In this document: piece by piece, positions 1 through 64,000 of the stretch
How the letters are laid out: each line of letters starts with the position of its first letter
Position numbering within the stretch: the first letter of the stretch is position 1
Assembly: GCF_900142975.1 (NCBI RefSeq)
Contig: NZ_LT670848.1
Location: forward strand, 1,984,001-2,048,000
Direction of reading: 5' to 3'
From: Salegentibacter salegens
GTDB lineage: Bacteria > Bacteroidota > Bacteroidia > Flavobacteriales > Flavobacteriaceae
DNA length: 64,000 bases
Notes under the pieces: model-generated
Told to the model about the DNA's origin: nothing
The model's database searches: none
What the model saw: the letters and a program-made list of their open reading frames with translations, nothing else
Position numbers and translations under genes: made by a program

Positions 1-1154
1 GGGTCGTAATCCTGCGGAGTAATAAATTGGGAAACTTCTTTATTTTTCAATAAAACCGGTTCCCGGGTATCTAAATTATGTAAAACCCTAACTATGGTAT
101 TTATTTTTTGTCCTTGTTTTTCTAAATAATCGAATAGATTCTGAAGGAGAAATGCTTTTTCGTTATTTTCTGAAGAAATAAGCACCCGTACGTCCTTAAA
201 ATTTTCTTCTATAGCTTTTAAATATTGCCGAATTTCTTTTGTTGAAGACTTCTTTTTCTTTTCAATAACCACTGAAATTTCATCAAGCTGAGAGGCGATT
301 TTTTTAATCAGTTTTTTAAAACGATCCAGTAATTCGCGGTCCTCCTGCAAGACTTCGTCCATTTTTTTGTAATCTACAGGATTGGCCATGGCCAGCTCCA
401 GGATATCTACCAGTTCAATAAAAATAAGTAGGCGTTTACGGGCATAATTCGAATTTCCGGAAGCACGTCTCGCATTTATAAGAATGTTTCTAAGACTTTC
501 GTGTTTCTCGTTAAGATCGCTTTGAAGCAAGAATAATTCTTTCTGAAGTTTTTCTCTTTCAGCGGTTTCGGTGAGTAAATGGGCCCTTGTTTTTAGATAT
601 TGGGCTGTGAGTTCAAGACATTCAGCTAAAAGCTGTTCAGTATGGTGTTTAGGATTTAGATAATTCCAAATATTACTCAAAACCAGATACCACAAACCAC
701 CTCCAACTATGAGCAAACCGCGTTCCCATGGGAGAATTTCAGTAGAAATATTCGCAAAACTTAAAACAATGGCAAACAAACCTGCAAAAGCAACCAGCGA
801 AGCCCTAAAACCATAAACGGCCAAATAGGCAATTCCGAACATTAAAATTCCTAAAAGTGGCAAAACCAGCCATAAGTAGGCTGAAGCATATCCCATAATT
901 ATAGAAACAAGGCCTGCCAGCAGCGCCGCGAGAATTACTCCTATATTTCTATGTCTAAAACTGCCGGGGATATCACTGGGCGAACTTAATAGCGCACCCA
1001 TTGCCAGGACTACACCTATTTCAAAATCACCCAGCCAGATAAAAATTGCCACGGGAGAACCTATAGCAAAAGTGAGTACCATAGCTTTAGAGAAATCGGT
1101 GCTTCTAATATATTTCAGGAATTCCTGCCAGTAAGTAAGTATAATGTTAGGCAA
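1..1154 (-). CDS. FUSC/YccS-like inner-membrane protein, N-terminal part, truncated by the window edge
   Basis: An open minus-strand frame of 384 visible codons enters from position 1154 and runs off the left edge. After a short amphipathic start, residues about 24 to 165 form a dense series of hydrophobic helices. A long charged, helical cytoplasmic region follows, with many Lys and Glu. This order (membrane block, then soluble linker) is that of FUSC/YccS-type proteins, which are thought to act in efflux or envelope transport and usually have a second membrane block, here outside the window. I chose the TTG at 1154-1152 because a promoter ends about 20 bases upstream. The first in-frame ATG is at 1084, but using it would remove about 23 residues that read as a plausible N-terminus. 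Function within the family is not known. Confidence 0.75.
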   Translation of the reverse strand, partial: MPNIILTYWQEFLKYIRSTDFSKAMVLTFAIGSPVAIFIWLGDFEIGVVLAMGALLSSPSDIPGSFRHRNIGVILAALLAGLVSIIMGYASAYLWLVLPLLGILMFGIAYLAVYGFRASLVAFAGLFAIVLSFANISTEILPWERGLLIVGGGLWYLVLSNIWNYLNPKHHTEQLLAECLELTAQYLKTRAHLLTETAEREKLQKELFLLQSDLNEKHESLRNILINARRASGNSNYARKRLLIFIELVDILELAMANPVDYKKMDEVLQEDRELLDRFKKLIKKIASQLDEISVVIEKKKKSSTKEIRQYLKAIEENFKDVRVLISSENNEKAFLLQNLFDYLEKQGQKINTIVRVLHNLDTREPVLLKNKEVSQFITPQDYD

Positions 1155-1174
1155 ATCTTGTGCGTTTATTGGGA

Positions 1175-1207
1175 CAAAGTTACGGTGTATTATAGAGTAT
1201 AAACCAA
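1175..1207 (-). promoter_or_regulatory. Promoter of the FUSC-like gene
   Basis: The minus strand reads TAACTTTG at 1182-1175, a match to the Bacteroidota -7 element TAnnTTTG. A TTG lies at 1207-1205, 22 bases further upstream, as a possible -33 element. The transcript would start near 1170, giving a leader of about 16 bases before the TTG start at 1154. Confidence 0.55.
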
Positions 1208-1520
1208 TACTTTAAGAAATGATAACATTTAAACGATATTCGAGATTTAATCTTCCGGGCGTGCAAGCCCCTTGACCAGTAAGGTCTCGAAATCAAATTA
1301 TATTTTTTAAGAATATCGCGTAGGCTTTACCCGAAGTAGGTTGTAACAAATAATGATTTTAAGTTTAAATTAATAGTTGTGAGTTGCAGGGTTCTTTTCT
1401 TAGCAGTAATTTAAACAGTAAATGAAATTTTGAAACTTGAAAATACATTTTTCCAAATTTCTATTTTGAACTTATTAGCCTGAAAAAGGGAATTAATAAT
1501 TTAAAAAAATCAGATTTAAA
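1208..1520. other. Intergenic region with a degenerate dispersed-repeat copy
   Basis: This spacer separates the divergent FUSC and oxidoreductase genes. Positions 1234-1268, read on the minus strand, contain ATTAAATCTCGAATATCG, which resembles the repeat at 16941-17031 (ATTAGATCTCGATTATCG). No ORF, RNA gene or clear promoter was recognised in the rest. Confidence 0.4.
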
Positions 1521-2516
1521 ATGAATAAAAGTATATTATTAAAAAATAGACCAAAAGGAAAACCTTCACTTTCAGATTTTGAAATCACCAAAATTGAAAA
1601 ACCGTCGGCAAAAGATGGAGAGATTTTACTGGAAACCAAATATATTTCAGTAGATCCTTATTTACGCGGAAGAATGCGGGATGAGGAATCTTATATTCCG
1701 CCATTTGAATTGAACAAACCCATAGAATCAATGTTGGTTGCTGAAGTTGTGGAAAGCAATAACAAAAACTTTAAAACTGGAGATTTTGTTAGCGGAATGT
1801 TGAAGTGGGAGCTTTTTCAAACCCACACGGGTGAGAATTTGAATAAGATTGACACCAACCTGGCCAAACCCAGTGCTTATCTCGGTATTTTAGGCTTAAC
1901 CGGGTTAACTGCACATTTAGCGCTTAAACATATTGGAAAACCTGAAAAAGGAGAAACCTTAGTTGTTTCCGGGGCTGCCGGGGCCGTGGGAAGTGTAGCT
2001 GGACAGATTGGGAAAATTAAAGGCTGCAAAGTGATTGGAATCGCAGGAAGTGATGAAAAGATTGATCATATAAAAGAGAAATTCGGCTATGATGAAGGTA
2101 TAAATTATAAAACCACTAAAAATATGCAAAAAGCAATTCAGAAAAATTGTCCTGATGGTGTAGATGTTTATTTTGACAATGTTGGTGGTGAAATTCTAGA
2201 TGCAGTAATGATGAATATTAATCGTTTTGCCCGAATTATTAATTGCGGTGCGATTTCTATTTATAATGAAAAAGGAATGCCTACGGGCCCAAGACTTGAA
2301 GGAATTATGATCAAAAAGAGTGCTTTAATGCAGGGCTTTTTAGTGCGTAACCATTTTGATGAATTTGAAAGTTCTATTAAAGAACTAGCCGGTTGGTTAA
2401 ATGAAGGAAAACTTAAATACGATGAAACTATTGTAAAAGGTTTCGATGAAACACCGCAGGCATTTTTAGATCTTTTTGAAGGAAAAAATACAGGAAAAAT
2501 GGTGGTTGAAATTTAG
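1521..2516 (+). CDS. NADP-dependent MDR-family oxidoreductase (zinc-free, CurA/prostaglandin-reductase type)
   Basis: The 331-residue protein belongs to the medium-chain dehydrogenase/reductase superfamily. The segment YISVDPYLRGRM (41-52) is typical of the double-bond reductase branch (leukotriene B4/curcumin reductases). The cofactor-binding glycine motif AAGAVGS is at 152-158. No cysteine/histidine pattern of zinc-dependent alcohol dehydrogenases is visible, and the length is normal for this branch. The likely activity is NADPH-dependent reduction of an alpha,beta-unsaturated carbonyl compound, but the substrate is unknown. It appears to be a single gene: the spacer upstream is about 360 bases and a palindromic repeat element follows the stop codon. 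Confidence 0.85.
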   Translation: MNKSILLKNRPKGKPSLSDFEITKIEKPSAKDGEILLETKYISVDPYLRGRMRDEESYIPPFELNKPIESMLVAEVVESNNKNFKTGDFVSGMLKWELFQTHTGENLNKIDTNLAKPSAYLGILGLTGLTAHLALKHIGKPEKGETLVVSGAAGAVGSVAGQIGKIKGCKVIGIAGSDEKIDHIKEKFGYDEGINYKTTKNMQKAIQKNCPDGVDVYFDNVGGEILDAVMMNINRFARIINCGAISIYNEKGMPTGPRLEGIMIKKSALMQGFLVRNHFDEFESSIKELAGWLNEGKLKYDETIVKGFDETPQAFLDLFEGKNTGKMVVEI

Positions 2517-2545
2517 GAAGAGAATCCAATCCTAAAATTGGAAAT

Positions 2546-2686
2546 AAAAAAAGAGGCTGTATGAAAAGTTTTTAAATCGTCATCCTGAATTTATTTCAGG
2601 ATCTAAAACACTATTAATCAAAATATTTTAGAAGCTAAAACGAGTTCAGCTTGACGAAACCAGACTTTTCATACAGCCTCCTTTAA
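2546..2686. repeat. Composite palindromic repeat: outer inverted arms enclosing a REP-like hairpin pair
   Basis: The outer arms GAGGCTGTATGAAAAG (2553-2568) and CTTTTCATACAGCCTC (2665-2680) are perfect 16-bp inverted repeats. Inside are two 29-bp half-elements in inverted orientation, at 2578-2606 (stem ATCCTGAA/TTCAGGAT) and 2628-2656 (stem AAGCTRAA/TTCAGCTT, one mismatch). Each half forms a hairpin with a five-base loop. The element lies between the convergent 3' ends of the MDR oxidoreductase and the SDR gene, so it may also act as a terminator. Confidence 0.85.
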
Positions 2687-2702
2687 ATAGTAAGAGCCTA
2701 AT

Positions 2703-3449
2703 CTATTGCTCCTGATCTGTTGGCATTATATAAACATCATTAATGTTAGCTCTTTTTGGCTGACTTAAAGAATAATAGATCGCATTAGCAATATCTTCTG
2801 CTTGCAATGGAGTTAATTCTTTAAACATTGGCTCCATATCTTTCTTGATCTCGTCATCGGTAATCGTATCTGTTAATTCGGTAGATACAAATCCTGGATC
2901 TATAGAAGTTACATTTATGCCGTAATGAGGAGCTAATTCTGCTCTGAGTCCTTCAGTAAACATTTTTACCGCGGCTTTGGTGGCACAATAAACAGCTCCG
3001 CCAGGATAATATTTGTGTGCAGCACTAGAAGAAATATTAATAATATGTCCGCTTTTTTGCTCCATCATTGTTGGTAGCACTGCAGAAACACCGTTAGTTA
3101 CTCCTTTTATATTTACATCTATCATCTTATCCCACTCATCGGTATGTAGATTTTTAACGTAAGAAAGTGGCATTAAACCGGCGTTATTTATAATCCCATC
3201 AATGCTTCCAAATTCCTCTAAAGTTGATGAAACAACCTTTTTAAAATCTTCTTTCTTAGTTACATCAGCAGGAACTACTAAAGCCATTCCGCCGTTTTTC
3301 ACGATTTCATCTTTCAAAGAATTCAATCTATCTTCACGACGTGCACTCAATACTACATTAGCGCCTTCCTGAGATAATTTTTTAGCAGTAGCTTCTCCAA
3401 TTCCACTAGAAGCTCCAGTTATAATTATTGTTTTTCCTTTAATACTCAT
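2703..3449 (-). CDS. Short-chain dehydrogenase/reductase (SDR), classical type
   Basis: This is a classical SDR of about 248 residues. From the chosen ATG at 3449 the protein begins with a Rossmann strand and the cofactor motif TGASSGIG, then NNAG, the catalytic Ser in ISSS, and YCATK holding the catalytic Tyr and Lys. The frame also extends upstream to a GTG at 3470. However, a -7 promoter element lies at 3479-3472, so transcription would begin near 3465, downstream of that GTG. The ATG is therefore preferred. The substrate cannot be read from the sequence. It lies 150 bases downstream of the ars operon on the same strand and may be a separate transcript. Confidence 0.85.
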   Translation of the reverse strand: MSIKGKTIIITGASSGIGEATAKKLSQEGANVVLSARREDRLNSLKDEIVKNGGMALVVPADVTKKEDFKKVVSSTLEEFGSIDGIINNAGLMPLSYVKNLHTDEWDKMIDVNIKGVTNGVSAVLPTMMEQKSGHIINISSSAAHKYYPGGAVYCATKAAVKMFTEGLRAELAPHYGINVTSIDPGFVSTELTDTITDDEIKKDMEPMFKELTPLQAEDIANAIYYSLSQPKRANINDVYIMPTDQEQ

Positions 3450-3471
3450 ATCTATTTTTTTTGGTTTCACT

Positions 3472-3479
3472 CAAAACTA
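3472..3479 (-). promoter_or_regulatory. -7 promoter element of the SDR gene
   Basis: TAGTTTTG on the minus strand matches TAnnTTTG. No good -33 element was seen at the usual distance. Its position excludes the upstream GTG start of the SDR. Confidence 0.45.
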
Positions 3480-3619
3480 ACTTAATGAGTAGTTCAATAC
3501 CAGCAATTTTAGATTTTTAGTATGGGTTTAACGGCAGAGCCTAACATATATCAATAATTATGATACCAGGCTCTTAATTTTTTATGAAACAAACTGGATT
3601 TAGAGGAATTAGAAGTAAT

Positions 3620-4675
3620 TCAATCTTCCAGAAATTCGGTAATTTCTTTAACGGTCGATCTTGCACTTCGCCCAACCCCAATTAATGTGGCTGATGCATA
3701 TCCGGTCCAGCCACCATATCCTACCAACCAAAGTCCGCTAGTGCTTTTGGCTCTCGTCCCGTCGGTTTTAATTTTACCCTTAGCATCGGGATATGTAATA
3801 TTATTTAAATGACCCGTGGCATAATGAAATCCGGTACACCAAATAACAGCATCAAAATCTTCTTTAGCTCCATTTTCCCAAATCACGCCATTTTCGGTAA
3901 ACTCGGTAAAACTTCCTTTAGATTTAAGCACTCCCCGCTTCCGGGCTTCTTTCACCGTTGGCACCATCACGATATTTCCAAGATTATACTGTTCAGGCTT
4001 GAATTTCTTTCCTTCCTTTTCGGCTTTATATTTTGCGGTAGCCACATTAAAAAGTATTCTTCCATCTACATCGTCGGGTAAATATTCGGGATCTTTTAAG
4101 GTTGCCCAGCTAGTGTTCGCTGCTTTAGAAACTTCAGCTAAAATTTGTGCCCCGGAATTTCCTTCCCCAATAATAAGCACATTCTTATTCTCAAGGTCAG
4201 CTGTATTTCTATATTGAGCCGAATGAATTTGTTTTCCGCGGAAAATATCTATTCCTTTAATTTTAGGAATAAAAGGCGCTTTCCAGGTACCGGTTGCTGA
4301 AATCACTGTTTTTGCTGAAAATTCTCCTGCTGAAGTTTTAATCCTAAAAATGCCTGCTTCCTTTATTATATTTTCAACTTTAACCGGACGCTTAACCGAA
4401 AACTCATAACGTTCTTCGTACTTACATAAATAATTTATCACGTGATCTTTGGGCGGAAATCCATCTTCGTTCTTAGGCATTAGCCAACCTGGAAGCGAGG
4501 AATGATCTGCCGGGGAGAAAAGCCTTAAAGAATCCCAGGTTTTTTGCCAGGCTCCACCGCAGTTTTCCTGTTCATCAAGTATTAAATAATTCAGTTTTGT
4601 TCTTCTTAAATAATAAGCGCAGGCGAGTCCGCTTTGGCCACCTCCAATTATTATTACGTCGTAAACTTCAGCCAT
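3620..4675 (-). CDS. arsO: ArsO-like flavin-containing monooxygenase of the arsenic operon
   Basis: The 351-residue protein has two dinucleotide-binding Rossmann motifs: GGGQSGL near residue 11 for FAD, and IGEGNSG near 169 for NAD(P)H. Between them, FRGKQIHSAQY (145-155) matches the flavin monooxygenase fingerprint FxGxxxHxxxY. ArsO proteins of this kind occur in ars operons, but their exact reaction on arsenic compounds is not firmly established. The start codon overlaps the stop codon of acr3 by one base (TAATG), which suggests translational coupling and a shared role. No arsC arsenate reductase is present in the window, so arsenate reduction, if it occurs, must use a gene elsewhere. Confidence 0.8.
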   Translation of the reverse strand: MAEVYDVIIIGGGQSGLACAYYLRRTKLNYLILDEQENCGGAWQKTWDSLRLFSPADHSSLPGWLMPKNEDGFPPKDHVINYLCKYEERYEFSVKRPVKVENIIKEAGIFRIKTSAGEFSAKTVISATGTWKAPFIPKIKGIDIFRGKQIHSAQYRNTADLENKNVLIIGEGNSGAQILAEVSKAANTSWATLKDPEYLPDDVDGRILFNVATAKYKAEKEGKKFKPEQYNLGNIVMVPTVKEARKRGVLKSKGSFTEFTENGVIWENGAKEDFDAVIWCTGFHYATGHLNNITYPDAKGKIKTDGTRAKSTSGLWLVGYGGWTGYASATLIGVGRSARSTVKEITEFLED

Positions 4676-5724
4676 TATGCTAATTTTTCTTTAGGATAAT
4701 ATTTCTGTTTCAACCAAAACGCGACACTTACCAAACCAATTAAAACCGGAACTTCCACCAATGGCCCAATCACTCCGGCAAACGCCTGGCCGCTATCTAT
4801 TCCGAAGACAGCAATAGCTACGGCAATAGCAAGTTCAAAATTATTCCCCGTTGCGGTAAAAGAAATAGAAGCGTTCTGCTTATATCCTGCTCCGAAATAT
4901 TTGGACACAAAAAAGCTTATAAAAAACATCAAAATAAAATAAACTACCAGTGGAACAGCAATTAAAACAATATCTACCGGGATTTCCACAATGGTTTCCC
5001 CTTTTAGACTGAACATCACTAAAATTGTAAATAACAATGCGATTAATGTGAGAGGGGAAATAGCCGGAAGAAACTTTTCTTTATACCAGGTTTCTCCTTT
5101 AGCTCTAACCAGGAAAAACCGACTTAAATACCCGGCCAGAAAAGGTATTCCCAGGTAAATAGCTACGCTTTCGGCAATTGTACCAATAGAAATGTCTACA
5201 ATAGCTCCTTCAAACCCAAAAAATGGCGGTAAAACAGTGATGAAAATCCAGGCATAAAAACTATAGAAAAAAACCTGAAAAATACTATTTAAAGCCACCA
5301 AACCAGCGCCATATTCGCTACTGCCTTCGGCAAGGTCGTTCCACACCAAAACCATTGCGATGCAACGGGCAAGACCTATTAAAATAAGTCCAACCATATA
5401 TTCTGGGTGATCCTGGAGAAAAATTATGGCGAGAAAAAACATTAAAATAGGGCCAATAATCCAGTTAAGTAATAAGGAGACACTAAGTATTTTTACATTT
5501 TTAAAAATTTTGGGCAAATATGTATAATTCACTTTGGCCAGTGGCGGATACATCATCAAGATTAATCCAATTGCTATAGGAATGTTGGTGGTGCCCACAC
5601 TATAAGAATCAATAATCCCGGCGCTTTGCGGAGCGTAATAACCAATAGCGACGCCAATAAACATTGCCAGGAAAATCCATAATGTAAGATTTTTGTCAAG
5701 AAAATTCATTTTTTTTCGAGCCAT
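4675..5724 (-). CDS. acr3: ACR3-family arsenite efflux permease
   Basis: The 349-residue membrane protein has about ten hydrophobic segments and the family hallmark [11 protein letters not shown], with Cys121 at the position of the conserved arsenite-binding cysteine of ACR3 permeases. It is expected to export As(III) across the inner membrane using the proton-motive force. It follows arsR by 76 bases and overlaps arsO by one base, forming the transcription unit arsR-acr3-arsO. Length and motif are normal for the family. Antimonite export is possible but cannot be judged from sequence. Confidence 0.93.
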
Positions 5725-5800
5725 AGTAAATAGTAGTTTTTATTCTATAAGTAAGATTTAAGTTGAGGATTTTGGGGCCTGCGAAAGTCTGCTCTAAAGC

Positions 5801-6133
5801 TTAGCAACACTCATCGCCCGGCGCAATATTAGAATCGAGGAAAGTTGCAAAAAGTTCTTTTACCTGATTCCATTTTTCGAGATTTATGCAGTAACAAACA
5901 CGCGTACCTTCTATATCTCCTTTTATTAGCCCAATATTTTTTAGCTCTTTTAAATGCTGTGAAATTGTAGGTTGCGCAAGCCCTACTTCTTGTACGAGAT
6001 CTCCACAAATGCAGGATTTCGACTTAATAATTTCCTGCAAAATTGCAATTCTTGCAGGATGCCCCAAAACTTTGGCAATCCCTGCCAGTTCGTTTTGTAA
6101 AGGGCTGAATATTTCAGATTTTGTAAGACCCAT
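5801..6133 (-). CDS. arsR: ArsR/SmtB-family metalloid-responsive repressor
   Basis: The 110-residue winged-helix protein has the recognition helix in GLAQPTISQHLKEL (about 51-64). Candidate metalloid ligands are Cys41 and Cys43 in SCICGD, Cys80 and Cys82 in RVCYC, and a terminal Cys109-Cys110 pair. The CxC just before the DNA-binding helix is at the place where classical ArsR binds arsenite. It is the first gene of the ars operon, so it most likely represses its own promoter and is released by As(III). A palindrome 16-25 bases upstream is the best operator candidate. Confidence 0.92.
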   Translation of the reverse strand: MGLTKSEIFSPLQNELAGIAKVLGHPARIAILQEIIKSKSCICGDLVQEVGLAQPTISQHLKELKNIGLIKGDIEGTRVCYCINLEKWNQVKELFATFLDSNIAPGDECC

Positions 6134-6148
6134 TTTATATTAATTGTT

Positions 6149-6161
6149 TATTGCAATATTA
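6149..6161 (-). promoter_or_regulatory. Putative ars promoter/operator
   Basis: A perfect 10-bp palindrome TATTGCAATA (6149-6158) overlaps TAATATTG (6161-6154, minus strand), a one-mismatch -7 element. A repressor bound here would cover the promoter. The assignment to ArsR rests on position only. Confidence 0.4.
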
Positions 6162-6184
6162 CGATAAATAGATTGCTAAAAAAA

Positions 6185-6374
6185 GAGGCTGTTTAAAAAG
6201 TTTCTTAATCCGTCCAGGTCGTATAAAAAGTAAAACTTAGTCAAGCTGAACTTGTTTCAGCTTCTAACATGTTAGATCCTGAAATAAATTCAGGATGACG
6301 ATATCTAAAACTTTTTACCCAATTTCAAAAATCTCATTACAACTTGATGACATTAAATCTTTTCAAACAGTCTC
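6185..6374. repeat. Second composite palindromic repeat with a REP-like hairpin pair
   Basis: The outer arms GAGGCTGTTTAAAAAG (6185-6200) and CTTTTCAAACAGTCTC (6359-6374) match as inverted repeats at 14 of 16 positions. Inside are the 29-bp halves 6239-6267 (stem AAGCTGAA/TTCAGCTT) and 6272-6300 (stem ATCCTGAA/TTCAGGAT). The order of the two halves relative to the outer arms is opposite to that in the copy at 2546-2686. It fills the gap between arsR and the SDR gene. Confidence 0.8.
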
Positions 6375-6395
6375 AATTTCTAATTTCTTAAAAAA

Positions 6396-7106
6396 TTATT
6401 TCTTAGGTGGTTGTGATGGCCTTACCTCTATTTTACTTGGTAATGTACGTTTATTCATTTTCAATAGATCTACTACTAATTCGCCAATATCTTCCGGCTG
6501 AATTTTCCATGCATCTTCTGCATTTGGTGTGTGATCGTTAAAATGAGTAGCCACAGAACCCGGCATAATTGTACTTACATTAATTCCTTTTTGTCTAAGA
6601 TCTAACATAACCGCCTGGGTAAATCCTGTTAAACCAAATTTACTGGCGTTATAGGCGGCTCCGCCTGCAAAGAAATTAGTTCCTGCGAGACTGGAAATAG
6701 TAATAAGATATCCTTTAGATTTTTCTAAAGCAGCTAAACTGGACTTAACGCTATAGAAAACACCTGTTAAATTGGTGTCTATCGTTTCCTGCCATTTTTC
6801 TGGCGATAACTCGTCTATAGATCCAAAATGCCCAATTCCGGCATTGGCAACCATAACATCAAGTTGTCCAAATTTATCAATTGCTGCTTTTACAGCTTTT
6901 TCCTGACTTTCGTAATTTCTTACATCGGCTTCAAGACCTAAAGCATCAGTAGTGCTTAACTCTTTTGCTGCTTTTTCAGCAGCATCTTTAGACCGGCTGG
7001 TTATAGCCACTTTCATTCCCAATTCTAAAAGTGATTGGGCTACGCCGTAGCCAATTCCCTTACTTCCACCGGTTATAAATGCAACTTTTCCTTTTAATGA
7101 ACTCAT
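6396..7106 (-). CDS. Short-chain dehydrogenase/reductase (SDR)
   Basis: The 236-residue classical SDR has TGGSKGIG near residue 12, ANAG in the middle, the catalytic Ser in ISSLAG and YNASK as the active site. It ends in a short Lys/Pro-rich tail (PSQPPKK). It resembles 3-ketoacyl-ACP reductase-like SDRs, but the dedicated fatty-acid enzyme is the fabG copy at 51905, so this one probably acts on another carbonyl or alcohol. It is a lone gene: the composite repeat follows its stop codon and about 270 bases without a gene precede its start. Confidence 0.85.
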   Translation of the reverse strand: MSSLKGKVAFITGGSKGIGYGVAQSLLELGMKVAITSRSKDAAEKAAKELSTTDALGLEADVRNYESQEKAVKAAIDKFGQLDVMVANAGIGHFGSIDELSPEKWQETIDTNLTGVFYSVKSSLAALEKSKGYLITISSLAGTNFFAGGAAYNASKFGLTGFTQAVMLDLRQKGINVSTIMPGSVATHFNDHTPNAEDAWKIQPEDIGELVVDLLKMNKRTLPSKIEVRPSQPPKK

Positions 7107-7328
7107 AGTATTATTAATTTTTTGTTACGCTAAAGCTACTAAACAATGCTAGTTTGCTGAAATCTTAAGGACTAAGATATTGTTAATTTTAAAGGCCATA
7201 ATCGGTATTGGAGTTAATACCAAATTACTTTTCTGCTATAAGAAGTGATTATCTTAAAAACTCTCATAAAAGGTTTTTAAAGCCTCTTAATTTCTTTGTT
7301 AAAATGTTTTATAAAACTACGAAAGCAG

Positions 7329-7336
7329 TACATTTG
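7329..7336 (+). promoter_or_regulatory. -7 promoter element of the conserved acidic protein gene
   Basis: TACATTTG fits TAnnTTTG and lies 38 bases before the TTG start at 7374. The AT-rich region upstream has no clear TTTG at -33. The rest of the spacer 7107-7373 shows nothing else. Confidence 0.45.
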
Positions 7337-7373
7337 CAAAAAAATTAGTATAACCTGATTAACATATATTCTC

Positions 7374-7748
7374 TTGAATAATATCAAAGCCCAAAAATTA
7401 CTCAATAAGATTCAGCGTGATTTAATGCGCAACGGAATAATTACCAATACTTTGGTAAACGACCTGAAAGAATTAAGAACCCTTGTAGTAGAAGAAGGAC
7501 AGCCTTTACTGGCAAAAACCATCAGGTTAACCTATGAACACGTAGATGCTTACGACTCTTTTAATATCGGCATTCCGGAAGATGACCCGGTAGAAGAAGG
7601 AGAAGAAGCGCCTGTACAGGAAGAAGCAACCGGGCAGGAAAGCCTTGATTACCTGCTTTCTTTAATGGCAGATCCTTCTAATCGTGTAAATGAATTGGAG
7701 CTACGTGAATATGTAAAAGCTTTCAATGAATATGCTGAAGAAAATTAG
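7374..7748 (+). CDS. Small conserved acidic protein of unknown function
   Basis: The frame encodes 124 residues and starts with TTG; no in-frame ATG lies near the start. The N-terminal half is basic and helical (AQKLLNKIQRDLMRNG). The middle holds a very acidic low-complexity stretch (DDPVEEGEEAPVQEE), and the C-terminal half is helical again (SLDYLLSLMADPSN). No signal peptide or membrane segment is present, so it should be cytoplasmic. I have the impression that similar short proteins occur in other Flavobacteriaceae, but I recognise no family with a known function. The -7 element upstream supports it as a real gene. Confidence 0.6.
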   Translation: MNNIKAQKLLNKIQRDLMRNGIITNTLVNDLKELRTLVVEEGQPLLAKTIRLTYEHVDAYDSFNIGIPEDDPVEEGEEAPVQEEATGQESLDYLLSLMADPSNRVNELELREYVKAFNEYAEEN

Positions 7749-7805
7749 ATCTTAACCTAAAAAAGGAAACTGGTCTGGTATTTGAATATTAGTCGGCATA
7801 AAAAC

Positions 7806-7932
7806 CTTATTGGAGTACCTCAATAAGATACAATCCTGGGGTAACCCATAAGGCATTAAGTGAGATAATTAAAGGAGCCGATTTATAAATCGGAATATTT
7901 AAATCTCGCTTAGTGAGTAAATTGCTAAAGGA
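7806..7932 (+). repeat. Structured leader before the DedA-like gene
   Basis: This segment holds the inverted repeat CTTATTG (7806-7812)/CAATAAG (7821-7827), a perfect 16-bp palindrome CCGATTTATAAATCGG (7878-7893), the inverted pair TAAGTGAGAT/ATCTCGCTTA, and an approximate direct repeat ending in AAAGGAG at 7858-7877 and 7911-7932. The motif GGGGTAACCC..AAGGCATTA near 7836-7857 resembles GGGGAAACCC..GAGGCATTA at 16944-16964. It may be a copy of a second dispersed repeat family or a regulatory leader. Confidence 0.4.
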
Positions 7933-7939
7933 GAATTTG

Positions 7940-8557
7940 ATGAAGAAAGATGCGAAATCTAAAAAGAAGTCGCGCATACGTTTATTGCACCAGTATTATA
8001 GCTATACCGGTTTTTACAGTTTTGTTTGGAAAAGTGTAAAAAAAGCAATTTTACCCATAGTTTTATTTGTAGCAGCGCTTTGGGCAATAGATCGTTGGGT
8101 GCTGGATATTGAGCAAATGCTGGTAACGGTGACTGAAACTTATTCGCCGTTGGGTATTATAAGTGTTTTCTTTGCTTCAGAATCTTTATTGGGATTAATC
8201 CCACCGGAATTATTTATAGCCTGGTCTGGTAAATCTTCCAGTCCAATTCTATACCTTTCTTTACTGGCTTTAGCTTCCTATTTAGGAGGTGTTATTTCTT
8301 ACTTTATAGGCAGATGGATGACTAAAATCCCTGCGGTACACGAAGCAATTGAAGTAAAAATGGCGCAACATATTAAAAACACCCGAAAATGGGGTGGATT
8401 TTTAATTATAGTTGGTGCCCTACTCCCAATTCCATTTGCTATGACGAGTATTGCTGCCGGAATTATAAAATTCCCTTTCCCAAGTTACCTGATGTTCGGT
8501 TTATTGCGTTTTGTAAGATTTTACCTGTACGCATTAGTGATTTTTGAAATGGTATAA
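7940..8557 (+). CDS. DedA/VTT-domain membrane protein
   Basis: The protein has 205 residues from the chosen ATG. After a basic cytoplasmic N-terminus (KKDAKSKKKSR) come about four or five hydrophobic segments with the DedA-like pattern: a re-entrant loop around LLGLIPPELFIAW, then a glycine-rich stretch GGVISYFIGRW, and FLIIVGALLPIPFAMTSIAAG. DedA/VTT proteins are linked to undecaprenyl-phosphate or phospholipid flipping. The frame opens with a GTG at 7913, but AAGGAG at 7928-7933 is well spaced before ATG 7940, so that start is preferred. Substrate is unknown. Confidence 0.75.
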   Translation: MKKDAKSKKKSRIRLLHQYYSYTGFYSFVWKSVKKAILPIVLFVAALWAIDRWVLDIEQMLVTVTETYSPLGIISVFFASESLLGLIPPELFIAWSGKSSSPILYLSLLALASYLGGVISYFIGRWMTKIPAVHEAIEVKMAQHIKNTRKWGGFLIIVGALLPIPFAMTSIAAGIIKFPFPSYLMFGLLRFVRFYLYALVIFEMV

Positions 8558-8697
8558 ATTATTAATTTCAAACTTATTCCAACCCATCTTTATAAAAATC
8601 TAAGGCGGTTGTAAACCTTTAAAATTTTCCCAAGTTTTCGGTTATCTGTTTTCAAAGAATTAAATTTAGTTTACTAACCAAACAAATTCTTAAAAAA

Positions 8698-9474
8698 ATG
8701 GATTCTAAATTAAAGAAAATGGCCCGGGTGGGTTATATCGCTAAAGCTACTGTTTATGGCATTATGGGAATACTTACTTTTCTCGCTGCCTTTAATATGG
8801 GCGGGCAAAAATCCAGTAATTTACAGGTAATAAAATTTCTAGAAGACCAGGCATTTGGAAATGCATTACTGGTTTTAATAGGCCTAGGCCTTTTGTGCTA
8901 CTCGGCCTGGCGATTTATTCAGTCAATTCAAGATCCTGAAAATATTGGAGACGATAAAAAAGGGAAAGGAAAACGTGTGGCCTATTTTATTAGTGCTGTT
9001 TTGTATCTGGGTCTGGCCGTTTACGCATTTATGAAATTGATAAACGCCGGTTCATCTTCGGGTGGAGGCTCTGGGGGCGGACTTACGGGAACCCTTGGGG
9101 TAGTTGTTTTTGCTATTATAGGAATAGGACTCATTGTGGCCAGTATTGCCCAATTTAACAAAGCTAAATCAAAGAAATTTCTTGAAGATTTTGGCTATGA
9201 TTCTATTACAGATGAAAAGAAGCGAAAAACAGTTAAAAATACGGGCTATCTGGGCTTAATTGCGCGGGGAGTTATCTTTGGGGTTCTGTCTTATATTTTT
9301 ATAAGAGCAGCCGTAGAATCAAATACTTCAGATATGAAAGGAACCACTGATGCTTTTTCCTTTTTACAGGACTCACCTTATGGTTCGTGGCTTATGGGAT
9401 TAGTCGCTGCAGGCTTGGTTTGCTACAGTATTTATGTTTTTATGCTGGCCAGATACCGAAAATTTAAAGCATGA
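8698..9474 (+). CDS. DUF1206 multi-pass membrane protein
   Basis: The 258-residue protein contains repeated units of paired transmembrane helices, typical of DUF1206 proteins. Unit one starts MARVGYIAKATVYGIMGIL, the second covers RVAYFISAVLYLGLAVYAF, and the third is NTGYLGLIARGVIFGVL. The first and third share the pattern (R/T)GY(I/L)..IA(K/R), which supports internal duplication. A glycine/serine-rich loop (SSSGGGSGGG) lies between units two and three. The function of DUF1206 is unknown. The next gene, 97 bases downstream on the same strand, is another small membrane protein of the Pmp3 type, and the two may share a transcript ending at the terminator at 9741. Confidence 0.85.
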   Translation: MDSKLKKMARVGYIAKATVYGIMGILTFLAAFNMGGQKSSNLQVIKFLEDQAFGNALLVLIGLGLLCYSAWRFIQSIQDPENIGDDKKGKGKRVAYFISAVLYLGLAVYAFMKLINAGSSSGGGSGGGLTGTLGVVVFAIIGIGLIVASIAQFNKAKSKKFLEDFGYDSITDEKKRKTVKNTGYLGLIARGVIFGVLSYIFIRAAVESNTSDMKGTTDAFSFLQDSPYGSWLMGLVAAGLVCYSIYVFMLARYRKFKA

Positions 9475-9571
9475 AATTTTGTTAAACCAGTACCAAGAAC
9501 CCGTTAAATCTAATTGGAGGACTCGTATTTCTATGTAATTTCGATAGAAATAACCAATTAAAAAAATTATT

Positions 9572-9724
9572 ATGTTAACGATCATTTTAAATATTCTACT
9601 ACCTCCTTTAGCCGTTTTTATGAAACACGGTTTAGGAGTTACTTTTCTAATAAGTTTATTATTAACCGCTTTAGGGTGGATTCCCGGCGTGATTCACGCC
9701 TTTATCGTAAACGGAACACGATAA
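9572..9724 (+). CDS. YqaE/Pmp3-family small membrane protein
   Basis: This 50-residue protein has the two-helix Pmp3/YqaE layout. The first helix contains ILNILLPPLAVFMKHGLG, whose double proline and following Lys-His are typical. The second ends in GWIPGVIHAFIV, matching the family's GWxPGxIHA signature. Members are stress-associated membrane peptides in bacteria, fungi and plants. The gene starts with ATG and ends 16 bases before a strong terminator. Confidence 0.9.
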   Translation: MLTIILNILLPPLAVFMKHGLGVTFLISLLLTALGWIPGVIHAFIVNGTR

Positions 9725-9740
9725 GCTTAGAAAACCAATA

Positions 9741-9775
9741 AAAAAAAGGTCTGAAGTGATTTCAGACCTTTTTTT
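9741..9775. terminator. Bidirectional intrinsic terminator
   Basis: The stem AGGTCTGAA/TTCAGACCT with a five-base loop is flanked by an A-run on the left and a T-run on the right. It can therefore end transcription both from the YqaE gene (plus) and from galE (minus). Confidence 0.9.
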
Positions 9776-9794
9776 ATTTAAAATCAAGAGGAAA

Positions 9795-10835
9795 CTAATT
9801 ATCTTGCTCTTCCCTCTTTACTACTTCTTTTTGCCAGTCCCAGGCACTTTTTAAAGCTTCATCCAAATGCTTTTCGGTTTTCCAACCTAATTCCTCATTC
9901 GCTTTTTTCGTATCGGCGTAGGCAGCAACAATATCACCTTCTCTTCTGCCTACAATTTTATAAGGTAAATTTTCACCGGTAGCGCGTTCAAAAGAATTGA
10001 TTACTTCTAAAACTGAACTTCCTTTTCCTGTTCCCAGGTTAAAAACTTCAAAATTGCTCTTTTCTTTATTTTGCTGAAGTCTCTCTAAAGCAACTACGTG
10101 CGCTTTGGCAAGATCCATCACGTGAATATAATCTCTAACGCATGTCCCATCTGATGTTGGATAATCGTCACCAAAAACCGAAAGTTCTTTTCTTTTACCA
10201 ATAGCGGTTTGTGTGATAAAAGGAATTAAATTTTGGGGTGTACCAATTGGCAATTCTCCAATTTCAGCTGAAGGATGGGCCCCTATAGGATTAAAATATC
10301 TTAGGGAAATCGCTTTAAAATTTTTATTTATTTTGGCCGTATCGGTAATAATCTCCTCTCCTATTTGCTTGGTATTTCCGTAAGGAGATTCTGCTTTTTT
10401 AACAGGAGCATTTTCGGTAATAGGTAAGCTATCGGCCTGGCCGTAAACGGTGCAGGAAGAACTAAAAATAAAATAAGCATTTTCCTTTAATTGTAGTTCC
10501 TGAAGCAGATAAATTAAACTCGCCAGGTTATTTTCGTAATATAATAAAGGATTTTCAACACTTTCCCCTACCGCTTTAGAAGCAGCAAAATGAACAACAC
10601 CTTCTATATCTGGGTATTTTTCAAAAAATTCTTTTACCTGATTTTTATTCCGAAGATCTATATTTTCAAAAATTGGTGTTTTTTGAGTGATTTGGGTAAT
10701 TCCCGCCAGTACATCTATAGAAGAATTAGAAAGGTTATCTATAATCACCACTTCGTGACCTTGTTCCTGAAGCGCGACAACCGTGTGAGAACCTATAAAC
10801 CCGAGTCCGCCGGTTACCAATATTTTTGAGCTCAT
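9795..10835 (-). CDS. galE: UDP-glucose 4-epimerase
   Basis: The 346-residue extended SDR has the NAD-binding motif TGGLGFIGS at residues 8-16, the Ser of SSSCTVYG near 125-132, and the catalytic Tyr152-xxx-Lys156 in PYGNTKQIGE. RYFNPIGAHPS and the substrate-loop pattern RDYIHVMDLA are those of GalE. It interconverts UDP-glucose and UDP-galactose for surface polysaccharide or galactose metabolism. Its acidic C-terminal tail (EVVKREEQDN) is unremarkable. It is transcribed alone, and its 3' end faces the bidirectional terminator. Confidence 0.95.
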   Translation of the reverse strand: MSSKILVTGGLGFIGSHTVVALQEQGHEVVIIDNLSNSSIDVLAGITQITQKTPIFENIDLRNKNQVKEFFEKYPDIEGVVHFAASKAVGESVENPLLYYENNLASLIYLLQELQLKENAYFIFSSSCTVYGQADSLPITENAPVKKAESPYGNTKQIGEEIITDTAKINKNFKAISLRYFNPIGAHPSAEIGELPIGTPQNLIPFITQTAIGKRKELSVFGDDYPTSDGTCVRDYIHVMDLAKAHVVALERLQQNKEKSNFEVFNLGTGKGSSVLEVINSFERATGENLPYKIVGRREGDIVAAYADTKKANEELGWKTEKHLDEALKSAWDWQKEVVKREEQDN

Positions 10836-10964
10836 TTCTTTTATTTTAATGAAGATGCAAATTAATAAAAATGAAATTGCTAAACCTTCTTGTGAAAATA
10901 TTAATTCCCTGCTAAATATTTCAAGGAAAAGTCTATTCTAAATTACCAGATTCTCTATAAAACC

Positions 10965-10972
10965 TATCTTTG
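10965..10972 (+). promoter_or_regulatory. -7 promoter element of the DUF3817-MscS unit
   Basis: TATCTTTG matches TAnnTTTG, 18 bases before the ATG at 10991. The -33 region is AT-rich without a clear TTTG. Confidence 0.5.
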
Positions 10973-10990
10973 CAATCTAAATTTTAAACT

Positions 10991-11275
10991 ATGCCCCTGG
11001 AAAAGCAAAAAAAGGTTTTTAAATATGTAAGTATCCTGGAAGGACTTTCATTTTTATTATTATTATTTATCGCAATGCCGCTTAAATATATTTGGGAAAT
11101 GCCACAAATGGTGCAACAAATGGGAATGGCTCACGGTGTACTTTTTATCGCCTATGTTATGGGTGCCATCTGGCTTTTTAAACCTTTAAACTGGAATTTT
11201 AAAGAACTGCTTGTAATACTTGGTTGCTCCCTGGTACCTTTTGGACCATTTTACGTAGAAAAAAAATACCTTTAA
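10991..11275 (+). CDS. DUF3817 small membrane protein
   Basis: The 94-residue protein has three hydrophobic segments and the DUF3817 pattern: VSILEGLSFLLLL at the start, MPLKYIWEMP, GMAHGVLFIAYV with a membrane His, and the ending LVPFGPFYVEKKYL. Function is unknown. The downstream MscS channel gene starts four bases after its stop codon, so the two are surely co-transcribed. Confidence 0.88.
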   Translation: MPLEKQKKVFKYVSILEGLSFLLLLFIAMPLKYIWEMPQMVQQMGMAHGVLFIAYVMGAIWLFKPLNWNFKELLVILGCSLVPFGPFYVEKKYL

Positions 11276-11278
11276 ACT

Positions 11279-12586
11279 ATGAATATAGAGGAAGGATTTA
11301 AAAATCTTATTTGTCTTTTTGAAACTTTTCTATTAGATCAGGGCGTAAACCCAACAGTCGCCCTGTATCTTAATTTACTGCTGAATATCCTGGTGCTTAT
11401 CCTGATAATTATTGGAGTAAATTACCTGATTAGAACTTTTGTGATTGAAGCTTTTAAAAGCTTCAGCAATAAGACAACAACAACTTTTGACGACTTTTTA
11501 ATTAAAACCAATTTCCCAAAATATATTGGGCAAATTCTTCCTCTGGTTATAATTTATCTTGCTGTTCCTTATATCCTGGTAGATTTTCCGCTGGCGATTA
11601 AAGCTTTTTATTTTCTAATTGATATTTATATCATTTTTCTTATTGTTTGGATAATTAGAAGCTTTTTACGAACCACAAAGAGCTACATTAGAACCTTAGA
11701 ATCTTTTAAAGATAAACCGGTAGAAAGTTACATCCAGGTGGTGATGATTATCGTATGGCTTTTCGCTTTTATCTTTATTATAGCTGAAATTACAGGAAAA
11801 GATGTACTTAATTTTATTATTTCCCTGGGTGCCGCCTCGGCAATTTTACTCTTAATTTTTAAAGATACCATCTTAGGTTTTGTCGCCTCCATACAGGTAA
11901 GTGTGAACGATATTGTTAGAATTGGCGACTGGATTACTTTTAGCAAATATGGCGCCGATGGTACCGTGACCGAAATTACACTGGCCACAGTTAGGGTGCA
12001 GAATTTTGATAACACCTTCACCTCTATTCCTACTTATAGTTTGATTTCTGAATCTTTTCAGAATTGGCGAGGAATGCAGGAATCTCCCGGAAGGAGAATT
12101 AAGCGCTCGGTTTTTATAAAACAGAATTCAGTTAAATTTATTACTGCTGAAGATTTTGAAAAGTATAAAAATATACAACTCATTTCTTCTTATCTCGAAG
12201 ACCGGCAGAATGAGATTAACGCTTATAATACCACCAACGAGATTGATACAAAACTTCCATTAAACGGAAGAAACCAAACCAACCTGGGTATTTTTAGAAA
12301 GTATATTGATACTTATTTAAATAACCACTCGGCCGTACATAAGGAGATGTACATTATTGTAAGACATTTACAACCTACAGAGCACGGGATTCCTATAGAA
12401 ATCCTTTGTTTTAGCCGGGATAAACGCTGGGAGAATTTTGAATATATCACTGCCGATATTTTTGACCATGTTATAGCTGCTATTTCATATTTTGATCTTC
12501 AGTTATTCGAAGCTCCTTCGGGCGATGACATTCAAGCTTATTTTTCTAAAATGAATTTAGAAAGCCCTGCAAAGAAAGATTCGTAA
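11279..12586 (+). CDS. MscS-family mechanosensitive channel (YbdG-like)
   Basis: The 435-residue protein has several N-terminal transmembrane segments (about 27-50, 75-100, 105-125, 150-168). The MscS pore helix and beta domain follow: LGAASAILLLIFKDTILGF, then VRIGDWITF and GTVTEITLATVRVQNFDNT. The loop and order fit the YbdG/YnaI-like group of larger MscS homologs rather than minimal MscS. The C-terminal soluble part includes a further alpha/beta domain. It should open on membrane tension during hypo-osmotic shock. It is the second gene of a two-gene unit with the DUF3817 protein. Confidence 0.9.
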   Translation: MNIEEGFKNLICLFETFLLDQGVNPTVALYLNLLLNILVLILIIIGVNYLIRTFVIEAFKSFSNKTTTTFDDFLIKTNFPKYIGQILPLVIIYLAVPYILVDFPLAIKAFYFLIDIYIIFLIVWIIRSFLRTTKSYIRTLESFKDKPVESYIQVVMIIVWLFAFIFIIAEITGKDVLNFIISLGAASAILLLIFKDTILGFVASIQVSVNDIVRIGDWITFSKYGADGTVTEITLATVRVQNFDNTFTSIPTYSLISESFQNWRGMQESPGRRIKRSVFIKQNSVKFITAEDFEKYKNIQLISSYLEDRQNEINAYNTTNEIDTKLPLNGRNQTNLGIFRKYIDTYLNNHSAVHKEMYIIVRHLQPTEHGIPIEILCFSRDKRWENFEYITADIFDHVIAAISYFDLQLFEAPSGDDIQAYFSKMNLESPAKKDS

Positions 12587-12715
12587 ATTTTCCTGTTGAA
12601 AAAATGAGTTTAAAAAGCTTGAAATTAGCATAATACTTTTAATATTTTTTATTCAACTCCCGGGGAATCTAAATAAATAATTATCTTTTAGGCGCCAAAC
12701 CAATCAAAAATAATT

Positions 12716-13801
12716 ATGACTTTAAAAGGATTTCTTCAGGTTTTTGGAATTATCGCGGTGGTAATGACGTTGGTTCCCTTAATCGCTGCAGATTTCTGGT
12801 GGATTCGCATTTTTGATTATTTGCACATTCAACTAACCCTACTCACCCTGGCCGCCATTGCTGCCTATTTTATAAGATTTGATATAAAACGAGCCGAAGA
12901 TTATATTTTTATGGGTGTTTTACTGGCTTGTTTTCTTTTTCAGGTAGTAAAAATTTATCCTTATTTTCCCCATAAAAATTACGAAGTTGGGCAGGTTTCA
13001 GAAGAAAATTTCAGCAATAAATTTAGCCTTTATGCTGCTAATGTTTTGCAGAAGAATGAAAACCCAAATCTCATTTTAGCCGATATTAAAAAACAAAATC
13101 CAGACGTTTTACTTTTTACCGAAACCAATACCCGCTGGAAAGACGATCTTGCAGCAGTAACTAATTCTTATCCCTATAAAGTTGAAATTCCTTTAGATAA
13201 TACATACGGGATGTTATTCTATTCCCGGTTAGAGCTTAAAAATCCTCAAATTCGGTATTTGGTAGACGATAGTATACCCTCTATTCACAGCATTTTAAAA
13301 TTACGCTCTGGGGAAGAAGTTATGTTTCACGCCATTCACCCCACGCCACCAATGCCTCAGCACAATCCTTCTTCTTCAGACAGGGATGCCGAAATGATGA
13401 AAATTGCATTTATGGCAAAAGATTCTAAGTTGCCGGTGATAGTTGCGGGAGATTTTAATGATGTGGCCTGGTCTTCTACAACGGCGCTTTTTCAAAATGT
13501 AGGTGGTTTACTAAACACCAGGATTGGCCGTGGCTTCTATAATACTTTTGATGCTAGCAGCTTTATTATGCGCTGGTCTTTAGATCACGTATTTGTAACC
13601 GAAGAATTTAGGGTTGCCCATTTTAAGCTGGGCAGCGAAATAGATTCAGATCACTTACCGCTTTATATAGAGCTTAATCTTGAGCCCGAAAGAGCCGAAG
13701 AACAAAAACCCGAGCCCGCTACTGAAGAAGAAATTAAAAGTGCCCGCGAACAAATTGAAGCCCAGCAGGAAGAATCTAAAGAAGACGCTCAAAAAGACTA
13801 G
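12716..13801 (+). CDS. Membrane-anchored endonuclease/exonuclease/phosphatase (EEP) domain protein
   Basis: Residues 1-85 hold about three hydrophobic helices. A C-terminal EEP fold follows, with motifs LLFTETNTRW (metal-binding Glu), AIHPTPP, VAGDFNDVAWS and the closing SDHLPLYIEL with the catalytic Asp-His pair. The last 40 residues are a highly charged Glu/Lys/Gln tail. EEP domains cleave phosphodiesters or phosphomonoesters in nucleic acids, lipids or inositol phosphates. A membrane-anchored copy of this layout is common in bacteria and its substrate is unknown. The gene stands alone. Confidence 0.85.
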   Translation: MTLKGFLQVFGIIAVVMTLVPLIAADFWWIRIFDYLHIQLTLLTLAAIAAYFIRFDIKRAEDYIFMGVLLACFLFQVVKIYPYFPHKNYEVGQVSEENFSNKFSLYAANVLQKNENPNLILADIKKQNPDVLLFTETNTRWKDDLAAVTNSYPYKVEIPLDNTYGMLFYSRLELKNPQIRYLVDDSIPSIHSILKLRSGEEVMFHAIHPTPPMPQHNPSSSDRDAEMMKIAFMAKDSKLPVIVAGDFNDVAWSSTTALFQNVGGLLNTRIGRGFYNTFDASSFIMRWSLDHVFVTEEFRVAHFKLGSEIDSDHLPLYIELNLEPERAEEQKPEPATEEEIKSAREQIEAQQEESKEDAQKD

Positions 13802-14035
13802 ACACTTCCAGGATATTTAGTTACTGTTTCTCTTCCACTTCCCAAAATACTGTTCATTTAAGTAATTATTTACCTAAATTCTTAAATAAAACCCAAAGTA
13901 AGTTTATGTATTAGTTTTCCTTAGTTTTCTTTCTAAATTTAAATATTGTTTAGCCACATTACACGCTTTTATCTAGCTAAGAAACAGTGGTTTTAATTTA
14001 ATAAAATTCAATAAAAAACTTTAGAAGAACTTAGA

Positions 14036-15880
14036 ATGCTGAATATATCTGAATTATCGGAGAAATCAATTAAACAAATTTTAACAATCCTTGAAGAAGA
14101 TGGCAAAATAAGTGCATCGCTTCCGGGAGGGGGTTTAATTCATATAGAAGATAGTTTACCCTACCTGGTTGTTTACAGAAAAAGAGAAAACGATCCTGGT
14201 ACCGAAAGAATAGTTATTAGCGAAGCATCTTATCTTTTAATTGGAAATAAATTTTTTGAAGCTTACCAAAAGCTAATTTATGCCCTGGCAGATAAGCTTT
14301 CTTCAGATTTTAAATCTTATATGATTTTTGAAATCTATACGGGAGAACCTAATAATTGCTTTACCATTAAAGCACCGGCCCAAAAATTACCCAGTTCGGT
14401 GAAAGTATTGGAAAAAGAGCTCAACAATATAAACAATACCTTTTCGGGACTTTATTTGAAAGCTGAAATTAAAGATACGCCCCATCGCCAAAAAGAAGGT
14501 GACGAGGATATTTTAAGTATAGATGAAGCAAAGAAATCTGGTGCTGTAATTGTAGGACTTGAAATTCCGCCGGTTTTTCGCGACGAGAATAATGAAGTTT
14601 ATCCCGTGTTTTTAAGGCAATTTAAAGATTACCTAATCACCTGCATTCATAAGGCTTTATTTGATTATGTACGGGTGCAAACTTCCAGTGGTGTGGGAAG
14701 TTATCTCGCCCTGGGTAGAAAACATTTAAAAGAAAAAGTCTTTGAAATTGATAAAGCCCTGGCCAAAATAGAGCGATCATACCAGTTTTTATGGTTGGTT
14801 TCTCCTGCTAATATTCATAATATAAAGGAAACTTTTTTTGAAAGTAATTATGAAAAGGTTTTAGATTATCACTATAGGCTGCTACCCATAGACCCCGATC
14901 TCCTAAAAAGGGAACTTTACAACCTTAAAGTTGAAGAAATAGACGATCCCGCGATGTCCCATATTTTTAGGGAAAAACGCGAAGAACTGGATCAGCAAAT
15001 TACGATGTTAAGTGAACGCGGTACACCTAATTTCTTTTATAACAGTATTAGATTGTATAAAGGCCTGGATCCTAAATTAAGCCAGGAAGCAGGTAAAATT
15101 CTTAGAGAAGTAGATGAAGTCGCAGAGGAAGATGATGCCGAATTTATTGACGCTAAAGGCTTTAGTAGTTTAGCGCGCCGCGAGTTTGATTATTTTGCTG
15201 AACAGGATAAAAATTTTAAAAGTAAGGTTCACATTCGTAAAGATGTGAATATTATGATGGTGAATAAAGGTGAACTTTATATCCCCGCCGATTATAGAAT
15301 GAATAAAACCGAAGCGACGGCACTTATTCAGCACGAGGTTGGAACCCATGTGCTAACGTATTACAATGGTACCCGCCAACCTTTAGAATTATTAAGCAGT
15401 GGCCTTGCAGATTACGATCCGCTTCAGGAGGGACTTGCCGTGATGTCTGAATTTTTAGTAGACGGGCTCACCGGAAATAGATTACGAACTTTAGCCGGTA
15501 GAGTAATTGCAGGTTCGGCATTAATGGAGGGAGCAGAGTTTCCGCAGTTATTCCGGTTATTAAAAATGGATTATGGTTTTACCGCCGAAAGAGCTTTTAA
15601 TATTACTTCCAGGATTATGCAGGGAGGCGGGTTTTTAAAAGATATTATCTATTTAAAAGGTCTGGTTCAACTTCGAGATCACTTACAAAACGGAGGAGAA
15701 TATGAACCTTTACTTGCTGGGAAATTTGGATTGAAACACACCAAAATAATTGAAGAATTAACCGAAAGAAAAGTACTAAAAACAAGCGCACTGCGCCCAA
15801 GTTATTTATTAACCGAAAATGTCACCAATAAATTAAACCTAATCAGAGAGGGGCTTCCTCTTTCACAAATGATAACCTAA
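14036..15880 (+). CDS. DUF1704 (QEGLA-motif) zinc metallopeptidase-like protein
   Basis: The 614-residue protein is of the type annotated as flavohemoglobin expression-modulating QEGLA motif protein. The metallopeptidase motif HEVGTH (HExxxH) is at residues 433-438, and the name-giving QEGLA at 464-468 may supply a further ligand. The same domain family includes the eukaryotic tubulin carboxypeptidases known as MATCAP, so peptide or protein tail cleavage is a reasonable guess. No signal peptide is present, so it should act in the cytoplasm. Its stop codon overlaps the start of the next gene by one base (TAATG), an ATP-grasp ligase, and an aspartoacylase-like hydrolase follows. The three are probably one pathway. 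Confidence 0.85.
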   Translation: MLNISELSEKSIKQILTILEEDGKISASLPGGGLIHIEDSLPYLVVYRKRENDPGTERIVISEASYLLIGNKFFEAYQKLIYALADKLSSDFKSYMIFEIYTGEPNNCFTIKAPAQKLPSSVKVLEKELNNINNTFSGLYLKAEIKDTPHRQKEGDEDILSIDEAKKSGAVIVGLEIPPVFRDENNEVYPVFLRQFKDYLITCIHKALFDYVRVQTSSGVGSYLALGRKHLKEKVFEIDKALAKIERSYQFLWLVSPANIHNIKETFFESNYEKVLDYHYRLLPIDPDLLKRELYNLKVEEIDDPAMSHIFREKREELDQQITMLSERGTPNFFYNSIRLYKGLDPKLSQEAGKILREVDEVAEEDDAEFIDAKGFSSLARREFDYFAEQDKNFKSKVHIRKDVNIMMVNKGELYIPADYRMNKTEATALIQHEVGTHVLTYYNGTRQPLELLSSGLADYDPLQEGLAVMSEFLVDGLTGNRLRTLAGRVIAGSALMEGAEFPQLFRLLKMDYGFTAERAFNITSRIMQGGGFLKDIIYLKGLVQLRDHLQNGGEYEPLLAGKFGLKHTKIIEELTERKVLKTSALRPSYLLTENVTNKLNLIREGLPLSQMIT

Positions 15881-16929
15881 TGAAAATTTGCTTTGTATTA
15901 AACGATATTGAAAACGAAAAATGTGGAACCTCTGTAATGTTAATGAATACCGCCCATGCGCGTGGTCACGAGGTTTATGCCATGGGAGTTGGAGATTTTA
16001 ACTTTCACCACGATGCGCCTATTAGTATAAATAGTGTACAGGTGCCTAAAAACACTAAAACAAAATCTCCCGCTAAATTTCTGGAAGCTTTACAGAGTTC
16101 AAAAGCGCGTAAAAAGACTATTGCAGCCAATAAGCTGGATGTACTTTTTATAAGAAATAATCCTACCGAAGAAGATTCTGGCCGGGAATGGGCAGAACAA
16201 GCCGGCGTTGCCTTTGGAAGAATGGTTCAGCAAGAAGGCGTTTTGGTTTTAAATGATGCCTATGCCCTATCTAACGCCTTTATTGATAAGCTTTATTTTG
16301 AAGAACTTCCTCAGGAAATAAAACCCGATTCTTTGATTACCAGGAATAAAGAGGATATTATGAAATTCTGGGAAAAGAATAACAAGAAGATTGTCTTAAA
16401 ACCCCTGGAAGGTTCCGGTGGCCAAAATGTTTTTCTTATTGATGAAAATGAGAAAAATATCAATCAAATTATTGAAACCATTAGTCAGCATGGCTATGTA
16501 ATTGCACAGGAATACTTACCAGCTGTTAAAGATGGTGATGTGCGAATTATACTCATGAATGGCCGTGTGATGGTTAAAGATGGAAAACAGGCTATTATTA
16601 GACGTGTGAGCGGTGAAGGAGAATTCCGTAGTAATTTTGCGCTTGGTGCCACTGCAGACAGCAGCGACCTTACTCCCGAAATGCAACGTATTGTAGATCT
16701 AACCGCTCCAAAACTAATTAGAGACGGACTCTTCTTTATTGGTTTGGATGTGGTTAAAGATAAATTAATAGAAATAAATGTGCTAAGCCCCGGTGGGATG
16801 GAGCGTTTTAAAGATATAGGTTTACCAGATTTTACTCCTATGGTAATTGAAGCGATTGAGCGTAAGGTTGAATACAAAGAGCTGTACGGCCATCAATTTG
16901 ACAACAGGGAGATTGCCTGTATGGAATAA
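15880..16929 (+). CDS. GshB-like ATP-grasp ligase
   Basis: The 349-residue protein has the layout of bacterial glutathione synthetase: an N-terminal preATP-grasp domain (MKICFVLNDIE, with a long loop) followed by an ATP-grasp domain. The domain contains the phosphate-binding loop KPLEGSGGQNVF, the hinge IAQEYLP, DVRIILMNG, and the metal-binding region LIEINVLSPGG. Such ligases join an amine to a carboxylate with ATP. Free-standing glutathione synthesis seems unlikely here, since no gshA is nearby and the partners are peptidase-like. A modified peptide or amino-acid conjugate is a better guess. The start overlaps the DUF1704 stop codon by one base. Confidence 0.87.
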   Translation: MKICFVLNDIENEKCGTSVMLMNTAHARGHEVYAMGVGDFNFHHDAPISINSVQVPKNTKTKSPAKFLEALQSSKARKKTIAANKLDVLFIRNNPTEEDSGREWAEQAGVAFGRMVQQEGVLVLNDAYALSNAFIDKLYFEELPQEIKPDSLITRNKEDIMKFWEKNNKKIVLKPLEGSGGQNVFLIDENEKNINQIIETISQHGYVIAQEYLPAVKDGDVRIILMNGRVMVKDGKQAIIRRVSGEGEFRSNFALGATADSSDLTPEMQRIVDLTAPKLIRDGLFFIGLDVVKDKLIEINVLSPGGMERFKDIGLPDFTPMVIEAIERKVEYKELYGHQFDNREIACME

Positions 16930-16940
16930 GTAAACTACCT

Positions 16941-17031
16941 CGGGGAAACCCTGAGAGGCATTATTGGAAAATACATCTTGACTTCGAGACAAGCCTCGGT
17001 GCATTAGATCTCGATTATCGAGTAAAACTGA
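16941..17031 (+). repeat. Dispersed repeat of a second family (GAGGCATTA / TCGATTATCGAG type)
   Basis: The segment has a GGGG-AAA-CCC hairpin within CTCGGGGAAACCCTGAG, then GAGGCATTA, a CCTCGGTGCATTA repeat, and the palindrome CTCGATTATCGAG (17010-17022). The 21 bases 17011-17031, starting TCGATTATCGAG, recur exactly at 20451-20471, and diverged relatives occur at 1234-1268 (minus) and about 7834-7915. Confidence 0.55.
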
Positions 17032-17043
17032 AAGAAATTTATT

Positions 17044-17964
17044 ATGAGTAATAAACCAGAAAAACATATTCCCAGGATAATTGGGAAATATACCAGCAAT
17101 ACTAAAGGACCTTTACTTTTTGTGACTGCCGGGATTCACGGTAATGAACCCAGTGGTGTAAGGGCTTTGGAAGAAGTTTTTAAACAACTCGAAAAGACCA
17201 AACCTGAAATTGAAGGAACTTTGGTTGGTGTCTCGGGAAATCATAAAGCGCTCAATCAAAATAAGCGTTATATAGATGAAGATCTAAACAGGGTTTGGAC
17301 CGAAGAGAATATTGAACAGAAAAAGGCTGAAACCCACGAACAAAAAGAAATGTGGGAGATTATAGAAATCTTACAGCAATTTCCAGAAGAAGATTATTCC
17401 AAGCGTTACTTCCTGGATTGCCATACCACCTCCTCGGCGAGTTTACCATATGTTTCTGTGCAGGAAGTTAACGATAATGATGAATGGGCGCATAATTTCC
17501 CCACCTTTATCGTACGCGGATTTAGCGATATTATTACCGGAGATATAGATCATTATTTAAGTCGAATTGGGATGACAGGTTTTGTTTTTGAAGCCGGCCA
17601 ACACGAAGATAAAACTTCAGTTGAAAATCACGAAGGAGTGATTTGGCTGGCTTTAAAAGAGGCCTGCAAACTGGATCTTTCTAAAATTGAAACTTATCCT
17701 GAATGTGTAAATCGTTTTGCTGAAAAAAATGCTCCCGAACAAAAAACCTTTGAATTAGTTCACCGCCACGGGCTTGAAGATTCAGATGTTTTTGAAATGG
17801 AACCGGGCTATGAGAACTTCCAAAAGATTAAAAAAGGAGAACTCCTCGCAAAACAAAATAGCAATGAAGTAAAAAGCCAATGGGACGCCAGGATTTTTAT
17901 GCCGCTTTATCAATCTCAAGGAAACGATGGCTTTTTTGTGATCCAAGAAGTTGAAGGAAAGTGA
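17044..17964 (+). CDS. Succinylglutamate desuccinylase/aspartoacylase-like zinc hydrolase
   Basis: The 306-residue protein has the M14-like aspartoacylase core: HGNEP with zinc ligands His32 and Glu35, DLNR in the substrate site, the third zinc ligand His127 in DCHTTSS, and the catalytic Glu183 in FEAGQHED. A C-terminal beta-rich domain (GYENFQKIKKGE) matches the family. These enzymes remove an acyl group from an amino acid or cleave a terminal amide. It is third in line after a DUF1704 peptidase and a GshB-like ligase, although a 114-base repeat-bearing spacer separates it from them. It may hydrolyse or trim the product made by the ligase. Confidence 0.87.
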   Translation: MSNKPEKHIPRIIGKYTSNTKGPLLFVTAGIHGNEPSGVRALEEVFKQLEKTKPEIEGTLVGVSGNHKALNQNKRYIDEDLNRVWTEENIEQKKAETHEQKEMWEIIEILQQFPEEDYSKRYFLDCHTTSSASLPYVSVQEVNDNDEWAHNFPTFIVRGFSDIITGDIDHYLSRIGMTGFVFEAGQHEDKTSVENHEGVIWLALKEACKLDLSKIETYPECVNRFAEKNAPEQKTFELVHRHGLEDSDVFEMEPGYENFQKIKKGELLAKQNSNEVKSQWDARIFMPLYQSQGNDGFFVIQEVEGK

Positions 17965-17999
17965 CTTACTGGAAGTTATAAATCAAAGTTATTAAGGTC

Positions 18000-18028
18000 T
18001 TAGATTCTGAAATGAATTCAGAATGACG
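18000..18028. repeat. Single 29-bp REP-like half-element
   Basis: This half has stem ATTCTGAA/TTCAGAAT, with the family's TCTAA and CGTCA ends (read on the minus strand). It is unpaired here; another palindrome follows 14 bases later. Confidence 0.8.
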
Positions 18029-18041
18029 TTGGATTATATAT

Positions 18042-18078
18042 ATAGACCTCACAGGTTTTTAAAACCTGTGAGGTCTAT
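18042..18078. repeat. Perfect 37-bp palindrome between convergent genes
   Basis: The two 18-base arms (ATAGACCTCACAGGTTTT and its exact complement) are separated by one base. Lying between the 3' ends of the aspartoacylase-like and lactonase genes, it may act as a bidirectional terminator. It also looks like a dispersed palindromic repeat. Confidence 0.8.
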
Positions 18079-18103
18079 TTATTTAATCAATTTTTAAGCT
18101 GAA

Positions 18104-19225
18104 TTATTTTTCAGCAAACTCCACACAAACCGGGGACATTACCTCAACGGGAAGCAAATGCTCTTGCAATTCACCGGTTTCCAGGTTTACCTTAAAACTG
18201 CTAATTGTAGAAGTGTCCTGGTTAGCTGCATATAAGAATTTTCCACTAGGAGAGATCGCAAAATTTCTAGGGGTTTCACCTTTGGTTGGGTAATAACCGA
18301 TTGCACTTAATTCCCCGGAATTTTCATCAATTTTAAAAGCCGCGATGCTATTATGGCCGCGGTTAGAGGTGTAAATAAATTTCCCTGAAGGATGTAAATG
18401 AATATCTGCTCCTGAATTTTTTCCTTTAAAATCTGCAGGAATACTTGAAATATTTTGAGTGATTTTCAAATTTCCGTCTTTTTCAATTTTAAAAACGCTA
18501 ATAGATGAATTCAGTTCATTTATTGAAAAAGCGAATTCTTCATCTTTAGAGAAACTAAAATGGCGCGGTCCCGACCCGTCTTCCAACTTTAAAAAAGGTT
18601 CTTCTTTCGGACTTAATTTTCCGGTTTCTGAATTGAAATTATAAATCCATATTTTATCATTTCCTAAATCAGCGATATAGGCAGTTTTATTATCTGAAGA
18701 AATTGAAACCGAGTGCGCGTGTGAGACTTCAGGATTTTCTAACTCAATTTTTTGCTGTTTCTCCAGCTTCCCATCTTCTCCTCTCTTATAAACCATAACT
18801 ACCCCGCCCATATAGTTTGAGACAAAGACAAATTTTTCGCTCTGGTCTAATTCAATATGGCAAGGGGCAAAACTTTCAGTGCTTAGCTTTCCTAATTCTT
18901 CCAGACTATTATCACTATTCCTTTTAAACGAATAAATAAAACCAGATTCGGCATCGCCACCACCTAATTCACTCACCGCATACAGGTTTTTCCCATCTTT
19001 AGAAGTTTTCACAAAACTGGGATTAGTAATTTTCGCCACCGTTTTTTCGGGGTGCAGACTTCCATTTTCAGGATCTTGCAAGGCTAAAAATATTCCTTTT
19101 GCTTTGCCATCTACGTGACCTTCTTTCTTGGTATAGGTACCTAGGTAAACCGGTATTTCGGTATTTTGAGCCGTACAAGTTGCTGTTAATATTACAGCCA
19201 AACTAATTAAAGTAAATCGTATCAT
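18104..19225 (-). CDS. Secreted lactonase-family beta-propeller protein (6-phosphogluconolactonase/YbhE type)
   Basis: The 373-residue protein begins with a signal peptide (MIRFTLISLAVILTATCTAQ). A seven-bladed propeller follows with repeated strands of the form GKFLYAANQ, KFVFVSNY and NLYAVSELGGG, typical of the lactonase (Pgl) family. Members hydrolyse 6-phosphogluconolactone or other cyclic compounds. An exported copy is unlikely to serve the cytoplasmic pentose phosphate pathway, so its substrate is probably an extracytoplasmic sugar lactone. The Cys near the cleavage site could be a lipobox, but Thr at -1 makes that uncertain. It follows corA by 13 bases and is probably co-transcribed with it. 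Confidence 0.85.
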   Translation of the reverse strand: MIRFTLISLAVILTATCTAQNTEIPVYLGTYTKKEGHVDGKAKGIFLALQDPENGSLHPEKTVAKITNPSFVKTSKDGKNLYAVSELGGGDAESGFIYSFKRNSDNSLEELGKLSTESFAPCHIELDQSEKFVFVSNYMGGVVMVYKRGEDGKLEKQQKIELENPEVSHAHSVSISSDNKTAYIADLGNDKIWIYNFNSETGKLSPKEEPFLKLEDGSGPRHFSFSKDEEFAFSINELNSSISVFKIEKDGNLKITQNISSIPADFKGKNSGADIHLHPSGKFIYTSNRGHNSIAAFKIDENSGELSAIGYYPTKGETPRNFAISPSGKFLYAANQDTSTISSFKVNLETGELQEHLLPVEVMSPVCVEFAEK

Positions 19226-19238
19226 AAATATTGTTGAA

Positions 19239-20315
19239 TTAAAGCCATTTTTTCCGTTTAAAATAGTAGATCATAAAGAGAAAAATAACGATCATTATTC
19301 CTAATAATACATAATAGCTATATTCCCACTGTAATTCTGGCATATACTCAAAATTCATTCCGTAAACCCCGGCAATAAAGGTTAACGGAATAAAAATTGA
19401 AGCCATAATAGTTAAAACCTTCATCACCTCGTTCATTTTATTGCTAATGGTGGTCATATACATATCCATAAGTCCCCAGGCCATCTCGCGATATAAATCT
19501 ATATTTTCTGAAACCTGCAGGATATGATCGTGAAGATCGTTTATATAATTTTTGGTTCTGGTTTTAATAAGATCATTCTCCAAATTCTGAAATCGGGAAA
19601 TCACCTCTTTAAGTGGAAAAACTGCACGACGAACTCTTAAAATAGCCCTTTTTAAATCCTGAATTTCGTAGGTAATATCATCACTTGGCTGACTTTCAAA
19701 AAGTTGTTCCTCAAGTTTTTCTACTTTTTCGCTCAGCTCGTCTACCACCAGGAAATAATGATCTACAATAGCATCTAAAAGCGCAAAAACCAGGTAATCT
19801 GAACCATTTGTACGAATACGTCCATAAGCCTTTTCCAGGCGGCCCCTAACGCCATCAAAAACATCCCCGCCTGCTTCCTGGAAAGTAAGTACATAATCTT
19901 TACCTAACACAAAACTTATATGCTCGTTTACCAGTTTCCCATCCTGATGATAAAGCATTTTGGCCACGATAAACAAATAATCTTCATACTCATCTATTTT
20001 TGGTCGTTGCGTAGTATTTACAATATCTTCAATAATCAAAGGATGGAGATCGTAATATTTTCCCAGTTTCTCTATTTCTGCTGTATTGTTTAACCCGTCA
20101 ATATTAAACCAGGTAATTCGGTCTTCAGCTTCAAATTTAAAAGCATCTTCGGTAGAAGAAGAAATATGTCTTTCGTAATCGTCTTTATTATAATCTATAA
20201 CTTCCAGCCTTATTTCGCTAGATTCTTTTCTCCCAACGTAGGTTACCGTTCCCGGCGGTTGGTTCACAGATTTCATCTTTGGCCGGCGTAAGCTTTGAGT
20301 AATTCTTTTTACCAT
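19239..20315 (-). CDS. corA: CorA-type magnesium/cobalt transporter
   Basis: The 358-residue protein has a large N-terminal cytoplasmic domain with the long coiled helices of the CorA funnel. Two C-terminal transmembrane helices follow. The first ends in the signature YGMNF, and the second (YYVLLGIMIVIFLFMIYYF) is followed by the basic tail KRKKWL. The GMN motif is the selectivity filter for hydrated Mg2+. Length and layout are normal for the family. The lactonase gene starts 13 bases downstream on the same strand. An upstream -7 element could not be fixed: only one-mismatch candidates are present. Confidence 0.93.
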   Translation of the reverse strand: MVKRITQSLRRPKMKSVNQPPGTVTYVGRKESSEIRLEVIDYNKDDYERHISSSTEDAFKFEAEDRITWFNIDGLNNTAEIEKLGKYYDLHPLIIEDIVNTTQRPKIDEYEDYLFIVAKMLYHQDGKLVNEHISFVLGKDYVLTFQEAGGDVFDGVRGRLEKAYGRIRTNGSDYLVFALLDAIVDHYFLVVDELSEKVEKLEEQLFESQPSDDITYEIQDLKRAILRVRRAVFPLKEVISRFQNLENDLIKTRTKNYINDLHDHILQVSENIDLYREMAWGLMDMYMTTISNKMNEVMKVLTIMASIFIPLTFIAGVYGMNFEYMPELQWEYSYYVLLGIMIVIFLFMIYYFKRKKWL

Positions 20316-20450
20316 AATCGTACTTTGTTGGCTAAAGGTAGCAAAGTTTTGTTTTTGGATATATTAAAAGCCGAGCTAAACGCTTAACTGAATAGAAAAT
20401 GTTGACTAAACCAGCTCAAATTAAATCTGATTTCCTGGAACCTTTTATTT

Positions 20451-20471
20451 TCGATTATCGAGTAAAACTGA
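20451..20471 (+). repeat. Second exact copy of a 21-bp repeat
   Basis: The sequence begins TCGATTATCGAGTAAAACTG and is identical over 21 bases to 17011-17031. Both copies lie 12 to 82 bases upstream of plus-strand genes. The remainder of the spacer 20316-20552 shows nothing further. Confidence 0.65.
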
Positions 20472-20552
20472 GTTTAATCATATTTATATGGAGAAAACGA
20501 TAATAAATTTACCTGATTCCATTAATTGAACATTTTCTATAAACAGGTTATT

Positions 20553-21878
20553 ATGAAAAAATCGCCCCTTGACATTTACCTGCTGCTACCCATTAAAAAT
20601 TTTATCGAAAAGAAAACTTCAGTTGGATTATTGCTTATTTTCTCTGCAATTCTGGCAATGATTGTGGCAAATTCCCCTCTTGCCGATGCTTATCATAATC
20701 TTTGGAAACAATACATTCACCTGGGAATAAACGATTTTGTAATTAGAAAAAACCTTTTGCACTGGATTAACGATGGCCTAATGTCTATTTTCTTTTTTAT
20801 GATTGGCCTGGAATTAAAACGGGAAATATTGCAGGGTGAACTTTCCAGTTTTAGAAAATCTATACTTCCCATTGCTGCTGCTATCGGCGGAATGGCTTTT
20901 CCGGCTTTAATATATTTTTATTTTAACACCGGTTTAGATTCGGTTTCGGGATGGGGAATTCCTATGGCTACCGATATCGCCTTTGCCCTGGGAATTCTCT
21001 ACTTGCTTGGAGACCGGGTTCCACTTCCGTTAAAAGTATTTCTAACCGCTATTGCTATTGTAGACGATCTTGGAGCAGTGCTGGTAATTGCGTTTTTCTA
21101 TACTTCAGATATTTCGGGACAAAGTCTTGCTATTGCAGGTATTTTTGTACTTATCCTGGCTGCTGCAAATTTAATTGGTATTAGAAATACGTTGTTTTAT
21201 GCAATTATGGGAATTGGAGGCCTATGGCTGGCTATTTTACTTTCGGGCGTTCACGCTACAATTGCAGCGGTTTTAGCGGCCTTTGCCATTCCCAATACCA
21301 AACGCATTAATACGCCATTATTTCTTCGGAAAGCTAAACTCTTAGCCTACGAAATTAAAGAGGAATTTAGGAATAGAAATAAAAACCCGAAAGAAGCTGA
21401 TGACCATATATCGCATACTATACAGAAATTCACTTCCTTAACCGAAGATGCTACCCCGCCCCTACAGCGTTTAGAACATGCGCTTTATCCTTTTGTAAGT
21501 TTTGTGGTACTCCCAATTTTTGCGTTTGCCAATGCGGGTGTAAGTCTTGGGGGTGTTTCTTTTGATGCACTTTTAAGTCCGGTTACTATTGGCGTAATAG
21601 CGGGCCTTATTTTGGGGAAATTTATTGGGATCGTTTTATTTTCCAGGATTATGGTTTGGTCTAAAATAGCCAGTTTACCACATAAAGTGAAGTGGAAACA
21701 CGTCTATGGAATTGGATTTCTCGCGGCCATAGGTTTCACTATGTCCCTTTTTATTACCGAACTCGCATTTGAAAATGAAAATTACATGGCCCAGGCTAAA
21801 ATAGGAATCCTCTCTGCATCTTTAATTGCCGGTCTAATTGGGTATTTCTATTTACGAAAAACCGGAAACGAAAAATAA
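20553..21878 (+). CDS. nhaA: NhaA-type Na+/H+ antiporter
   Basis: The protein has 441 residues from ATG 20553. It has about twelve transmembrane segments and the NhaA ion-binding residues: one Asp in MATDIAFALGIL and the adjacent pair in AIVDDLGAVLVIAFF, corresponding to Asp133, Asp163 and Asp164 of the E. coli protein. A hydrophilic insert of about 50 residues (around IKEEFRNRNKNPKEADD) precedes the last helices, as often in this phylum. A TTG at 20526 also opens the frame, but MKKSPLDIYLLLPIKNF is the more natural N-terminus. It exports Na+ in exchange for protons, which fits a marine or saline habitat. Confidence 0.93.
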   Translation: MKKSPLDIYLLLPIKNFIEKKTSVGLLLIFSAILAMIVANSPLADAYHNLWKQYIHLGINDFVIRKNLLHWINDGLMSIFFFMIGLELKREILQGELSSFRKSILPIAAAIGGMAFPALIYFYFNTGLDSVSGWGIPMATDIAFALGILYLLGDRVPLPLKVFLTAIAIVDDLGAVLVIAFFYTSDISGQSLAIAGIFVLILAAANLIGIRNTLFYAIMGIGGLWLAILLSGVHATIAAVLAAFAIPNTKRINTPLFLRKAKLLAYEIKEEFRNRNKNPKEADDHISHTIQKFTSLTEDATPPLQRLEHALYPFVSFVVLPIFAFANAGVSLGGVSFDALLSPVTIGVIAGLILGKFIGIVLFSRIMVWSKIASLPHKVKWKHVYGIGFLAAIGFTMSLFITELAFENENYMAQAKIGILSASLIAGLIGYFYLRKTGNEK

Positions 21879-21889
21879 TTAATTCTAAA

Positions 21890-21934
21890 GCTGATTTTCA
21901 TCATATTATCTGAATCAAATTTTCTAAAAATTTG
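21890..21934 (+). promoter_or_regulatory. Crp/Fnr-like site and weak -7 element upstream of fixI
   Basis: GCTGATTTTCATCATAT (21890-21906) contains TGAT-N4-ATCA, close to the FNR consensus TTGAT-N4-ATCAA. AAAATTTG (21927-21934) is a -7 element with one mismatch. The dyad centre is 36.5 bases from the last base of the -7 element, identical to ccoS and hemN, which is near -41.5 relative to the expected start. Confidence 0.65.
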
Positions 21935-21953
21935 CAGTTAAAATACAGGAAGA

Positions 21954-24359
21954 ATGAACAGCTGTTTTCACTGTGGTGAAGAATGTAAGGAAGATCACAT
22001 TGTTTTTCAGGAAAAGGATTTTTGCTGCCACGGCTGCAAAACGGTTTTTGAAATTCTAAACGAAAGTGACCTTACTTATTACTACGATATACAGGAAAAA
22101 CCTGGAATTTCCCCAGGTGCTTCAGAAGGAAAGTTCGACTTCCTGGAGAACGAAGAAATAGCCGAAAAACTTCTTGAGTTTAATGAGAATAACACCCAAA
22201 TTGTTAATTTTCTTATCCCATCGGTACACTGCAGCTCCTGTATCTGGGTTTTAGAAAATCTTGGGAAGCTTAACAAAGGCGTAAAATTGGCACAAGTAGA
22301 TTTTCCAAAGAAAACCGTGCGTATAAGTTTTTCTTCGGAAAAAATAAGTTTAAAAGAACTCGTATATCTTCTAAGCAGAATTGGCTACGAACCCTATATT
22401 TCCCTGAAGGATTACGATGAAAAAGATCACAGAATAAACCGAAGCTTAATTTATAAATTAGGCGTTGCCGGTTTTGCGTTTGGAAATGTGATGTTCCTCT
22501 CCTTCCCCGAGTATTTTGAAGTAAAAGAATTCTGGCTGGAACAGTTCAAGCATTTATTCCGATGGTTGATGTTTGCTTTTTCTCTTCCGGTGGTTTTTTA
22601 TTCTGGTTCTGGTTATTTTATATCAGCTTATAAAGGTTTACGCGCTAAAATCTTAAATATAGATGTTCCCATAGCCCTGGGAATTGCTGTGCTTTTTATT
22701 AGAAGTACTACAGAAATTCTACTTGATCTTGGCACCGGCTTTTTTGACAGCCTTACGGGACTTGTTTTCTTCTTGCTACTTGGAAAATTCTTTCAACAAA
22801 AAACTTATTCCTATTTATCTTTCGAGCGGGACTATAAGTCTTATTTCCCTATGGCGGTTACGCGACTAAAAACTAATTCTTCAAAAGAAATCACAGAAGA
22901 ACAGGTTCAGGTTTATAACGTACAACCCGGGGACCGAATTTTAATAAGAAACGGGGAATTAATTCCTATAGATTCGGTTTTAATGAAAGGCCGCGCTAAT
23001 ATAGATTACAGTTTTGTAACCGGTGAGGCCGAAGCCGTTAAAAAAGCATCTGGTGAAACTCTCTACGCAGGTGGCCGCCAACAAGGTGGGATTCTGGAAA
23101 TTGAAGCTATAAAAGCCATAGACCAGAGTTATCTAACCAAACTTTGGAGCAATGAAGTCTTTAAAAAGGACAAAAAAGGCCAATTTCAAAGTTTAATCAA
23201 TCAAATAAGTAAACGATTTACCGGCGGGGTTTTAAGCATAGCATTCCTGTCAACCCTTTTCTGGCTGGTTTATGATCCCTCCATAGCACTTAATGTTTTT
23301 ACCGCAGTATTAATAATTGCCTGTCCCTGTGCCATTGCGCTGGCCACTCCTTTTACACTGGGAAATTTGTTACGCATCTTCGGAAGAAATAAATTCTATT
23401 TAAAAGAGGCCGGCGTTATAGAACAAATTGCGAAAATAGATTGCCTGGTTTTTGATAAAACCGGAACTATTACTTCAAATAAAAAGACCGAAGTTTTTTA
23501 CGAAGGATTAAAACTTAATGCTGAAGAAGAGCAATTGCTTAGCAGTAGCTTAAGAGCTTCGGGCCATCCATTAAGTCGGCAACTTTACCAGATCCTCGAT
23601 AAAAACAATATTCTAAGTTTAGATGAATTTAACGAGCATACCGGAAAAGGTATAAGCTCTGGGAGTAACGGCAGCAAAATGAAAATTGGATCATCTTCTT
23701 TTGTTAGAGAAAGCGAGACTGAAACTAAAGAACTCAATAAAACGGCGGTTCATATAAGCAGTAATGAAGAATATAAAGGATGCTATATTTTTAAGAATTC
23801 TTACCGGGAAGGTCTTGCCAATTTGTTTAAGGAATTAGGAGAAAGTAAGCAGCTCTTTATCCTTTCTGGCGATAACGATGGTGAAAAGGAGAAGCTTGAA
23901 AATATGCTACCCTTAAACACTAAATTTTACTTTAATCAAAAACCCGATGATAAGCTAAATTTTATAAAAAAGCTCCAGGAAGAAGGGAAATCGGTGATGA
24001 TGATTGGCGACGGACTTAACGATGCGGGGGCACTTGCACAAAGTGATGTTGGGATTGCCATTTCAGAAAATATAAATGTTTTCTCTCCTGCTTGCGATGG
24101 CATCCTGGAGGCTTCAAATCTCACCCGACTAGGCGAATATTTTAAACTTTCAGAAAAAGGCATAAAAATTATCAAATGGAGCTTTGTATTGAGCCTTTGT
24201 TATAATGTGGTAGGACTTGCATTTGCAGTTACAGGAAATTTAATGCCGGTAATCGCTGCTATTTTAATGCCACTGAGTTCTATTAGCATTGTGGCTTTTA
24301 CAACCCTGGCAACAAACTTTGCCGGAAAGAAATTAAAAACTGTATTCACCAAAACCTGA
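21954..24359 (+). CDS. fixI: Copper-transporting P-type ATPase of cbb3 oxidase assembly (CcoI/FixI)
   Basis: The 801-residue P1B-ATPase opens with a cysteine-rich segment (CFHCGEEC, CCHGC). A heavy-metal-associated domain with HCSSCIW follows, then the transmembrane block. The copper motif CPC is in IACPCAIALATPF, the phosphorylation site is DKTGT, and the ATP-domain end is GDGLNDAGALAQSD. CcoI proteins supply copper for the CuB centre of cbb3 oxidase. The gene directly precedes ccoS and ccoNO, as in the classical fixGHIS cluster. Its stop codon lies inside the regulator site of the ccoS promoter. Confidence 0.95.
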   Translation: MNSCFHCGEECKEDHIVFQEKDFCCHGCKTVFEILNESDLTYYYDIQEKPGISPGASEGKFDFLENEEIAEKLLEFNENNTQIVNFLIPSVHCSSCIWVLENLGKLNKGVKLAQVDFPKKTVRISFSSEKISLKELVYLLSRIGYEPYISLKDYDEKDHRINRSLIYKLGVAGFAFGNVMFLSFPEYFEVKEFWLEQFKHLFRWLMFAFSLPVVFYSGSGYFISAYKGLRAKILNIDVPIALGIAVLFIRSTTEILLDLGTGFFDSLTGLVFFLLLGKFFQQKTYSYLSFERDYKSYFPMAVTRLKTNSSKEITEEQVQVYNVQPGDRILIRNGELIPIDSVLMKGRANIDYSFVTGEAEAVKKASGETLYAGGRQQGGILEIEAIKAIDQSYLTKLWSNEVFKKDKKGQFQSLINQISKRFTGGVLSIAFLSTLFWLVYDPSIALNVFTAVLIIACPCAIALATPFTLGNLLRIFGRNKFYLKEAGVIEQIAKIDCLVFDKTGTITSNKKTEVFYEGLKLNAEEEQLLSSSLRASGHPLSRQLYQILDKNNILSLDEFNEHTGKGISSGSNGSKMKIGSSSFVRESETETKELNKTAVHISSNEEYKGCYIFKNSYREGLANLFKELGESKQLFILSGDNDGEKEKLENMLPLNTKFYFNQKPDDKLNFIKKLQEEGKSVMMIGDGLNDAGALAQSDVGIAISENINVFSPACDGILEASNLTRLGEYFKLSEKGIKIIKWSFVLSLCYNVVGLAFAVTGNLMPVIAAILMPLSSISIVAFTTLATNFAGKKLKTVFTKT

Positions 24360-24399
24360 TTTCGATCATATTTTAAATTTTAACACCGCTTTAAGTTTG
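24355..24399 (+). promoter_or_regulatory. Crp/Fnr-like site and promoter of the ccoS-ccoNOQP operon
   Basis: CCTGATTTCGATCATAT (24355-24371) holds TGAT-N4-ATCA and overlaps the fixI stop codon. TAAGTTTG (24392-24399) is a full TAnnTTTG -7 element without an obvious -33 TTTG, as expected for an activator-dependent promoter. The spacing from dyad centre to the last base of the -7 element is 36.5 bases. Confidence 0.72.
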
Positions 24400-24420
24400 C
24401 TGAAAATAAATTCATTTTAA

Positions 24421-24615
24421 ATGAACATCATTTACCTCTTACTTGCATTAAGTGTTTTAGTAGCCCTCATTTTCTTTGTCGCCTTTATTTTTTCAGTTAA
24501 AAAGGGACAGTATGACGATGTCTATACACCATCGGTAAGGATGCTGTTTGACGATGAATTAGTTAAACCAAAATCTGATAAATCCAATTCCACCAAAAAC
24601 AAGAAATCTAATTAA
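24421..24615 (+). CDS. ccoS: cbb3 oxidase assembly protein CcoS
   Basis: The 64-residue protein has a single N-terminal transmembrane helix (IIYLLLALSVLVALIFFVAFIFSV), followed by KKGQYDDVYTPSVRMLFDDE. The DD...P...R.LFDDE pattern is diagnostic of CcoS. It is needed for cofactor insertion into cbb3 oxidase. The basic Lys/Ser/Asn-rich tail is not conserved. It starts 22 bases after the promoter's -7 element and is followed by ccoNO after two bases. Confidence 0.93.
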   Translation: MNIIYLLLALSVLVALIFFVAFIFSVKKGQYDDVYTPSVRMLFDDELVKPKSDKSNSTKNKKSN

Positions 24616-24617
24616 CT

Positions 24618-26819
24618 ATGGAAGTAGAACAGTTTCATTACGATAATAAAATCGTAAAAAAGTTTACTATAGCTACCCTGTTCTGGGGTATAGTGGGTAT
24701 GAGTGTAGGGCTGCTGCTCGCCTTTATGTTTATATTTCCCGATCTAACCGACGGAATTTCGTGGTTAAGTTTTGGCCGTTTAAGGCCATTACATACTAAC
24801 GCGGTAATTTTTGCTTTTGTGGGGAACGCCATTTTCGCAGGGGTTTATTATTCCACCCAACGCTTGCTTAAAGCCAGGATGTATAGCGATTTCTTAAGTA
24901 ATTTCAACTTTTGGGGTTGGCAGGCTATTATTGTTGCAGCCGCCATCACCCTACCAATGGGTTTTACCAGCTCTAAAGAATATGCCGAACTGGAATGGCC
25001 TATAGATATTGCTATTACTTTGGTGTGGGTTGCTTTTGGTGCCAACCTTATTGGTACCATGATCAAGAGAAGACAGCGACACCTATATGTAGCAATTTGG
25101 TTCTACCTTGCCACTTTTGTAACCGTAGCCGTACTTCATATTGTAAATAATATTGAAATTCCTGTTACTGCTTTTAAAAGTTACTCTGTGTATTCAGGAG
25201 TGCAGGATGCTTTAGTACAATGGTGGTATGGGCACAATGCGGTGGCATTCTTCCTTACTACACCTTTTTTAGGTTTAATGTATTATTTTGTTCCAAAAGC
25301 GGCCAACAGGCCGGTTTATTCTTATAGACTTTCTATTATTCACTTCTGGTCTCTTATATTTATCTATATCTGGGCCGGACCTCACCATTTATTATATTCA
25401 ACCTTACCAGACTGGGCACAAAACCTTGGTGTAGCCTTTTCGGTTATGCTATTATTCCCTTCCTGGGGAGGTATGATCAACGGACTATTAACCCTACGTG
25501 GTGCCTGGGATAAAGTACGAACCGATCCTGTTCTTAAATTCTTTGTAGTAGCTATTACCGGTTACGGGATGGCAACTTTTGAAGGACCTATGCTTTCGCT
25601 TAAAAACGTAAATGCGATCGCGCATTTTAGCGACTGGATTATTGCTCACGTTCACGTTGGAGCTTTAGCCTGGAACGGTTTCCTAACTTTTGGTATGGTT
25701 TATTGGTTAGTACCAAGATTATTTAAAACAAAACTCTTTTCTATTAAACTAGCCAATGCCCACTTCTGGATTGGTACACTGGGAATTATTATTTACACTT
25801 TACCAATGTACGTTGCCGGATTTGTACAGGCTTCTATGTGGAAACAATTTAATCCCGACGGAACCCTTACCTACGGAAACTTCCTGGAAACTGTTACTTC
25901 TATTATGCCAATGTACTGGATGCGTGCAATTGGTGGTAGTTTATATATTGTAGGTGCATTTATTCTACTTTATAATATTGTACAAACTATTAGACAGGGA
26001 AGTGAAGTTGAAGATGAGTTAGCTGAAGCTGCTCCTTTACAAAAAGTAACCCGTAAAAGAACTACCGGTGAAGCTTACCACTCCTGGTTAGAAAGAAGAC
26101 CTGTAAAACTTACCATTTTTGCTACGATCGCTATTTTAATTGGTGGTGTGGTACAAATAGTACCCTCGCTAATGGTAGATGAATATGTACCGGTAATTTC
26201 CAGTGTAAAACCTTATACGCCATTAGAACTTGAAGGCCGGGATATATACATTCGGGAAGGCTGTGTGGGGTGCCACTCACAAATGATTAGGCCATTTAGA
26301 AGTGAAGTAGAACGCTATGGCGAATATTCTAAAGCCGGGGAATATGCTTACGACTATCCTTTTCTATGGGGAAGTAAACGTACCGGTCCCGATTTAATGC
26401 GGGTAGGCGGTAAATATTCCGATAACTGGCACCTAAACCATATGTACGATCCGCAGAGTACCTCTTCAGGCTCTATAATGCCGTCTTACAAATGGATAAT
26501 TACAGACGAACTTGATAAAAGTGATACCGAAGCTAAAATGAAAGCTCTTAGCAAGCTTGGCGTGCCATATACTTTAGAGGAAATAGAAAACGCCCAGCAG
26601 TGGATGGCAGAACAGGGAACTCAAATTGAGAAAAATCTCTATGCAGATCCTGACTTTGTGAAAACTTATGAAGCTGAAAAGGAATTTGCAGAACAAAACG
26701 ATACCGAATTCGTAGAAATGCGAAACCGTGAAATTGTTGCTCTAATAGCTTATTTACAGCGTCTTGGGACTGACATTAAGGCTAAAGATGTAGAAGTATC
26801 AACCACTAAAACCAACTAA
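24618..26819 (+). CDS. ccoNO: cbb3-type cytochrome c oxidase, fused CcoN-CcoO subunit
   Basis: The 733-residue protein joins subunits I and II. Residues 1 to about 480 are CcoN: twelve or more helices with histidine ligands for low-spin heme (RPLHTNAV), for heme b3/CuB (QWWYGHNAVAF, WAGPHHLLYS) and the close pair HVHVGALAWNG. Residues about 500-733 are CcoO: a single anchor helix (IFATIAILIGGVVQIVP), then one c-type heme site CVGCH at 549-553 with a likely axial Met in SIMPSYKW. It reduces oxygen to water at high affinity. The fusion is a known feature of Bacteroidota. It is in one operon with ccoS, ccoQ and ccoP. Confidence 0.96.
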   Translation: MEVEQFHYDNKIVKKFTIATLFWGIVGMSVGLLLAFMFIFPDLTDGISWLSFGRLRPLHTNAVIFAFVGNAIFAGVYYSTQRLLKARMYSDFLSNFNFWGWQAIIVAAAITLPMGFTSSKEYAELEWPIDIAITLVWVAFGANLIGTMIKRRQRHLYVAIWFYLATFVTVAVLHIVNNIEIPVTAFKSYSVYSGVQDALVQWWYGHNAVAFFLTTPFLGLMYYFVPKAANRPVYSYRLSIIHFWSLIFIYIWAGPHHLLYSTLPDWAQNLGVAFSVMLLFPSWGGMINGLLTLRGAWDKVRTDPVLKFFVVAITGYGMATFEGPMLSLKNVNAIAHFSDWIIAHVHVGALAWNGFLTFGMVYWLVPRLFKTKLFSIKLANAHFWIGTLGIIIYTLPMYVAGFVQASMWKQFNPDGTLTYGNFLETVTSIMPMYWMRAIGGSLYIVGAFILLYNIVQTIRQGSEVEDELAEAAPLQKVTRKRTTGEAYHSWLERRPVKLTIFATIAILIGGVVQIVPSLMVDEYVPVISSVKPYTPLELEGRDIYIREGCVGCHSQMIRPFRSEVERYGEYSKAGEYAYDYPFLWGSKRTGPDLMRVGGKYSDNWHLNHMYDPQSTSSGSIMPSYKWIITDELDKSDTEAKMKALSKLGVPYTLEEIENAQQWMAEQGTQIEKNLYADPDFVKTYEAEKEFAEQNDTEFVEMRNREIVALIAYLQRLGTDIKAKDVEVSTTKTN

Positions 26820-26821
26820 GC

Positions 26822-27010
26822 ATGTTTAAATTTGTAAAAGGCCATATGGAAAGTATAGACGGGGTGATGATCTACCCGCTAATTTCCCTGCTCATTTTCT
26901 TCATCTTTTTTGTAGTGCTTTTTCTATGGGTAATTACCGCAAAAAAGCAAGATATAGAAGAGGTAAGTAAATTACCCCTGGATACTAAACCAGAAAACCA
27001 GGAATTATGA
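26822..27010 (+). CDS. ccoQ: cbb3 oxidase small subunit CcoQ (FixQ)
   Basis: The 62-residue protein has one hydrophobic helix (YPLISLLIFFIFFVVLFLWV) followed by TAKKQDIEEVSKLPLD, the usual CcoQ pattern of a helix and a short polar tail ending near Leu-Pro-Leu-Asp. It stabilises the cbb3 complex. It starts two bases after ccoNO, and its stop codon overlaps the ccoP start in ATGA. Confidence 0.88.
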   Translation: MFKFVKGHMESIDGVMIYPLISLLIFFIFFVVLFLWVITAKKQDIEEVSKLPLDTKPENQEL

Positions 27011-27888
27011 AAAAGATAGCATATTTAAGAATTCTGGGGTTCCTAATTCTTGCCCTGATTTTAATAGAATTAACCGTTGAAACTGAAAGCGGATGGGCCA
27101 TTGAACAATATCCCGTTATTTGGTGGATACTGGCTGTAGTACTCGTAATTGCTGTAGCCATAGAAGTCTCTCTGGCAGCTTTAGAAAGTATGGTTTTTAA
27201 AAGTCTAAAGCCTGACGCGCAGCAACATTATACAAAGTTGAAAATTGAAAATTCTGACAAGCAGTTCGTAGGCTTAAAAAAGTTCTATAAGAAGATGCTA
27301 AATCAGCAACCTGTGGAGAAAGAAGAAGAAATTCTTTTAGATCATAATTACGATGGTATTAAAGAACTGGACAACGATCTTCCCGCCTGGTGGCTCTATG
27401 GTTTTTACATCAGTATTGTTTTTGCTTTTGTGTATATGGCCTACTATCACATTTTTGATGGAGAAACCCAAAGAGAGGAATACCTGGCCGAGGTTGCAAA
27501 AGCTGAGAAAGATGTGGAAGCTTATAAAGCAGAAAATCCAGATTTAATAGACGCCTCTTCTGTAGAACTTTTAACAGAAGCTTCAGATCTTGAAGCAGGA
27601 GAACAAATATTTATGACAAGTTGCATGGCTTGTCACAAGGCAGATGGCGGCGGAAGCATTGGCCCCAACCTTACCGATGAGCATTGGATTTTAGGAGGAG
27701 GAATTAGTAATGTATTTCAAACAGTTTCTGAAGGTGGTCGCGACGGGAAAGGTATGGTTGCCTGGAAATCTGAATTAAATGCCCAGGAAATAGCCCAGGT
27801 CTCCAGTTATGTTTTAAGTCTACAAGGAACAAATCCTCCAGACGCAAAAGCACCTGAAGGTGACATTTGGGTAGCAGATTCAGAATAA
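27007..27888 (+). CDS. ccoP: cbb3 oxidase mono-heme subunit CcoP
   Basis: The 293-residue protein has two N-terminal hydrophobic helices, a cytoplasmic segment, and the CcoP hallmark region LDNDLPAWWLYGFYISIVFAF (about 120-140). A single cytochrome c domain follows, with CMACH at 206-210 and a Met ligand probably in GKGMVAWKS. Proteobacterial CcoP carries two hemes; here only one CxxCH is present, which I recall as usual in Bacteroidota. It accepts electrons for CcoN. Overlap of four bases with ccoQ indicates coupled translation. Confidence 0.94.
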   Translation: MKKIAYLRILGFLILALILIELTVETESGWAIEQYPVIWWILAVVLVIAVAIEVSLAALESMVFKSLKPDAQQHYTKLKIENSDKQFVGLKKFYKKMLNQQPVEKEEEILLDHNYDGIKELDNDLPAWWLYGFYISIVFAFVYMAYYHIFDGETQREEYLAEVAKAEKDVEAYKAENPDLIDASSVELLTEASDLEAGEQIFMTSCMACHKADGGGSIGPNLTDEHWILGGGISNVFQTVSEGGRDGKGMVAWKSELNAQEIAQVSSYVLSLQGTNPPDAKAPEGDIWVADSE

Positions 27889-27906
27889 ATTTTAGAAAAA
27901 CAGGTT

Positions 27907-29322
27907 TTGGAAAATCAGGAAAAATTCAGAGATACAATTGCCACGGCAGACGACGAGGGTAAAAGACTATGGGTTTTTCCGAAGAAACCTTCAGGTAGAT
28001 TTTATGAGTATAGAAAATATGTAAGTTATGTATTGCTCATTTTACTTTTTGCCGCTCCATTTGTAAAAATTAACGGCAATCAGTTTATGATGTTCAATAT
28101 CCTGGAAAGACGATTCAATATTTTTGGGTTTCCTTTCTGGCCACAGGATTTTCACATTTTTGTAATTATGATGGTAATTGGGGTGGTTTTTATCATCCTC
28201 TTTACTGTTGCTTTCGGAAGGATTTTTTGTGGCTGGCTTTGCCCACAAACCATTTTTATGGAAATGGTTTTCCGCAGAATTGAATACTGGATTGAAGGAG
28301 ATCGTGGCAAACAAATGCGCCTTGAAAAACAAAAATGGGATGCTGAAAAAATTAGAAAACGCTCCTTAAAGTGGTTTTTGTTTTTTGTGATTTCTTTTCT
28401 AATTGCCAATGTTTTCCTGGCCTATTTAATGGGTAGTGACCGTCTTATACAATATGTAACTGATGGTCCTTTTAACCACCTCAGTACTTTTATTTCTTTA
28501 TTGATTTTCACCGCGGTATTCTATTTTGTGTTTGCCTGGTTTAGAGAACAGGTTTGTGTAATTGCCTGTCCTTATGGTAGGCTGCAAGGCGTGTTACTCG
28601 ATAATAAATCTATTGTTGTAGCCTATGATCACAAACGTGGAGAAAAAGAAAAAGGAAGGGCAAAATTCAAAAAAAATGAAACCCGTGCAGAAACAGGAAA
28701 AGGCGACTGTATAGACTGTTTTCAATGCGTACAGGTTTGCCCAACCGGGATAGATATTAGAAACGGTACGCAGCTGGAATGTATAAATTGTACTGCATGT
28801 ATAGATGCCTGCGATAGTATGATGGAAGCTGTAGATCTTCCAAAAGGATTAATCAGGTATGCCAGCGAAGAGAATATTGAAAAGAAAGCAAAATTCAAAT
28901 TTACGCCCAGGTTAAAAGGTTACAGTATTGTTTTAGGAATTTTAACCGCGGTATTGGTTGGGATGTTGTTTATAAGAAGCGAAATTGAAGCCAGGATCTT
29001 AAGGTTACCAGGCCAGTTATACGAACGTAAAGCCGAGAATATAGTTAGTAATGTATTTACCTATAAACTGGTAAATAAAACTACGGCCGATTTTGAAGAT
29101 GTTGAATTCAGGTTATTATCCCATAAGGGTGAAATAAAGCCGGTAAAGCATTCAAATATTACCGTACCGGGACAGGAATTAACCGAAGGAACACTTTTTA
29201 TCGAAATTCATTCGGCCGTACTGGAAAACGAAAAAGAAAAACTCAAGATTGGGGTTTATAGCGGTGATAGGTTAATAGAAACTACCAGCACTACCTTTAT
29301 GGGACCACGTAGTTTTAATTAA
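27907..29322 (+). CDS. ccoG: cbb3 oxidase accessory protein CcoG (FixG), iron-sulfur membrane protein
   Basis: The 471-residue protein starts with TTG, 18 bases after ccoP. It has about five transmembrane helices, the motif GRIFCGWLCPQT after the second, and CVIACPYGRLQ. Two ferredoxin-like clusters follow in GDCIDCFQCVQVCPTG and CINCTACIDACD. A final helix and an exported Ig-like C-terminal domain complete the layout. CcoG is a cupric reductase that helps copper reach CcoN. All expected Cys residues are visible. Confidence 0.94.
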   Translation: MENQEKFRDTIATADDEGKRLWVFPKKPSGRFYEYRKYVSYVLLILLFAAPFVKINGNQFMMFNILERRFNIFGFPFWPQDFHIFVIMMVIGVVFIILFTVAFGRIFCGWLCPQTIFMEMVFRRIEYWIEGDRGKQMRLEKQKWDAEKIRKRSLKWFLFFVISFLIANVFLAYLMGSDRLIQYVTDGPFNHLSTFISLLIFTAVFYFVFAWFREQVCVIACPYGRLQGVLLDNKSIVVAYDHKRGEKEKGRAKFKKNETRAETGKGDCIDCFQCVQVCPTGIDIRNGTQLECINCTACIDACDSMMEAVDLPKGLIRYASEENIEKKAKFKFTPRLKGYSIVLGILTAVLVGMLFIRSEIEARILRLPGQLYERKAENIVSNVFTYKLVNKTTADFEDVEFRLLSHKGEIKPVKHSNITVPGQELTEGTLFIEIHSAVLENEKEKLKIGVYSGDRLIETTSTTFMGPRSFN

Positions 29323-29403
29323 ACAGAAAATACTGGACATCAATATCGATTAAACACAGGAATAGAATTAAATATCCCAATTATGGGATTAAAAAAGGAA
29401 AAG

Positions 29404-29850
29404 ATGAAAATAAACTGGGGAACAGGAATTGTGATTGGAATGGCACTTTTTATCAGTTTTATTATGTATTTGGTGATTAATATGCTCACCGACACAAAAT
29501 TTGACCACGATTTGGTAACCGAAGAATATTACCAGAAAGAATTACACTATCAGGAGGAAATTGATGCAGAAAATAATGCTTTTTCTTTGGAAAAAAATAT
29601 TAGTGATCGCCGTGTAAAAGATGGATGGCTCGTTGAGTTTCCCAAAAACCTGGAACTTTCTAAAATTTCAGGAAATTTAAATTTTTATCGCCCGTCTAAT
29701 GCAAAGCTAGATTTTAATATCCCTTTGGAATTAACCTCACATCAAATTTTTATTGCGGATAAAAATTTGGTTAATGGACGTTGGAATATCAATATTCACT
29801 GGGAATATGAAGAAACTCCCTATTTATATAAAAACGAAATAGTTTACTAA
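29404..29850 (+). CDS. ccoH: FixH/CcoH-family cbb3 oxidase accessory protein
   Basis: The protein has 148 residues from the chosen ATG. One N-terminal helix (GIVIGMALFISFIMYLVINM) is followed by a periplasmic beta-rich domain with LVTEEYYQKELHYQEEID, a typical FixH feature, and a C-terminal NINIHWEYEE strand. CcoH binds the oxidase during assembly. An upstream ATG at 29383 extends the frame by seven residues (MGLKKEK). AAGGAAA just before ATG 29404 favours the inner start. The next gene begins directly after its stop codon. Confidence 0.85.
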   Translation: MKINWGTGIVIGMALFISFIMYLVINMLTDTKFDHDLVTEEYYQKELHYQEEIDAENNAFSLEKNISDRRVKDGWLVEFPKNLELSKISGNLNFYRPSNAKLDFNIPLELTSHQIFIADKNLVNGRWNINIHWEYEETPYLYKNEIVY

Positions 29851-30552
29851 ATGTGGGTTTCGGCACTAATATTCGGGCTTTTAGGAAGTTTTCACTGCGT
29901 GGGTATGTGCGGTCCTATTGCGTTTTTATTGCCGGTAGATCATAAAAACAATTTAAAAAAACTTGGCCAGATCGCGCTTTATCATTTTGGAAGACTAAGC
30001 TCTTATGCCATTATAGGACTTTTATTTGGGTTGCTGGGCAACAGTTTTAGATTGTTTGGGCTTCAGCAGCAACTTTCAATTTTAGTGGGAATTTTAATGA
30101 TTTTGATAATTCTTATTCCGTATAAAAAATTCAGTAAATACAACGGTTCAAAATTTATTTTCAAAATTGTTTCAAAAGTAAAAAGCAGCCTGGGAAAACA
30201 ATTGAAACAAAAATCACCCGATACTTTTTATACCATTGGATTTCTAAACGGTTTTCTCCCTTGTGGACTCGTTTATATGGCGGTTTTTGGAGCTATCGCT
30301 TCGGGAACGGCTTTAGAAGGCAGTTTATATATGGCACTTTTTGGCCTGGGAACGGTGCCTTTAATGACTGCCGCTATTTACCTCGGAAACTTTATTAATC
30401 TTAATCTTAGATCAAAAATTAGAAAAGCGGTTCCCGTGTTTGTAGTAATAATGGGAATGCTGTTTATACTTAGAGGAATGGGACTCGGAATTCCATACCT
30501 CTCCCCTATGGAAATAACTCCGGAAATTACAGCAGCGCAAAGCTGCCATTAA
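29851..30552 (+). CDS. SafE/TauE-like (DsbD_2-type) membrane protein of the cbb3 cluster
   Basis: The 233-residue protein has about six transmembrane helices. It opens with WVSALIFGLLGSFHCVGMCGP, whose HCxxMCGP motif is shared by the sulfite exporter TauE/SafE-like and CcdA/DsbD-like proteins found beside cbb3 oxidase genes. A second internal repeat starts FLNGFLPCGLVYMAVFGA. The two halves suggest an internal duplication. The Cys residues could move copper or reducing equivalents for oxidase assembly. The start codon immediately follows the ccoH stop codon. Confidence 0.85.
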   Translation: MWVSALIFGLLGSFHCVGMCGPIAFLLPVDHKNNLKKLGQIALYHFGRLSSYAIIGLLFGLLGNSFRLFGLQQQLSILVGILMILIILIPYKKFSKYNGSKFIFKIVSKVKSSLGKQLKQKSPDTFYTIGFLNGFLPCGLVYMAVFGAIASGTALEGSLYMALFGLGTVPLMTAAIYLGNFINLNLRSKIRKAVPVFVVIMGMLFILRGMGLGIPYLSPMEITPEITAAQSCH

Positions 30553-30567
30553 CCTAAAACACTTGTT

Positions 30568-30702
30568 ATGAATTTATTTGACACTATTGCATTGGTAAAT
30601 TGGGAACTGGGCACTTTTCTAATCGCGATGTTTTTTGTTGTTTGTGCCGGCTTGGTGCTTATTGTTCTAAATATGATAGGCAGCGGAAATGACAAAGAAT
30701 AA
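30568..30702 (+). CDS. 44-residue single-helix membrane protein at the end of the cbb3 cluster
   Basis: An ATG at 30568 opens 44 codons: a short polar start (MNLFDTIALVNWELG), one hydrophobic helix (TFLIAMFFVVCAGLVLIVLN) and the polar end MIGSGNDKE. It starts 15 bases after the SafE-like gene and lies before a strong terminator, so it belongs to the same transcript. I do not recognise a named family. By position it may be an accessory or small subunit of the oxidase. The evidence for translation is its placement and clean helix only. Confidence 0.6.
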   Translation: MNLFDTIALVNWELGTFLIAMFFVVCAGLVLIVLNMIGSGNDKE

Positions 30703-30733
30703 AACTTGATTTTTTTTAAAAAAAGAACCCAAT

Positions 30734-30772
30734 AAAAAAGTCCGTCTGGAAAGTTTCCAAACGGACTTTTTT
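30734..30772. terminator. Bidirectional intrinsic terminator between the cbb3 cluster and hemN
   Basis: The nearly continuous stem AAAAAAGTCCGT..TGGAAA/TTTCCA..ACGGACTTTTTT has only one-base interruptions and T-runs on both strands. It ends both the plus-strand cbb3 cluster and minus-strand hemN. Confidence 0.93.
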
Positions 30773-30789
30773 GCATTACCACTTTCAAA

Positions 30790-32145
30790 CTAAACCGTCA
30801 TAGAAAATAATTGGGTGTTGGGTTTTTGTGCCTGCATTCTTAAATCGAAAGCCATACAAATATTACGAATAAAAGCTCTTCCCTTTTCAGGGATTGTTAA
30901 TCCATTTTTAGAAAAAGTAACGAGTCCGTCTGCTTCCATTTCCCGCAATTTAATAAGTACCTCTGGTAATTCTTCAAAATAATCTTCAGGTGCTGCCCAG
31001 TTCGTTTCCAGGCGACACATTAAATTAAGGATATGTTTTCTTATCACCAGATCTTCTTCATTTAAAATATGCCCACGAAATACCGGAATAATCCCTTCGG
31101 CAATAAGTTCCTGATATGCTTCAACCGATTTCTCATTTTGTGCAAAACCGTACCAGCTGTCACTTATTGCTGAAACTCCCAGGCCAATCATAGAAGTCCC
31201 TGAAGAAGTGGTATACCCCATAAAATTTCTATGTAATTTTTTTTCCTCTACAGCTTTATAAAGAGTGTCACTTTTAAGTGCAAAATGGTCCATCCCAATT
31301 TCTACATAACCGGCATCTTCCAGCATTTGCTTTCCTGTTTCATACATTTCCCGTTTTTCATCTCCCCCGGGAAGATCAGAATCCTTAAAACCACGCTGCC
31401 CGTTACCTTTAATCCACGGTACGTGAGCATAGCTGTAAAACGCAATACGATCTGGCATTAATTGTTTTGTCTTTTCTATGGTATCAATAATATCTTCTTT
31501 GGTTTGAAATGGTAACCCAAAAATAATATCGTGCCCTACCGAAGTAAAACCGGCTTCCCGTGCGTGATCTGTAGCATCTTTTACATTTTGAAAAGGTTGA
31601 ATTCTATGTATAGCTTTTTGTACTTTTTCACTATAATCCTGTACGCCATAACTCACCCTTCTAAAACCAAGTTCAGCCAGGACTTTTAAATGTTCTTTGG
31701 TAGTATTATTAGGATGTCCTTCAAAACTTAATTCTGTTTCACAATCTCTATCAGCTTTCCGAAAAAGCATTTTGAGAAGAAATTTAAGATTCTCAGGAGC
31801 AAAAAAGGTTGGGGTACCACCGCCAAGATGCACTTCCCGAATAATTGGTTTATCTCCCAGCATTTCAAGATAAAGATCCCATTCCCGTAGTACGCTTTCT
31901 ATATAGGGCGTTTCAACCGAATGCTTTTTGGTAATTCGCTTATTACAACCACAAAAAGTACAAAGGCTCTCACAAAACGGTAAGTGTATATAAAGACTAA
32001 TTTCTTTATTTTCTTTAAAACTTCGTATTAAACTGTTTTCCCAGGCACCTGAAGAAAATGTTTTGTCGTCCCAATACGGCACAGTAGGGTAACTGGTATA
32101 ACGTGGTCCCGGTACGTTATATTTAGTAATAAGATTAGAAGACAT
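30790..32145 (-). CDS. hemN: Oxygen-independent coproporphyrinogen III oxidase
   Basis: The 451-residue radical SAM enzyme has CxxxCxxC at Cys58, Cys62 and Cys65 followed by another Cys in CGC, as in true HemN. It also has GGGTPTF for SAM binding and the C-terminal HemN domain (MIGLGVSAISD and LNEEDLVIRKHILNLMC). It converts coproporphyrinogen III to protoporphyrinogen IX without oxygen, in heme synthesis. Its place beside the cbb3 cluster and a shared regulator site upstream fit joint induction at low oxygen. Confidence 0.95.
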   Translation of the reverse strand: MSSNLITKYNVPGPRYTSYPTVPYWDDKTFSSGAWENSLIRSFKENKEISLYIHLPFCESLCTFCGCNKRITKKHSVETPYIESVLREWDLYLEMLGDKPIIREVHLGGGTPTFFAPENLKFLLKMLFRKADRDCETELSFEGHPNNTTKEHLKVLAELGFRRVSYGVQDYSEKVQKAIHRIQPFQNVKDATDHAREAGFTSVGHDIIFGLPFQTKEDIIDTIEKTKQLMPDRIAFYSYAHVPWIKGNGQRGFKDSDLPGGDEKREMYETGKQMLEDAGYVEIGMDHFALKSDTLYKAVEEKKLHRNFMGYTTSSGTSMIGLGVSAISDSWYGFAQNEKSVEAYQELIAEGIIPVFRGHILNEEDLVIRKHILNLMCRLETNWAAPEDYFEELPEVLIKLREMEADGLVTFSKNGLTIPEKGRAFIRNICMAFDLRMQAQKPNTQLFSMTV

Positions 32146-32163
32146 AAAAGCTATAGTTTTTTA

Positions 32164-32208
32164 CAAAATTAAAATACGTATGGCTTATTTGATATGAGTA
32201 GGATCAGG
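32164..32208 (-). promoter_or_regulatory. hemN promoter with a Crp/Fnr-like site
   Basis: On the minus strand, TAATTTTG (32171-32164) fits TAnnTTTG. CCTGATCCTACTCATAT (32208-32192) shares the flanks and one half-site of the fixI and ccoS sites, with one mismatch in the dyad (TGAT-N4-CTCA). The centre lies 36.5 bases from the last base of the -7 element, exactly as at ccoS. The rest of the spacer to 32436 holds only a possible plus-strand -7 element (TAAGTTTG, 32240-32247). Confidence 0.6.
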
Positions 32209-32436
32209 TTTTGTCTAATAATTCAAACAATTATTGCTATAAGTTTGTTTTAATTGAAAAAATCGAATTCTCTATTTTAGAGATTAATAATTCCGATTTT
32301 TGTAAAATGACTTGTTAATTTTTCTTAAATTTAAATAAATAAACAAAAACGAAATAGATAATTTTTAATACTCGCATTTACATTTTTAAGCGAGGAATTC
32401 TTATAAACTATACTGTTTAATTTAAAAATCAGTTTT

Positions 32437-32901
32437 ATGTCCCGAAAAATTAAGAAGGAAATTCGAATTAATGAAAATGGAAGTAAGGTGTTTAATGCGC
32501 TGGTAAGCCCAAATTTAATTAAAGAATGGTGGGGTGCTTCTCAGGCCATTGTGGTGCCAGACGAAGATGGTGTTTTTGCCTTAAGCTGGGGAGAAAACCC
32601 TGATAAAGCCGATTATATTGCTGCTGCCACTATTTCAGAATTTAAACCCCATGTAAAACTTACCTTAAGCAACTATACCTATTTGGCTGACAACGAATAT
32701 TTACCCTTTAAGGCAAAATTTAAAGTGAAATTTAGGATTCAGTGTGAAACTAATTATTGTGTCTTAAAATTAGAACATTCCGGTTTTCCGAATAAATCTG
32801 AAGCAGATAAATTTTATTCAGACTGTGAATTAGGTTGGGAAGAAAACCTGGAATCGCTAAAAAATCTTGTAGAAAAGGAAAGTTTGCCGGTTTATAGTTA
32901 A
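32437..32901 (+). CDS. SRPBCC/AHSA1-like domain protein
   Basis: The 154-residue soluble protein has a START-like (SRPBCC) fold: an N-terminal strand KEIRINENGSKVFNALVSPNLIKEWW, where the xxxIxEWW pattern is characteristic of AHSA1-type proteins, several beta strands, and a long C-terminal helix starting GWEENLESLKNLV. These proteins bind hydrophobic ligands or Hsp90-like partners, but no ligand can be predicted. It has no clear operon partner; the AI-2E family gene follows after 75 bases on the same strand. Confidence 0.78.
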   Translation: MSRKIKKEIRINENGSKVFNALVSPNLIKEWWGASQAIVVPDEDGVFALSWGENPDKADYIAAATISEFKPHVKLTLSNYTYLADNEYLPFKAKFKVKFRIQCETNYCVLKLEHSGFPNKSEADKFYSDCELGWEENLESLKNLVEKESLPVYS

Positions 32902-32976
32902 TATGTGTTTCAATTTTATGAAGAATAGAAAAATTAAATTTCTTTTTCTACCTTCATAGCTTTAAACCAACTTTAA

Positions 32977-34044
32977 ATGAATTCGGCACAAAAAACATTG
33001 CTCTACCCGCTCGTTGCTTTGGTAATAGGCGCTTATTTTCTTTTTACAGGCCTGGTTGATGCCAAGGGCTTCCTTGCTCCATTAGTTACAGCAATAATTC
33101 TTGCACTGCTGCTAATTCCATTAGCTAATCTTATGGAAAATAAGCTAAACCGCCTATTTTCGTCACTTTTAAGTACCATACTCTTACTTTTATTTTCTTT
33201 TGGGGTTTTTATTCTACTCTCTTTCCAAGTTAAAAATTTTGTAGACGATTGGGATAAAATTAAAGAAACCATGACCCCCAAAATAGAACAGCTGCAAAAC
33301 TATGCTTACGAGCATACCGCTTTAAGTAGCGAAGATTTAGAACAATACAAAGAAGAAAATGATATACAAAGTATGCTCACTTCTGGCGGAAATTCGGGTC
33401 AAAAGGCATTTAATTTTCTTAACTCAGTAATCAGTTTTTTAAGTAACTATTTACTCACTTTTATTTATATTTTTTTCTTACTGAATTACAGAAGACGCTT
33501 TAAAATATTTATTCTAAAACTATTTTCAAATGAGCGTAAAAAAGAAGTCAAACAAATTATTGATGAAACTGCCCGGGTTGCACAGTTTTATTTAAGAGGA
33601 AAATTAATCTTAATTATAATCCTTTCTATTCTTTACAGTATAGGGCTTGGGATCTCGGGCGTGAATAATTATATTTTAATTGCAGTAATTGCTTCTTTTC
33701 TTACCCTTATTCCCTTTATAGGAAATATTATTGGGATGGGTCTCGCCTTAATTTTTGGTTACCTAACCCAGGGCGAAACCAGTATTCTAATTGGCGTAAT
33801 CCTAACTTTTACCATCGTCCAGTTTATTGAAAGTTATGTTCTGGAACCGTTTATTGTAGGCGATAAGGTAGATATTCATCCATTTTTTGTTATCCTGGCA
33901 ATAATTCTGGGTAATATGATTTGGGGAGTTATGGGAATGATCCTGGCCATTCCGGTATTGGGAATTTTAAATGTAGTCTTTAATCATGTTCCGACTTTAA
34001 AACCTTTTGGATACCTGCTAAGCACAGATGAGGAGAAAGATTAA
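32977..34044 (+). CDS. AI-2E family (PerM/YdiK-like) membrane protein
   Basis: The 355-residue protein shows the family layout. There is an N-terminal group of helices, a polar region of about 80 residues, and a C-terminal block with LLNYRRRFKIFILKLF, LTLIPFIGNIIGMG, and the ending IQFIESYVLEPFIVGDKVDIHPFFVILAI (family hallmark EPFIVGxKVxIHP). Members include TqsA exporters and Na+/H+ antiporters, so the transported compound is uncertain. The gene is normal in length. Confidence 0.88.
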   Translation: MNSAQKTLLYPLVALVIGAYFLFTGLVDAKGFLAPLVTAIILALLLIPLANLMENKLNRLFSSLLSTILLLLFSFGVFILLSFQVKNFVDDWDKIKETMTPKIEQLQNYAYEHTALSSEDLEQYKEENDIQSMLTSGGNSGQKAFNFLNSVISFLSNYLLTFIYIFFLLNYRRRFKIFILKLFSNERKKEVKQIIDETARVAQFYLRGKLILIIILSILYSIGLGISGVNNYILIAVIASFLTLIPFIGNIIGMGLALIFGYLTQGETSILIGVILTFTIVQFIESYVLEPFIVGDKVDIHPFFVILAIILGNMIWGVMGMILAIPVLGILNVVFNHVPTLKPFGYLLSTDEEKD

Positions 34045-34086
34045 TTAGATCTTTCAAAAACTACCTTGGGTCTCTAAATAAAAAAA

Positions 34087-34917
34087 ATGGAAAATCGTGT
34101 TGGTAAGCAATTTGAAGGTTTTTTAAAAACACCTCCACTTTGGATAAATCCCTTTCAGGAAATAGAGCAATTTAAACTTCCTGGAATTGAGGAGCCATTA
34201 ACGCAATCTTTAACCGAAGATTTACCGTCGCTCTCTTCAAATTTCGTGATGGGAAAGCGGGTAGAACGCTTTTTTGAATGGATAATTAGGCAAAACTCAA
34301 ACTATAACCTCCTGGCTGAAAATATGCAAATTAGCCGGCATAAAATTACCCTGGGAGAACTCGATTTTCTAATAGAAGACTTAATAAACCGACAAGTATT
34401 TCATATTGAAATGGTTTATAAATTCTATGTTTACGATCCTTCTTTCACATCTGAAACCAACAGATGGATTGGTCCCAACCGCCGCGATACTTTACTACAA
34501 AAAACCGAAAAACTAAAAGAAAAACAGTTTCCCTTACTTTTTAAAGATGAGACAAAAGTGTTGTTGAATTCATTAGGTTTAAAGTCGGGTGAAATACTTC
34601 AGAAAACTTGTTTTAAAGCTAATTTATTTGTGCCGAAACAATTTCAGGATAAGCATTTCCAGGAAATTAATAATGAATGTGTGGTGGGGATATGGCTTCA
34701 ATTTAAAGATTTTATTTCAGCTGAATATCGTGGTTTCCAATTTTACGCTCCAAAAAAGCAAGACTGGCCAATTTTACCAAAACATGGCGAAAATTGGGTT
34801 AATCATTCAGAAATAATTAGCCAAATTAAAAATTCTTTCGAAAAGAAAAGAGCACCATTAATTTGGGTAAAAAAACCGGGCAATAAATTTGAACGCTTAT
34901 TTGTTGTTTGGTGGTAG
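34087..34917 (+). CDS. DUF1853 protein with a PD-(D/E)xK nuclease-like motif
   Basis: The 276-residue protein is of the DUF1853 type. The segment GELDFLIED (about 90-98), followed after about a dozen residues by HIEMVYKFYV (106-115), has the spacing and residues of a PD-(D/E)xK active site: Asp93, Glu108 and Lys112. An Arg-rich segment IGPNRRDTL follows and may bind nucleic acid. No signal peptide or membrane helix is present. The biological role of DUF1853 is unknown. It lies 42 bases after the AI-2E family gene and may be co-transcribed with it. Confidence 0.75.
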   Translation: MENRVGKQFEGFLKTPPLWINPFQEIEQFKLPGIEEPLTQSLTEDLPSLSSNFVMGKRVERFFEWIIRQNSNYNLLAENMQISRHKITLGELDFLIEDLINRQVFHIEMVYKFYVYDPSFTSETNRWIGPNRRDTLLQKTEKLKEKQFPLLFKDETKVLLNSLGLKSGEILQKTCFKANLFVPKQFQDKHFQEINNECVVGIWLQFKDFISAEYRGFQFYAPKKQDWPILPKHGENWVNHSEIISQIKNSFEKKRAPLIWVKKPGNKFERLFVVWW

Positions 34918-34953
34918 GTGAAACGATTTTTTAGAAATATAGGTTAATCTCCA

Positions 34954-34981
34954 TTGAATAATATAATTCCCATTAAATTTG
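34954..34981 (+). promoter_or_regulatory. Promoter of the CDF transporter gene
   Basis: TTG (34954-34956), a 17-base spacer and TAAATTTG (34974-34981) match the Bacteroidota promoter. The TTG at 34979, which opens the frame, lies inside the -7 element and so cannot be the start codon. Confidence 0.6.
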
Positions 34982-35002
34982 CAGTCTGAACCACACCACC
35001 CA

Positions 35003-35878
35003 ATGGACCAAAATAGCAGCGAAGCAATAAAGGCCTCCTGGCTTAGCATTATAGGAAACGCTCTATTGGCTATTGCTAAATTTATCACCGGGATTTTGGG
35101 GAATTCTTACGCATTAATCGCCGATGCCATTGAGTCTACTACCGATGTGTTTTCGTCGTTTTTAGTACTATTAGGACTTAAATATTCAAGTCGACCACCA
35201 GATAAAAATCATCCTTACGGCCACGGCAAGGCCGAACCCTTAATGACTTTTGCTGTAGTAGGATTTTTAGTGGTTTCAGCTACCGTTATCGCTTACGAAA
35301 GTATAGATCACATTAGGACTCCGCACAAAGTTCCTGAACCTTATACCCTTATTGTACTTGCGGTCATTATAATTATTAAAGAATATTTCTACCGGAAAGT
35401 TTCTAAAAAGGGCGATGAAACAAACAGCACCTCTCTAAAGGCTGATGCCTGGCACCATCGCAGCGATGCCATTACTTCGCTAATGGCATTTATAGGAATT
35501 TCTATCGCACTCTTTATGGGAAAAGGTTACGAAACGGCAGATGACTGGGCTGCGCTTTTTGCGTCCGGATTTATTTTATACAATGCCTACCTCATTTTAC
35601 GCCCTGCGCTTGGCGAAGTTATGGACGAGCATATGTATGATGATATGATTGACGATATTAGAAAGATATCAGGCAGGGTCACCGGAGTTTTAGATACCGA
35701 AAAATGCTATGTTAGAAAAACCGGAATGACCTATCACGTAGATCTTCATATTACTGTAAATGCAGAAATTAGCGTAAAAGAAGGTCATGATATTGCTCAC
35801 AATGTAAAGAATGAACTCCTGGCCCACTTCCCCGAAATATTTGACGTACTTATTCACGTGGAACCCGATGATATTTAA
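35003..35878 (+). CDS. Cation diffusion facilitator (CDF) metal transporter
   Basis: The protein has 291 residues from ATG 35003. It has six transmembrane segments with the CDF metal site: the Asp of ALIADAIEST in helix two and HHRSDA (KADAWHHRSDAITS) in helix five. This HxxxD/DxxxD arrangement is used for zinc, cadmium, iron or manganese. A C-terminal cytoplasmic ferredoxin-like domain follows (EVMDEHMYDDMID and VDLHITVNAEISVKEGHDIAHNV). It exports divalent metal in exchange for protons. Metal choice cannot be fixed. The annotated upstream TTG is rejected because of the promoter. Confidence 0.92.
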   Translation: MDQNSSEAIKASWLSIIGNALLAIAKFITGILGNSYALIADAIESTTDVFSSFLVLLGLKYSSRPPDKNHPYGHGKAEPLMTFAVVGFLVVSATVIAYESIDHIRTPHKVPEPYTLIVLAVIIIIKEYFYRKVSKKGDETNSTSLKADAWHHRSDAITSLMAFIGISIALFMGKGYETADDWAALFASGFILYNAYLILRPALGEVMDEHMYDDMIDDIRKISGRVTGVLDTEKCYVRKTGMTYHVDLHITVNAEISVKEGHDIAHNVKNELLAHFPEIFDVLIHVEPDDI

Positions 35879-35992
35879 TAAACCAATTTCTTGACATCTT
35901 CTTAAGATTAGCGTTAAACCCCTGCTAAAGCCTATTGAAATAACACGAAATCAACTTATCTTGAGTATTCAGTTAACCAAAAAATTAGTAAG

Positions 35993-37150
35993 ATGAGTTT
36001 GATTAATGAAAAAGACCTGCAAAAATTAAGCAATCAAGAAAATAAAACCTGTATTTCTATTTTTATTCCAACGGAAAGAGCTGGGAAAGATGTATTGGAA
36101 GAAAAAAATAAAACCCACCTGAAATCTCTGTGGAAAGAGGTTGGAAACGAGCTTAAGAAGAAAGATATTTCTGAAGAAAAAATTCAGGAAATTGGTAAAC
36201 CCATTGAAGAGCTTATTAACGATAAATCTTTTTGGCGCCATCAAAGCGACGGACTCGCAATTTTTGCCGCTGAAGGTTTTTTTGAAAAATATACGCTTCC
36301 CGTAAACTTTGAAACGCATACGTATATTTCTAACGAGTTTTATATAAAACCGTTAGTTCCTATCTTATCTGGTGATGCCCGGTTTAATTTGCTTAGCCTT
36401 CAGGTTGAAGAAGTAAAGTTATATGAAGCTACCAAATTTAGCATCGGTACCGTAGAGATAGACGATTTGGTTCCTTCGAGATTAGAAGATCGTGTGGGTT
36501 ATGACTATGAGGAAAAAACCTTACAACAAAAAAGTGGAGCTTCTTCCATGGGTCAAAAAAACATGCACGGCCATGCCGGTTCTGACCGAGAAAGAAAAGA
36601 TGAAATTCTAAGGTTTTTCCATGCAGTAGATAAAGGTTTGAATGAATATCTACAAAAAGAAAAGTTACCATTAGTAGTGGCTTGCCAGGATTATTTATTT
36701 CCTATTTATAAAGAAGCTAACACCTATCAAAATTTTTATGAAGAAGTAGTTCCTGGCAATCCTTCAGATACCGATATGTTTGGCTTGCATCAGGCAGCCT
36801 TAAAAACCCTTGAACCCTTTTTGGAAAAGACAAAAAAGGAGAAAATGAAGAAATTTAATGAACTGAACTATACCGATAATACGGGCACTTCAGTAACCGA
36901 TATTCTTCCGGCAATCCAACAGGGAAAAGTAGATACATTATTCCTTGAAAATCGAAGCGAAATCTGGGGTACTTATAACAATGATAATATGAATGTAAGT
37001 ATAGATGATGAGCAGACGAGTAAGAATTATTCTTTAATGAATTGGGCCGCCAAAGAAGTTTTAAGACAGGGTGGAAATGTTTTTCTAATCCCCGATGCCC
37101 AAATGCCCGAAAAGCAATCAAAAATGAATGCGCTTTATCGCTTTAATTAA
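35993..37150 (+). CDS. baeRF-type protein (bacterial relative of archaeo-eukaryotic release factor eRF1)
   Basis: The 385-residue protein looks like a member of the baeRF group, bacterial homologs of release factor eRF1. The N-terminal part has CISIFIPTERAGKDV. The central part includes FNLLSLQVEEVKLYEATKFSIGTVEI. The C-terminal third (SVTDILPAIQQGKVDTLFLENRSEIWG, then AAKEVLRQGGNVFLIPDAQMP) matches the eRF1 domain 3 / L7Ae-like region. A His/Gly-rich loop (GQKNMHGHAGSDRERKD) lies between them. Such proteins are proposed to act at ribosomes, perhaps in rescue or in countering a toxin. It is monocistronic, with a terminator after it. Confidence 0.7.
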   Translation: MSLINEKDLQKLSNQENKTCISIFIPTERAGKDVLEEKNKTHLKSLWKEVGNELKKKDISEEKIQEIGKPIEELINDKSFWRHQSDGLAIFAAEGFFEKYTLPVNFETHTYISNEFYIKPLVPILSGDARFNLLSLQVEEVKLYEATKFSIGTVEIDDLVPSRLEDRVGYDYEEKTLQQKSGASSMGQKNMHGHAGSDRERKDEILRFFHAVDKGLNEYLQKEKLPLVVACQDYLFPIYKEANTYQNFYEEVVPGNPSDTDMFGLHQAALKTLEPFLEKTKKEKMKKFNELNYTDNTGTSVTDILPAIQQGKVDTLFLENRSEIWGTYNNDNMNVSIDDEQTSKNYSLMNWAAKEVLRQGGNVFLIPDAQMPEKQSKMNALYRFN

Positions 37151-37176
37151 GCAGTGCATTTAATTCTAAAATAGGA

Positions 37177-37203
37177 AAAGACGGCCTTGAGCCGTCTTTT
37201 TTA
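37177..37203 (+). terminator. Intrinsic terminator after the baeRF-like gene
   Basis: The stem AAAAGACGGC/GCCGTCTTTT with loop CTTGA is followed by further T. It separates the baeRF-like transcript from the NYN-LOTUS gene. Confidence 0.9.
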
Positions 37204-37241
37204 GGTAAAAAAAGTATCTTTACCAGATAAATAAAAAATTT

Positions 37242-37982
37242 ATGGATACAAACCTTGCGGTGTTAATAGATGGAGATAATATCCCCTCGGCCTATATAAA
37301 AGAAATGATGGAAGAAATTGCCAAATACGGCAATCCCACTATTAAAAGGATTTATGGTGACTGGACAAAACCCCATTTAGTAAAATGGAAAAATGTTTTA
37401 CTGGAAAACGCTATTAATCCCATTCAGCAATATGGTTACACACAAGGAAAAAACGCTACAGATTCTGCGATGATTATCGATGCGATGGATATTTTGTATT
37501 CAGATAAAGTAGATGGTTTTTGCCTGGTTTCCAGCGATAGCGATTTCACAAGATTAGCTACAAGACTGCGTGAAGCAGGAAAAAATGTAATTGGAATTGG
37601 AGAGAAGAAAACCCCCGAACCATTTATCGTAGCTTGTGACCGGTTTATTTATATTGAAATTCTAAAGAATACTGAAAAAGATAGTGAACAGGGAACCGAA
37701 AAAGGCGGAAAGGCCACTAAAAAGAAAAACGTAGATAAAATTACTCCAAAAGTGGTTCGGCTTATTTCTCAAACAATTTCAGATGTTGCCGATGAAGACG
37801 GCTGGGCATTCCTTGGCGATGTGGGAAGTTTGCTTCAGAAAAAACAACCCAATTTTGATTCTCGTAATTACGGTTTTCAAAAACTCACCCCAATGATTCA
37901 TTCTATAGATAAATTTGAAATTGAATCGCGAACAAATCAAAGCAGTAAATTCAAATTAATTTACGTGAGAAACAAAGATTAA
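37242..37982 (+). CDS. NYN-domain (LabA-like PIN-type RNase) protein with C-terminal LOTUS domain
   Basis: The 246-residue protein has an N-terminal NYN domain with four acidic positions in VLIDGDNIP, KNATDSAMIIDAMD and LVSSDSDFTRLATRLRE, the metal-binding set of PIN-like nucleases. After a Lys/Gly-rich linker (about 147-168) comes an OST-HTH/LOTUS-type winged helix (about 170-246), a putative RNA-binding domain. This pairing is common in bacteria and suggests RNA processing. The sequence between the terminator and its start has no further signal beyond a near-match -7 element (TATCTTTA, 37213-37220). Confidence 0.9.
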   Translation: MDTNLAVLIDGDNIPSAYIKEMMEEIAKYGNPTIKRIYGDWTKPHLVKWKNVLLENAINPIQQYGYTQGKNATDSAMIIDAMDILYSDKVDGFCLVSSDSDFTRLATRLREAGKNVIGIGEKKTPEPFIVACDRFIYIEILKNTEKDSEQGTEKGGKATKKKNVDKITPKVVRLISQTISDVADEDGWAFLGDVGSLLQKKQPNFDSRNYGFQKLTPMIHSIDKFEIESRTNQSSKFKLIYVRNKD

Positions 37983-38061
37983 ATATTCGTTATAATCCTC
38001 TTAAAATCACTAAATTCCATTTTTCATTCTATAATTTAGGGCAAATTAAAAACCATAAATT

Positions 38062-38453
38062 ATGAATATTACTTTAGCACAGGCACAAAAAGTAATTGCC
38101 GCCGCCGAAAAGAAATCGAAAGAATTAGATGTAAAAATGGATATTGCCGTCGTAGATTCTGGCGCAAATCTAACTGCATTCGCCAGAATGGACGGCGCTT
38201 GGTTGGGCTCGGTAGATATCGCTATAAAAAAAGCAAAAACAGCTCGATTTTTTGATATGAATACCGGAGAAATTGGAAAATTATCCCAACCCGGGGAAGC
38301 GCTGTTTAACATTCCAACAACGGACTTATAACGTTTCCCGGTGGCGTGCCTTTAAAAAACAAAAACGGTGAAATTATTGGAGCTGTAGGAGTTTCTGGAA
38401 GTTCTGTAGAAAACGATCACGCAGTTGCAAATTATGCTGCAGAAAGCATTTAG
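38062..38453 (+). pseudogene. GlcG/HbpS-family (DUF336) protein gene, frameshifted
   Basis: The first frame (38062-38331) encodes 89 residues of a GlcG/HbpS-like protein: [19 protein letters not shown], then [21 protein letters not shown], ending [12 protein letters not shown]. Continuing in another frame from about 38313 to a stop at 38451, the sequence reads [17 protein letters not shown], then [19 protein letters not shown], the expected C-terminal half. Loss of one base (or a net shift of that phase) near 38310-38320 therefore splits the gene. The conserved NGGLITF is also one Gly short at the junction, so slightly more than one base may be missing. A sequencing error cannot be excluded. 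Confidence 0.8.
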
Positions 38454-38481
38454 AATAATAAAATGAACTCTATTATTTGTT

Positions 38482-38510
38482 AAATGGAAGCCCTATTTTC
38501 GGCTTCCATT
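38482..38510. terminator. Hairpin, possible terminator after the GlcG-like pseudogene
   Basis: The 10-bp stem AATGGAAGCC/GGCTTCCATT has an eight-base loop. There is no long T-run directly after it, so termination is only probable. Confidence 0.55.
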
Positions 38511-38553
38511 ACATCTCGTTTTATAAGGGTCGCAAATTTTACTTCGCGGAAAA

Positions 38554-38561
38554 TATATTTG
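38554..38561 (+). promoter_or_regulatory. Candidate -7 element upstream of the VOC gene
   Basis: TATATTTG fits TAnnTTTG, but it lies about 108 bases before the start codon and lacks a clear -33 element. Confidence 0.3.
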
Positions 38562-38668
38562 TCTAGAGAATTTAAAGTTGAGCTAAAATACGGGCCGACC
38601 GGCAAAAATTGACATTAATGAACAATATACCACAGCCAAATATTGGCTTCATTACGCAACAAAACTAT

Positions 38669-39127
38669 ATGAAAAAATCATTCATTTTAATTACCCTATT
38701 TTTCATCTTTTCTACGTTTTCCTCAAAAGCTCAAGAGCTTAATTCTAAAATCACTATCGATCATATCGCAGTTTATGTAGTTGATCTTGATAAAAGTACC
38801 AATTTCTATGAAAACATCATCGGATTGGAAAAGATACCCGAGCCATTTAACGATGGCAAACATACCTGGTTTAGTTTGGGATCAAATGTTCAACTGCATT
38901 TAATTAAAGGTGCATCTAGCTTTATTGAACCCGATAAAAATAGCCATCTTTCCTTGTCTGTTTCATCTGTTTCTAATTTTATCAAGGTGCTGGAGAAAAA
39001 TAAAATACATTATGAAAACTGGCCTGGAGAAAAACAAGCGGTTACCAATCGCGTTGACGGAGTAAAGCAAATTTATATCACAGACCCTGATGGAAACTGG
39101 TTAGAAATAAATGATGCAAAGAAATAA
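38669..39127 (+). CDS. Exported VOC-family (glyoxalase-like) protein
   Basis: The protein has 152 residues from ATG 38669. The N-terminus is a clear signal peptide (MKKSFILITLFFIFSTFSSKAQ). The mature part is a single vicinal-oxygen-chelate module: HIAVYVVDLDKSTNFYENIIGL (His ligand and helix), QLHLIKG, HLSLSV and ITDPDGNWLEIND (Glu ligand). Exported VOC proteins occur in this phylum, with unknown substrates. A longer frame begins at 38609, but the extension would hide the signal peptide, so the inner start is preferred. Confidence 0.82.
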   Translation: MKKSFILITLFFIFSTFSSKAQELNSKITIDHIAVYVVDLDKSTNFYENIIGLEKIPEPFNDGKHTWFSLGSNVQLHLIKGASSFIEPDKNSHLSLSVSSVSNFIKVLEKNKIHYENWPGEKQAVTNRVDGVKQIYITDPDGNWLEINDAKK

Positions 39128-39191
39128 AGAAGTTAAGGCTGTATTTAGCAAACTAACAACAGTTCATTCAAATATACCTGGTTAAGTCTCT

Positions 39192-39809
39192 TTAATGTCT
39201 CTTTTCCAGAACTTCTGTGATATCTTTTAGGGAATAACCTTTAGCTTTTAGCAGAATTAAATAATGAAAAAGTAAGTCGGCGCTTTCATTTAAGAATAAA
39301 TCGGCGTTATCATCTTTAGCTTCAATAACCGTTTCTACAGCCTCCTCACCTACTTTCTGTGCGATCTTATTCATTCCGGCGTCAAAAAGCGAAACCACAT
39401 ACGAGTTTTTATCTTCTCGCAATTCAGGCTCAACCTCGCTCATTCTTTTGCGTTTTGCGATAATTCCTTCCAATTGAGAAAGGAAACCGAAATTAGGCTC
39501 ATTTTCTTCTGCCCAACAAGTATCAGTTCCTTTATGGCAGGTTGGTCCTTCAGGCTTAACAGAAATCAACAAAGTATCATTATCGCAATCATTTTTTATA
39601 TCAACAAGATGAAGGAAATTACCACTTTCTTCGCCTTTAGTCCATAAACGGTTTTTGCTCCTGCTGAAAAAAGTTACTTTTTTGGTTTCATTGGTCTTCA
39701 AAAATGCTTCTTCGTTCAGGTACCCCAACATCAAGACATTTTTTGTTGAGGCGTCCTGGATTATCGCAGGTACAAGTCCGTCGCTATTTTTATTAAAATC
39801 TATATTCAT
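39192..39809 (-). CDS. hisIE: Bifunctional phosphoribosyl-AMP cyclohydrolase / phosphoribosyl-ATP pyrophosphatase
   Basis: The 205-residue protein fuses HisI (about 1-108) and HisE (about 112-205). HisI motifs are FSRSKNRLWTKGEESGN and PEGPTCHKGTDTCW with Cys zinc ligands and an Asp cluster DIKNDCDNDT. HisE shows QKVGEEAVETVIEAKDD and ESADLLFHYLILL. Together they carry out steps two and three of histidine synthesis. It is the last gene of the his operon, separated from hisF by 242 bases that hold a palindromic repeat element. Confidence 0.95.
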   Translation of the reverse strand: MNIDFNKNSDGLVPAIIQDASTKNVLMLGYLNEEAFLKTNETKKVTFFSRSKNRLWTKGEESGNFLHLVDIKNDCDNDTLLISVKPEGPTCHKGTDTCWAEENEPNFGFLSQLEGIIAKRKRMSEVEPELREDKNSYVVSLFDAGMNKIAQKVGEEAVETVIEAKDDNADLFLNESADLLFHYLILLKAKGYSLKDITEVLEKRH

Positions 39810-39827
39810 ATTTATTTTCTTTATCTA

Positions 39828-39985
39828 TGTCACCCTGAATTTATTTCAGGATCTAATATTTTTATTGAAGAGGAACTTTTTTATAAGATTTGAACCCCGT
39901 CATCCCAACCTGAAGCTTCGGGATTATTTCAATATCTAATAATTATTTCAAACTAGTTAGAAGCTGAAACAAGTTCAGCTTGACG
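39828..39985. repeat. REP-like element with three hairpin units, between hisF and hisIE
   Basis: The half-elements are 39828-39856 (stem ACCCTGAA/TTCAGGAT, one mismatch) and 39957-39985 (stem AAGCTGAA/TTCAGCTT), inverted. Between them, 39898-39939 starts CGTCATCCC and ends ATCTAA, with an enlarged, altered stem around ATCCC/GGGAT. It fills most of the hisF-hisIE spacer. Confidence 0.8.
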
Positions 39986-40051
39986 AAAATATAACGCTAA
40001 CCAAGCTCGTTTCTCTATTCTACCTTCTCTTCTCTTTTTTCTCGCTTCCAC

Positions 40052-40807
40052 TTAAAGCCTAACTTCCACTCCATTTCTACGAAGTTCTTCTTTTAAATCT
40101 TTAATCTCAATTTCTTTAAAATGAAAAACACTGGCTGCAAGTGCCGCATCAGCCTTCCCTTCAATAAAAGTATCGCAAAAATGCTGCATATTTCCAGCAC
40201 CACCTGAAGCAATTATTGGAATATTTAATTCTGATGATAAAACTGCCAGTGCTTCATTCGCAAATCCAGCTTTGGTACCGTCATTATTCATAGAAGTAAA
40301 TAAAATTTCACCAGCGCCACGCTCTTCAACTTCTTTAGCCCATTGAAATAAATTGATATCTGTAGGTATTTTTCCACCAACCAAATGCACCAGCCATTCG
40401 CCGTTCACCTGTTTAGCATCAATCGCCACCGTAATACACTGACTCCCGAATTTAGCAGCAAGCTCGTTAATTAGTCCAGGATTTTTGACCGCCGAAGAAT
40501 TTATCGAAACTTTATCGGCTCCATTTTTAAGTAAAATATCCACATCTTCTACTGATGAAATTCCACCGCCAACTGTAAAAGGAATGTTTACTTTTTCGGC
40601 AACCCGTCTAACCAAATTGGCCAGAGTTTTTCGCTTCTCTTCAGTAGCCGAGATATCAAGAAAAACCAATTCATCTGCCCCCGACTTCGCATAAATTTCT
40701 GCGAGTTCGACAGGATCACCGGCATCGCGTAAATCTATAAAATTCACTCCCTTAACGGTTCTTCCGTCTTTAATATCCAGGCAGGGTATAATTCGTTTTG
40801 TAAGCAT
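40052..40807 (-). CDS. hisF: Imidazole glycerol phosphate synthase, cyclase subunit
   Basis: The 251-residue beta/alpha barrel starts [21 protein letters not shown], the classic HisF start with its catalytic Asp. It has [18 protein letters not shown] and [13 protein letters not shown], and [12 protein letters not shown] with the second catalytic Asp. Together with HisH it makes imidazole glycerol phosphate and AICAR. It follows hisA by 39 bases on the minus strand. Confidence 0.97.
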
Positions 40808-40846
40808 TTTCTTAATTTTAGAAGTGAAAAGTTAGCAATACAAATA

Positions 40847-41587
40847 CTAACTTCTCTCAATTATAAATTTCTCTAATTCTTTCATCTGGATACGACCTTC
40901 ATAAATCGCTTTTCCTATTATAGTGCCTTCGCAGCCAAGTTCAGCTAATTCTGGTAACTCGCTAAAGGTAGAAATTCCTCCGGAAGCTATAAGTTTTAGT
41001 TTTTTATCTTCTGATGATGTTTCCTCAAGAATTCTGCGGTAAAGTTCAAAGGAAGGACCTTCCAGCATACCGTCTTTAGAAATATCGGTGCAAATTACAT
41101 AGTTTATACCTTCTTCCTGGTATTCCTGTATAAAAGGAATCAGTTCTTTATTAGATTCCTCCTGCCAGCCGCTAACCGCTATTTTCTCGTTATTAGCATC
41201 AGCTCCAAGAATAATTTTTTCTGAACCAAATTTCTGAATCCAGGATTTAAAAGTATCAGGGTCTTTAACGGCAATACTTCCACCGGTAATTTGATGGGCG
41301 CCACATTCAAAAGCGATTTGTAAATCTTTATCGGTTTTTAATCCACCACCAAAATCAACTTTTAAGTTGGTTTTTGAAGCGATCTCTTCCAGGATTTTAT
41401 GGTTTACAATATTTTTTGATTTTGCGCCATCCAGATCTACCAAATGTAAATACTGAATTCCGTGTGCCTCAAAATTCTTAGCCACTTCCAGCGGATTTTC
41501 ATTATAAATTTTCTTGGTATTGTAATCGCCTTTGGAAAGACGAACACATTTACCTTCAATAATATCTATAGCGGGAATTATTCTCAT
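40847..41587 (-). CDS. hisA: ProFAR isomerase (phosphoribosylformimino-AICAR-P isomerase)
   Basis: The 246-residue beta/alpha barrel has [22 protein letters not shown], with the catalytic Asp of AIDI, then [16 protein letters not shown], and [15 protein letters not shown] with the second Asp, and LIASGGIST. This is the normal HisA pattern. The gene lies between a frameshifted four-helix-bundle gene and hisF. Confidence 0.97.
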
Positions 41588-41636
41588 TTAAAGTACGAAG
41601 TTAGAAGTTTGAAATACGAAGTATTAAAAATTAAAA

Positions 41637-42000
41637 TTATGTTTTCTTGTTTTGTTGTTTGCGTCTTGCTGTATTTATTGATGCTACAGTAATGGCCAAT
41701 ATCTCTTCTGCCTCACGGTGTAGGTTTTGTGCTTTTCCAATTTCTTTATCTTTCATAATTTCCATAAATAATTCAAGAAAATACATACTCTCATCTGCTT
41801 CTTCTTCAACAATTTTGAGTTTATTTATAAAATCGGCAGTAGATTTCGCACGTTGAGAAGCTCTATAATTAGCCCCCACCGAACTGGAACAACGAATAAG
41901 CTGATTAGCATATGCTTTGTATTCTCTGGAAAGGTATTTTCCTACAGAAAAACCAACAATCTAATGCAAACTGCTTTGTTCTGCTTTTTAAATCTTTCAT
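41637..42000 (-). pseudogene. Four-helix-bundle (S23/IVP-like) protein gene, frameshifted, inserted between hisH and hisA
   Basis: From the ATG at 42000 the first frame reads MKDLKSRTKQFALDCWFFCR then KIP, and stops shortly after. From about 41920 a second frame reads SREYKAYANQLIRCSSSVG, then ANYRASQRAKS and KIVEEEADESMYFLEL to a stop at 41637. Together they make one S23-type four-helix-bundle protein of about 120 residues, joined only if one base is restored near 41910-41920. Flanks on both sides carry AAGTTAGAAG and TACGAA words in opposite orientation. Such genes sit in 23S rRNA intervening sequences and at many chromosomal sites. Its function here is unknown and probably lost. Confidence 0.82.
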
Positions 42001-42012
42001 CCCTTCGTCCTT

Positions 42013-42606
42013 TTAATTTCGTACTTCTAACTTTAGAAAATTCTCCAGAATTTTCTCACCGGCGTCACTACTTTTCTCAGGATGAAATTGAACTCCATAA
42101 AAATTATCTTTCTGAATTGCGGAAGTATATTCCACTCCGTATTCAGTAGAGGCAATGGTTTCTGCACATTCTTTAACGTAAAAGCTATGCACCAAATACA
42201 CGAATTCTCCTTCTGAAATTCCGGTAAACAGCGCTGATTTTAGATCATAAATTTTATTCCATCCAATTTGCGGAACTTTTAATTTATTGTCGAATTTCAC
42301 TACGTTGGCGTGAAAAATTCCGAGGCCATCTGTATCTCCTTCCTCGCAATAAGTACACATTAACTGCATTCCCAGGCAAATTCCTAATACCGGCTGTTTT
42401 AAAGTTGGAATCACTTTATCTAAACCGGTTGACTTTAGCATTTTCATTGCACTGCTGGCCTCGCCCACTCCAGGGAAAATCACTTTATCTGCCGCTTTAA
42501 TTTCTTCAGCATCGCTGCTTAAAATCGCATCATATCCAAGTCTTTTTATCGCAAATTTTATACTTTGAATATTCCCGGCTCCGTAATCAATAATAACTAT
42601 TTTCAT
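42013..42606 (-). CDS. hisH: Imidazole glycerol phosphate synthase, glutamine amidotransferase subunit
   Basis: The 197-residue class I amidotransferase starts MKIVIIDYGAGNIQSI. The catalytic Cys is in GICLGMQLM, the His-Glu pair in GVQFHPEKSSD, and the oxyanion region in FPGVGEASSAM. It supplies ammonia to HisF. The frame ends in EVRN without a long tail. The usual hisH-hisA junction is interrupted by the four-helix-bundle pseudogene. Confidence 0.97.
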   Translation of the reverse strand: MKIVIIDYGAGNIQSIKFAIKRLGYDAILSSDAEEIKAADKVIFPGVGEASSAMKMLKSTGLDKVIPTLKQPVLGICLGMQLMCTYCEEGDTDGLGIFHANVVKFDNKLKVPQIGWNKIYDLKSALFTGISEGEFVYLVHSFYVKECAETIASTEYGVEYTSAIQKDNFYGVQFHPEKSSDAGEKILENFLKLEVRN

Positions 42607-42676
42607 TTTTTAGTATTGAGTAATTAGTACTGAGTATAGAGTTTAAAGATCTCGTAACTCAGCTCAAATTTATCTT

Positions 42677-43819
42677 TTACAGCATTCCTTTAGTTGATGG
42701 CAAAATCATTTTTTCAGCATCGCGTTTTACCGCTACTTTAATTGCTTTGGCAAAAGCTTTAAATATCGCTTCAATTTTATGATGTTCGTTTTGACCTTCG
42801 GCTTTCACATTTAGGTTAGCTTTAGCACCATCGGTAAACGATTTAAAGAAATGGTAGAACATTTCCGTAGGCATTTTTCCAACCATTTCACGTTTAAATT
42901 CGGTATCCCAAACAATCCAGTTTCTTCCTCCAAAATCTATAGCCACCTGCGCCAGGCAATCGTCCATAGGCAGGCAAAAACCGTATCGTTCTATACCAAG
43001 TTTGTTGCCCAAAGCTTTACTAAAAACTTCCCCCAAAGCAATTGCCGTATCTTCTATGGTATGGTGCTCATCAACTTCTAAATCGCCCTTAACTTGAACC
43101 CTAAGATCCATTTGCCCGTGACGTGCAATCTGATCCAGCATATGATCAAAAAATGCAATTCCAGTGCTTATTTCTGATTTTCCGGTTCCGTCCAGATTAA
43201 GATTTATAAAAATATCGGTTTCATTGGTTTTCCGACTTATCTCTGCAGTTCTGTCGTTTAATTTTAAAAATTCATAGATTTTCTTCCAACTACCAGTTTT
43301 TAAAGAGATGGTTTCTTTAATCTTGCCCTTATCATTTTTGACTTCATCGGTTGCCAAATCTTCGTGGGTATCTATAAATATACCTTTTCCACCAAAATTA
43401 TAAGCAAACTCAATATCTGTAAGTCGGTCACCGACCATAAAAGAATTCTTGAGATCATAGTTTTCTTCGTTATTCAGATACTTCTCTTCTAAAAGTCCGG
43501 TATTGGGTTTCCGGGTAGGAGAATTATCTTTTGCAAAAGTGCGGTCCATTAGCACTTCCTTGAACTCCACTCCTTCATTTTTAAAGGTTTGAAGAATAAA
43601 GTTCTGAATAGGCCAAAAATCTTTTTCAGGATAGGCTTCTGTTCCCAAACCATCCTGATTAGTCACCATAACCAACTCAAAATCCAGTTCTGTGGCAATT
43701 TTCTTTAAATAATATAAAGCTTCCGGATAAAACTCCAGCTTTTCAATACGGTCTACCTGGTAATCTTCCGGCTCGTGAATTAAAGTCCCATCACGATCTA
43801 TAAATAATACTTTTTTCAT
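42677..43819 (-). CDS. hisB: Bifunctional histidinol-phosphatase / imidazoleglycerol-phosphate dehydratase
   Basis: The 380-residue fusion has an N-terminal HAD phosphatase ([12 protein letters not shown] with nucleophile Asp, [22 protein letters not shown]) and a C-terminal dehydratase with metal motifs [14 protein letters not shown] and [13 protein letters not shown]. In the E. coli HisB phosphatase half, a zinc site of three Cys and one His lies before RKP. Here the matching segment is [16 protein letters not shown], with none of those ligands, so this version should lack the structural zinc. Otherwise it is complete and normal in length. Confidence 0.96.
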
Positions 43820-43827
43820 AATCTATT

Positions 43828-43975
43828 TTGTCATTTCCGCGAAGGCGGAAATCTAATATTCTTTAAATTTTAATTCTATTACTTAGTTTGGTTTGAACCA
43901 CCCCGCCCTGCGGGCACCCCTCCTTGAAAAGGAGGGGAACTTTATTTTTTTGTAATTGCTGAAACAAATTCAGCA
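43828..43975. repeat. Cluster of hairpin units between hisC and hisB
   Basis: This spacer contains a 29-bp unit (43828-43856) with stem ATTTCCGC/GCGGAAAT and the family end ATCTAA, a GC-rich hairpin CCCCTCCTT/AAGGAGGGG (43917-43937), and a degenerate unit TGCTGAA/TTCAGCA (43957-43975) with the five-base loop ACAAA. All are on intergenic DNA. Confidence 0.65.
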
Positions 43976-43980
43976 TTTCG

Positions 43981-44014
43981 AATTACTGAAGGCTTCGCAA
44001 AGCCTTCAGTAATT
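43981..44014. repeat. 15-bp hairpin overlapping the hisC stop codon
   Basis: AATTACTGAAGGCTT and its exact complement flank a four-base loop CGCA. It includes the hisC stop codon (43985-43983) and its last codons (about LLKALRSLQ). Folding could affect mRNA stability or translation of the 3' end. Confidence 0.75.
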
Positions 44015-45029
44015 TCTCATTCTCCTCTCCAGTCCCAACCGTAAACCTTAAGGTATTTTCACAAAGCGGTTGTGTGGTTCGGTTTCTAATTACTATACCT
44101 TTTTCTAATAGTTGATCATATCTTTTATTTGCATCATCTACTTTGACTAATATGAAATTAGCATCTGAAGGATATATTTTTTCAATAAATTTAACTTCAA
44201 CTAAAGCTTCACTTAAAAGAGTTCTTTCCTTGAGCAAATCAGACACTTCCGTATCTACTTCTCCCTTTCTTAACACACGATCTAAAGCTCTTACCTGAGT
44301 TAATTCGTTTATATTATAGGGAGGTTTTATTTTATTTAAAATCTCTATAATTTCTACCGAAGCATAGCAAATTCCCAACCTGATTCCAGCCATCCCAAAT
44401 GCTTTGGAAAGCGTTTGCGTAACCACCAAATTAGGAAAATCCTGAAGCTTTTTTAACCAACTATCTTTTGCTGAAAAATCGATATAGGCCTCGTCAATGA
44501 TTACCAGTCCATTAAAACTTTCCAGAATTTCTAATATATTTTCTTCGGAAAATGAGTTTCCGGTAGGATTATTCGGCGAACACAAAAAGATCATTTTTGT
44601 GTTTTGGTCTACCGAATTCAGAATTTCTTCAACATTTGGTTCAAAATCTGAATTTAGTAAAACTTCCTTATTCTCTATATTATTGATATTAGCCAGTACC
44701 TTATACATTCCATAAGTTGGCGGTAAAGTGATCACATTATCTTCGCCCGGCTCACAAAATGCTCGAAACAATAGATCCAGCACTTCATCGCTCCCATTTC
44801 CCAATAAAATATGTTCTGTCGAAATATTTTTAATTTTTGCCAATTCGGCCTTTAGGCTTCGTTGTTGCGGATCTGGATAACGGTTTACATCAGTTTGAAA
44901 CGGATTTTCATTAGCATCCAGAAAAACCATTTCTGAGCCCGTAGATTGGTATTCGTCCCTGGCCGAAGAATAAGGTTTTAAACCGGCCACGTTCGGCCTT
45001 ACCAGGTTATTTATATTTAAGTTTTTCAT
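43983..45029 (-). CDS. hisC: Histidinol-phosphate aminotransferase
   Basis: The 348-residue class I/II aminotransferase has GNGSDEVLDLLFRAFC, CSPNNPTGN, the Asp-Ala-Tyr motif VIIDEAYIDF, and the PLP lysine in TLSKAFGMAGIRLG. The C-terminal RFTVGTGEENEKLL carries the substrate-phosphate Arg. The start MKNLNINNLVRPNV is typical of HisC in this phylum. The end of the gene lies in a perfect hairpin. Confidence 0.97.
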   Translation of the reverse strand: MKNLNINNLVRPNVAGLKPYSSARDEYQSTGSEMVFLDANENPFQTDVNRYPDPQQRSLKAELAKIKNISTEHILLGNGSDEVLDLLFRAFCEPGEDNVITLPPTYGMYKVLANINNIENKEVLLNSDFEPNVEEILNSVDQNTKMIFLCSPNNPTGNSFSEENILEILESFNGLVIIDEAYIDFSAKDSWLKKLQDFPNLVVTQTLSKAFGMAGIRLGICYASVEIIEILNKIKPPYNINELTQVRALDRVLRKGEVDTEVSDLLKERTLLSEALVEVKFIEKIYPSDANFILVKVDDANKRYDQLLEKGIVIRNRTTQPLCENTLRFTVGTGEENEKLLKALRSLQ

Positions 45030-45051
45030 TCTTTTTGAATGGGTCTTATAG

Positions 45052-45121
45052 CGTCATTCTGAATTTATTTCAGAATCTAAGATGTAATTAAGTTAGACCC
45101 TGAAACAAGTTCAGGGTGACG
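45052..45121. repeat. REP-like hairpin pair between hisD and hisC
   Basis: Half 45052-45080 has stem ATTCTGAA/TTCAGAAT. Half 45093-45121, inverted, has stem ACCCTGAA/TTCAGGGT. Each is 29 bases, with loops TTTAT and ACAAG. The variable stem bases differ between halves but stay complementary. Confidence 0.88.
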
Positions 45122-45133
45122 AAATTTTAAAAA

Positions 45134-46417
45134 TTATTTCAATTCCTTTAATCGTAAAGTCACCGCATTTTTATGCGCCTGTAAACCTTCTGCTTCTGCC
45201 ATTAATTCTATAGCAGGACCGATTTTACGAATTCCATTTTCTGAAATCTTCTGAAAAGTCATACTCTTCATAAAACTGTCCAGGTTTACACCGCTATATT
45301 GCTTGGCGTAGCCATTTGTTGGTAAAGTATGGTTTGTTCCAGAAGCATAATCTCCAGCACTTTCTGGCGTATAATTACCAATAAAAACCGAACCTGCATT
45401 TTGAATTCCTTCAGTATAAAAAGTTTCATTTTCGGCACAAATTATAAAATGTTCGGGACCGTATTCGTTAATTATTTCCAGGATATCTTCCTTGTTTTCA
45501 ATATAAATCAGTCTGGAATGGGCAATAGCTTTTTCAGCAATACTTTTTCGGGGTAAATCTTTCAATTGAATTTCCACTTCAATTCCAACTTTTTCAATAA
45601 GGTCTTTGGAGCTAGATACCAAAATAACCTGGCTATCGGCGCCGTGTTCCGCCTGGCTCAGCAAATCTGATGCTACAAAGGCTGCATTTGCCGTATCATC
45701 GGCAAAAACCAGAAGTTCTGAAGGTCCGGCAGGCATATCTATGGCAACATTATATCGAGTAGCCAATTGTTTGGCAACAGTTACAAACTGATTTCCGGGA
45801 CCAAAGATCTTGTAAACTTTAGGGACACTTTCCGTCCCAAACGTCATTGCCGCAATTGCCTGAATTCCTCCAATCTTAAAGATTTTAGTTACTCCGCATA
45901 ACGCAGCCGTATAAAGAATGGCGGGGTGTACATTTCCCTCTTTATCGGGTGGCGTACAAAGTACAATTTCTTTGCAGCCGGCTATATTTGCGGGAGCAGC
46001 CAACATTAAAATAGTAGAAAATAAGGGAGCGCTGCCGCCGGGAATATATAAACCTACCTTTTGAATTGGTCTTTTTTCCTGCCAGCATATTACGCCATTT
46101 GTAGTTTCAACTTCAAATCGTTCGGTTTTCTGAGCGGTGTGGAATTTTTCGATATTTCTTTTGGCCAGTTGAATGGCTTGCTTTAAATCTTCTGAAATTC
46201 GAGATTCGGCTAACCTCACTTCATCTTCAGAAATCCGGGTGTTTTCAAGATTTATTCCATCAAAAAGTTCAGTATATTTTGAAACTGCGGCGTTTCCTTT
46301 GGCTTTTACTTCAGCAAAAACCTGGTTTACCGTTTCTTCAATATCTTCTACGGTTTGCGTTGGGCGTTTTAAAATTTCCGGCCATTCATCCTGGGAAGGA
46401 TTAAAAAATTTTTTCAT
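45134..46417 (-). CDS. hisD: Histidinol dehydrogenase
   Basis: The 427-residue protein has the HisD motifs YIPGGSAPLFSTILM, GGIQAIAAMTFGTES, the zinc-site region LLSQAEHGADSQV, YGPEHFIIC, and GNYTPESAGDYASGTNHTLPT with the catalytic residues. It oxidises histidinol to histidine in two NAD-dependent steps. The N-terminus MKKFFNPSQDEWPEILKRP is normal. It follows hisG after 88 bases. Confidence 0.97.
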   Translation of the reverse strand: MKKFFNPSQDEWPEILKRPTQTVEDIEETVNQVFAEVKAKGNAAVSKYTELFDGINLENTRISEDEVRLAESRISEDLKQAIQLAKRNIEKFHTAQKTERFEVETTNGVICWQEKRPIQKVGLYIPGGSAPLFSTILMLAAPANIAGCKEIVLCTPPDKEGNVHPAILYTAALCGVTKIFKIGGIQAIAAMTFGTESVPKVYKIFGPGNQFVTVAKQLATRYNVAIDMPAGPSELLVFADDTANAAFVASDLLSQAEHGADSQVILVSSSKDLIEKVGIEVEIQLKDLPRKSIAEKAIAHSRLIYIENKEDILEIINEYGPEHFIICAENETFYTEGIQNAGSVFIGNYTPESAGDYASGTNHTLPTNGYAKQYSGVNLDSFMKSMTFQKISENGIRKIGPAIELMAEAEGLQAHKNAVTLRLKELK

Positions 46418-46490
46418 CAGTATATAATTTTAATTCCATAATTGGAATTCTTAACTGGCTCATTATATATGCCTGTTTATAATTTTGAAT

Positions 46491-46505
46491 CCAGCATCAT
46501 GCTGG
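46491..46505. repeat. Perfect hairpin directly after the hisG stop codon
   Basis: CCAGCATCATGCTGG is a 15-base palindrome with a single central base, touching the hisG stop codon. AATTCCA/TGGAATT at 46432-46449 is a second small inverted repeat in the same spacer. Confidence 0.6.
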
Positions 46506-47369
46506 TTAAAGTACCATTTTTTCGATTGGAGCTACTAAAATACCTTCGGCACCGTTTTGTTTTAATTCATCGATAACATCCCAAAAACGCTCTTCGTTAA
46601 TTACGGTGTGGATAGAACTCCAACCTTCTTCAGCAAGTGGTAAAACGGTCGGGCTGCGCATTCCCGGTAGCAATTTGATGATATTTTCTAAATTATTATT
46701 TGGCGCATTTAAAAGAATATATTTCGAAGTTCTAGCGTTTAAAACAGATTTCAGCCTGAATTGTAATTTCTCTAAAATAGTTTTTCTCTCTTCTGAAATT
46801 TTAGGCGAAATAGCCAGTACAGCCTCACTTTTTAGCATCACTTCCACTTCTTTCAGCCCGTTTTTGAAAAGCGTGCTTCCGCTGGAAACAATATCACAAA
46901 TACCATCGGCCAGGCCAATGTTTGGAGCAATTTCCACAGAGCCATTAATAATATGCAATTCGGCCGTAATTCCTTTCTTTTCAAGAAATTCATTTACCGT
47001 ATTAGGGTAGGAAGTTGCAATTCTTTTCCCGTCCAGATCTTGAATTCCGGTATATTTCATCGACTTTGGTACTGCGAGAGAAACACGACATTTAGAGAAA
47101 CCTAATTTTTCTCCCTGGATGATATCATTCCCTTTTTCGATTAAAACATTTTCTCCAATAATAGCAACATCTACCACACCATCTCTTAGGTACTGCGGAA
47201 TATCACCATTTCGCAAATACATAACTTCCAAAGGAAAATTGCGGGAAGAGGCTTTAAGCTGCTCTTTTCCGTTATCTATAGAAATTCCTGCGTCTTTTAA
47301 TATTTTTAGCGAATCTTCATTTAACCGACCCGATTTTTGAATAGCAATTCTTAATTTTTCCTGACTCAT
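46506..47369 (-). CDS. hisG: ATP phosphoribosyltransferase (long form)
   Basis: The protein has 287 residues from the chosen ATG at 47369 (MSQEKLRIAIQKSGRLNEDS). It has the catalytic domain (GDIPQYLRDGVVDVAIIG, IATSYPN, DLVSSGSTL-like DIVSSGSTL) and a C-terminal regulatory ACT-like domain (SPTVLPL, HTVINEERFWDVIDELK), that is the long, feedback-inhibited form. An upstream ATG at 47429 lies inside the terminator and leader region, so it is rejected. It is the first structural gene of the operon, 53 bases after the attenuator. Confidence 0.96.
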   Translation of the reverse strand: MSQEKLRIAIQKSGRLNEDSLKILKDAGISIDNGKEQLKASSRNFPLEVMYLRNGDIPQYLRDGVVDVAIIGENVLIEKGNDIIQGEKLGFSKCRVSLAVPKSMKYTGIQDLDGKRIATSYPNTVNEFLEKKGITAELHIINGSVEIAPNIGLADGICDIVSSGSTLFKNGLKEVEVMLKSEAVLAISPKISEERKTILEKLQFRLKSVLNARTSKYILLNAPNNNLENIIKLLPGMRSPTVLPLAEEGWSSIHTVINEERFWDVIDELKQNGAEGILVAPIEKMVL

Positions 47370-47421
47370 TTTAATTTTTCTTTTAAACTTCAAATTTTTT
47401 AAATGAAGCTTGATGGTTATA

Positions 47422-47457
47422 TAAAACAAAAAACCCGTTTGAATAGCTCAAACGGGT
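47422..47457 (-). terminator. his operon attenuator (leader terminator)
   Basis: The stem ACCCGTTTGA/TCAAACGGGT with loop GCTAT ends in a T-run (47433-47428). The arm ACCCGTTTGAGC (47457-47446) can pair instead with GCTCAGGCGAGGT (47505-47493), at the end of the leader peptide frame, giving 12 pairs with one bulged A. This is a complete terminator/antiterminator switch. Confidence 0.85.
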
Positions 47458-47490
47458 CTTAAATATGCTGGAAATTACAACACACCAAAT

Positions 47491-47547
47491 TTACCTCGCC
47501 TGAGCGCAGTTGTAAAAATGATGGTGATGTAATTGAAAGTTCTTCAT
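47491..47547 (-). CDS. hisL: Histidine operon leader peptide
   Basis: An ATG at 47547 opens 18 codons, MKNFQLHHHHFYNCAQAR, with four consecutive His codons at positions 7-10 (47529-47518). The stop codon is at 47493-47491. The frame ends in the antiterminator strand. A ribosome stalled at the His codons would leave that strand (starting 47505, 13 bases downstream of the last His codon) free to pair with the terminator arm. A ribosome reaching the stop codon would cover it. A consensus promoter ends only nine bases before the ATG. Confidence 0.9.
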   Translation of the reverse strand: MKNFQLHHHHFYNCAQAR

Positions 47548-47555
47548 TGTGATTA

Positions 47556-47585
47556 CAAATCTAAATATAAATTTTAAACTGCAAA
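47556..47585 (-). promoter_or_regulatory. his operon promoter
   Basis: TTTG (47585-47582), an 18-base spacer, and TAGATTTG (47563-47556) match the -33/-7 pattern well. The predicted start is near 47550, so the leader peptide has almost no 5' untranslated region. Confidence 0.75.
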
Positions 47586-47669
47586 ACAGCTTTCTTGTTT
47601 TTTATGAATTGTTTGATTAAAAATACTGTGCTTACCATCTTTTATTAGAATTAATAAGGTTGTATTATT

Positions 47670-48968
47670 CTAATCATCAATAGCACTAAAAAGCATTTGC
47701 CTGAATTTCCAGGCAGTCTCATCGTCTGTATTACCCTGGGTTTGCTTTAACAGAATACCAATGATTTGCTCCTCGGGATCGGCGAAATACTGTGTATTGA
47801 AATAGCCACCCCACTCGAAAGTACCTGCACTACCCTGCCCTCCAGAAATTTCTCCGGTTTCGCTAACCACTCCAAAAGCAAGGCCGTAATATTGATTGGG
47901 AAAATTAAATTTTTCACCGCTTTGATCACCCAGAATAATAGCTAACGTTTTTCGGCTTAATAAACGTGTGCCATTGTATTCTCCCCCGTTTAGATACATT
48001 TGAAGGAATTTAGCATAATCTTTTGCCGCTCCCGAAAGTCCCGCACCACCAGAAAAGAAAGTACCATTTTCTGTTAACGGATAATCTGTATTATAAAACG
48101 TGTTCGGAAAATCTTCCCATTTCTCATCTTTTTTATGCTGTACAGACACTAAGCGATCCTTATTTTCTAAAGGCTGATAAAATCTTGTATCATTCATTTC
48201 TAGCGGATCGAAGATTCTCTCTTGTAAGAATTCATCAAAACCCTGTCCTGAAATTACTTCAATAAAATAACCAAGCACATCTAAACCTAAACTATAAGTA
48301 AATTTTTCACCGGGTTCGTGGTGCAATGGTAAAGTCGCTAATTTCTTTACATTTTCTCCAATGCTAACTTCTTCTTCAGTGAACAATTCGGTAATTCCCG
48401 CCTTTGCGTAAATCTTTTTAATACGCTCGTCACTGTCTATCGCTCCATAACCAAGTCCAGAAGTATGCGTTAGCAGATGTCGAATAGTTATTTCATTTTC
48501 AGCTGGCGTAGAAGTAAAACTGCTGTCAGATTCATTAAAATTCTTTAGAATTTTGGGATCTTTAAATTCAGGAATATATTTTGAAATAGGATCGTCTAAG
48601 CGAAATTTACCTTCTTCCCAGAGCATCATCACCGCTGTGGCCGTAATGGCTTTTGTTTGGGAAGCTAATCTAAAAATCGCATCTTTTTCAAGTTGTTTTC
48701 CCGAAGCATTTGCTTCACCATAAGCTTCGTGAAAAACAATTTTCCCATCGCGGGCTATTAAAGCGACCGCTCCCGGAATTTGATTATCATCAATTGCCGA
48801 TTTCAGCATTGCTTCAATCTTCTGAATTCTTTCTGAAGACATTCCTACTTCAACAGGTTCAGCTGTTTCCAGTATCCCCGAATTATTTACAGAACTGGTT
48901 TGTGCAGAAAGAGCAAGGCTTCCTATAAAAATAGAAAGCCTTGCAATATTTAAGAAAATAGATTTCAT
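47670..48968 (-). CDS. Exported serine hydrolase (beta-lactamase/class C-like)
   Basis: The protein has 432 residues from ATG 48968, with signal peptide MKSIFLNIARLSIFIGSLAL ending SAQ. Motifs of the beta-lactamase class C/esterase family are LASQTKAI (SxxK with catalytic Ser and Lys), YSLGLD (Y-x-x region), and a C-terminal GGQGSAGTFEWGGYFNT. Such proteins are often esterases or D-Ala-D-Ala-type peptidases rather than antibiotic hydrolases. It is probably co-transcribed with the prohibitin-like and VWA genes upstream, with gaps of 10 and 14 bases. The first frame start, a GTG at 48992, precedes the signal peptide and is rejected. Confidence 0.88.
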   Translation of the reverse strand: MKSIFLNIARLSIFIGSLALSAQTSSVNNSGILETAEPVEVGMSSERIQKIEAMLKSAIDDNQIPGAVALIARDGKIVFHEAYGEANASGKQLEKDAIFRLASQTKAITATAVMMLWEEGKFRLDDPISKYIPEFKDPKILKNFNESDSSFTSTPAENEITIRHLLTHTSGLGYGAIDSDERIKKIYAKAGITELFTEEEVSIGENVKKLATLPLHHEPGEKFTYSLGLDVLGYFIEVISGQGFDEFLQERIFDPLEMNDTRFYQPLENKDRLVSVQHKKDEKWEDFPNTFYNTDYPLTENGTFFSGGAGLSGAAKDYAKFLQMYLNGGEYNGTRLLSRKTLAIILGDQSGEKFNFPNQYYGLAFGVVSETGEISGGQGSAGTFEWGGYFNTQYFADPEEQIIGILLKQTQGNTDDETAWKFRQMLFSAIDD

Positions 48969-48978
48969 TTTCAATATT

Positions 48979-49797
48979 TTAATTTGAACCACCTAAAATT
49001 AAGGGTAATCCTCCTTCGCCTGAACCTATAACAACCGTTTTGGCGTTATTAGATTTAGCGAGTTCTACCGTGGCTTGAATTCCTTTTTCCTTTAAAATGT
49101 TAGGAGTTAAGGAAGCATTCAAAATTTCGTTTGCACGCGCTTTACCTTCAGCATCAATACGCTGGCGTTCTGCCTCTTGCGTAGCTTTGGTCAACCTAAA
49201 TTCATACTCCAAAGACTCCTGCTCCTGGCGTAATTTGCGCTCTATCGCATCTTTAATGTTTGGAGGGAGGGATACATCACGTACCAGAACCTCGTTAACC
49301 TGAACATATTGATCTTTAAGTAAAATTTGGGTTTCTTCTAAAATTTCTTTTTGAATAGCCTCCCTTTTACTGGCATATAGTTGCTCAGGATTATATCTTC
49401 CTACAACCGATCTTGCTGCCGATCTTACCGCAGGCTGGAGCAAACGCCTAATGTATTCTTCACCCTTTTCGCGGTGTAAGCTCCCCAGGTTAGCATAAGA
49501 AGGCTGAAACCAGGTAGAAGCATCAATATCAATTTGAAGGCCGTTAGAACTTAAAACCTGCATTTTCTCTTCAAGAGATTGTTGTCTCACTTCATAAACA
49601 AATACTTTGTTCCAGGGAGCTACAAAATGAAAACCTTCATTTAAAGGAGGCTCATCGGTAACTACACCTTCATCAAAGGTTTTATAAAGAACGCCAGCCT
49701 GACCGGAACCAATGGTAACGGTAGATTTAGCGACAAAAATTATTAAAAGTACGATTCCTATAACAATAGGAATTCCGAGTTTGGGTAATCTTTCCAT
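48979..49797 (-). CDS. Prohibitin-like SPFH-domain membrane protein
   Basis: The 272-residue protein has one N-terminal membrane anchor (GIPIVIGIVLLIIFVA), then an SPFH/band 7 domain (AGVLYKTFDEGV, VYEVRQQSLEEKMQVLSSNGLQIDID, SVVGRYNPEQLYASKREAIQKEI), then a long charged coiled coil (KATQEAERQRIDAEGKARAN). These proteins form ring or lattice assemblies in the membrane and often control membrane proteases. It sits between a VWA protein and a serine hydrolase in what is probably one operon. Confidence 0.9.
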   Translation of the reverse strand: MERLPKLGIPIVIGIVLLIIFVAKSTVTIGSGQAGVLYKTFDEGVVTDEPPLNEGFHFVAPWNKVFVYEVRQQSLEEKMQVLSSNGLQIDIDASTWFQPSYANLGSLHREKGEEYIRRLLQPAVRSAARSVVGRYNPEQLYASKREAIQKEILEETQILLKDQYVQVNEVLVRDVSLPPNIKDAIERKLRQEQESLEYEFRLTKATQEAERQRIDAEGKARANEILNASLTPNILKEKGIQATVELAKSNNAKTVVIGSGEGGLPLILGGSN

Positions 49798-49811
49798 CTA
49801 TGTAATTGTAT

Positions 49812-51830
49812 TTAAATTAATCCTTTGTATTTTCTGAAAAACCATTCTGCGGCGAGTATCAAAACAAGCAGAAATAGAAGGTAATACCAGTCTACCAAAG
49901 GTACAATTTTTTGACGGCTTTTTTGAACAGGTTTGTATTTATCCTTAGTTAGAAGTGCATTACTTATCTCCTTAAGTTGGTCTTGATAATAAACTTTAGT
50001 GCCAGAGTTTTCAGCTAAAGCTTGCATTGCATTTTTATTGGCTGAAATAAACTGCTGTTCAATATTATATGCAATTACTTCAAAACTTCCGGTACGGGCT
50101 ATTTGAGAGGTAGATTCAGTAATTTTAAAATCGTAAGTTCCAGCTGGTAAACTGCCAAAATCAACTTCATAACCATTGTTTTTTAGAATCAATTGAGATT
50201 CTAAATTTTCTGCGGAAATCACTAAATCTGCGTTTGGGTCAAATTGATAATTTTGATCGAAGAAATTGGCGGTAATCTTTATAGCTTCATTTTCGTAATA
50301 AAAAGATTTATAATCTACAGTTAACCGATCGCGCTGTTTGGTAGAAGCTATATTCTGAACCAGTTTGCCAATAAAATTATCGAATTTTTCGAATGATTTA
50401 TTCTCTAAATAAGTATTAGAGCGCCATCTCCAGATATTTTCTCCAAAAATAAATGCGTTTTTATTTTGGCCTTCACCGGCAATAGCGATTAAGGGCTGAG
50501 AAGTTTCTACATTTTCTATTTCCTGAAAATAAATGCTTTCAAAATTACTGTTTTGAACACTAAGATTTCCAAATTTATCTTCGAGCGGGGGGAAATCTAA
50601 AAACCCTGTTTCTTCAAATTGAAATTGATTAAAATTGGGATTTTTTACAGCAAAAATTTCCTGTGACTGATTCATAAAATCTTTCTCTACAAAATCCTGA
50701 ATATTATTGAGAAAATTCCAATCGGTTTGAGTTCCGGTAACCAATAGGTAATTTTGAGTATTTTCTTCCAAATCTTCAAAAACTGGTGCAAAACCGGAAG
50801 TAGGCTGATATAATATAATTAGCTGATATTCTTCCAAATTTGATAAATTATCCTGAAGATATTTTATATCCAGTTGTCGCTGTTTATTGGTTTCTATCGA
50901 CTTTTTAAATGTTCCAATATCTGGATGTGGCGTGGCACTTATCAGTAAAATTTTACTGCGTTCGTCAATAACTTCTACCGCAAACTTCCTGATGTTATTT
51001 GCCGTGTTTTTTTCATTTTCTAACGGAATAATTTCAGCTTCATACGAAAGAACACCAAGACTCGAAGCCGGAAGCTCAGCCCGAATTACCGCCGAATTGT
51101 TATCTGGATTAAGAGAAATTTTTTCTGAAAAAATTACATTTTCACCCGATCGAATTATAAATTCTGAATTTACCTGCCCTTCTCCTGAATAAGAAATAAA
51201 AACTTCTACCGGAAACCTATTATTCAAAAAAGCATAGGTATTTACATTAAATTGAGTTAATTCTAAATCTGAATATTGCGCGGTATCACCTACCACTAAG
51301 GGATAAATCTCCTGGTTATTTCCTGGTTTAAAGTAACGAAAATCCCTACCCGTACTTTGATTGCCGTCAGAAATAAGAATTACGGCCGTAGCTTTTTTTC
51401 TAAATAATTCTTTTAGTGATTCCAGCGCAGCGTTAATATTGGTTTGAGGTGTTTTAAATTGTGGCTTGTTAGAATTTGATAATTCATTACCAAAATTATA
51501 CTGAGTCAACTCAAAACGTTCCTGTAGTGCTTTATTCGCCCTTAACTCTTCTAAGATTTTCTGTACTGTATCTTCCTGTTCTAAATGTGCAATAGATTCA
51601 GAATCATCTACAGCCAAAATTAAATTTGGTTTTTCGAGTTCGTAAGTTGTAGAAGTGATTTTAGGATTTATAAGTAACAAAAGAAGTATAAAAACAGAAA
51701 GAAAACGTAAAGCAAAGAAAATATAGCTTTCTCTTCTCTTATTCCTATTCTTAAAGAGATACTGAAAAAAAGCAAACCCCAGCGCAATGATAAAGGCCAG
51801 GGCTATGAGTATGATGTTGCTTATGTTCAT
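49812..51830 (-). CDS. Membrane-anchored VWA-domain protein
   Basis: The 672-residue protein has two N-terminal helices (about 5-25 and 38-58), then a von Willebrand A domain with MIDAS-like motifs DDSES and SDGNQSTGRD, followed by long beta-rich segments, and a C-terminal helix WYYLLFLLVLILAAEWFF plus a short basic tail. Most of the protein faces the periplasm. VWA proteins of this shape are widespread in Bacteroidota, without a proven role. The prohibitin-like gene begins 14 bases after it. Confidence 0.78.
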   Translation of the reverse strand: MNISNIILIALAFIIALGFAFFQYLFKNRNKRRESYIFFALRFLSVFILLLLLINPKITSTTYELEKPNLILAVDDSESIAHLEQEDTVQKILEELRANKALQERFELTQYNFGNELSNSNKPQFKTPQTNINAALESLKELFRKKATAVILISDGNQSTGRDFRYFKPGNNQEIYPLVVGDTAQYSDLELTQFNVNTYAFLNNRFPVEVFISYSGEGQVNSEFIIRSGENVIFSEKISLNPDNNSAVIRAELPASSLGVLSYEAEIIPLENEKNTANNIRKFAVEVIDERSKILLISATPHPDIGTFKKSIETNKQRQLDIKYLQDNLSNLEEYQLIILYQPTSGFAPVFEDLEENTQNYLLVTGTQTDWNFLNNIQDFVEKDFMNQSQEIFAVKNPNFNQFQFEETGFLDFPPLEDKFGNLSVQNSNFESIYFQEIENVETSQPLIAIAGEGQNKNAFIFGENIWRWRSNTYLENKSFEKFDNFIGKLVQNIASTKQRDRLTVDYKSFYYENEAIKITANFFDQNYQFDPNADLVISAENLESQLILKNNGYEVDFGSLPAGTYDFKITESTSQIARTGSFEVIAYNIEQQFISANKNAMQALAENSGTKVYYQDQLKEISNALLTKDKYKPVQKSRQKIVPLVDWYYLLFLLVLILAAEWFFRKYKGLI

Positions 51831-51904
51831 TTATTGAAAATGGAGTTAAAAGTTAATGGTATTTCTTTTAACTAATAACTATTCACTCTTAACTACTAAT
51901 TTAT

Positions 51905-52651
51905 CTAGGTGTGCATCCCGCCGTCTACGTGAAGTACCTGGCCGGTGATATAAGCACTAAGATCACTTCCAAGAAAAACACAGGCGTTTGCGATATCTTC
52001 AGGACTTCCACCACGTTTTAAAGGGATTGCCTGTCTCCATCCATCCACAACTTTTTCATCCAGTTTTTCAGTCATTTCGGTCTCGATAAATCCTGGTGCA
52101 ATTACGTTGGTTCTAATATTCCTGGAACCAAGCTCCTGGGCCATAGATTTAGAAAATCCAATAATTCCGGCTTTTGAAGCTGCGTAATTCGCCTGGCCAG
52201 CGTTTCCGGTTACGCCAACTACAGAACTCATATTGATAATACTTCCTTTGCGCTGCTTTAGCATAGTGCGTTGTACTGCTTTGGTCATATTAAAAATAGA
52301 CTTCAGGTTTACTTCAATCACCTTATCAAAATCTTCTTCGCTCATGCGCATTAATAGGTTGTCTTTGGTGATTCCCGCATTATTAACTACAATGTCTATA
52401 GCTCCAAAATCGCTAGCCACATCTTTCACTAACTGCTCTGCTTCTTTAAAACTGGCCGCATTAGATTGATAAGCTTTAGACTTTACTCCAAGTTTACTCA
52501 ATTCGTCGGCTAATGCGTTAGCAGATTCGGCGGAGGAATTATAGGTAAAAGCAACATTAGCACCGTGTTCGGCAAAAACCTGGGCTATTCCTTTTCCAAT
52601 CCCGCGGCTACCACCTGTAATTATGGCATTTTTTCCTTCTAATAATTTCAT
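51905..52651 (-). CDS. fabG: 3-oxoacyl-[ACP] reductase
   Basis: The 248-residue SDR has TGGSRGIG, NNAGIT, NMSSVVGVTGNAGQANYAASKAG (catalytic Ser, Tyr and Lys) and NVIAPGFIETEMTEKL. The last is the FabG hallmark PGFIxTxMTxxL, ending in YITGQVLHVDGGMHT. It reduces beta-ketoacyl-ACP in fatty-acid elongation with NADPH. It lies downstream of sucD but behind a terminator. Confidence 0.95.
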   Translation of the reverse strand: MKLLEGKNAIITGGSRGIGKGIAQVFAEHGANVAFTYNSSAESANALADELSKLGVKSKAYQSNAASFKEAEQLVKDVASDFGAIDIVVNNAGITKDNLLMRMSEEDFDKVIEVNLKSIFNMTKAVQRTMLKQRKGSIINMSSVVGVTGNAGQANYAASKAGIIGFSKSMAQELGSRNIRTNVIAPGFIETEMTEKLDEKVVDGWRQAIPLKRGGSPEDIANACVFLGSDLSAYITGQVLHVDGGMHT

Positions 52652-52686
52652 ATTTATAAAAAGATTGATGTTAATTTAATAGTTTC

Positions 52687-52694
52687 AAATATAA
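52687..52694 (-). promoter_or_regulatory. -7 promoter element of fabG
   Basis: TATATTTG on the minus strand matches TAnnTTTG, 35 bases before the ATG at 52651. No clear -33 element was seen. Confidence 0.45.
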
Positions 52695-52712
52695 CAAAAG
52701 CTAATGCTTAGA

Positions 52713-52761
52713 AATAAAAAATCCTCCTGTATTTAGTGTTTATACTAAATAAGGAGGATTC
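52713..52761 (-). terminator. Intrinsic terminator after sucD
   Basis: The stem AATCCTCCT-TATTTAGT pairs with ACTAAATA-AGGAGGATT, with one bulged base. On the minus strand a T-run follows. It separates the sucD transcript from fabG. Confidence 0.9.
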
Positions 52762-52781
52762 TAATATAATTTAGAAAGATT

Positions 52782-53657
52782 TTAGCCCTTCATAACCTCG
52801 GCTACTTTTTTACCAATTTCAGCTGGAGAATCCACAACGTGAATTCCATTTTCTTTAAGAATAGCTTTCTTGGCTTGAGCTGTATCTTCGCTTCCGCCTA
52901 CGATTGCTCCTGCGTGACCCATTGTTCGTCCCGCTGGTGCAGTTTCTCCGGCGATAAAACCTATTACCGGTTTTCTATTTCCGTTTTCTTTGATCCATTT
53001 AGCAGCATCTGCCTCTAACTGACCTCCAATTTCACCGATCATTACAATACATTCGGTTTCATCGTCGTTCATCAATAATTCTACAGCCTCTTTAGTAGTA
53101 GTTCCAATAATTGGATCTCCACCTATTCCAATCGCAGTAGTAATTCCAAGACCTTGTTTTACAACCTGGTCTGCAGCTTCGTAAGTTAAAGTACCCGATT
53201 TAGATACAATTCCTACTTTCCCCTTTTTGAAAACAAAACCTGGCATAATACCAACTTTTGCTTCTCCCGGAGTAATTACCCCAGGGCAGTTTGGACCTAC
53301 CAAACGGCAATCTTTATCCTGAATATAATCGTAAGCTTTTACCATATCGGCAACAGGAATACCTTCTGTAATTGTAATAATTACTTTAATTCCTGCATCT
53401 GCGGCTTCCATAATTGCATCTGCAGCAAAGGCTGGCGGTACAAAAATTATAGAAACATCGGCTCCGGTTTTTTCAACAGCATCAGAAACTGTATTGAAAA
53501 CCGGCTTGTCAAGATGTTTTTGACCTCCTTTACCGGGAGTTACACCTCCAACAACGTTGGTTCCGTATTCTATCATTTGTTCAGCGTGAAAAGTACCTTC
53601 GCTACCGGTAAATCCCTGAACTATTATTTTTGAATTTTTATTGACTAAAACGCTCAT
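52782..53657 (-). CDS. sucD: Succinate-CoA ligase, alpha subunit
   Basis: The 291-residue protein has the CoA-binding start [33 protein letters not shown], then the ADP/GDP-forming ligase core [21 protein letters not shown], the phosphohistidine loop [11 protein letters not shown], and [12 protein letters not shown]. It forms succinyl-CoA from succinate in the TCA cycle together with SucC, which is not in the window. It is transcribed alone. Confidence 0.97.
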
Positions 53658-53680
53658 AAATTTTTTGATTTTTGCGATTA

Positions 53681-53688
53681 CAAAAGTA
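53681..53688 (-). promoter_or_regulatory. -7 promoter element of sucD
   Basis: TACTTTTG on the minus strand matches TAnnTTTG, 23 bases before the ATG at 53657. The -33 region shows no clear TTTG. Confidence 0.5.
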
Positions 53689-53824
53689 GGTTTTTAAAAA
53701 TAAAAGATAAAGCGTTTTGTGAAGTTTATTAGTGCGTTTTTGCTGAAAACACCGCTAAAAATTGAAATGTTTCGTTAAAGTTTAATTTACGTGCCTTCTG
53801 GAAAATTCAATTAGAACCCTCCAA

Positions 53825-55381
53825 TTAAGATTTCTGATCCCCGTTATTTTTTCGTCTTTCCAGCATTTTCTGCTTTCTATTTTCAAATTCAAGTTGTCTT
53901 TCTTGGAGCTCCTTCTCTCTCAATTCTAATTGTTTTTCTCTTTTCAGCAAATGCTCTTCCCTAATCTTCATTCTCTTTTCCATAATTTCCCGATGCTCTA
54001 TAACTTCTATAACCACGGGCTCTTCTGGAGCTTCAGGTGGTTCAGATACTTCACGTACTTCAATAATAACAGGCTCTTTGGGTGCCTTTGGTACTTCACG
54101 CACCTCAATAATTATGGGTTCTTTTGGTGCTTCCGGAACTTGCGGCGCCTCAGTTTTATTTACTTTAGGCGCTTTGGGAGGCTTGGGTACTTTCCATTCC
54201 TGTTTGGTTGGTGTGGGCGGTGTTTCGGGGAACAATCCTTCTTCGCTAGGGTTTAGTTCAAAATACTTCGATTTCTTGTATTCTCTGTTTAACTTTTCAG
54301 CAAAATCATCAGGAATATTAGATAAACGAAGTCGGATATTTTTATTCCTTATTTCATCTTTAGAATACTTACTAACACTATTGTCCAGTTCTTTTGAGAA
54401 ATTTTGAAGCTTTACATGCTTTCCATTTAAGCGAATGGTTTCACCTTCTACCTCAATAAAAAATAAATAATCTTGTTGAAGTGATGTAGTTGCGGGTACT
54501 TTCTCCCCAGGACTTGTTCTAGCAACGATGTCGTTATTAAAAAAATAAATACACAAACATAAAACCGGGATTAGAAGTCCGACTTTACTGAAAAATAACT
54601 TTCGCGAAAATTGGTTTGAAATCATAATAATTCGTTTTTTGATTAATGAATGTTTAAAGGGGCTCGTTAACGAGAATTGATGAAGGTCTCTCGAGCTATT
54701 AATAATTAAGTTAGAGTATGAAACAGGGTCAGCATTTTGTTTTAACACAGCCTCATCTGCTAGAAATTCGTGATTTAGCCGGATGGAACGTTTTAAAAAA
54801 TAAACCACTGGATTAAACCAGAAAATAATTTGAAGAATTTCTAAGATAAAAAGATCTATAGTATGAGCCTGTCTCACGTGCGCTTCTTCGTGCTGAATAA
54901 CTTCGCCAGGAATTTTATTTTCTAAGTACCGATCCTTATCTAGAAATATATACTTAAAATAAGAATAAGGTATAGTTGCAAAAGGAATTAAAACCCTGGT
55001 GCTAAACTTATTTACTTCTTTTTCATTATTGTTGATAGATGATTTTAATTTAAGGATGTTTCTTAAAAAACGCACCAAAAAGAAGGCAACCCCAATAGCA
55101 TAGATAATCCATAGAAAATCAGGAAAATAATTTTTAGTCCCGATTTCTGAATTTGAATTAGGACTATCTAATTGAGAAACAGTTTCGCTAAAACTGGCTG
55201 TAGAAAGTTCTTGGACTTCATAGCTTATAGTAATGAATGGTAAAGTGAGCGAAAAAATTAATATTAAAATCAGGAAATAGCGCTTAAAACTATGCTGTTT
55301 CTCATTCTCTAGAAATATTATATAAAAAGTATACAATATTAAAAGACAACAAATGGATTTTATAATATAAGCTTCCATCAC
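53825..55381 (-). CDS. M56-family (BlaR1-like) membrane metallopeptidase with a repetitive C-terminal tail
   Basis: The 518-residue protein has four N-terminal helices and the zinc peptidase motif HEEAH at residues 164-168 followed by FLADEAVL, the BlaR1/M56 signature. A periplasmic part after the last helix (residues about 270-400) is followed by Pro-rich segments (TPTKQEWKVPKPPKAPKV). About three tandem 15-residue repeats of the form EPxIIEVREVxxAPK come next, and then a long Glu/Arg/Lys coiled coil (REEHLLKREKQLELREKELQ). BlaR1-type proteins cleave the repressor of their partner gene when a signal is sensed. The partner here is the upstream blaI-like gene (overlap ATGA). The repeat region is unusual. 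Confidence 0.88.
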   Translation of the reverse strand: MMEAYIIKSICCLLILYTFYIIFLENEKQHSFKRYFLILILIFSLTLPFITISYEVQELSTASFSETVSQLDSPNSNSEIGTKNYFPDFLWIIYAIGVAFFLVRFLRNILKLKSSINNNEKEVNKFSTRVLIPFATIPYSYFKYIFLDKDRYLENKIPGEVIQHEEAHVRQAHTIDLFILEILQIIFWFNPVVYFLKRSIRLNHEFLADEAVLKQNADPVSYSNLIINSSRDLHQFSLTSPFKHSLIKKRIIMISNQFSRKLFFSKVGLLIPVLCLCIYFFNNDIVARTSPGEKVPATTSLQQDYLFFIEVEGETIRLNGKHVKLQNFSKELDNSVSKYSKDEIRNKNIRLRLSNIPDDFAEKLNREYKKSKYFELNPSEEGLFPETPPTPTKQEWKVPKPPKAPKVNKTEAPQVPEAPKEPIIIEVREVPKAPKEPVIIEVREVSEPPEAPEEPVVIEVIEHREIMEKRMKIREEHLLKREKQLELREKELQERQLEFENRKQKMLERRKNNGDQKS

Positions 55382-55746
55382 TTCTTATTTTTAATTTTCT
55401 GGTCTATTATCTTTTTAAGATCTTTTAATTCATCTTCACTCATATTAGATTGCTCGGTGAAAAATGAAGCGAATTGGGAAGTAGAATTATTAAAAAAGTT
55501 TTTAATAAAACCCTTCATTTGCTTCGAGGAATAATCTCTTTTTCTCACTAAAGCATAATATTCCCGGGATCTTCCAAACTGCTTATAACCAACAAAACCT
55601 TTATCCTGCATTCTTTTTAGTAAAGTAGCAACGGTGGTATTGGCCGGTTTGGGCTCTGGATAGGCATCAATTAAATCTTTCATGAAAGCTTTTTCTTGCT
55701 TCCATAAAATTTGCATTAACTGTTCTTCTGATTTAGATAAATTCAT
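55378..55746 (-). CDS. BlaI/MecI/CopY-family repressor
   Basis: The 122-residue protein has the winged-helix pattern of BlaI/MecI: SKSEEQLMQILWKQEKAFMKDLID, PANTTVATLLKRMQDKGFVGYKQFGRSREYYAL. A C-terminal helical dimer region follows (FNNSTSQFASFF). The M56 protease gene overlaps its end by four bases. BlaI-type repressors are cleaved by their M56 partner, which allows transcription. Three 15-bp operator copies lie just upstream. Confidence 0.92.
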   Translation of the reverse strand: MNLSKSEEQLMQILWKQEKAFMKDLIDAYPEPKPANTTVATLLKRMQDKGFVGYKQFGRSREYYALVRKRDYSSKQMKGFIKNFFNNSTSQFASFFTEQSNMSEDELKDLKKIIDQKIKNKK

Positions 55747-55747
55747 C

Positions 55748-55809
55748 TCTACATTAATAGAATTACATCTACAAATGTAGAATAAATATTCAGTTCTACA
55801 AACATAGAA
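55748..55809 (-). promoter_or_regulatory. Promoter of blaI-M56 with three operator copies
   Basis: Three copies of TCTACAnnnnTAGAA, read on the plus strand, are at 55748-55762, 55768-55782 and 55795-55809. On the minus strand the third carries a TTTG (-33; 55802-55799) and the second the -7 element TACATTTG (55779-55772), 19 bases apart. The first covers the transcription start region, directly before the ATG at 55746. A repressor dimer on any box would block the promoter. Confidence 0.8.
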
Positions 55810-55854
55810 TTGAATATTTAACTTTTTTATTTTAAAATGATAAAAACAAATGTG

Positions 55855-56250
55855 TTAAGACCAGGGACTTTCGTCTATCTCTTCACCAAGTTGTGAGATT
55901 TGTACGCCTTTAAAAAGTTTATTGTCTTTTAATTCCCAGATAGCCATAAAGTGGGCAAGTGGCATTTCTTCATCGGGATTTTCTATGGTTTTCACGTGGT
56001 AGGTAAACTGAATAGCGATTTGATGATCCTCTTCTACCGTTTTTTCAACTTCGGCTTTAAGCGATTCGTAGTTTTTTGACATATCATTCCGAATGGCCAG
56101 AATCTCATCAAAATTCAGCTTTTTAAGTCCGGTAGTTCCGTACCAGGTGAGATTTACATTGGGATGCAAATAATTGTCTAATGTTCCTTTTTCATCATTG
56201 AATAAGGAAGTATAAAAACTCTCAACAATCTCTTTACTTTTTAAGCCCAT
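55855..56250 (-). CDS. NTF2/SnoaL-like domain protein
   Basis: The 131-residue protein has the cone-shaped NTF2-like pattern: MGLKSKEIVESFYTSLFNDEKGTLDNYLHPNVNLTWYGTTGLKKLNFDEI at the start and HFMAIWELKDNKLFKGVQISQ near the end, with conserved aromatic residues. Members include enzymes (isomerases, dehydratases) and binding proteins. No catalytic residue set identifies a reaction. It lies six bases downstream of the lpxD-like gene and is probably translated from the same message. Confidence 0.78.
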   Translation of the reverse strand: MGLKSKEIVESFYTSLFNDEKGTLDNYLHPNVNLTWYGTTGLKKLNFDEILAIRNDMSKNYESLKAEVEKTVEEDHQIAIQFTYHVKTIENPDEEMPLAHFMAIWELKDNKLFKGVQISQLGEEIDESPWS

Positions 56251-56256
56251 AGTATT

Positions 56257-57186
56257 TTACTTTAATTTTTCCAGCAATTTAGGTAATTGCCTTAAAAGCG
56301 CCAACTCTTTTAATTTAGCCCTGGCTTCCATTGCAGGATTGCCTGTATAAATTTTATTGGCTTTTGTAGATTTCGTAATTCCGGCCTGTCCCATAAGCAC
56401 TCCACCTTTTTCTACGGTTATTCCGCTACGCATTCCCACCTGGCCCCAAACGGTAACTTCATCTTCAATAGTCACAGCTCCCGCTATTCCTACCTGGCTG
56501 GCAATAAGACAGTTTTTACCAATTACAGTATCGTGACCAATCTGAATTAAATTATCCAGCTTAGTACCTTCTTTAATGGTAGTATCTCCCGTAACACCTT
56601 TATCTATGGTGCAATTTGCTCCAATCTCTACATTATCTTCTATAACCACACGACCGCCAGATCTTAATTTATCAAAACCATCTTCGCGTTTCTTGTAATA
56701 AAATGCATCCCCACCTAAAACGGTTCCCGAATGAATAATTACATTATTGCCAATCACTGCATTATCATATATACTTACATTGGAATGAATAAGGCAGTTA
56801 CTACCTATTTTCACATTATTCCCTATAAAAGTATTAGGCTGAATATGCGTGCCCTCTCCTATTTGAGCCGAATCTGAAATAGATTTTTCGGCTTTTTTGA
56901 AAGGCTTAAAATATTGGGTGAGTTTATTAAAATCTGAAAAAGGATCTTCTGAAATAAGCAATGCTTTTCCTTCAGGACAATCTACCTTCTTATTGATTAA
57001 AATTACGGTTGCGGCCGAATTTAATGCTTTATCGTAATATTTTGGATGATCTACAAAAACAATATCACCCGGAGTTACCACGTGAATCTCATTAATTCCC
57101 AAAACCGGAAAATTAGCATCACCAATATATTGAGCATCAATAATAGTGGCAATTTGTTGCAGCGTATGTTCTTGTGGAAATTTCAT
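56257..57186 (-). CDS. LpxD-like UDP-3-O-acylglucosamine N-acyltransferase paralog
   Basis: The protein has 309 residues from ATG 57186. It is made of hexapeptide repeats of the left-handed beta-helix type (IGNNVKIGSNCLIHSNVSIYDNAVIG, IGHDTVIGKNCLIASQVGIAG) after an N-terminal domain (FPQEHTLQQIATIIDAQYIGDANFPVLGINEI). The catalytic His of LpxD is probably in IGHDTVIG. It is a second LpxD-like gene next to the lipid A genes. The acyl chain or the position it modifies is unknown. The frame extends to 57234, but that extension would run into the repeat element. Confidence 0.85.
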   Translation of the reverse strand: MKFPQEHTLQQIATIIDAQYIGDANFPVLGINEIHVVTPGDIVFVDHPKYYDKALNSAATVILINKKVDCPEGKALLISEDPFSDFNKLTQYFKPFKKAEKSISDSAQIGEGTHIQPNTFIGNNVKIGSNCLIHSNVSIYDNAVIGNNVIIHSGTVLGGDAFYYKKREDGFDKLRSGGRVVIEDNVEIGANCTIDKGVTGDTTIKEGTKLDNLIQIGHDTVIGKNCLIASQVGIAGAVTIEDEVTVWGQVGMRSGITVEKGGVLMGQAGITKSTKANKIYTGNPAMEARAKLKELALLRQLPKLLEKLK

Positions 57187-57228
57187 ATTGATGAATGTTA
57201 ATATAGAAAAAGATAAAAAATCCTTTAA

Positions 57229-57308
57229 CGTCAAGCTGAACTTGTTTCAGCTTCTAACATGAATATTAATTTTATTGACCTAGATCCTGAAATAAATTCA
57301 GGATGACG
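57229..57308. repeat. REP-like hairpin pair upstream of the lpxD-like gene
   Basis: Halves 57229-57257 (stem AAGCTGAA/TTCAGCTT) and 57280-57308 (stem ATCCTGAA/TTCAGGAT) are in inverted orientation, each 29 bases with five-base loops. They lie between the start of the lpxD-like gene and the end of efp. Confidence 0.88.
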
Positions 57309-57344
57309 ATCTTGTGAATTTGCAATCCTTTATTTCTGAAAGAA

Positions 57345-57911
57345 CTATTCTTTAATTCTTTCTTTATAAGTTCCTTTTTCGGTTTCAATTTTAATTTTGT
57401 CCCCTTCGTTTATAAATAAAGGAACATTAACCTCAGCCCCGGTTTCTACAGTTGCAGGTTTCGTGGCATTAGTTGCGGTATTTCCTTTTACCCCAGGTTC
57501 TGTATGTGATACTTCTAAAATAACACTTGCAGGCATTTCTACCGAAAGTGGCGCATTATCTTCTGTATTGATAATTACCGTAACTACTTCGCCTTCTTTT
57601 AAAAGTTTTGGTTGATCTAAAACATCTTCAACCAAACGAATTTGGGTATAATCTTCAACATTCATAAAATGATAGAATTCCCCATCATTATACAAATATT
57701 GAAACTTATGGGTTTCTACACGAACATCTTCAATCTTATGACCGGCAGAAAAGGTATTTTCAATAACTTTTCCCGTGGTTACACTTTTAAGTTTGGTTCT
57801 TACAAAAGCAGGTCCTTTTCCCGGTTTTACGTGTAGAAATTCAGTTATCTTAAAAATATCGTGGTTGTAACGAATACATAATCCGTTTCTAATATCACTT
57901 GTACTAGCCAT
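57345..57911 (-). CDS. efp: Elongation factor P
   Basis: The 188-residue protein has the three-domain EF-P pattern: MASTSDIRNGLCIRYNHDIFKITEFLHVKPGKGPAFVR, where PGKGPAF holds the conserved tip Lys that is often modified, then domain II (YLYNDGEFYHFMNVEDYTQ) and the C-terminal domain (GDTVK-like GDKIKIETEKGTYKERI). It rescues ribosomes stalled at polyproline. No EpmA/EpmB partner is seen. It follows lpxA by 10 bases. Confidence 0.96.
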   Translation of the reverse strand: MASTSDIRNGLCIRYNHDIFKITEFLHVKPGKGPAFVRTKLKSVTTGKVIENTFSAGHKIEDVRVETHKFQYLYNDGEFYHFMNVEDYTQIRLVEDVLDQPKLLKEGEVVTVIINTEDNAPLSVEMPASVILEVSHTEPGVKGNTATNATKPATVETGAEVNVPLFINEGDKIKIETEKGTYKERIKE

Positions 57912-57921
57912 TATTTTCGTT

Positions 57922-58707
57922 TTAATTAGAGCTAAAGTATCCTTTCATGATACCTCGCTGTGAGTTTTTAATAAATTCTAAAATTTCGTCCCTTTCTGCG
58001 GTTGCCTGCATTTCAGCTTCAATAATAGCAACAGCCTGGGAGTTATTATAGTTTTTCTGATATAAAATTCTATAAATATCCTGTATTTCACGAATCTTTT
58101 CGGTAGTAAATCCTCTTCGGCGTAAGCCAATAGAATTAATACCAACATAAGAAAGTGGTTCTCTTCCCGCTTTTACAAATGGAGGAACATCTTTTCTTAC
58201 CAGGGATCCGCCGGTAACAAAGGCGTGTCTGCCAATACTACAAAACTGCTGAATCGCCGCCATTCCTGCTAGAATCACGTAGTCTCCAACATTTATATGA
58301 CCGGCAAGCGTGCTATTGTTAGAAAAGATACAATTATCTCCCACAATACAATCGTGCGCAATATGACAATAAGCCATAATCCAACAATTTTTACCGATTA
58401 CGGTTTTCATTCGGTCTGTAGTTCCACGATTAATGGTAACACATTCCCTAACGGTAGTATTATCTCCAATAACCGTAATCGTATCTTCGTCGTCAAACTT
58501 TTTATCCTGCGGAATAGCAGAAATAACGGCTCCCGGAAAAATACTGCAATTCTTTCCAATTCGGGCACCTTCCATTATAGTTACGTTAGATCCTATCCAG
58601 GTTCCCTCGCCTATTACTACATTATTATGTATCGTGGTAAAAGGTTCTATCACTACGTTTTTAGCAATTTTGGCTCCCGGATGTACGTAAGCTAAAGGCT
58701 GGTTCAT
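57922..58707 (-). CDS. lpxA: Acyl-ACP:UDP-N-acetylglucosamine O-acyltransferase
   Basis: The 261-residue hexapeptide-repeat protein starts MNQPLAYVHPGAKIAKNVV and has the LpxA catalytic His in AYCHIAHDCIVGDN, FSNNSTLAGHINVGDY, and the C-terminal NSIGLRRRGFTTEKI. It catalyses the first step of lipid A synthesis. It lies between lpxC-fabZ and efp with gaps of five and ten bases. Confidence 0.97.
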   Translation of the reverse strand: MNQPLAYVHPGAKIAKNVVIEPFTTIHNNVVIGEGTWIGSNVTIMEGARIGKNCSIFPGAVISAIPQDKKFDDEDTITVIGDNTTVRECVTINRGTTDRMKTVIGKNCWIMAYCHIAHDCIVGDNCIFSNNSTLAGHINVGDYVILAGMAAIQQFCSIGRHAFVTGGSLVRKDVPPFVKAGREPLSYVGINSIGLRRRGFTTEKIREIQDIYRILYQKNYNNSQAVAIIEAEMQATAERDEILEFIKNSQRGIMKGYFSSN

Positions 58708-58712
58708 ATTTT

Positions 58713-60113
58713 TTATTTTGATTTTACAATTTGCGCCATAAGTATGGCCTCGGTAGCCAGTTTCCCATTAACATAGGCATAACCCTGCATCTGGCAAATT
58801 CCGCGGCGAATAGGCGCAAGTAATTCTAATTTGAATATTAAAGTATCTCCAGGTACTACCTGTTGTTTAAATCTTACATTATCTATTTTCATAAAATAAG
58901 TAAGATAATTTTCGGGATCTGGAACCGATTTTAAAGCAAGAATACCACCGGTTTGAGCCATAGCTTCAACCTGCAAAACCCCAGGCATTACTGGTTTTCC
59001 GGGGAAATGCCCCACGAAGAAAGGCTCGTTCATGGTAACGTTCTTTAATCCAATCACACAAGTATCGGTACAGCTATAAATTTTGTCTACCAAAAGGAAT
59101 GGAGAGCGATGCGGCAATATATCCATTATATCGGTCACATCCATTAATGGTTTCTGATCAAAATCTATTTTTGGAACATTATTGCGTTTTTCGGCTTTAA
59201 TTATTTTCGCCAGTTTTTGGGCAAATTGGGTATTTACATAATGTCCTGGCTTATTTGCGATAATTTTCCCCCTAATTCTGGTTCCTACTAATGCTAAATC
59301 TCCCATAACATCTAAAAGTTTATGGCGCGCAGCTTCATTAGGATAATGCAAGGTTAAATTATCAAGAATTCCATTTTGCTTAACCGAAATATTATCACGG
59401 TTAAAGGCAATACGAAGTTTTTTAAAGGTTTCTTCGTTTATTTCTTTATCTACATAGACAATAGCGTTATTTAAATCTCCACCTTTAATTAATCCGTGAT
59501 CCAACAAAGCTTCAAGTTCGTGTAGAAAGCTGAAGGTTCTAGCATTTGCAATTTCGTGTTTAAACTCAGAAAGGTGTGAAATGGTAGCGTTTTGTGTGCC
59601 CAAAACTTTTGTTTCAAAATCTACCATGGTGGTTACCTGGTATTCATCTGCGGGCATTACAATTATTTCACTTCCACTTTCATCGTCGTGATAGGTAATT
59701 ACCTCCTCCACAACAAATTCTTCACGCTCGGCTTCCTGAGCCACCACTCCGGCTTTTTCTAAAGCTTCTACGAAAAACTTTGAAGAACCATCCATTATTG
59801 GAGGTTCAGATGCATTTAATTCAATTACAATATTATCTATATCCATACCTACACAGGCGGCAAGGACGTGTTCTGAAGTTTGGATTTTCACCCCTTTCTT
59901 CTCAAGGTTGGTCCCTCGTTGGGTGTTTACCACATAACTTACATCTGCTTCAATCTCGGGTTCTCCTTCAAGATCCATTCTTTTAAAAACATAACCGGTA
60001 TTTTCTGCAGCAGGTTTAAAAGTCATTTTCACTTTCTGCCCGGTATGCAGACCAACCCCTTCAAGAGAAATCTCTTTATCTATGGTATGTTGTTTCGCCT
60101 GTTTATAAGCCAT
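58713..60113 (-). CDS. lpxC-fabZ: Bifunctional UDP-3-O-acyl-GlcNAc deacetylase / (3R)-hydroxyacyl-ACP dehydratase
   Basis: The 466-residue protein fuses LpxC and FabZ, the usual form in Bacteroidota. LpxC (about 1-300) has [17 protein letters not shown] with a zinc-binding His, and [14 protein letters not shown] with further His/Asp ligands. FabZ (about 320-466) has [16 protein letters not shown] and [23 protein letters not shown] with the catalytic His. The two steps belong to lipid A and fatty-acid synthesis. The start overlaps the end of lpxD by 11 bases. Confidence 0.97.
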
Positions 60114-61131
60114 TTTTAATCTTTTTTTCTAATTGGTTAAGTGTATCTATGGTTTTAGGTAAGTTTTTAAAATGAACATAGGATTTGGCGAAATCTCCAT
60201 AGCCAAAAGCGGGAGAACCCTGCAACATTTCATCGTCTTTTACATTTCGGCCAATACCAGATTGCGCCTGAATTTTCACCCGGTCTCCAATTTGCAAATG
60301 TCCGGCTATTCCTGCCTGCCCACCAATTAAGCAATTTTTACCAATTTTGGTAGAACCGGCTATACCGGTTTGTGCAGCTATGGCGGTGTTAGAGCCAATT
60401 TCAACATTATGGGCAATTTGAATTTGGTTATCCAGTTTTACTCCTTCTCTTATTATGGTAGAACCTAAAGTAGCCCTATCTATGGTGGTACCTGCCCCAA
60501 TATCTACATTATCTTCTATAATCACATTACCAATTTGCGGAACTTTTGCATATATCCCATCTTCTCCCGGACTAAACCCAAAGCCATCGGCTCCTACTAT
60601 AACTCCACTATGTAAAACGCAATTACTCCCAATAATTGTTTCTGAATAAACTTTTACTCCCGGAAAGAGAATCACATCATTAGCGATTTTCACATTATCA
60701 CCAATATAAACATTAGGATAAATCTTTACATTTTCCCCAATTTTTACGTTTTCCCCAATATATGCGAAAGCACCTAAATAAAGATTTTCTCCAAATTCGG
60801 CTGAATCTGAAACAAAGCTGGGTTGTTCAATTCCCTGTTTGTTTAATTTTATCTGGTTGTAATATTCCAGTAATTTAGAGAATGCTTTGTAGGCATCTTT
60901 TACTTTTATTAAAGTGGTAGTAATTGGTTCTTCGGCTTCAAAATCACTATTTACAATGGTTATAGAAGCCTGGGTAGAATATATATAGGAAGTATATTTC
61001 GGGTTACTTAAGAAGGTAAGGGAACCTTCCCCGCCTTCTTCAATTTTAGCTAATTCAGATACTTCGACCTCAGGATTGCCCTCAATCTCTCCGTCGAGAA
61101 TCTCTGCTATTTGTGCTGCTGTAAATTTCAT
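60103..61131 (-). CDS. lpxD: UDP-3-O-(3-hydroxyacyl)glucosamine N-acyltransferase
   Basis: The 342-residue protein has the N-terminal uridine-binding domain ([20 protein letters not shown]) and a long left-handed helix of hexapeptide repeats, with the catalytic His in [12 protein letters not shown] and [15 protein letters not shown]-terminal helix follows ([20 protein letters not shown]). It carries out the third step of lipid A synthesis. A -7 promoter element ends only five bases before the ATG, so the message may have almost no leader. Confidence 0.96.
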
Positions 61132-61136
61132 TCTGG

Positions 61137-61144
61137 CAAAAGTA
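61137..61144 (-). promoter_or_regulatory. -7-like element at the lpxD start
   Basis: TACTTTTG on the minus strand matches TAnnTTTG, five bases before the lpxD ATG. Transcription from it would begin at or inside the start codon, so it is either a leaderless promoter or chance. Confidence 0.35.
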
Positions 61145-61155
61145 AAAAAAAAGCG

Positions 61156-62385
61156 TTAATGTTTTGTCTTCGGGTAGCATATATAATACTTAACCACCGT
61201 TTTAGAAAGGGCTTTAAGATTCAATTGGTCTGATGCTTTAGCTACATCGCTAATCTTTCCGTTTTTATGTAAAATATTAATATTATTGTTTTCACTTTTA
61301 TAGGCGGTATTGGTCACTTCGCCGCTAAACACAAAATAATCGGCTTCTGCTGCTGAAATATTCTCTTTTTCCTGTAGTGCTATGCGGCGTTTTTCGAGCT
61401 TTTCTACCGATGGTTTTTTCTTCTTGATCTTTACTTTTAAAAGATCCCGGTTTATAATCATATTACATAAATTACTCAGCACAAAATCCTCATGGTCCTG
61501 CCACTCTTTCATCGCCGAAATAATATCATAATCGTCTAAACGGGCAAAAACCGATAAAGTTTCTGAAGTAAAATTCTCCGGACCAATTTTATTATAAAGA
61601 AAATACGAAAGCGCTTTACTAGCATTAAGCTTTTCACCTTTTTCAACCAGCTCTTTAGCACGTTTCAAAACCCTGATTAAAAGTTGCTCTGCCACAAGGC
61701 TTGTTTTATGCAAATAAACCTGCCAGTACATGAGCCTTCTCGCCACTAAAAATTTCTCTACCGAATAAATTCCTTTTTCTTCAATCACTAAATCATCGTT
61801 CACCACATTTAGCATGGTGATTAGGCGTTCACTATTAATATTTCCTTCTGCAGCACCGGTATAAAAACTATCGCGTTTTAAATAATCCAGCCTATCCATA
61901 TCCAGCTGGCTCGAGATTAACTGGTTTAAAAATCTTCGGTTATAGGTTCCGCGAAAAATTTGGAGGGCCAGCGTTAAACTTTGGTTAAATTTGCGGTTCA
62001 TTTCTTCCATAAAAAGCAAAGAAATACTTTCGTGATCAACGCCTTCTACAATGCTATGTTCCATAGCGTGAGAGAAGGGTCCGTGCCCAATATCATGTAA
62101 TAAAATGGCAATTTGCAATGCCTCTTCTTCGGCTTCAGAAATTATAACTCCTTTATGCCGAAGTATCTGCACTGCTTTCTGCATTAAATGTACACAACCA
62201 ATAGCGTGATGAAAACGGGTATGATGCGCACCGGGATAAACCAGGTAAGACATTCCCATTTGCGAAATTCTACGCAGGCGTTGAAAGTAAGGATGCTCAA
62301 TAATACTGAAGATTCGCTCACTCGGGATGGTAATAAATCCGTAAATTGGATCGTTTAATATTTTGAGTTTATTAGATGAAGTCAA
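61156..62385 (-). CDS. HD-domain phosphohydrolase (dNTPase/SAMHD1-like)
   Basis: The 409-residue protein has the HD-domain metal motifs HHTRFHHAIGCVHL, LLHDIGHGPFSHAME (His-Asp pair) and LDMDRLDYLKRD. The order is that of the deoxynucleotide triphosphohydrolase/SAMHD1 group. The segment KGVIISEAEEEALQIAILL precedes the HD pair. The C-terminal third is charged and variable (KVKIKKKKPSVEKLEKRR). It may hydrolyse nucleotides, but nothing here proves the substrate. It precedes lpxD by 24 bases on the same strand, as I recall from related genomes. Confidence 0.88.
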   Translation of the reverse strand: MTSSNKLKILNDPIYGFITIPSERIFSIIEHPYFQRLRRISQMGMSYLVYPGAHHTRFHHAIGCVHLMQKAVQILRHKGVIISEAEEEALQIAILLHDIGHGPFSHAMEHSIVEGVDHESISLLFMEEMNRKFNQSLTLALQIFRGTYNRRFLNQLISSQLDMDRLDYLKRDSFYTGAAEGNINSERLITMLNVVNDDLVIEEKGIYSVEKFLVARRLMYWQVYLHKTSLVAEQLLIRVLKRAKELVEKGEKLNASKALSYFLYNKIGPENFTSETLSVFARLDDYDIISAMKEWQDHEDFVLSNLCNMIINRDLLKVKIKKKKPSVEKLEKRRIALQEKENISAAEADYFVFSGEVTNTAYKSENNNINILHKNGKISDVAKASDQLNLKALSKTVVKYYICYPKTKH

Positions 62386-62409
62386 GCTTTGTAACGTATT
62401 AATTTAGAT

Positions 62410-62417
62410 CAAAGATA
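62410..62417 (-). promoter_or_regulatory. -7 promoter element of the HD-lpx gene cluster
   Basis: TATCTTTG on the minus strand matches TAnnTTTG, 24 bases before the ATG at 62385. No convincing -33 element was seen. The rest of the divergent spacer to porX shows nothing clear. Confidence 0.5.
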
Positions 62418-62575
62418 CATAGATAGACTTTGGAAGTTGAAAAAGCAATTATTAAGTTATAAAAAACCGGAAATTCCCGATAATTTAGGAAGAAACCATT
62501 CATTAAAAAAACGACTATTAAAGTCGAAACACGCATAAAAGAAGAAATCTCATTTAATGAGTAAAAATATAAGAT

Positions 62576-64000
62576 ATGAATAAAATAAAAATACTTTGGG
62601 TAGATGATGAAATAGATTTACTTAAACCACATATTTTGTTTCTGGAAGGAAAAGATTATGAAGTTGTGACCAGCAAAAGTGGAACTGAAGCATTAGAACA
62701 AATTGAAGAAGAAAGTTTTGATATTGTATTTCTTGACGAAAATATGCCGGGACTTACCGGTTTGGAAACTCTCGCTGAAATAAAAGAAAAACGAGAAAAC
62801 CTTCCTGTGGTAATGATCACAAAAAGTGAAGAAGAATATATTATGGAGGAAGCGATTGGCTCTAAAATAGCCGATTACCTAATAAAGCCGGTAAATCCAA
62901 ACCAAATTCTTCTTAGTATTAAAAAAAACCTGGATCACTCCCGACTTATTTCTGAAAAAACTACTTCAAATTACCAGCAGGAATTCAGAAAGATCGCAAT
63001 GGATATGAGCCAGGTAAATACGTTTGAAGAATGGGCAGAACTTTATCAAAAATTAATTTACTGGGAACTGCAATTGGAAGGTCTTGAAGACAGCGGAATG
63101 TTCGAAATCCTGGAATCTCAGAAAAACGAAGCCAATACCCAGTTTTGTAAATTTATAGACAAGAATTATCCTTCCTGGTTTGAAAAAGGTGGTAATGCGC
63201 CAATTATGTCGCATACTATTTTTAAAGAAAAAGTTGTTCCAGAAATTAACAAAGAACAGCCTACCCTACTTGTTGTGGTAGATAATTTAAGGTACGACCA
63301 ATGGAAAGCTTTAGAACCGGTGATTTCTAATTATTATAAGAAAGAAAAGGAAGAGCCTTATTACAGTATTTTACCCACTGCCACGCAATATGCTCGTAAC
63401 GCAATGTTCTCTGGCTTGATGCCTAGTGAAATGGAAAAGTTATTCCCTCAATATTGGAAAAACGACACCGAGGAAGGCGGAAAAAATAACCACGAAGCCG
63501 AATTTTTAAATGAACAATTAAAAAGGCTGGGGAAAAGTTTTAAACATGAATATCATAAAATAACCAGTTTAAAAGCCGGAAGAAAACTGGCAGAAAACTT
63601 TAAAACGCAAAAGGATAACGATCTTACTGTGGTGGTTTACAATTTTGTAGATATGCTCTCCCACTCTAAAACCGAGATGGAAGTAATTAAAGAACTGGCT
63701 TCTAACGATAAATCTTACCGATCATTAACATATAGCTGGTTTAAGAATTCTCCGTTGTTAGATATTATTCAACAGGCAAGACAACTTGGGTTCAAATTAA
63801 TTATCACTACAGACCACGGAACAATTAATGCTAAAAACCCTTCAAAAGTAATTGGTGATAAAAACACCAGTTTAAACCTTAGGTATAAAACAGGTAAAAG
63901 TCTTACTTATGAAGAAAAAGATGTGCTGGCGGCTAAAGATCCCAAGAGCATTCATCTCCCTAGTATTAATATGAGTAGTTCTTTTATTTTCGCTAAAGGA
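62576..64000 (+). CDS. porX: PorX: response regulator with PglZ-type phosphatase domain, truncated by the window edge
   Basis: The visible 475 residues start with a CheY-like receiver domain: ILWVDDEIDLL, phospho-acceptor Asp in DIVFLDENMPG, and KPVNPNQILLSI with the conserved Lys. A helical linker follows (about 125-225), then a PglZ/alkaline-phosphatase-like domain (PTLLVVVDNLRYDQW, PTATQYARNAMFSGLMP, FVDMLSHSKTEM, TTDHGT) with metal-binding Asp and His residues. This is PorX, a regulator of the type IX secretion system in Bacteroidota that works with PorY and an ECF sigma factor. The start is ATG 62576; the gene runs past the right edge. Confidence 0.95.
   Translation, partial: MNKIKILWVDDEIDLLKPHILFLEGKDYEVVTSKSGTEALEQIEEESFDIVFLDENMPGLTGLETLAEIKEKRENLPVVMITKSEEEYIMEEAIGSKIADYLIKPVNPNQILLSIKKNLDHSRLISEKTTSNYQQEFRKIAMDMSQVNTFEEWAELYQKLIYWELQLEGLEDSGMFEILESQKNEANTQFCKFIDKNYPSWFEKGGNAPIMSHTIFKEKVVPEINKEQPTLLVVVDNLRYDQWKALEPVISNYYKKEKEEPYYSILPTATQYARNAMFSGLMPSEMEKLFPQYWKNDTEEGGKNNHEAEFLNEQLKRLGKSFKHEYHKITSLKAGRKLAENFKTQKDNDLTVVVYNFVDMLSHSKTEMEVIKELASNDKSYRSLTYSWFKNSPLLDIIQQARQLGFKLIITTDHGTINAKNPSKVIGDKNTSLNLRYKTGKSLTYEEKDVLAAKDPKSIHLPSINMSSSFIFAKG

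Follow-up and report, generated by a model that had tools for sequence, protein, structure and literature searches.

FNR of Escherichia coli acts at a TGAT-N4-ATCA core in the class II position, its targets being genes for low-oxygen respiration and heme synthesis, and its Fe-S cluster is held by four cysteines (residues 20, 23, 29 and 122), three of them N-terminal. In the FixL-FixJ-FixK system of rhizobia the output domain of FixJ is of the LuxR type and FixK is a separate protein of the Crp type. In CRP a glutamate, an arginine and a serine or threonine have roles in the cAMP pocket. HcpR2 of Bacteroides has the motif GTAACnnnnGTTAC and the target hcp (PMC1274295). Oxygen limitation induces the cbb3 oxidase and heme-synthesis enzymes in Flavobacterium psychrophilum according to one study (PMC9723704), and an anammox meta-regulon paper gives Flavobacteriales Crp homologues a MalR-like, carbon-sensing role (PMC8510549). 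The open-licence literature searched, mostly at the level of listings for the first two, contained no description in Flavobacteria of a receiver-Crp fusion, of the motif reported below or of an oxygen-responsive Crp-family regulon.

Sites and spacing in the window

The window, a 64-kb stretch of the Salegentibacter salegens genome, had been assigned three Crp/Fnr-type sites in a first-pass annotation, all of which were found where it had placed them (Table 1). The 17-mer SCTGATNNNNMTCATAT matches exactly three times in the window. In 100 shuffles that preserved the dinucleotides the mean was 0.01, and three was never reached. The distance of 36.5 nt between the dyad centre and the last G of the -7 element was recovered at fixI, ccoS and hemN alike, and the combined pattern TGATN4nTCA-N23-[AT]AnnTTTG occurs three times in the window compared to a mean of 0.01 and a maximum of 1 in 200 simulated windows. 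Motif and spacing, which the annotation had offered for refutation by random sequence, were not matched by shuffled or simulated windows. The common sequence originally given, sCTGAT-N4-mTCATAT, holds for its core (TGAY-N4-nTCAT) but not for the SC and TAT flanks as a general feature.

The TGA-N6-TCA dyad is present, as in class II Crp/Fnr-dependent promoters. TAnnTTTG spans -12 to -5 in F. psychrophilum (PMC9723704); if this position applies to S. salegens, the 36.5 nt would centre the dyad at about -41.5, which is the class II location claimed for it. The fixI -7 element is imperfect, its first-position T being absent in 36 of 38 relatives (0/42 for ccoS and 0/15 for hemN).

Table 1. Features of the fixI-hemN region in window coordinates, followed by three regulatory genes located elsewhere in the S. 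salegens genome
Feature	Position	Strand	Basis or remark
Weaker fourth candidate site upstream of nhaA, TGAGTTTAATCAT, same spacing, -7 TAAATTTA	20469..20511	+	motif and geometry
Predicted Crp/Fnr-type site upstream of fixI, GCTGATTTTCATCATAT	21890..21906	+	motif match and geometry
fixI -7 element AAAATTTG, first T missing	21927..21934	+	geometry; relatives
fixI, heavy-metal P-type ATPase, ATPase-cat_bd and HMA domains, 801 aa	21954..24359	+	domain search
Predicted Crp/Fnr-type site upstream of ccoS, CCTGATTTCGATCATAT, overlaps fixI end	24355..24371	+	motif and geometry
ccoS -7 element TAAGTTTG	24392..24399	+	geometry
ccoS	24421..24615	+	TIGR00847
ccoNO, fusion of cbb3 oxidase subunits I and II	24618..26819	+	domain/family match
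ccoQ-like small protein, same gene run	26822..27010	+	read from sequence only
ccoP position, 293 aa, same gene run	27007..27888	+	ORF; named by position and reading
ccoG	27907..29322	+	TIGR02745
hemN, oxygen-independent coproporphyrinogen III oxidase	30790..32145	-	TIGR00538
hemN -7 element TAATTTTG	32164..32171	-	geometry
Predicted Crp/Fnr-type site upstream of hemN, CCTGATCCTACTCATAT	32192..32208	-	motif and geometry
234-aa Crp	G000:C1:1974227-1974931		CxxC at residues 48-51
REC-CRP response regulator	G000:C1:2234686-2235714	-	receiver-Crp fusion
PAS histidine kinase, just upstream of REC-CRP	2235755-2236987		PAS resembles FixL heme domain

The regulon in the genome and in relatives

A scan of the whole genome, as the annotation had suggested, was found to be dominated by one fixed spacing. 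With the gap between TGAY-N5-TCAT and TAnnTTT[GA] left free from 12 to 32, 22 of the 31 pairs found share a total length of 43, the other nine being scattered over other spacings, and the reversed control gave nine matches over the same gap range. Among the 22 are the ccoS and hemN sites as well as promoters for nosZ, PPDK and universal stress proteins; the fixI site, with AAAATTTG as its -7, lies outside them. The 17-mer has six matches in the whole genome versus one in the reversed control, and two of the three matches additional to those in Table 1 belong to a duplicated block. Allowing up to two mismatches, TGATN4ATCA-N23-TAnnTTTG gave 138 genomic matches, including one 43-mer repeated at least eight times as well as intragenic matches, compared to 40 for the reversed pattern. 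A weaker site precedes a hemerythrin-PAS gene.

Conservation was examined in S. salegens and 49 relatives; the latter come from 50 loci chosen among 80 named ccoNO loci, less one (L097). A site was found at 100 of the 116 ccoS, fixI and hemN promoters of the relatives, 95 of them with the exact spacing, in a scan that relaxed the -7 to TTT after any four bases and allowed gaps of 22-24 if no site was found with 23; shuffled promoters had a site in 3 of 2320 cases. Strict sites number 578 in the 50 genomes against nine in the control. A coincidence of chance or composition, without any regulatory role, has next to no probability given these figures: some genome-wide matches are indeed intragenic, but no support for chance was found at the three sites, and the spacing and conservation tests refute it. 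The genome-wide spacing, the conservation across genera and the Crp-family genes beside fixI in many relatives strongly support the prediction that fixI, ccoS-ccoNOQP and hemN form one class II regulon of the Crp/Fnr type, as first proposed, and the three sites are part of a larger gene set, probably a low-oxygen one, common to many Flavobacteria.

Distribution of two candidate regulators

An FNR-like Crp gene is present in 39 of the 50 genomes, usually beside fixI, and S. salegens is among the eleven without it. A receiver-Crp fusion (REC-CRP) was found in all eleven of these and in 15 of the other 39, not counting G184 (E 3e-53), whose locus has no kinase match. On the CcoNO tree this complementarity is not significant because there are too few independent pairs (five, on starred branches, never in the same direction; p 0.25).

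The search for a Crp/Fnr gene in S. salegens, also proposed at the outset, returned nine cNMP-domain proteins (complete genome, 99.99%). Recognition of the sites by a conventional Fe-S FNR of the proteobacterial kind would agree with their TGAT-N4-ATCA core and with the FNR-like CxxC protein found beside fixI in 31 of the 44 relatives in which the locus includes the start of fixI. It is nevertheless very improbable, as none of the nine proteins has a CxxC in its first 40 residues, at E <=1e-15 the FNR-like protein matches REC-CRP alone in S. salegens, and the site flanks differ from TTGAT...ATCAA. An FNR homologue of S. salegens was dropped as the reader on the first two of these grounds.

Site density was compared in 148 genomes of the order, a set that may overlap in part with the named one. 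It rises from 0.15 per Mb with neither regulator (83 genomes) to 1.21 with the FNR-like protein only (49), 2.77 with REC-CRP only (4) and 3.84 with both (12), where the FNR-like class (E <=1e-38) includes homologues of one family that align only from about residue 16 or later and thus without the CxxC, and where regulator loss and genome reduction are confounded because all neither-regulator genomes are smaller than 2.4 Mb.

The operator differs with the regulator present. In FNR-like-only genomes all 49 orthologous sites have A directly after TGAY, versus 6 of 18 in REC-CRP-only genomes, and C before TGA is commoner with REC-CRP only (12/18 versus 9/49). These differences support the suggestion that the regulator may have a specificity of its own, although a sign test of the base shift on the CcoNO tree had only three independent pairs, too few for significance. 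In genomes with both regulators, A follows TGAY in 20 of 44 sites near REC-CRP versus 34 of 36 at the named promoters; strict scanning over entire cco loci gave 11 of 15 versus the same 20 of 44 (p 0.078), and the within-genome contrast depends on the choice of sites. G154 (region L291) and G165, where both regulators lie within about 7 kb, were left out of the strict scan and of the 20-kb segments counted below. Seven of 25 promoters in REC-CRP-only genomes have no site.

In seven of the eight genomes tested the sites are clustered no more than 15 kb from REC-CRP genes; the eight comprise seven REC-CRP genomes with fully listed strict sites and S. salegens with slightly looser ones. A total of 73 strict sites was counted in eighteen 20-kb segments surrounding REC-CRP genes, versus none with the -7 reversed. 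Exceptions were observed: none of five sites in G191 is near its REC-CRP gene, G192 carries REC-CRP with no strict site, and in G151 the 20-kb stretch around the gene has none.

Only two of the seven clustered sites in S. salegens lie around the proposed REC-CRP. The remaining five are grouped around a second one, which has a degenerate receiver and might accordingly be the reader. Recognition by a protein other than the proposed REC-CRP, whether the second one, a 198-aa Crp of the nos cluster or the 234-aa Crp, is on the whole unlikely. The second REC-CRP and the 198-aa protein have the recognition helix E-x-x-I-R, the latter adjoins the nos cluster, where nosZ carries a site, and the 234-aa protein could sense redox through its cysteines. 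Against this, the helix of the 234-aa protein reads TRAVVNR, and the 198-aa protein, which was considered as the reader and rejected, occurs in only five of the eleven genomes lacking the FNR-like protein, compared to all eleven for REC-CRP.

REC-CRP, its kinase and a proposed mechanism

The proposed regulator (342 aa) combines REC, cNMP and HTH_Crp_2 domains in one protein. Its receiver domain (PF00072 at 6e-30) carries a putative phosphorylatable Asp as expected of a response regulator, and a D-x-x-M-P-type motif is found in 36 of 39 REC-CRP homologues. The recognition helix E-[ST]-x-I-R occurs in 26 of 33 matched REC-CRP and 37 of 37 matched FNR-like proteins; usable ORFs were recovered from 39 of 41 REC-CRP loci, of which 33 fit the pattern, seven with S for I, and 37 of 38 FNR-like ORFs fit it, all with uncurated starts.

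A kinase match was found in 41 of 42 REC-CRP loci. Among solved structures the S. salegens kinase PAS domain matches FixL best (E 1e-16), with the proximal His aligned, and also matches DosP. This His is present, as judged by eye, in 33 of 41 homologous kinase ORFs, its presence being no proof of heme. Out of the eight ORFs lacking it, four keep a PAS-like stretch (L070, L072, L195 and L196) and four have no PAS there by eye (L073-L075 and L192).

The reading that we consider probable is a class II Crp-family low-oxygen regulon that in S. salegens would most likely be run by the kinase and REC-CRP. A Crp/Fnr-family dimer at -41.5 would recruit polymerase to TAnnTTTG as oxygen falls. In most relatives examined the FNR-like protein, often encoded divergently from fixI, probably reads the cco, fixI and hemN sites; in S. 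salegens, where it is absent, REC-CRP is the most likely reader and the PAS histidine kinase encoded upstream would phosphorylate it, compressing the FixL-FixJ-FixK cascade to one kinase and one regulator. We infer that REC-CRP binds the sites, is activated on phosphorylation and answers to oxygen sensed through heme. It is somewhat unlikely that REC-CRP reads the sites in response to redox, NO or another signal instead: the His-less kinases, nosZ in the regulon and the weaker hemerythrin-PAS site would fit such a signal, but the resemblance of the kinase PAS to FixL and DosP speaks for heme and oxygen.

Returning to the kinase and REC-CRP, a wider reading that we put forward tentatively, as a little short of probable, is that in Flavobacteriaceae a FixL-like heme kinase and the phosphorylation-controlled REC-CRP that it drives may have repeatedly taken the place of the FNR-like one-component sensor at the promoters of cbb3, fixI and hemN. 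There the operators would have kept -41.5 while drifting from ATGAYA to CTGAY, so that the two regulators would have overlapping yet distinguishable specificities, REC-CRP having its own larger stress and denitrification regulon.

Compared to the first-pass annotation, the regulon is larger and family-wide, with the receiver-Crp fusion as its likely reader in S. salegens. This unusual joining of a two-component receiver to a Crp-type DNA-binding protein is likely the switch protein there. The work supplies a defined motif with its spacing, a regulon and two candidate regulators. It also offers a set of naturally occurring regulator losses during which operator bases changed and promoter geometry held, and makes low-oxygen sensing by Bacteroidota without Fe-S FNR directly testable.

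Comparison with described systems

The S. salegens sites share the core, the predicted class II position and the types of target with those of E. coli FNR. The FNR flanks are T..A, whereas the sites here mostly have C or A before and T after; T precedes TGA in 0-9% and A follows TCA in 0-3% of sites by group, so that TTGAT-N4-ATCAA does not describe them. The four Cys ligands of FNR were not found in S. salegens, where one cNMP-domain protein has its CxxC at 48-51, beyond the first 40 residues. The FNR-like protein of relatives has cysteines aligned with FNR positions 20, 23 and 122 but not 29, and its best solved match is structure 2gau of the Crp/Fnr family, from Porphyromonas gingivalis (E 1e-29).

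REC-CRP has the domain order of CRP, cNMP and then HTH_Crp, but in the alignment the three cAMP-pocket positions, E, R and S/T in CRP, are occupied by N, Y and G, position 180 is T, S or another residue where CRP has R, and the TGTGA motif of CRP is absent from the sites. HcpR2 of Bacteroides, from the same phylum, also has a Crp/Fnr-family regulon and differs in motif and target. The rhizobial FixL-FixJ-FixK system resembles the one proposed here in its FixL-like PAS kinase, its Crp-family output and its fixI and cbb3 (fixNOQP) targets, and differs from it in that receiver and Crp are one protein in S. salegens.

Sites and promoter geometry

The window covers 1984001-2048000 of a single-contig genome of 4.01 Mb. 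The first-pass annotation had placed three 17-bp Crp/Fnr-type sites of common geometry before fixI, ccoS and hemN, and these were found exactly where described (three observed vs 0.01 expected in the window). Pfam and NCBIfam support was obtained for fixI (heavy-metal P-type ATPase), ccoS, fused ccoNO, ccoG and hemN. A genome scan with TGATN4ATCA-N23-TAnnTTTG at up to two mismatches gave 138 matches, including repeats and matches within genes, vs 40 for the reversed pattern; the matches within genes are probably due to chance. When the gap was left free from 12 to 32, one spacing accounted for 22 of the 31 genome matches to a TGAY-N5-TCAT dyad paired with TAnnTTT[GA]. The sites and their spacing go beyond chance, which the annotation had named as the counter-case. 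The strict site occurred 578 times in 50 genomes, with at least one match in 48 of them, whereas the reversed control gave 9. An identical 43-mer starting TTATCTGGAGCAGC is repeated at no fewer than eight places of the Salegentibacter genome, probably within a repeated mobile element.

A transcript-start study in Flavobacterium psychrophilum (PMC9723704) puts TAnnTTTG, the -7 element, at -12 to -5, so that its last G would fall at -5 and the centre of the dyad at -41.5. According to this study, oxygen limitation strongly induces the cbb3 oxidase and up-regulates enzymes of heme synthesis. The first T of the element is absent from the fixI promoters of 36 of 38 genomes (loci L095-L157) and always present in those of ccoS (42/42) and hemN (15/15), perhaps reflecting tighter activator dependence or constraint from a divergent gene.

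In the ccoS, fixI and hemN promoters of 49 relatives, the site was found in 100 of the 116 examined, 95 of them with a spacing of 23, whereas shuffled versions matched in 3 of 2320. Further candidate members of the regulon are listed in the table. The two copies of the doubled universal stress protein (USP) gene, each with sites upstream, are separated by about 8.5 kb and seem to belong to a duplicated block, and the 599-aa protein has no match in Pfam or NCBIfam.

Sites, candidate regulon genes and related proteins in the Salegentibacter genome (G000) and one relative
Feature	Site	Position	Remark
nosZ	strict, upstream		
cytochrome c gene	strict, upstream		
USP gene following REC-CRP	strict, upstream		
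three USP-like genes in a row	strict, upstream	149-152 kb	
another, USP-like	strict, upstream	3310 kb	called USP on inspection of the sequence alone
short gene preceding PPDK	strict, upstream		
ribosome-hibernation factor	strict, upstream		
nadA	strict, upstream		
MlaE-type gene	strict, upstream		
short-chain dehydrogenase	strict, upstream		
second REC-CRP	strict, both sides	G000:C1:153416-154429 (L051)	receiver no longer recognised by Pfam
NarK-family transporter	weaker, upstream		
further USP gene, present twice	weaker, upstream	G000:C1:1888.8-1889.8k and 1897.3-1898.3k (L052)	
hemerythrin-PAS gene	weaker, upstream		
nhaA, preceding fixI	weaker fourth site, equal spacing	window 20469-20511	
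599-aa protein	two divergent, upstream	G000:C1:1743447-1745445 (L050)	
fixI -7 element		window 21927-21934	first T absent
234-aa Crp-family protein		G000:C1:1974227-1974931 (L055)	
FNR-like protein beside fixI		L128:5541-6227, -	example from a relative

Crp-family proteins and the kinase

Of the 49 relatives, 44 have a locus that includes the start of fixI; in 31 of these a divergent Crp-family gene lies within 250 nt, which puts the fixI site between the two genes. The FNR-like protein is encoded at some place in 39 of the 50 genomes. Among 38 FNR-like ORFs from the 80 named ccoNO loci, CxxC lies within residues 1-70 in 36, and a Cys aligns with FNR C122 in 33. Those beside fixI have Cys at FNR positions 20, 23 and 122, and their alignment with FNR showed no Cys at position 29; judged by these residues, the protein may be a metal or Fe-S sensor of a variant type. 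None of the nine cNMP-domain proteins of the Salegentibacter genome is of the FNR-like kind. One of the nine, the 234-aa protein, has CxxC at residues 48-51, in the first part of the cNMP domain, and is unrelated to the FNR-like protein.

The Salegentibacter genome encodes a receiver-Crp fusion (REC-CRP) with REC, cNMP and HTH_Crp_2 domains, which is 95-98% identical to several Salegentibacter proteins. More than 7,500 protein clusters match it at E <=1e-40; no NCBIfam model passed its cut-off among the best 25 of 69, and no PDB entry covered both halves among the best 60 of 339 matches. The gene upstream encodes a PAS-HisKA-HATPase kinase, the PAS domain of which has FixL as its nearest solved structure (E 1e-16), with DosP also matching, and carries a His aligned with the proximal His that serves as ligand in FixL. 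A kinase match was found in 41 of 42 REC-CRP loci and was missing from L200 (G184). As read by eye, 33 of the 41 aligned kinase ORFs keep this His; in those of L070, L072, L195 and L196 a PAS-like stretch is present but lacks it, and those of L073-L075 and L192 have no PAS at the corresponding place. A second REC-CRP gene has five strict sites within 4 kb, and sensor-like proteins, by sequence look, are encoded downstream of it.

Association of REC-CRP with the sites

Eleven of the 50 genomes lack the FNR-like protein, their best match to it having E above 1e-35; all 11 have full-length REC-CRP vs 15 of the 39 others (Fisher 2.7e-4, kinship ignored). In a set sampled evenly across the order, it is missing in 4 of the 21 genomes of the window's family, with REC-CRP in 4/4 of these vs 9/17 others; the Salegentibacter genome is counted in both sets. 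Site density per Mb in the order was 0.15 with neither regulator (every such genome being below 2.4 Mb), 1.21 with the FNR-like protein only, 2.77 with REC-CRP only and 3.84 with both. Within the family, genomes with both regulators have 6-41 sites vs 3-16 for the FNR-like protein alone (p 0.002).

Sites within 15 kb of REC-CRP make up 7 of 14 in G148, 9 of 20 in G149, 6 of 15 in G153, 6 of 9 in G157, 15 of 30 in G158 (two genes), 4 of 22 in G162, 0 of 5 in G191 and 7 of 22 in the Salegentibacter genome, where two lie at the first gene and five at the second. Strict sites number 73 in the eighteen 20-kb stretches taken around REC-CRP genes, vs none when the -7 element is reversed; the stretch of G151 holds no strict site. 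In 15 of 17 loci examined, a site lies directly 3' of the REC-CRP gene on the same strand.

With the three Salegentibacter sites included, the site was present in 49 of 56 promoters of genomes with the FNR-like protein only, 36 of 38 with both regulators and 18 of 25 with REC-CRP only. The consensus over the scanned loci, drawn from differing gene sets per group, was ATGAYAAWTRTCATATTTT for the FNR-like protein only and CTGAY-N4-RTCATATTTT for REC-CRP only. In orthologous promoters, where the gene sets are the same, A after TGAY was found in 6 of 18 sites with REC-CRP only vs 49 of 49 with the FNR-like protein only (p 3e-9), and C before TGA in 12 of 18 vs 9 of 49 (p 3e-4). Tree-corrected tests of regulator complementarity and of the base shift had the same direction and fell short of significance; the best tree gave seven state changes of the FNR-like protein, five of them forced by starred branches.

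FNR S212 has a role in site recognition. Ile takes its place in all 37 FNR-like helices and in 26 of the 33 REC-CRP helices, a substitution that may be related to the altered flank of the sites. Rodionov and colleagues tie CRP R180 to motif G3 and E181 to A6 (PMC1274295). REC-CRP has T or S at the R180 place in 25 of 33 and E at the E181 place in 33 of 33, residues that fit a TGA half-site lacking the TGTGA of CRP.

Proposed mechanism and comparison with known systems

We consider it reasonably probable that these genes form a class II Crp-family low-oxygen regulon, run here by the kinase and REC-CRP. Phosphorylation would activate a dimer of REC-CRP, which would then bind at -41.5 and contact polymerase in the class II manner, as established for CRP and FNR. 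That REC-CRP with a FixL-like heme kinase repeatedly replaced the FNR-like sensor, the geometry being kept while the operator bases drifted, is a more tentative proposal to which we give somewhat less than even weight. Two observations slightly lower the certainty of both readings: five of the seven clustered Salegentibacter sites lie around the second REC-CRP, and in four kinase ORFs the PAS-like stretch lacks the His. A search of an open-licence library of papers found no paper on the motif, the regulon or the receiver-Crp fusion. The components are of known kinds, and what is new is their combination.
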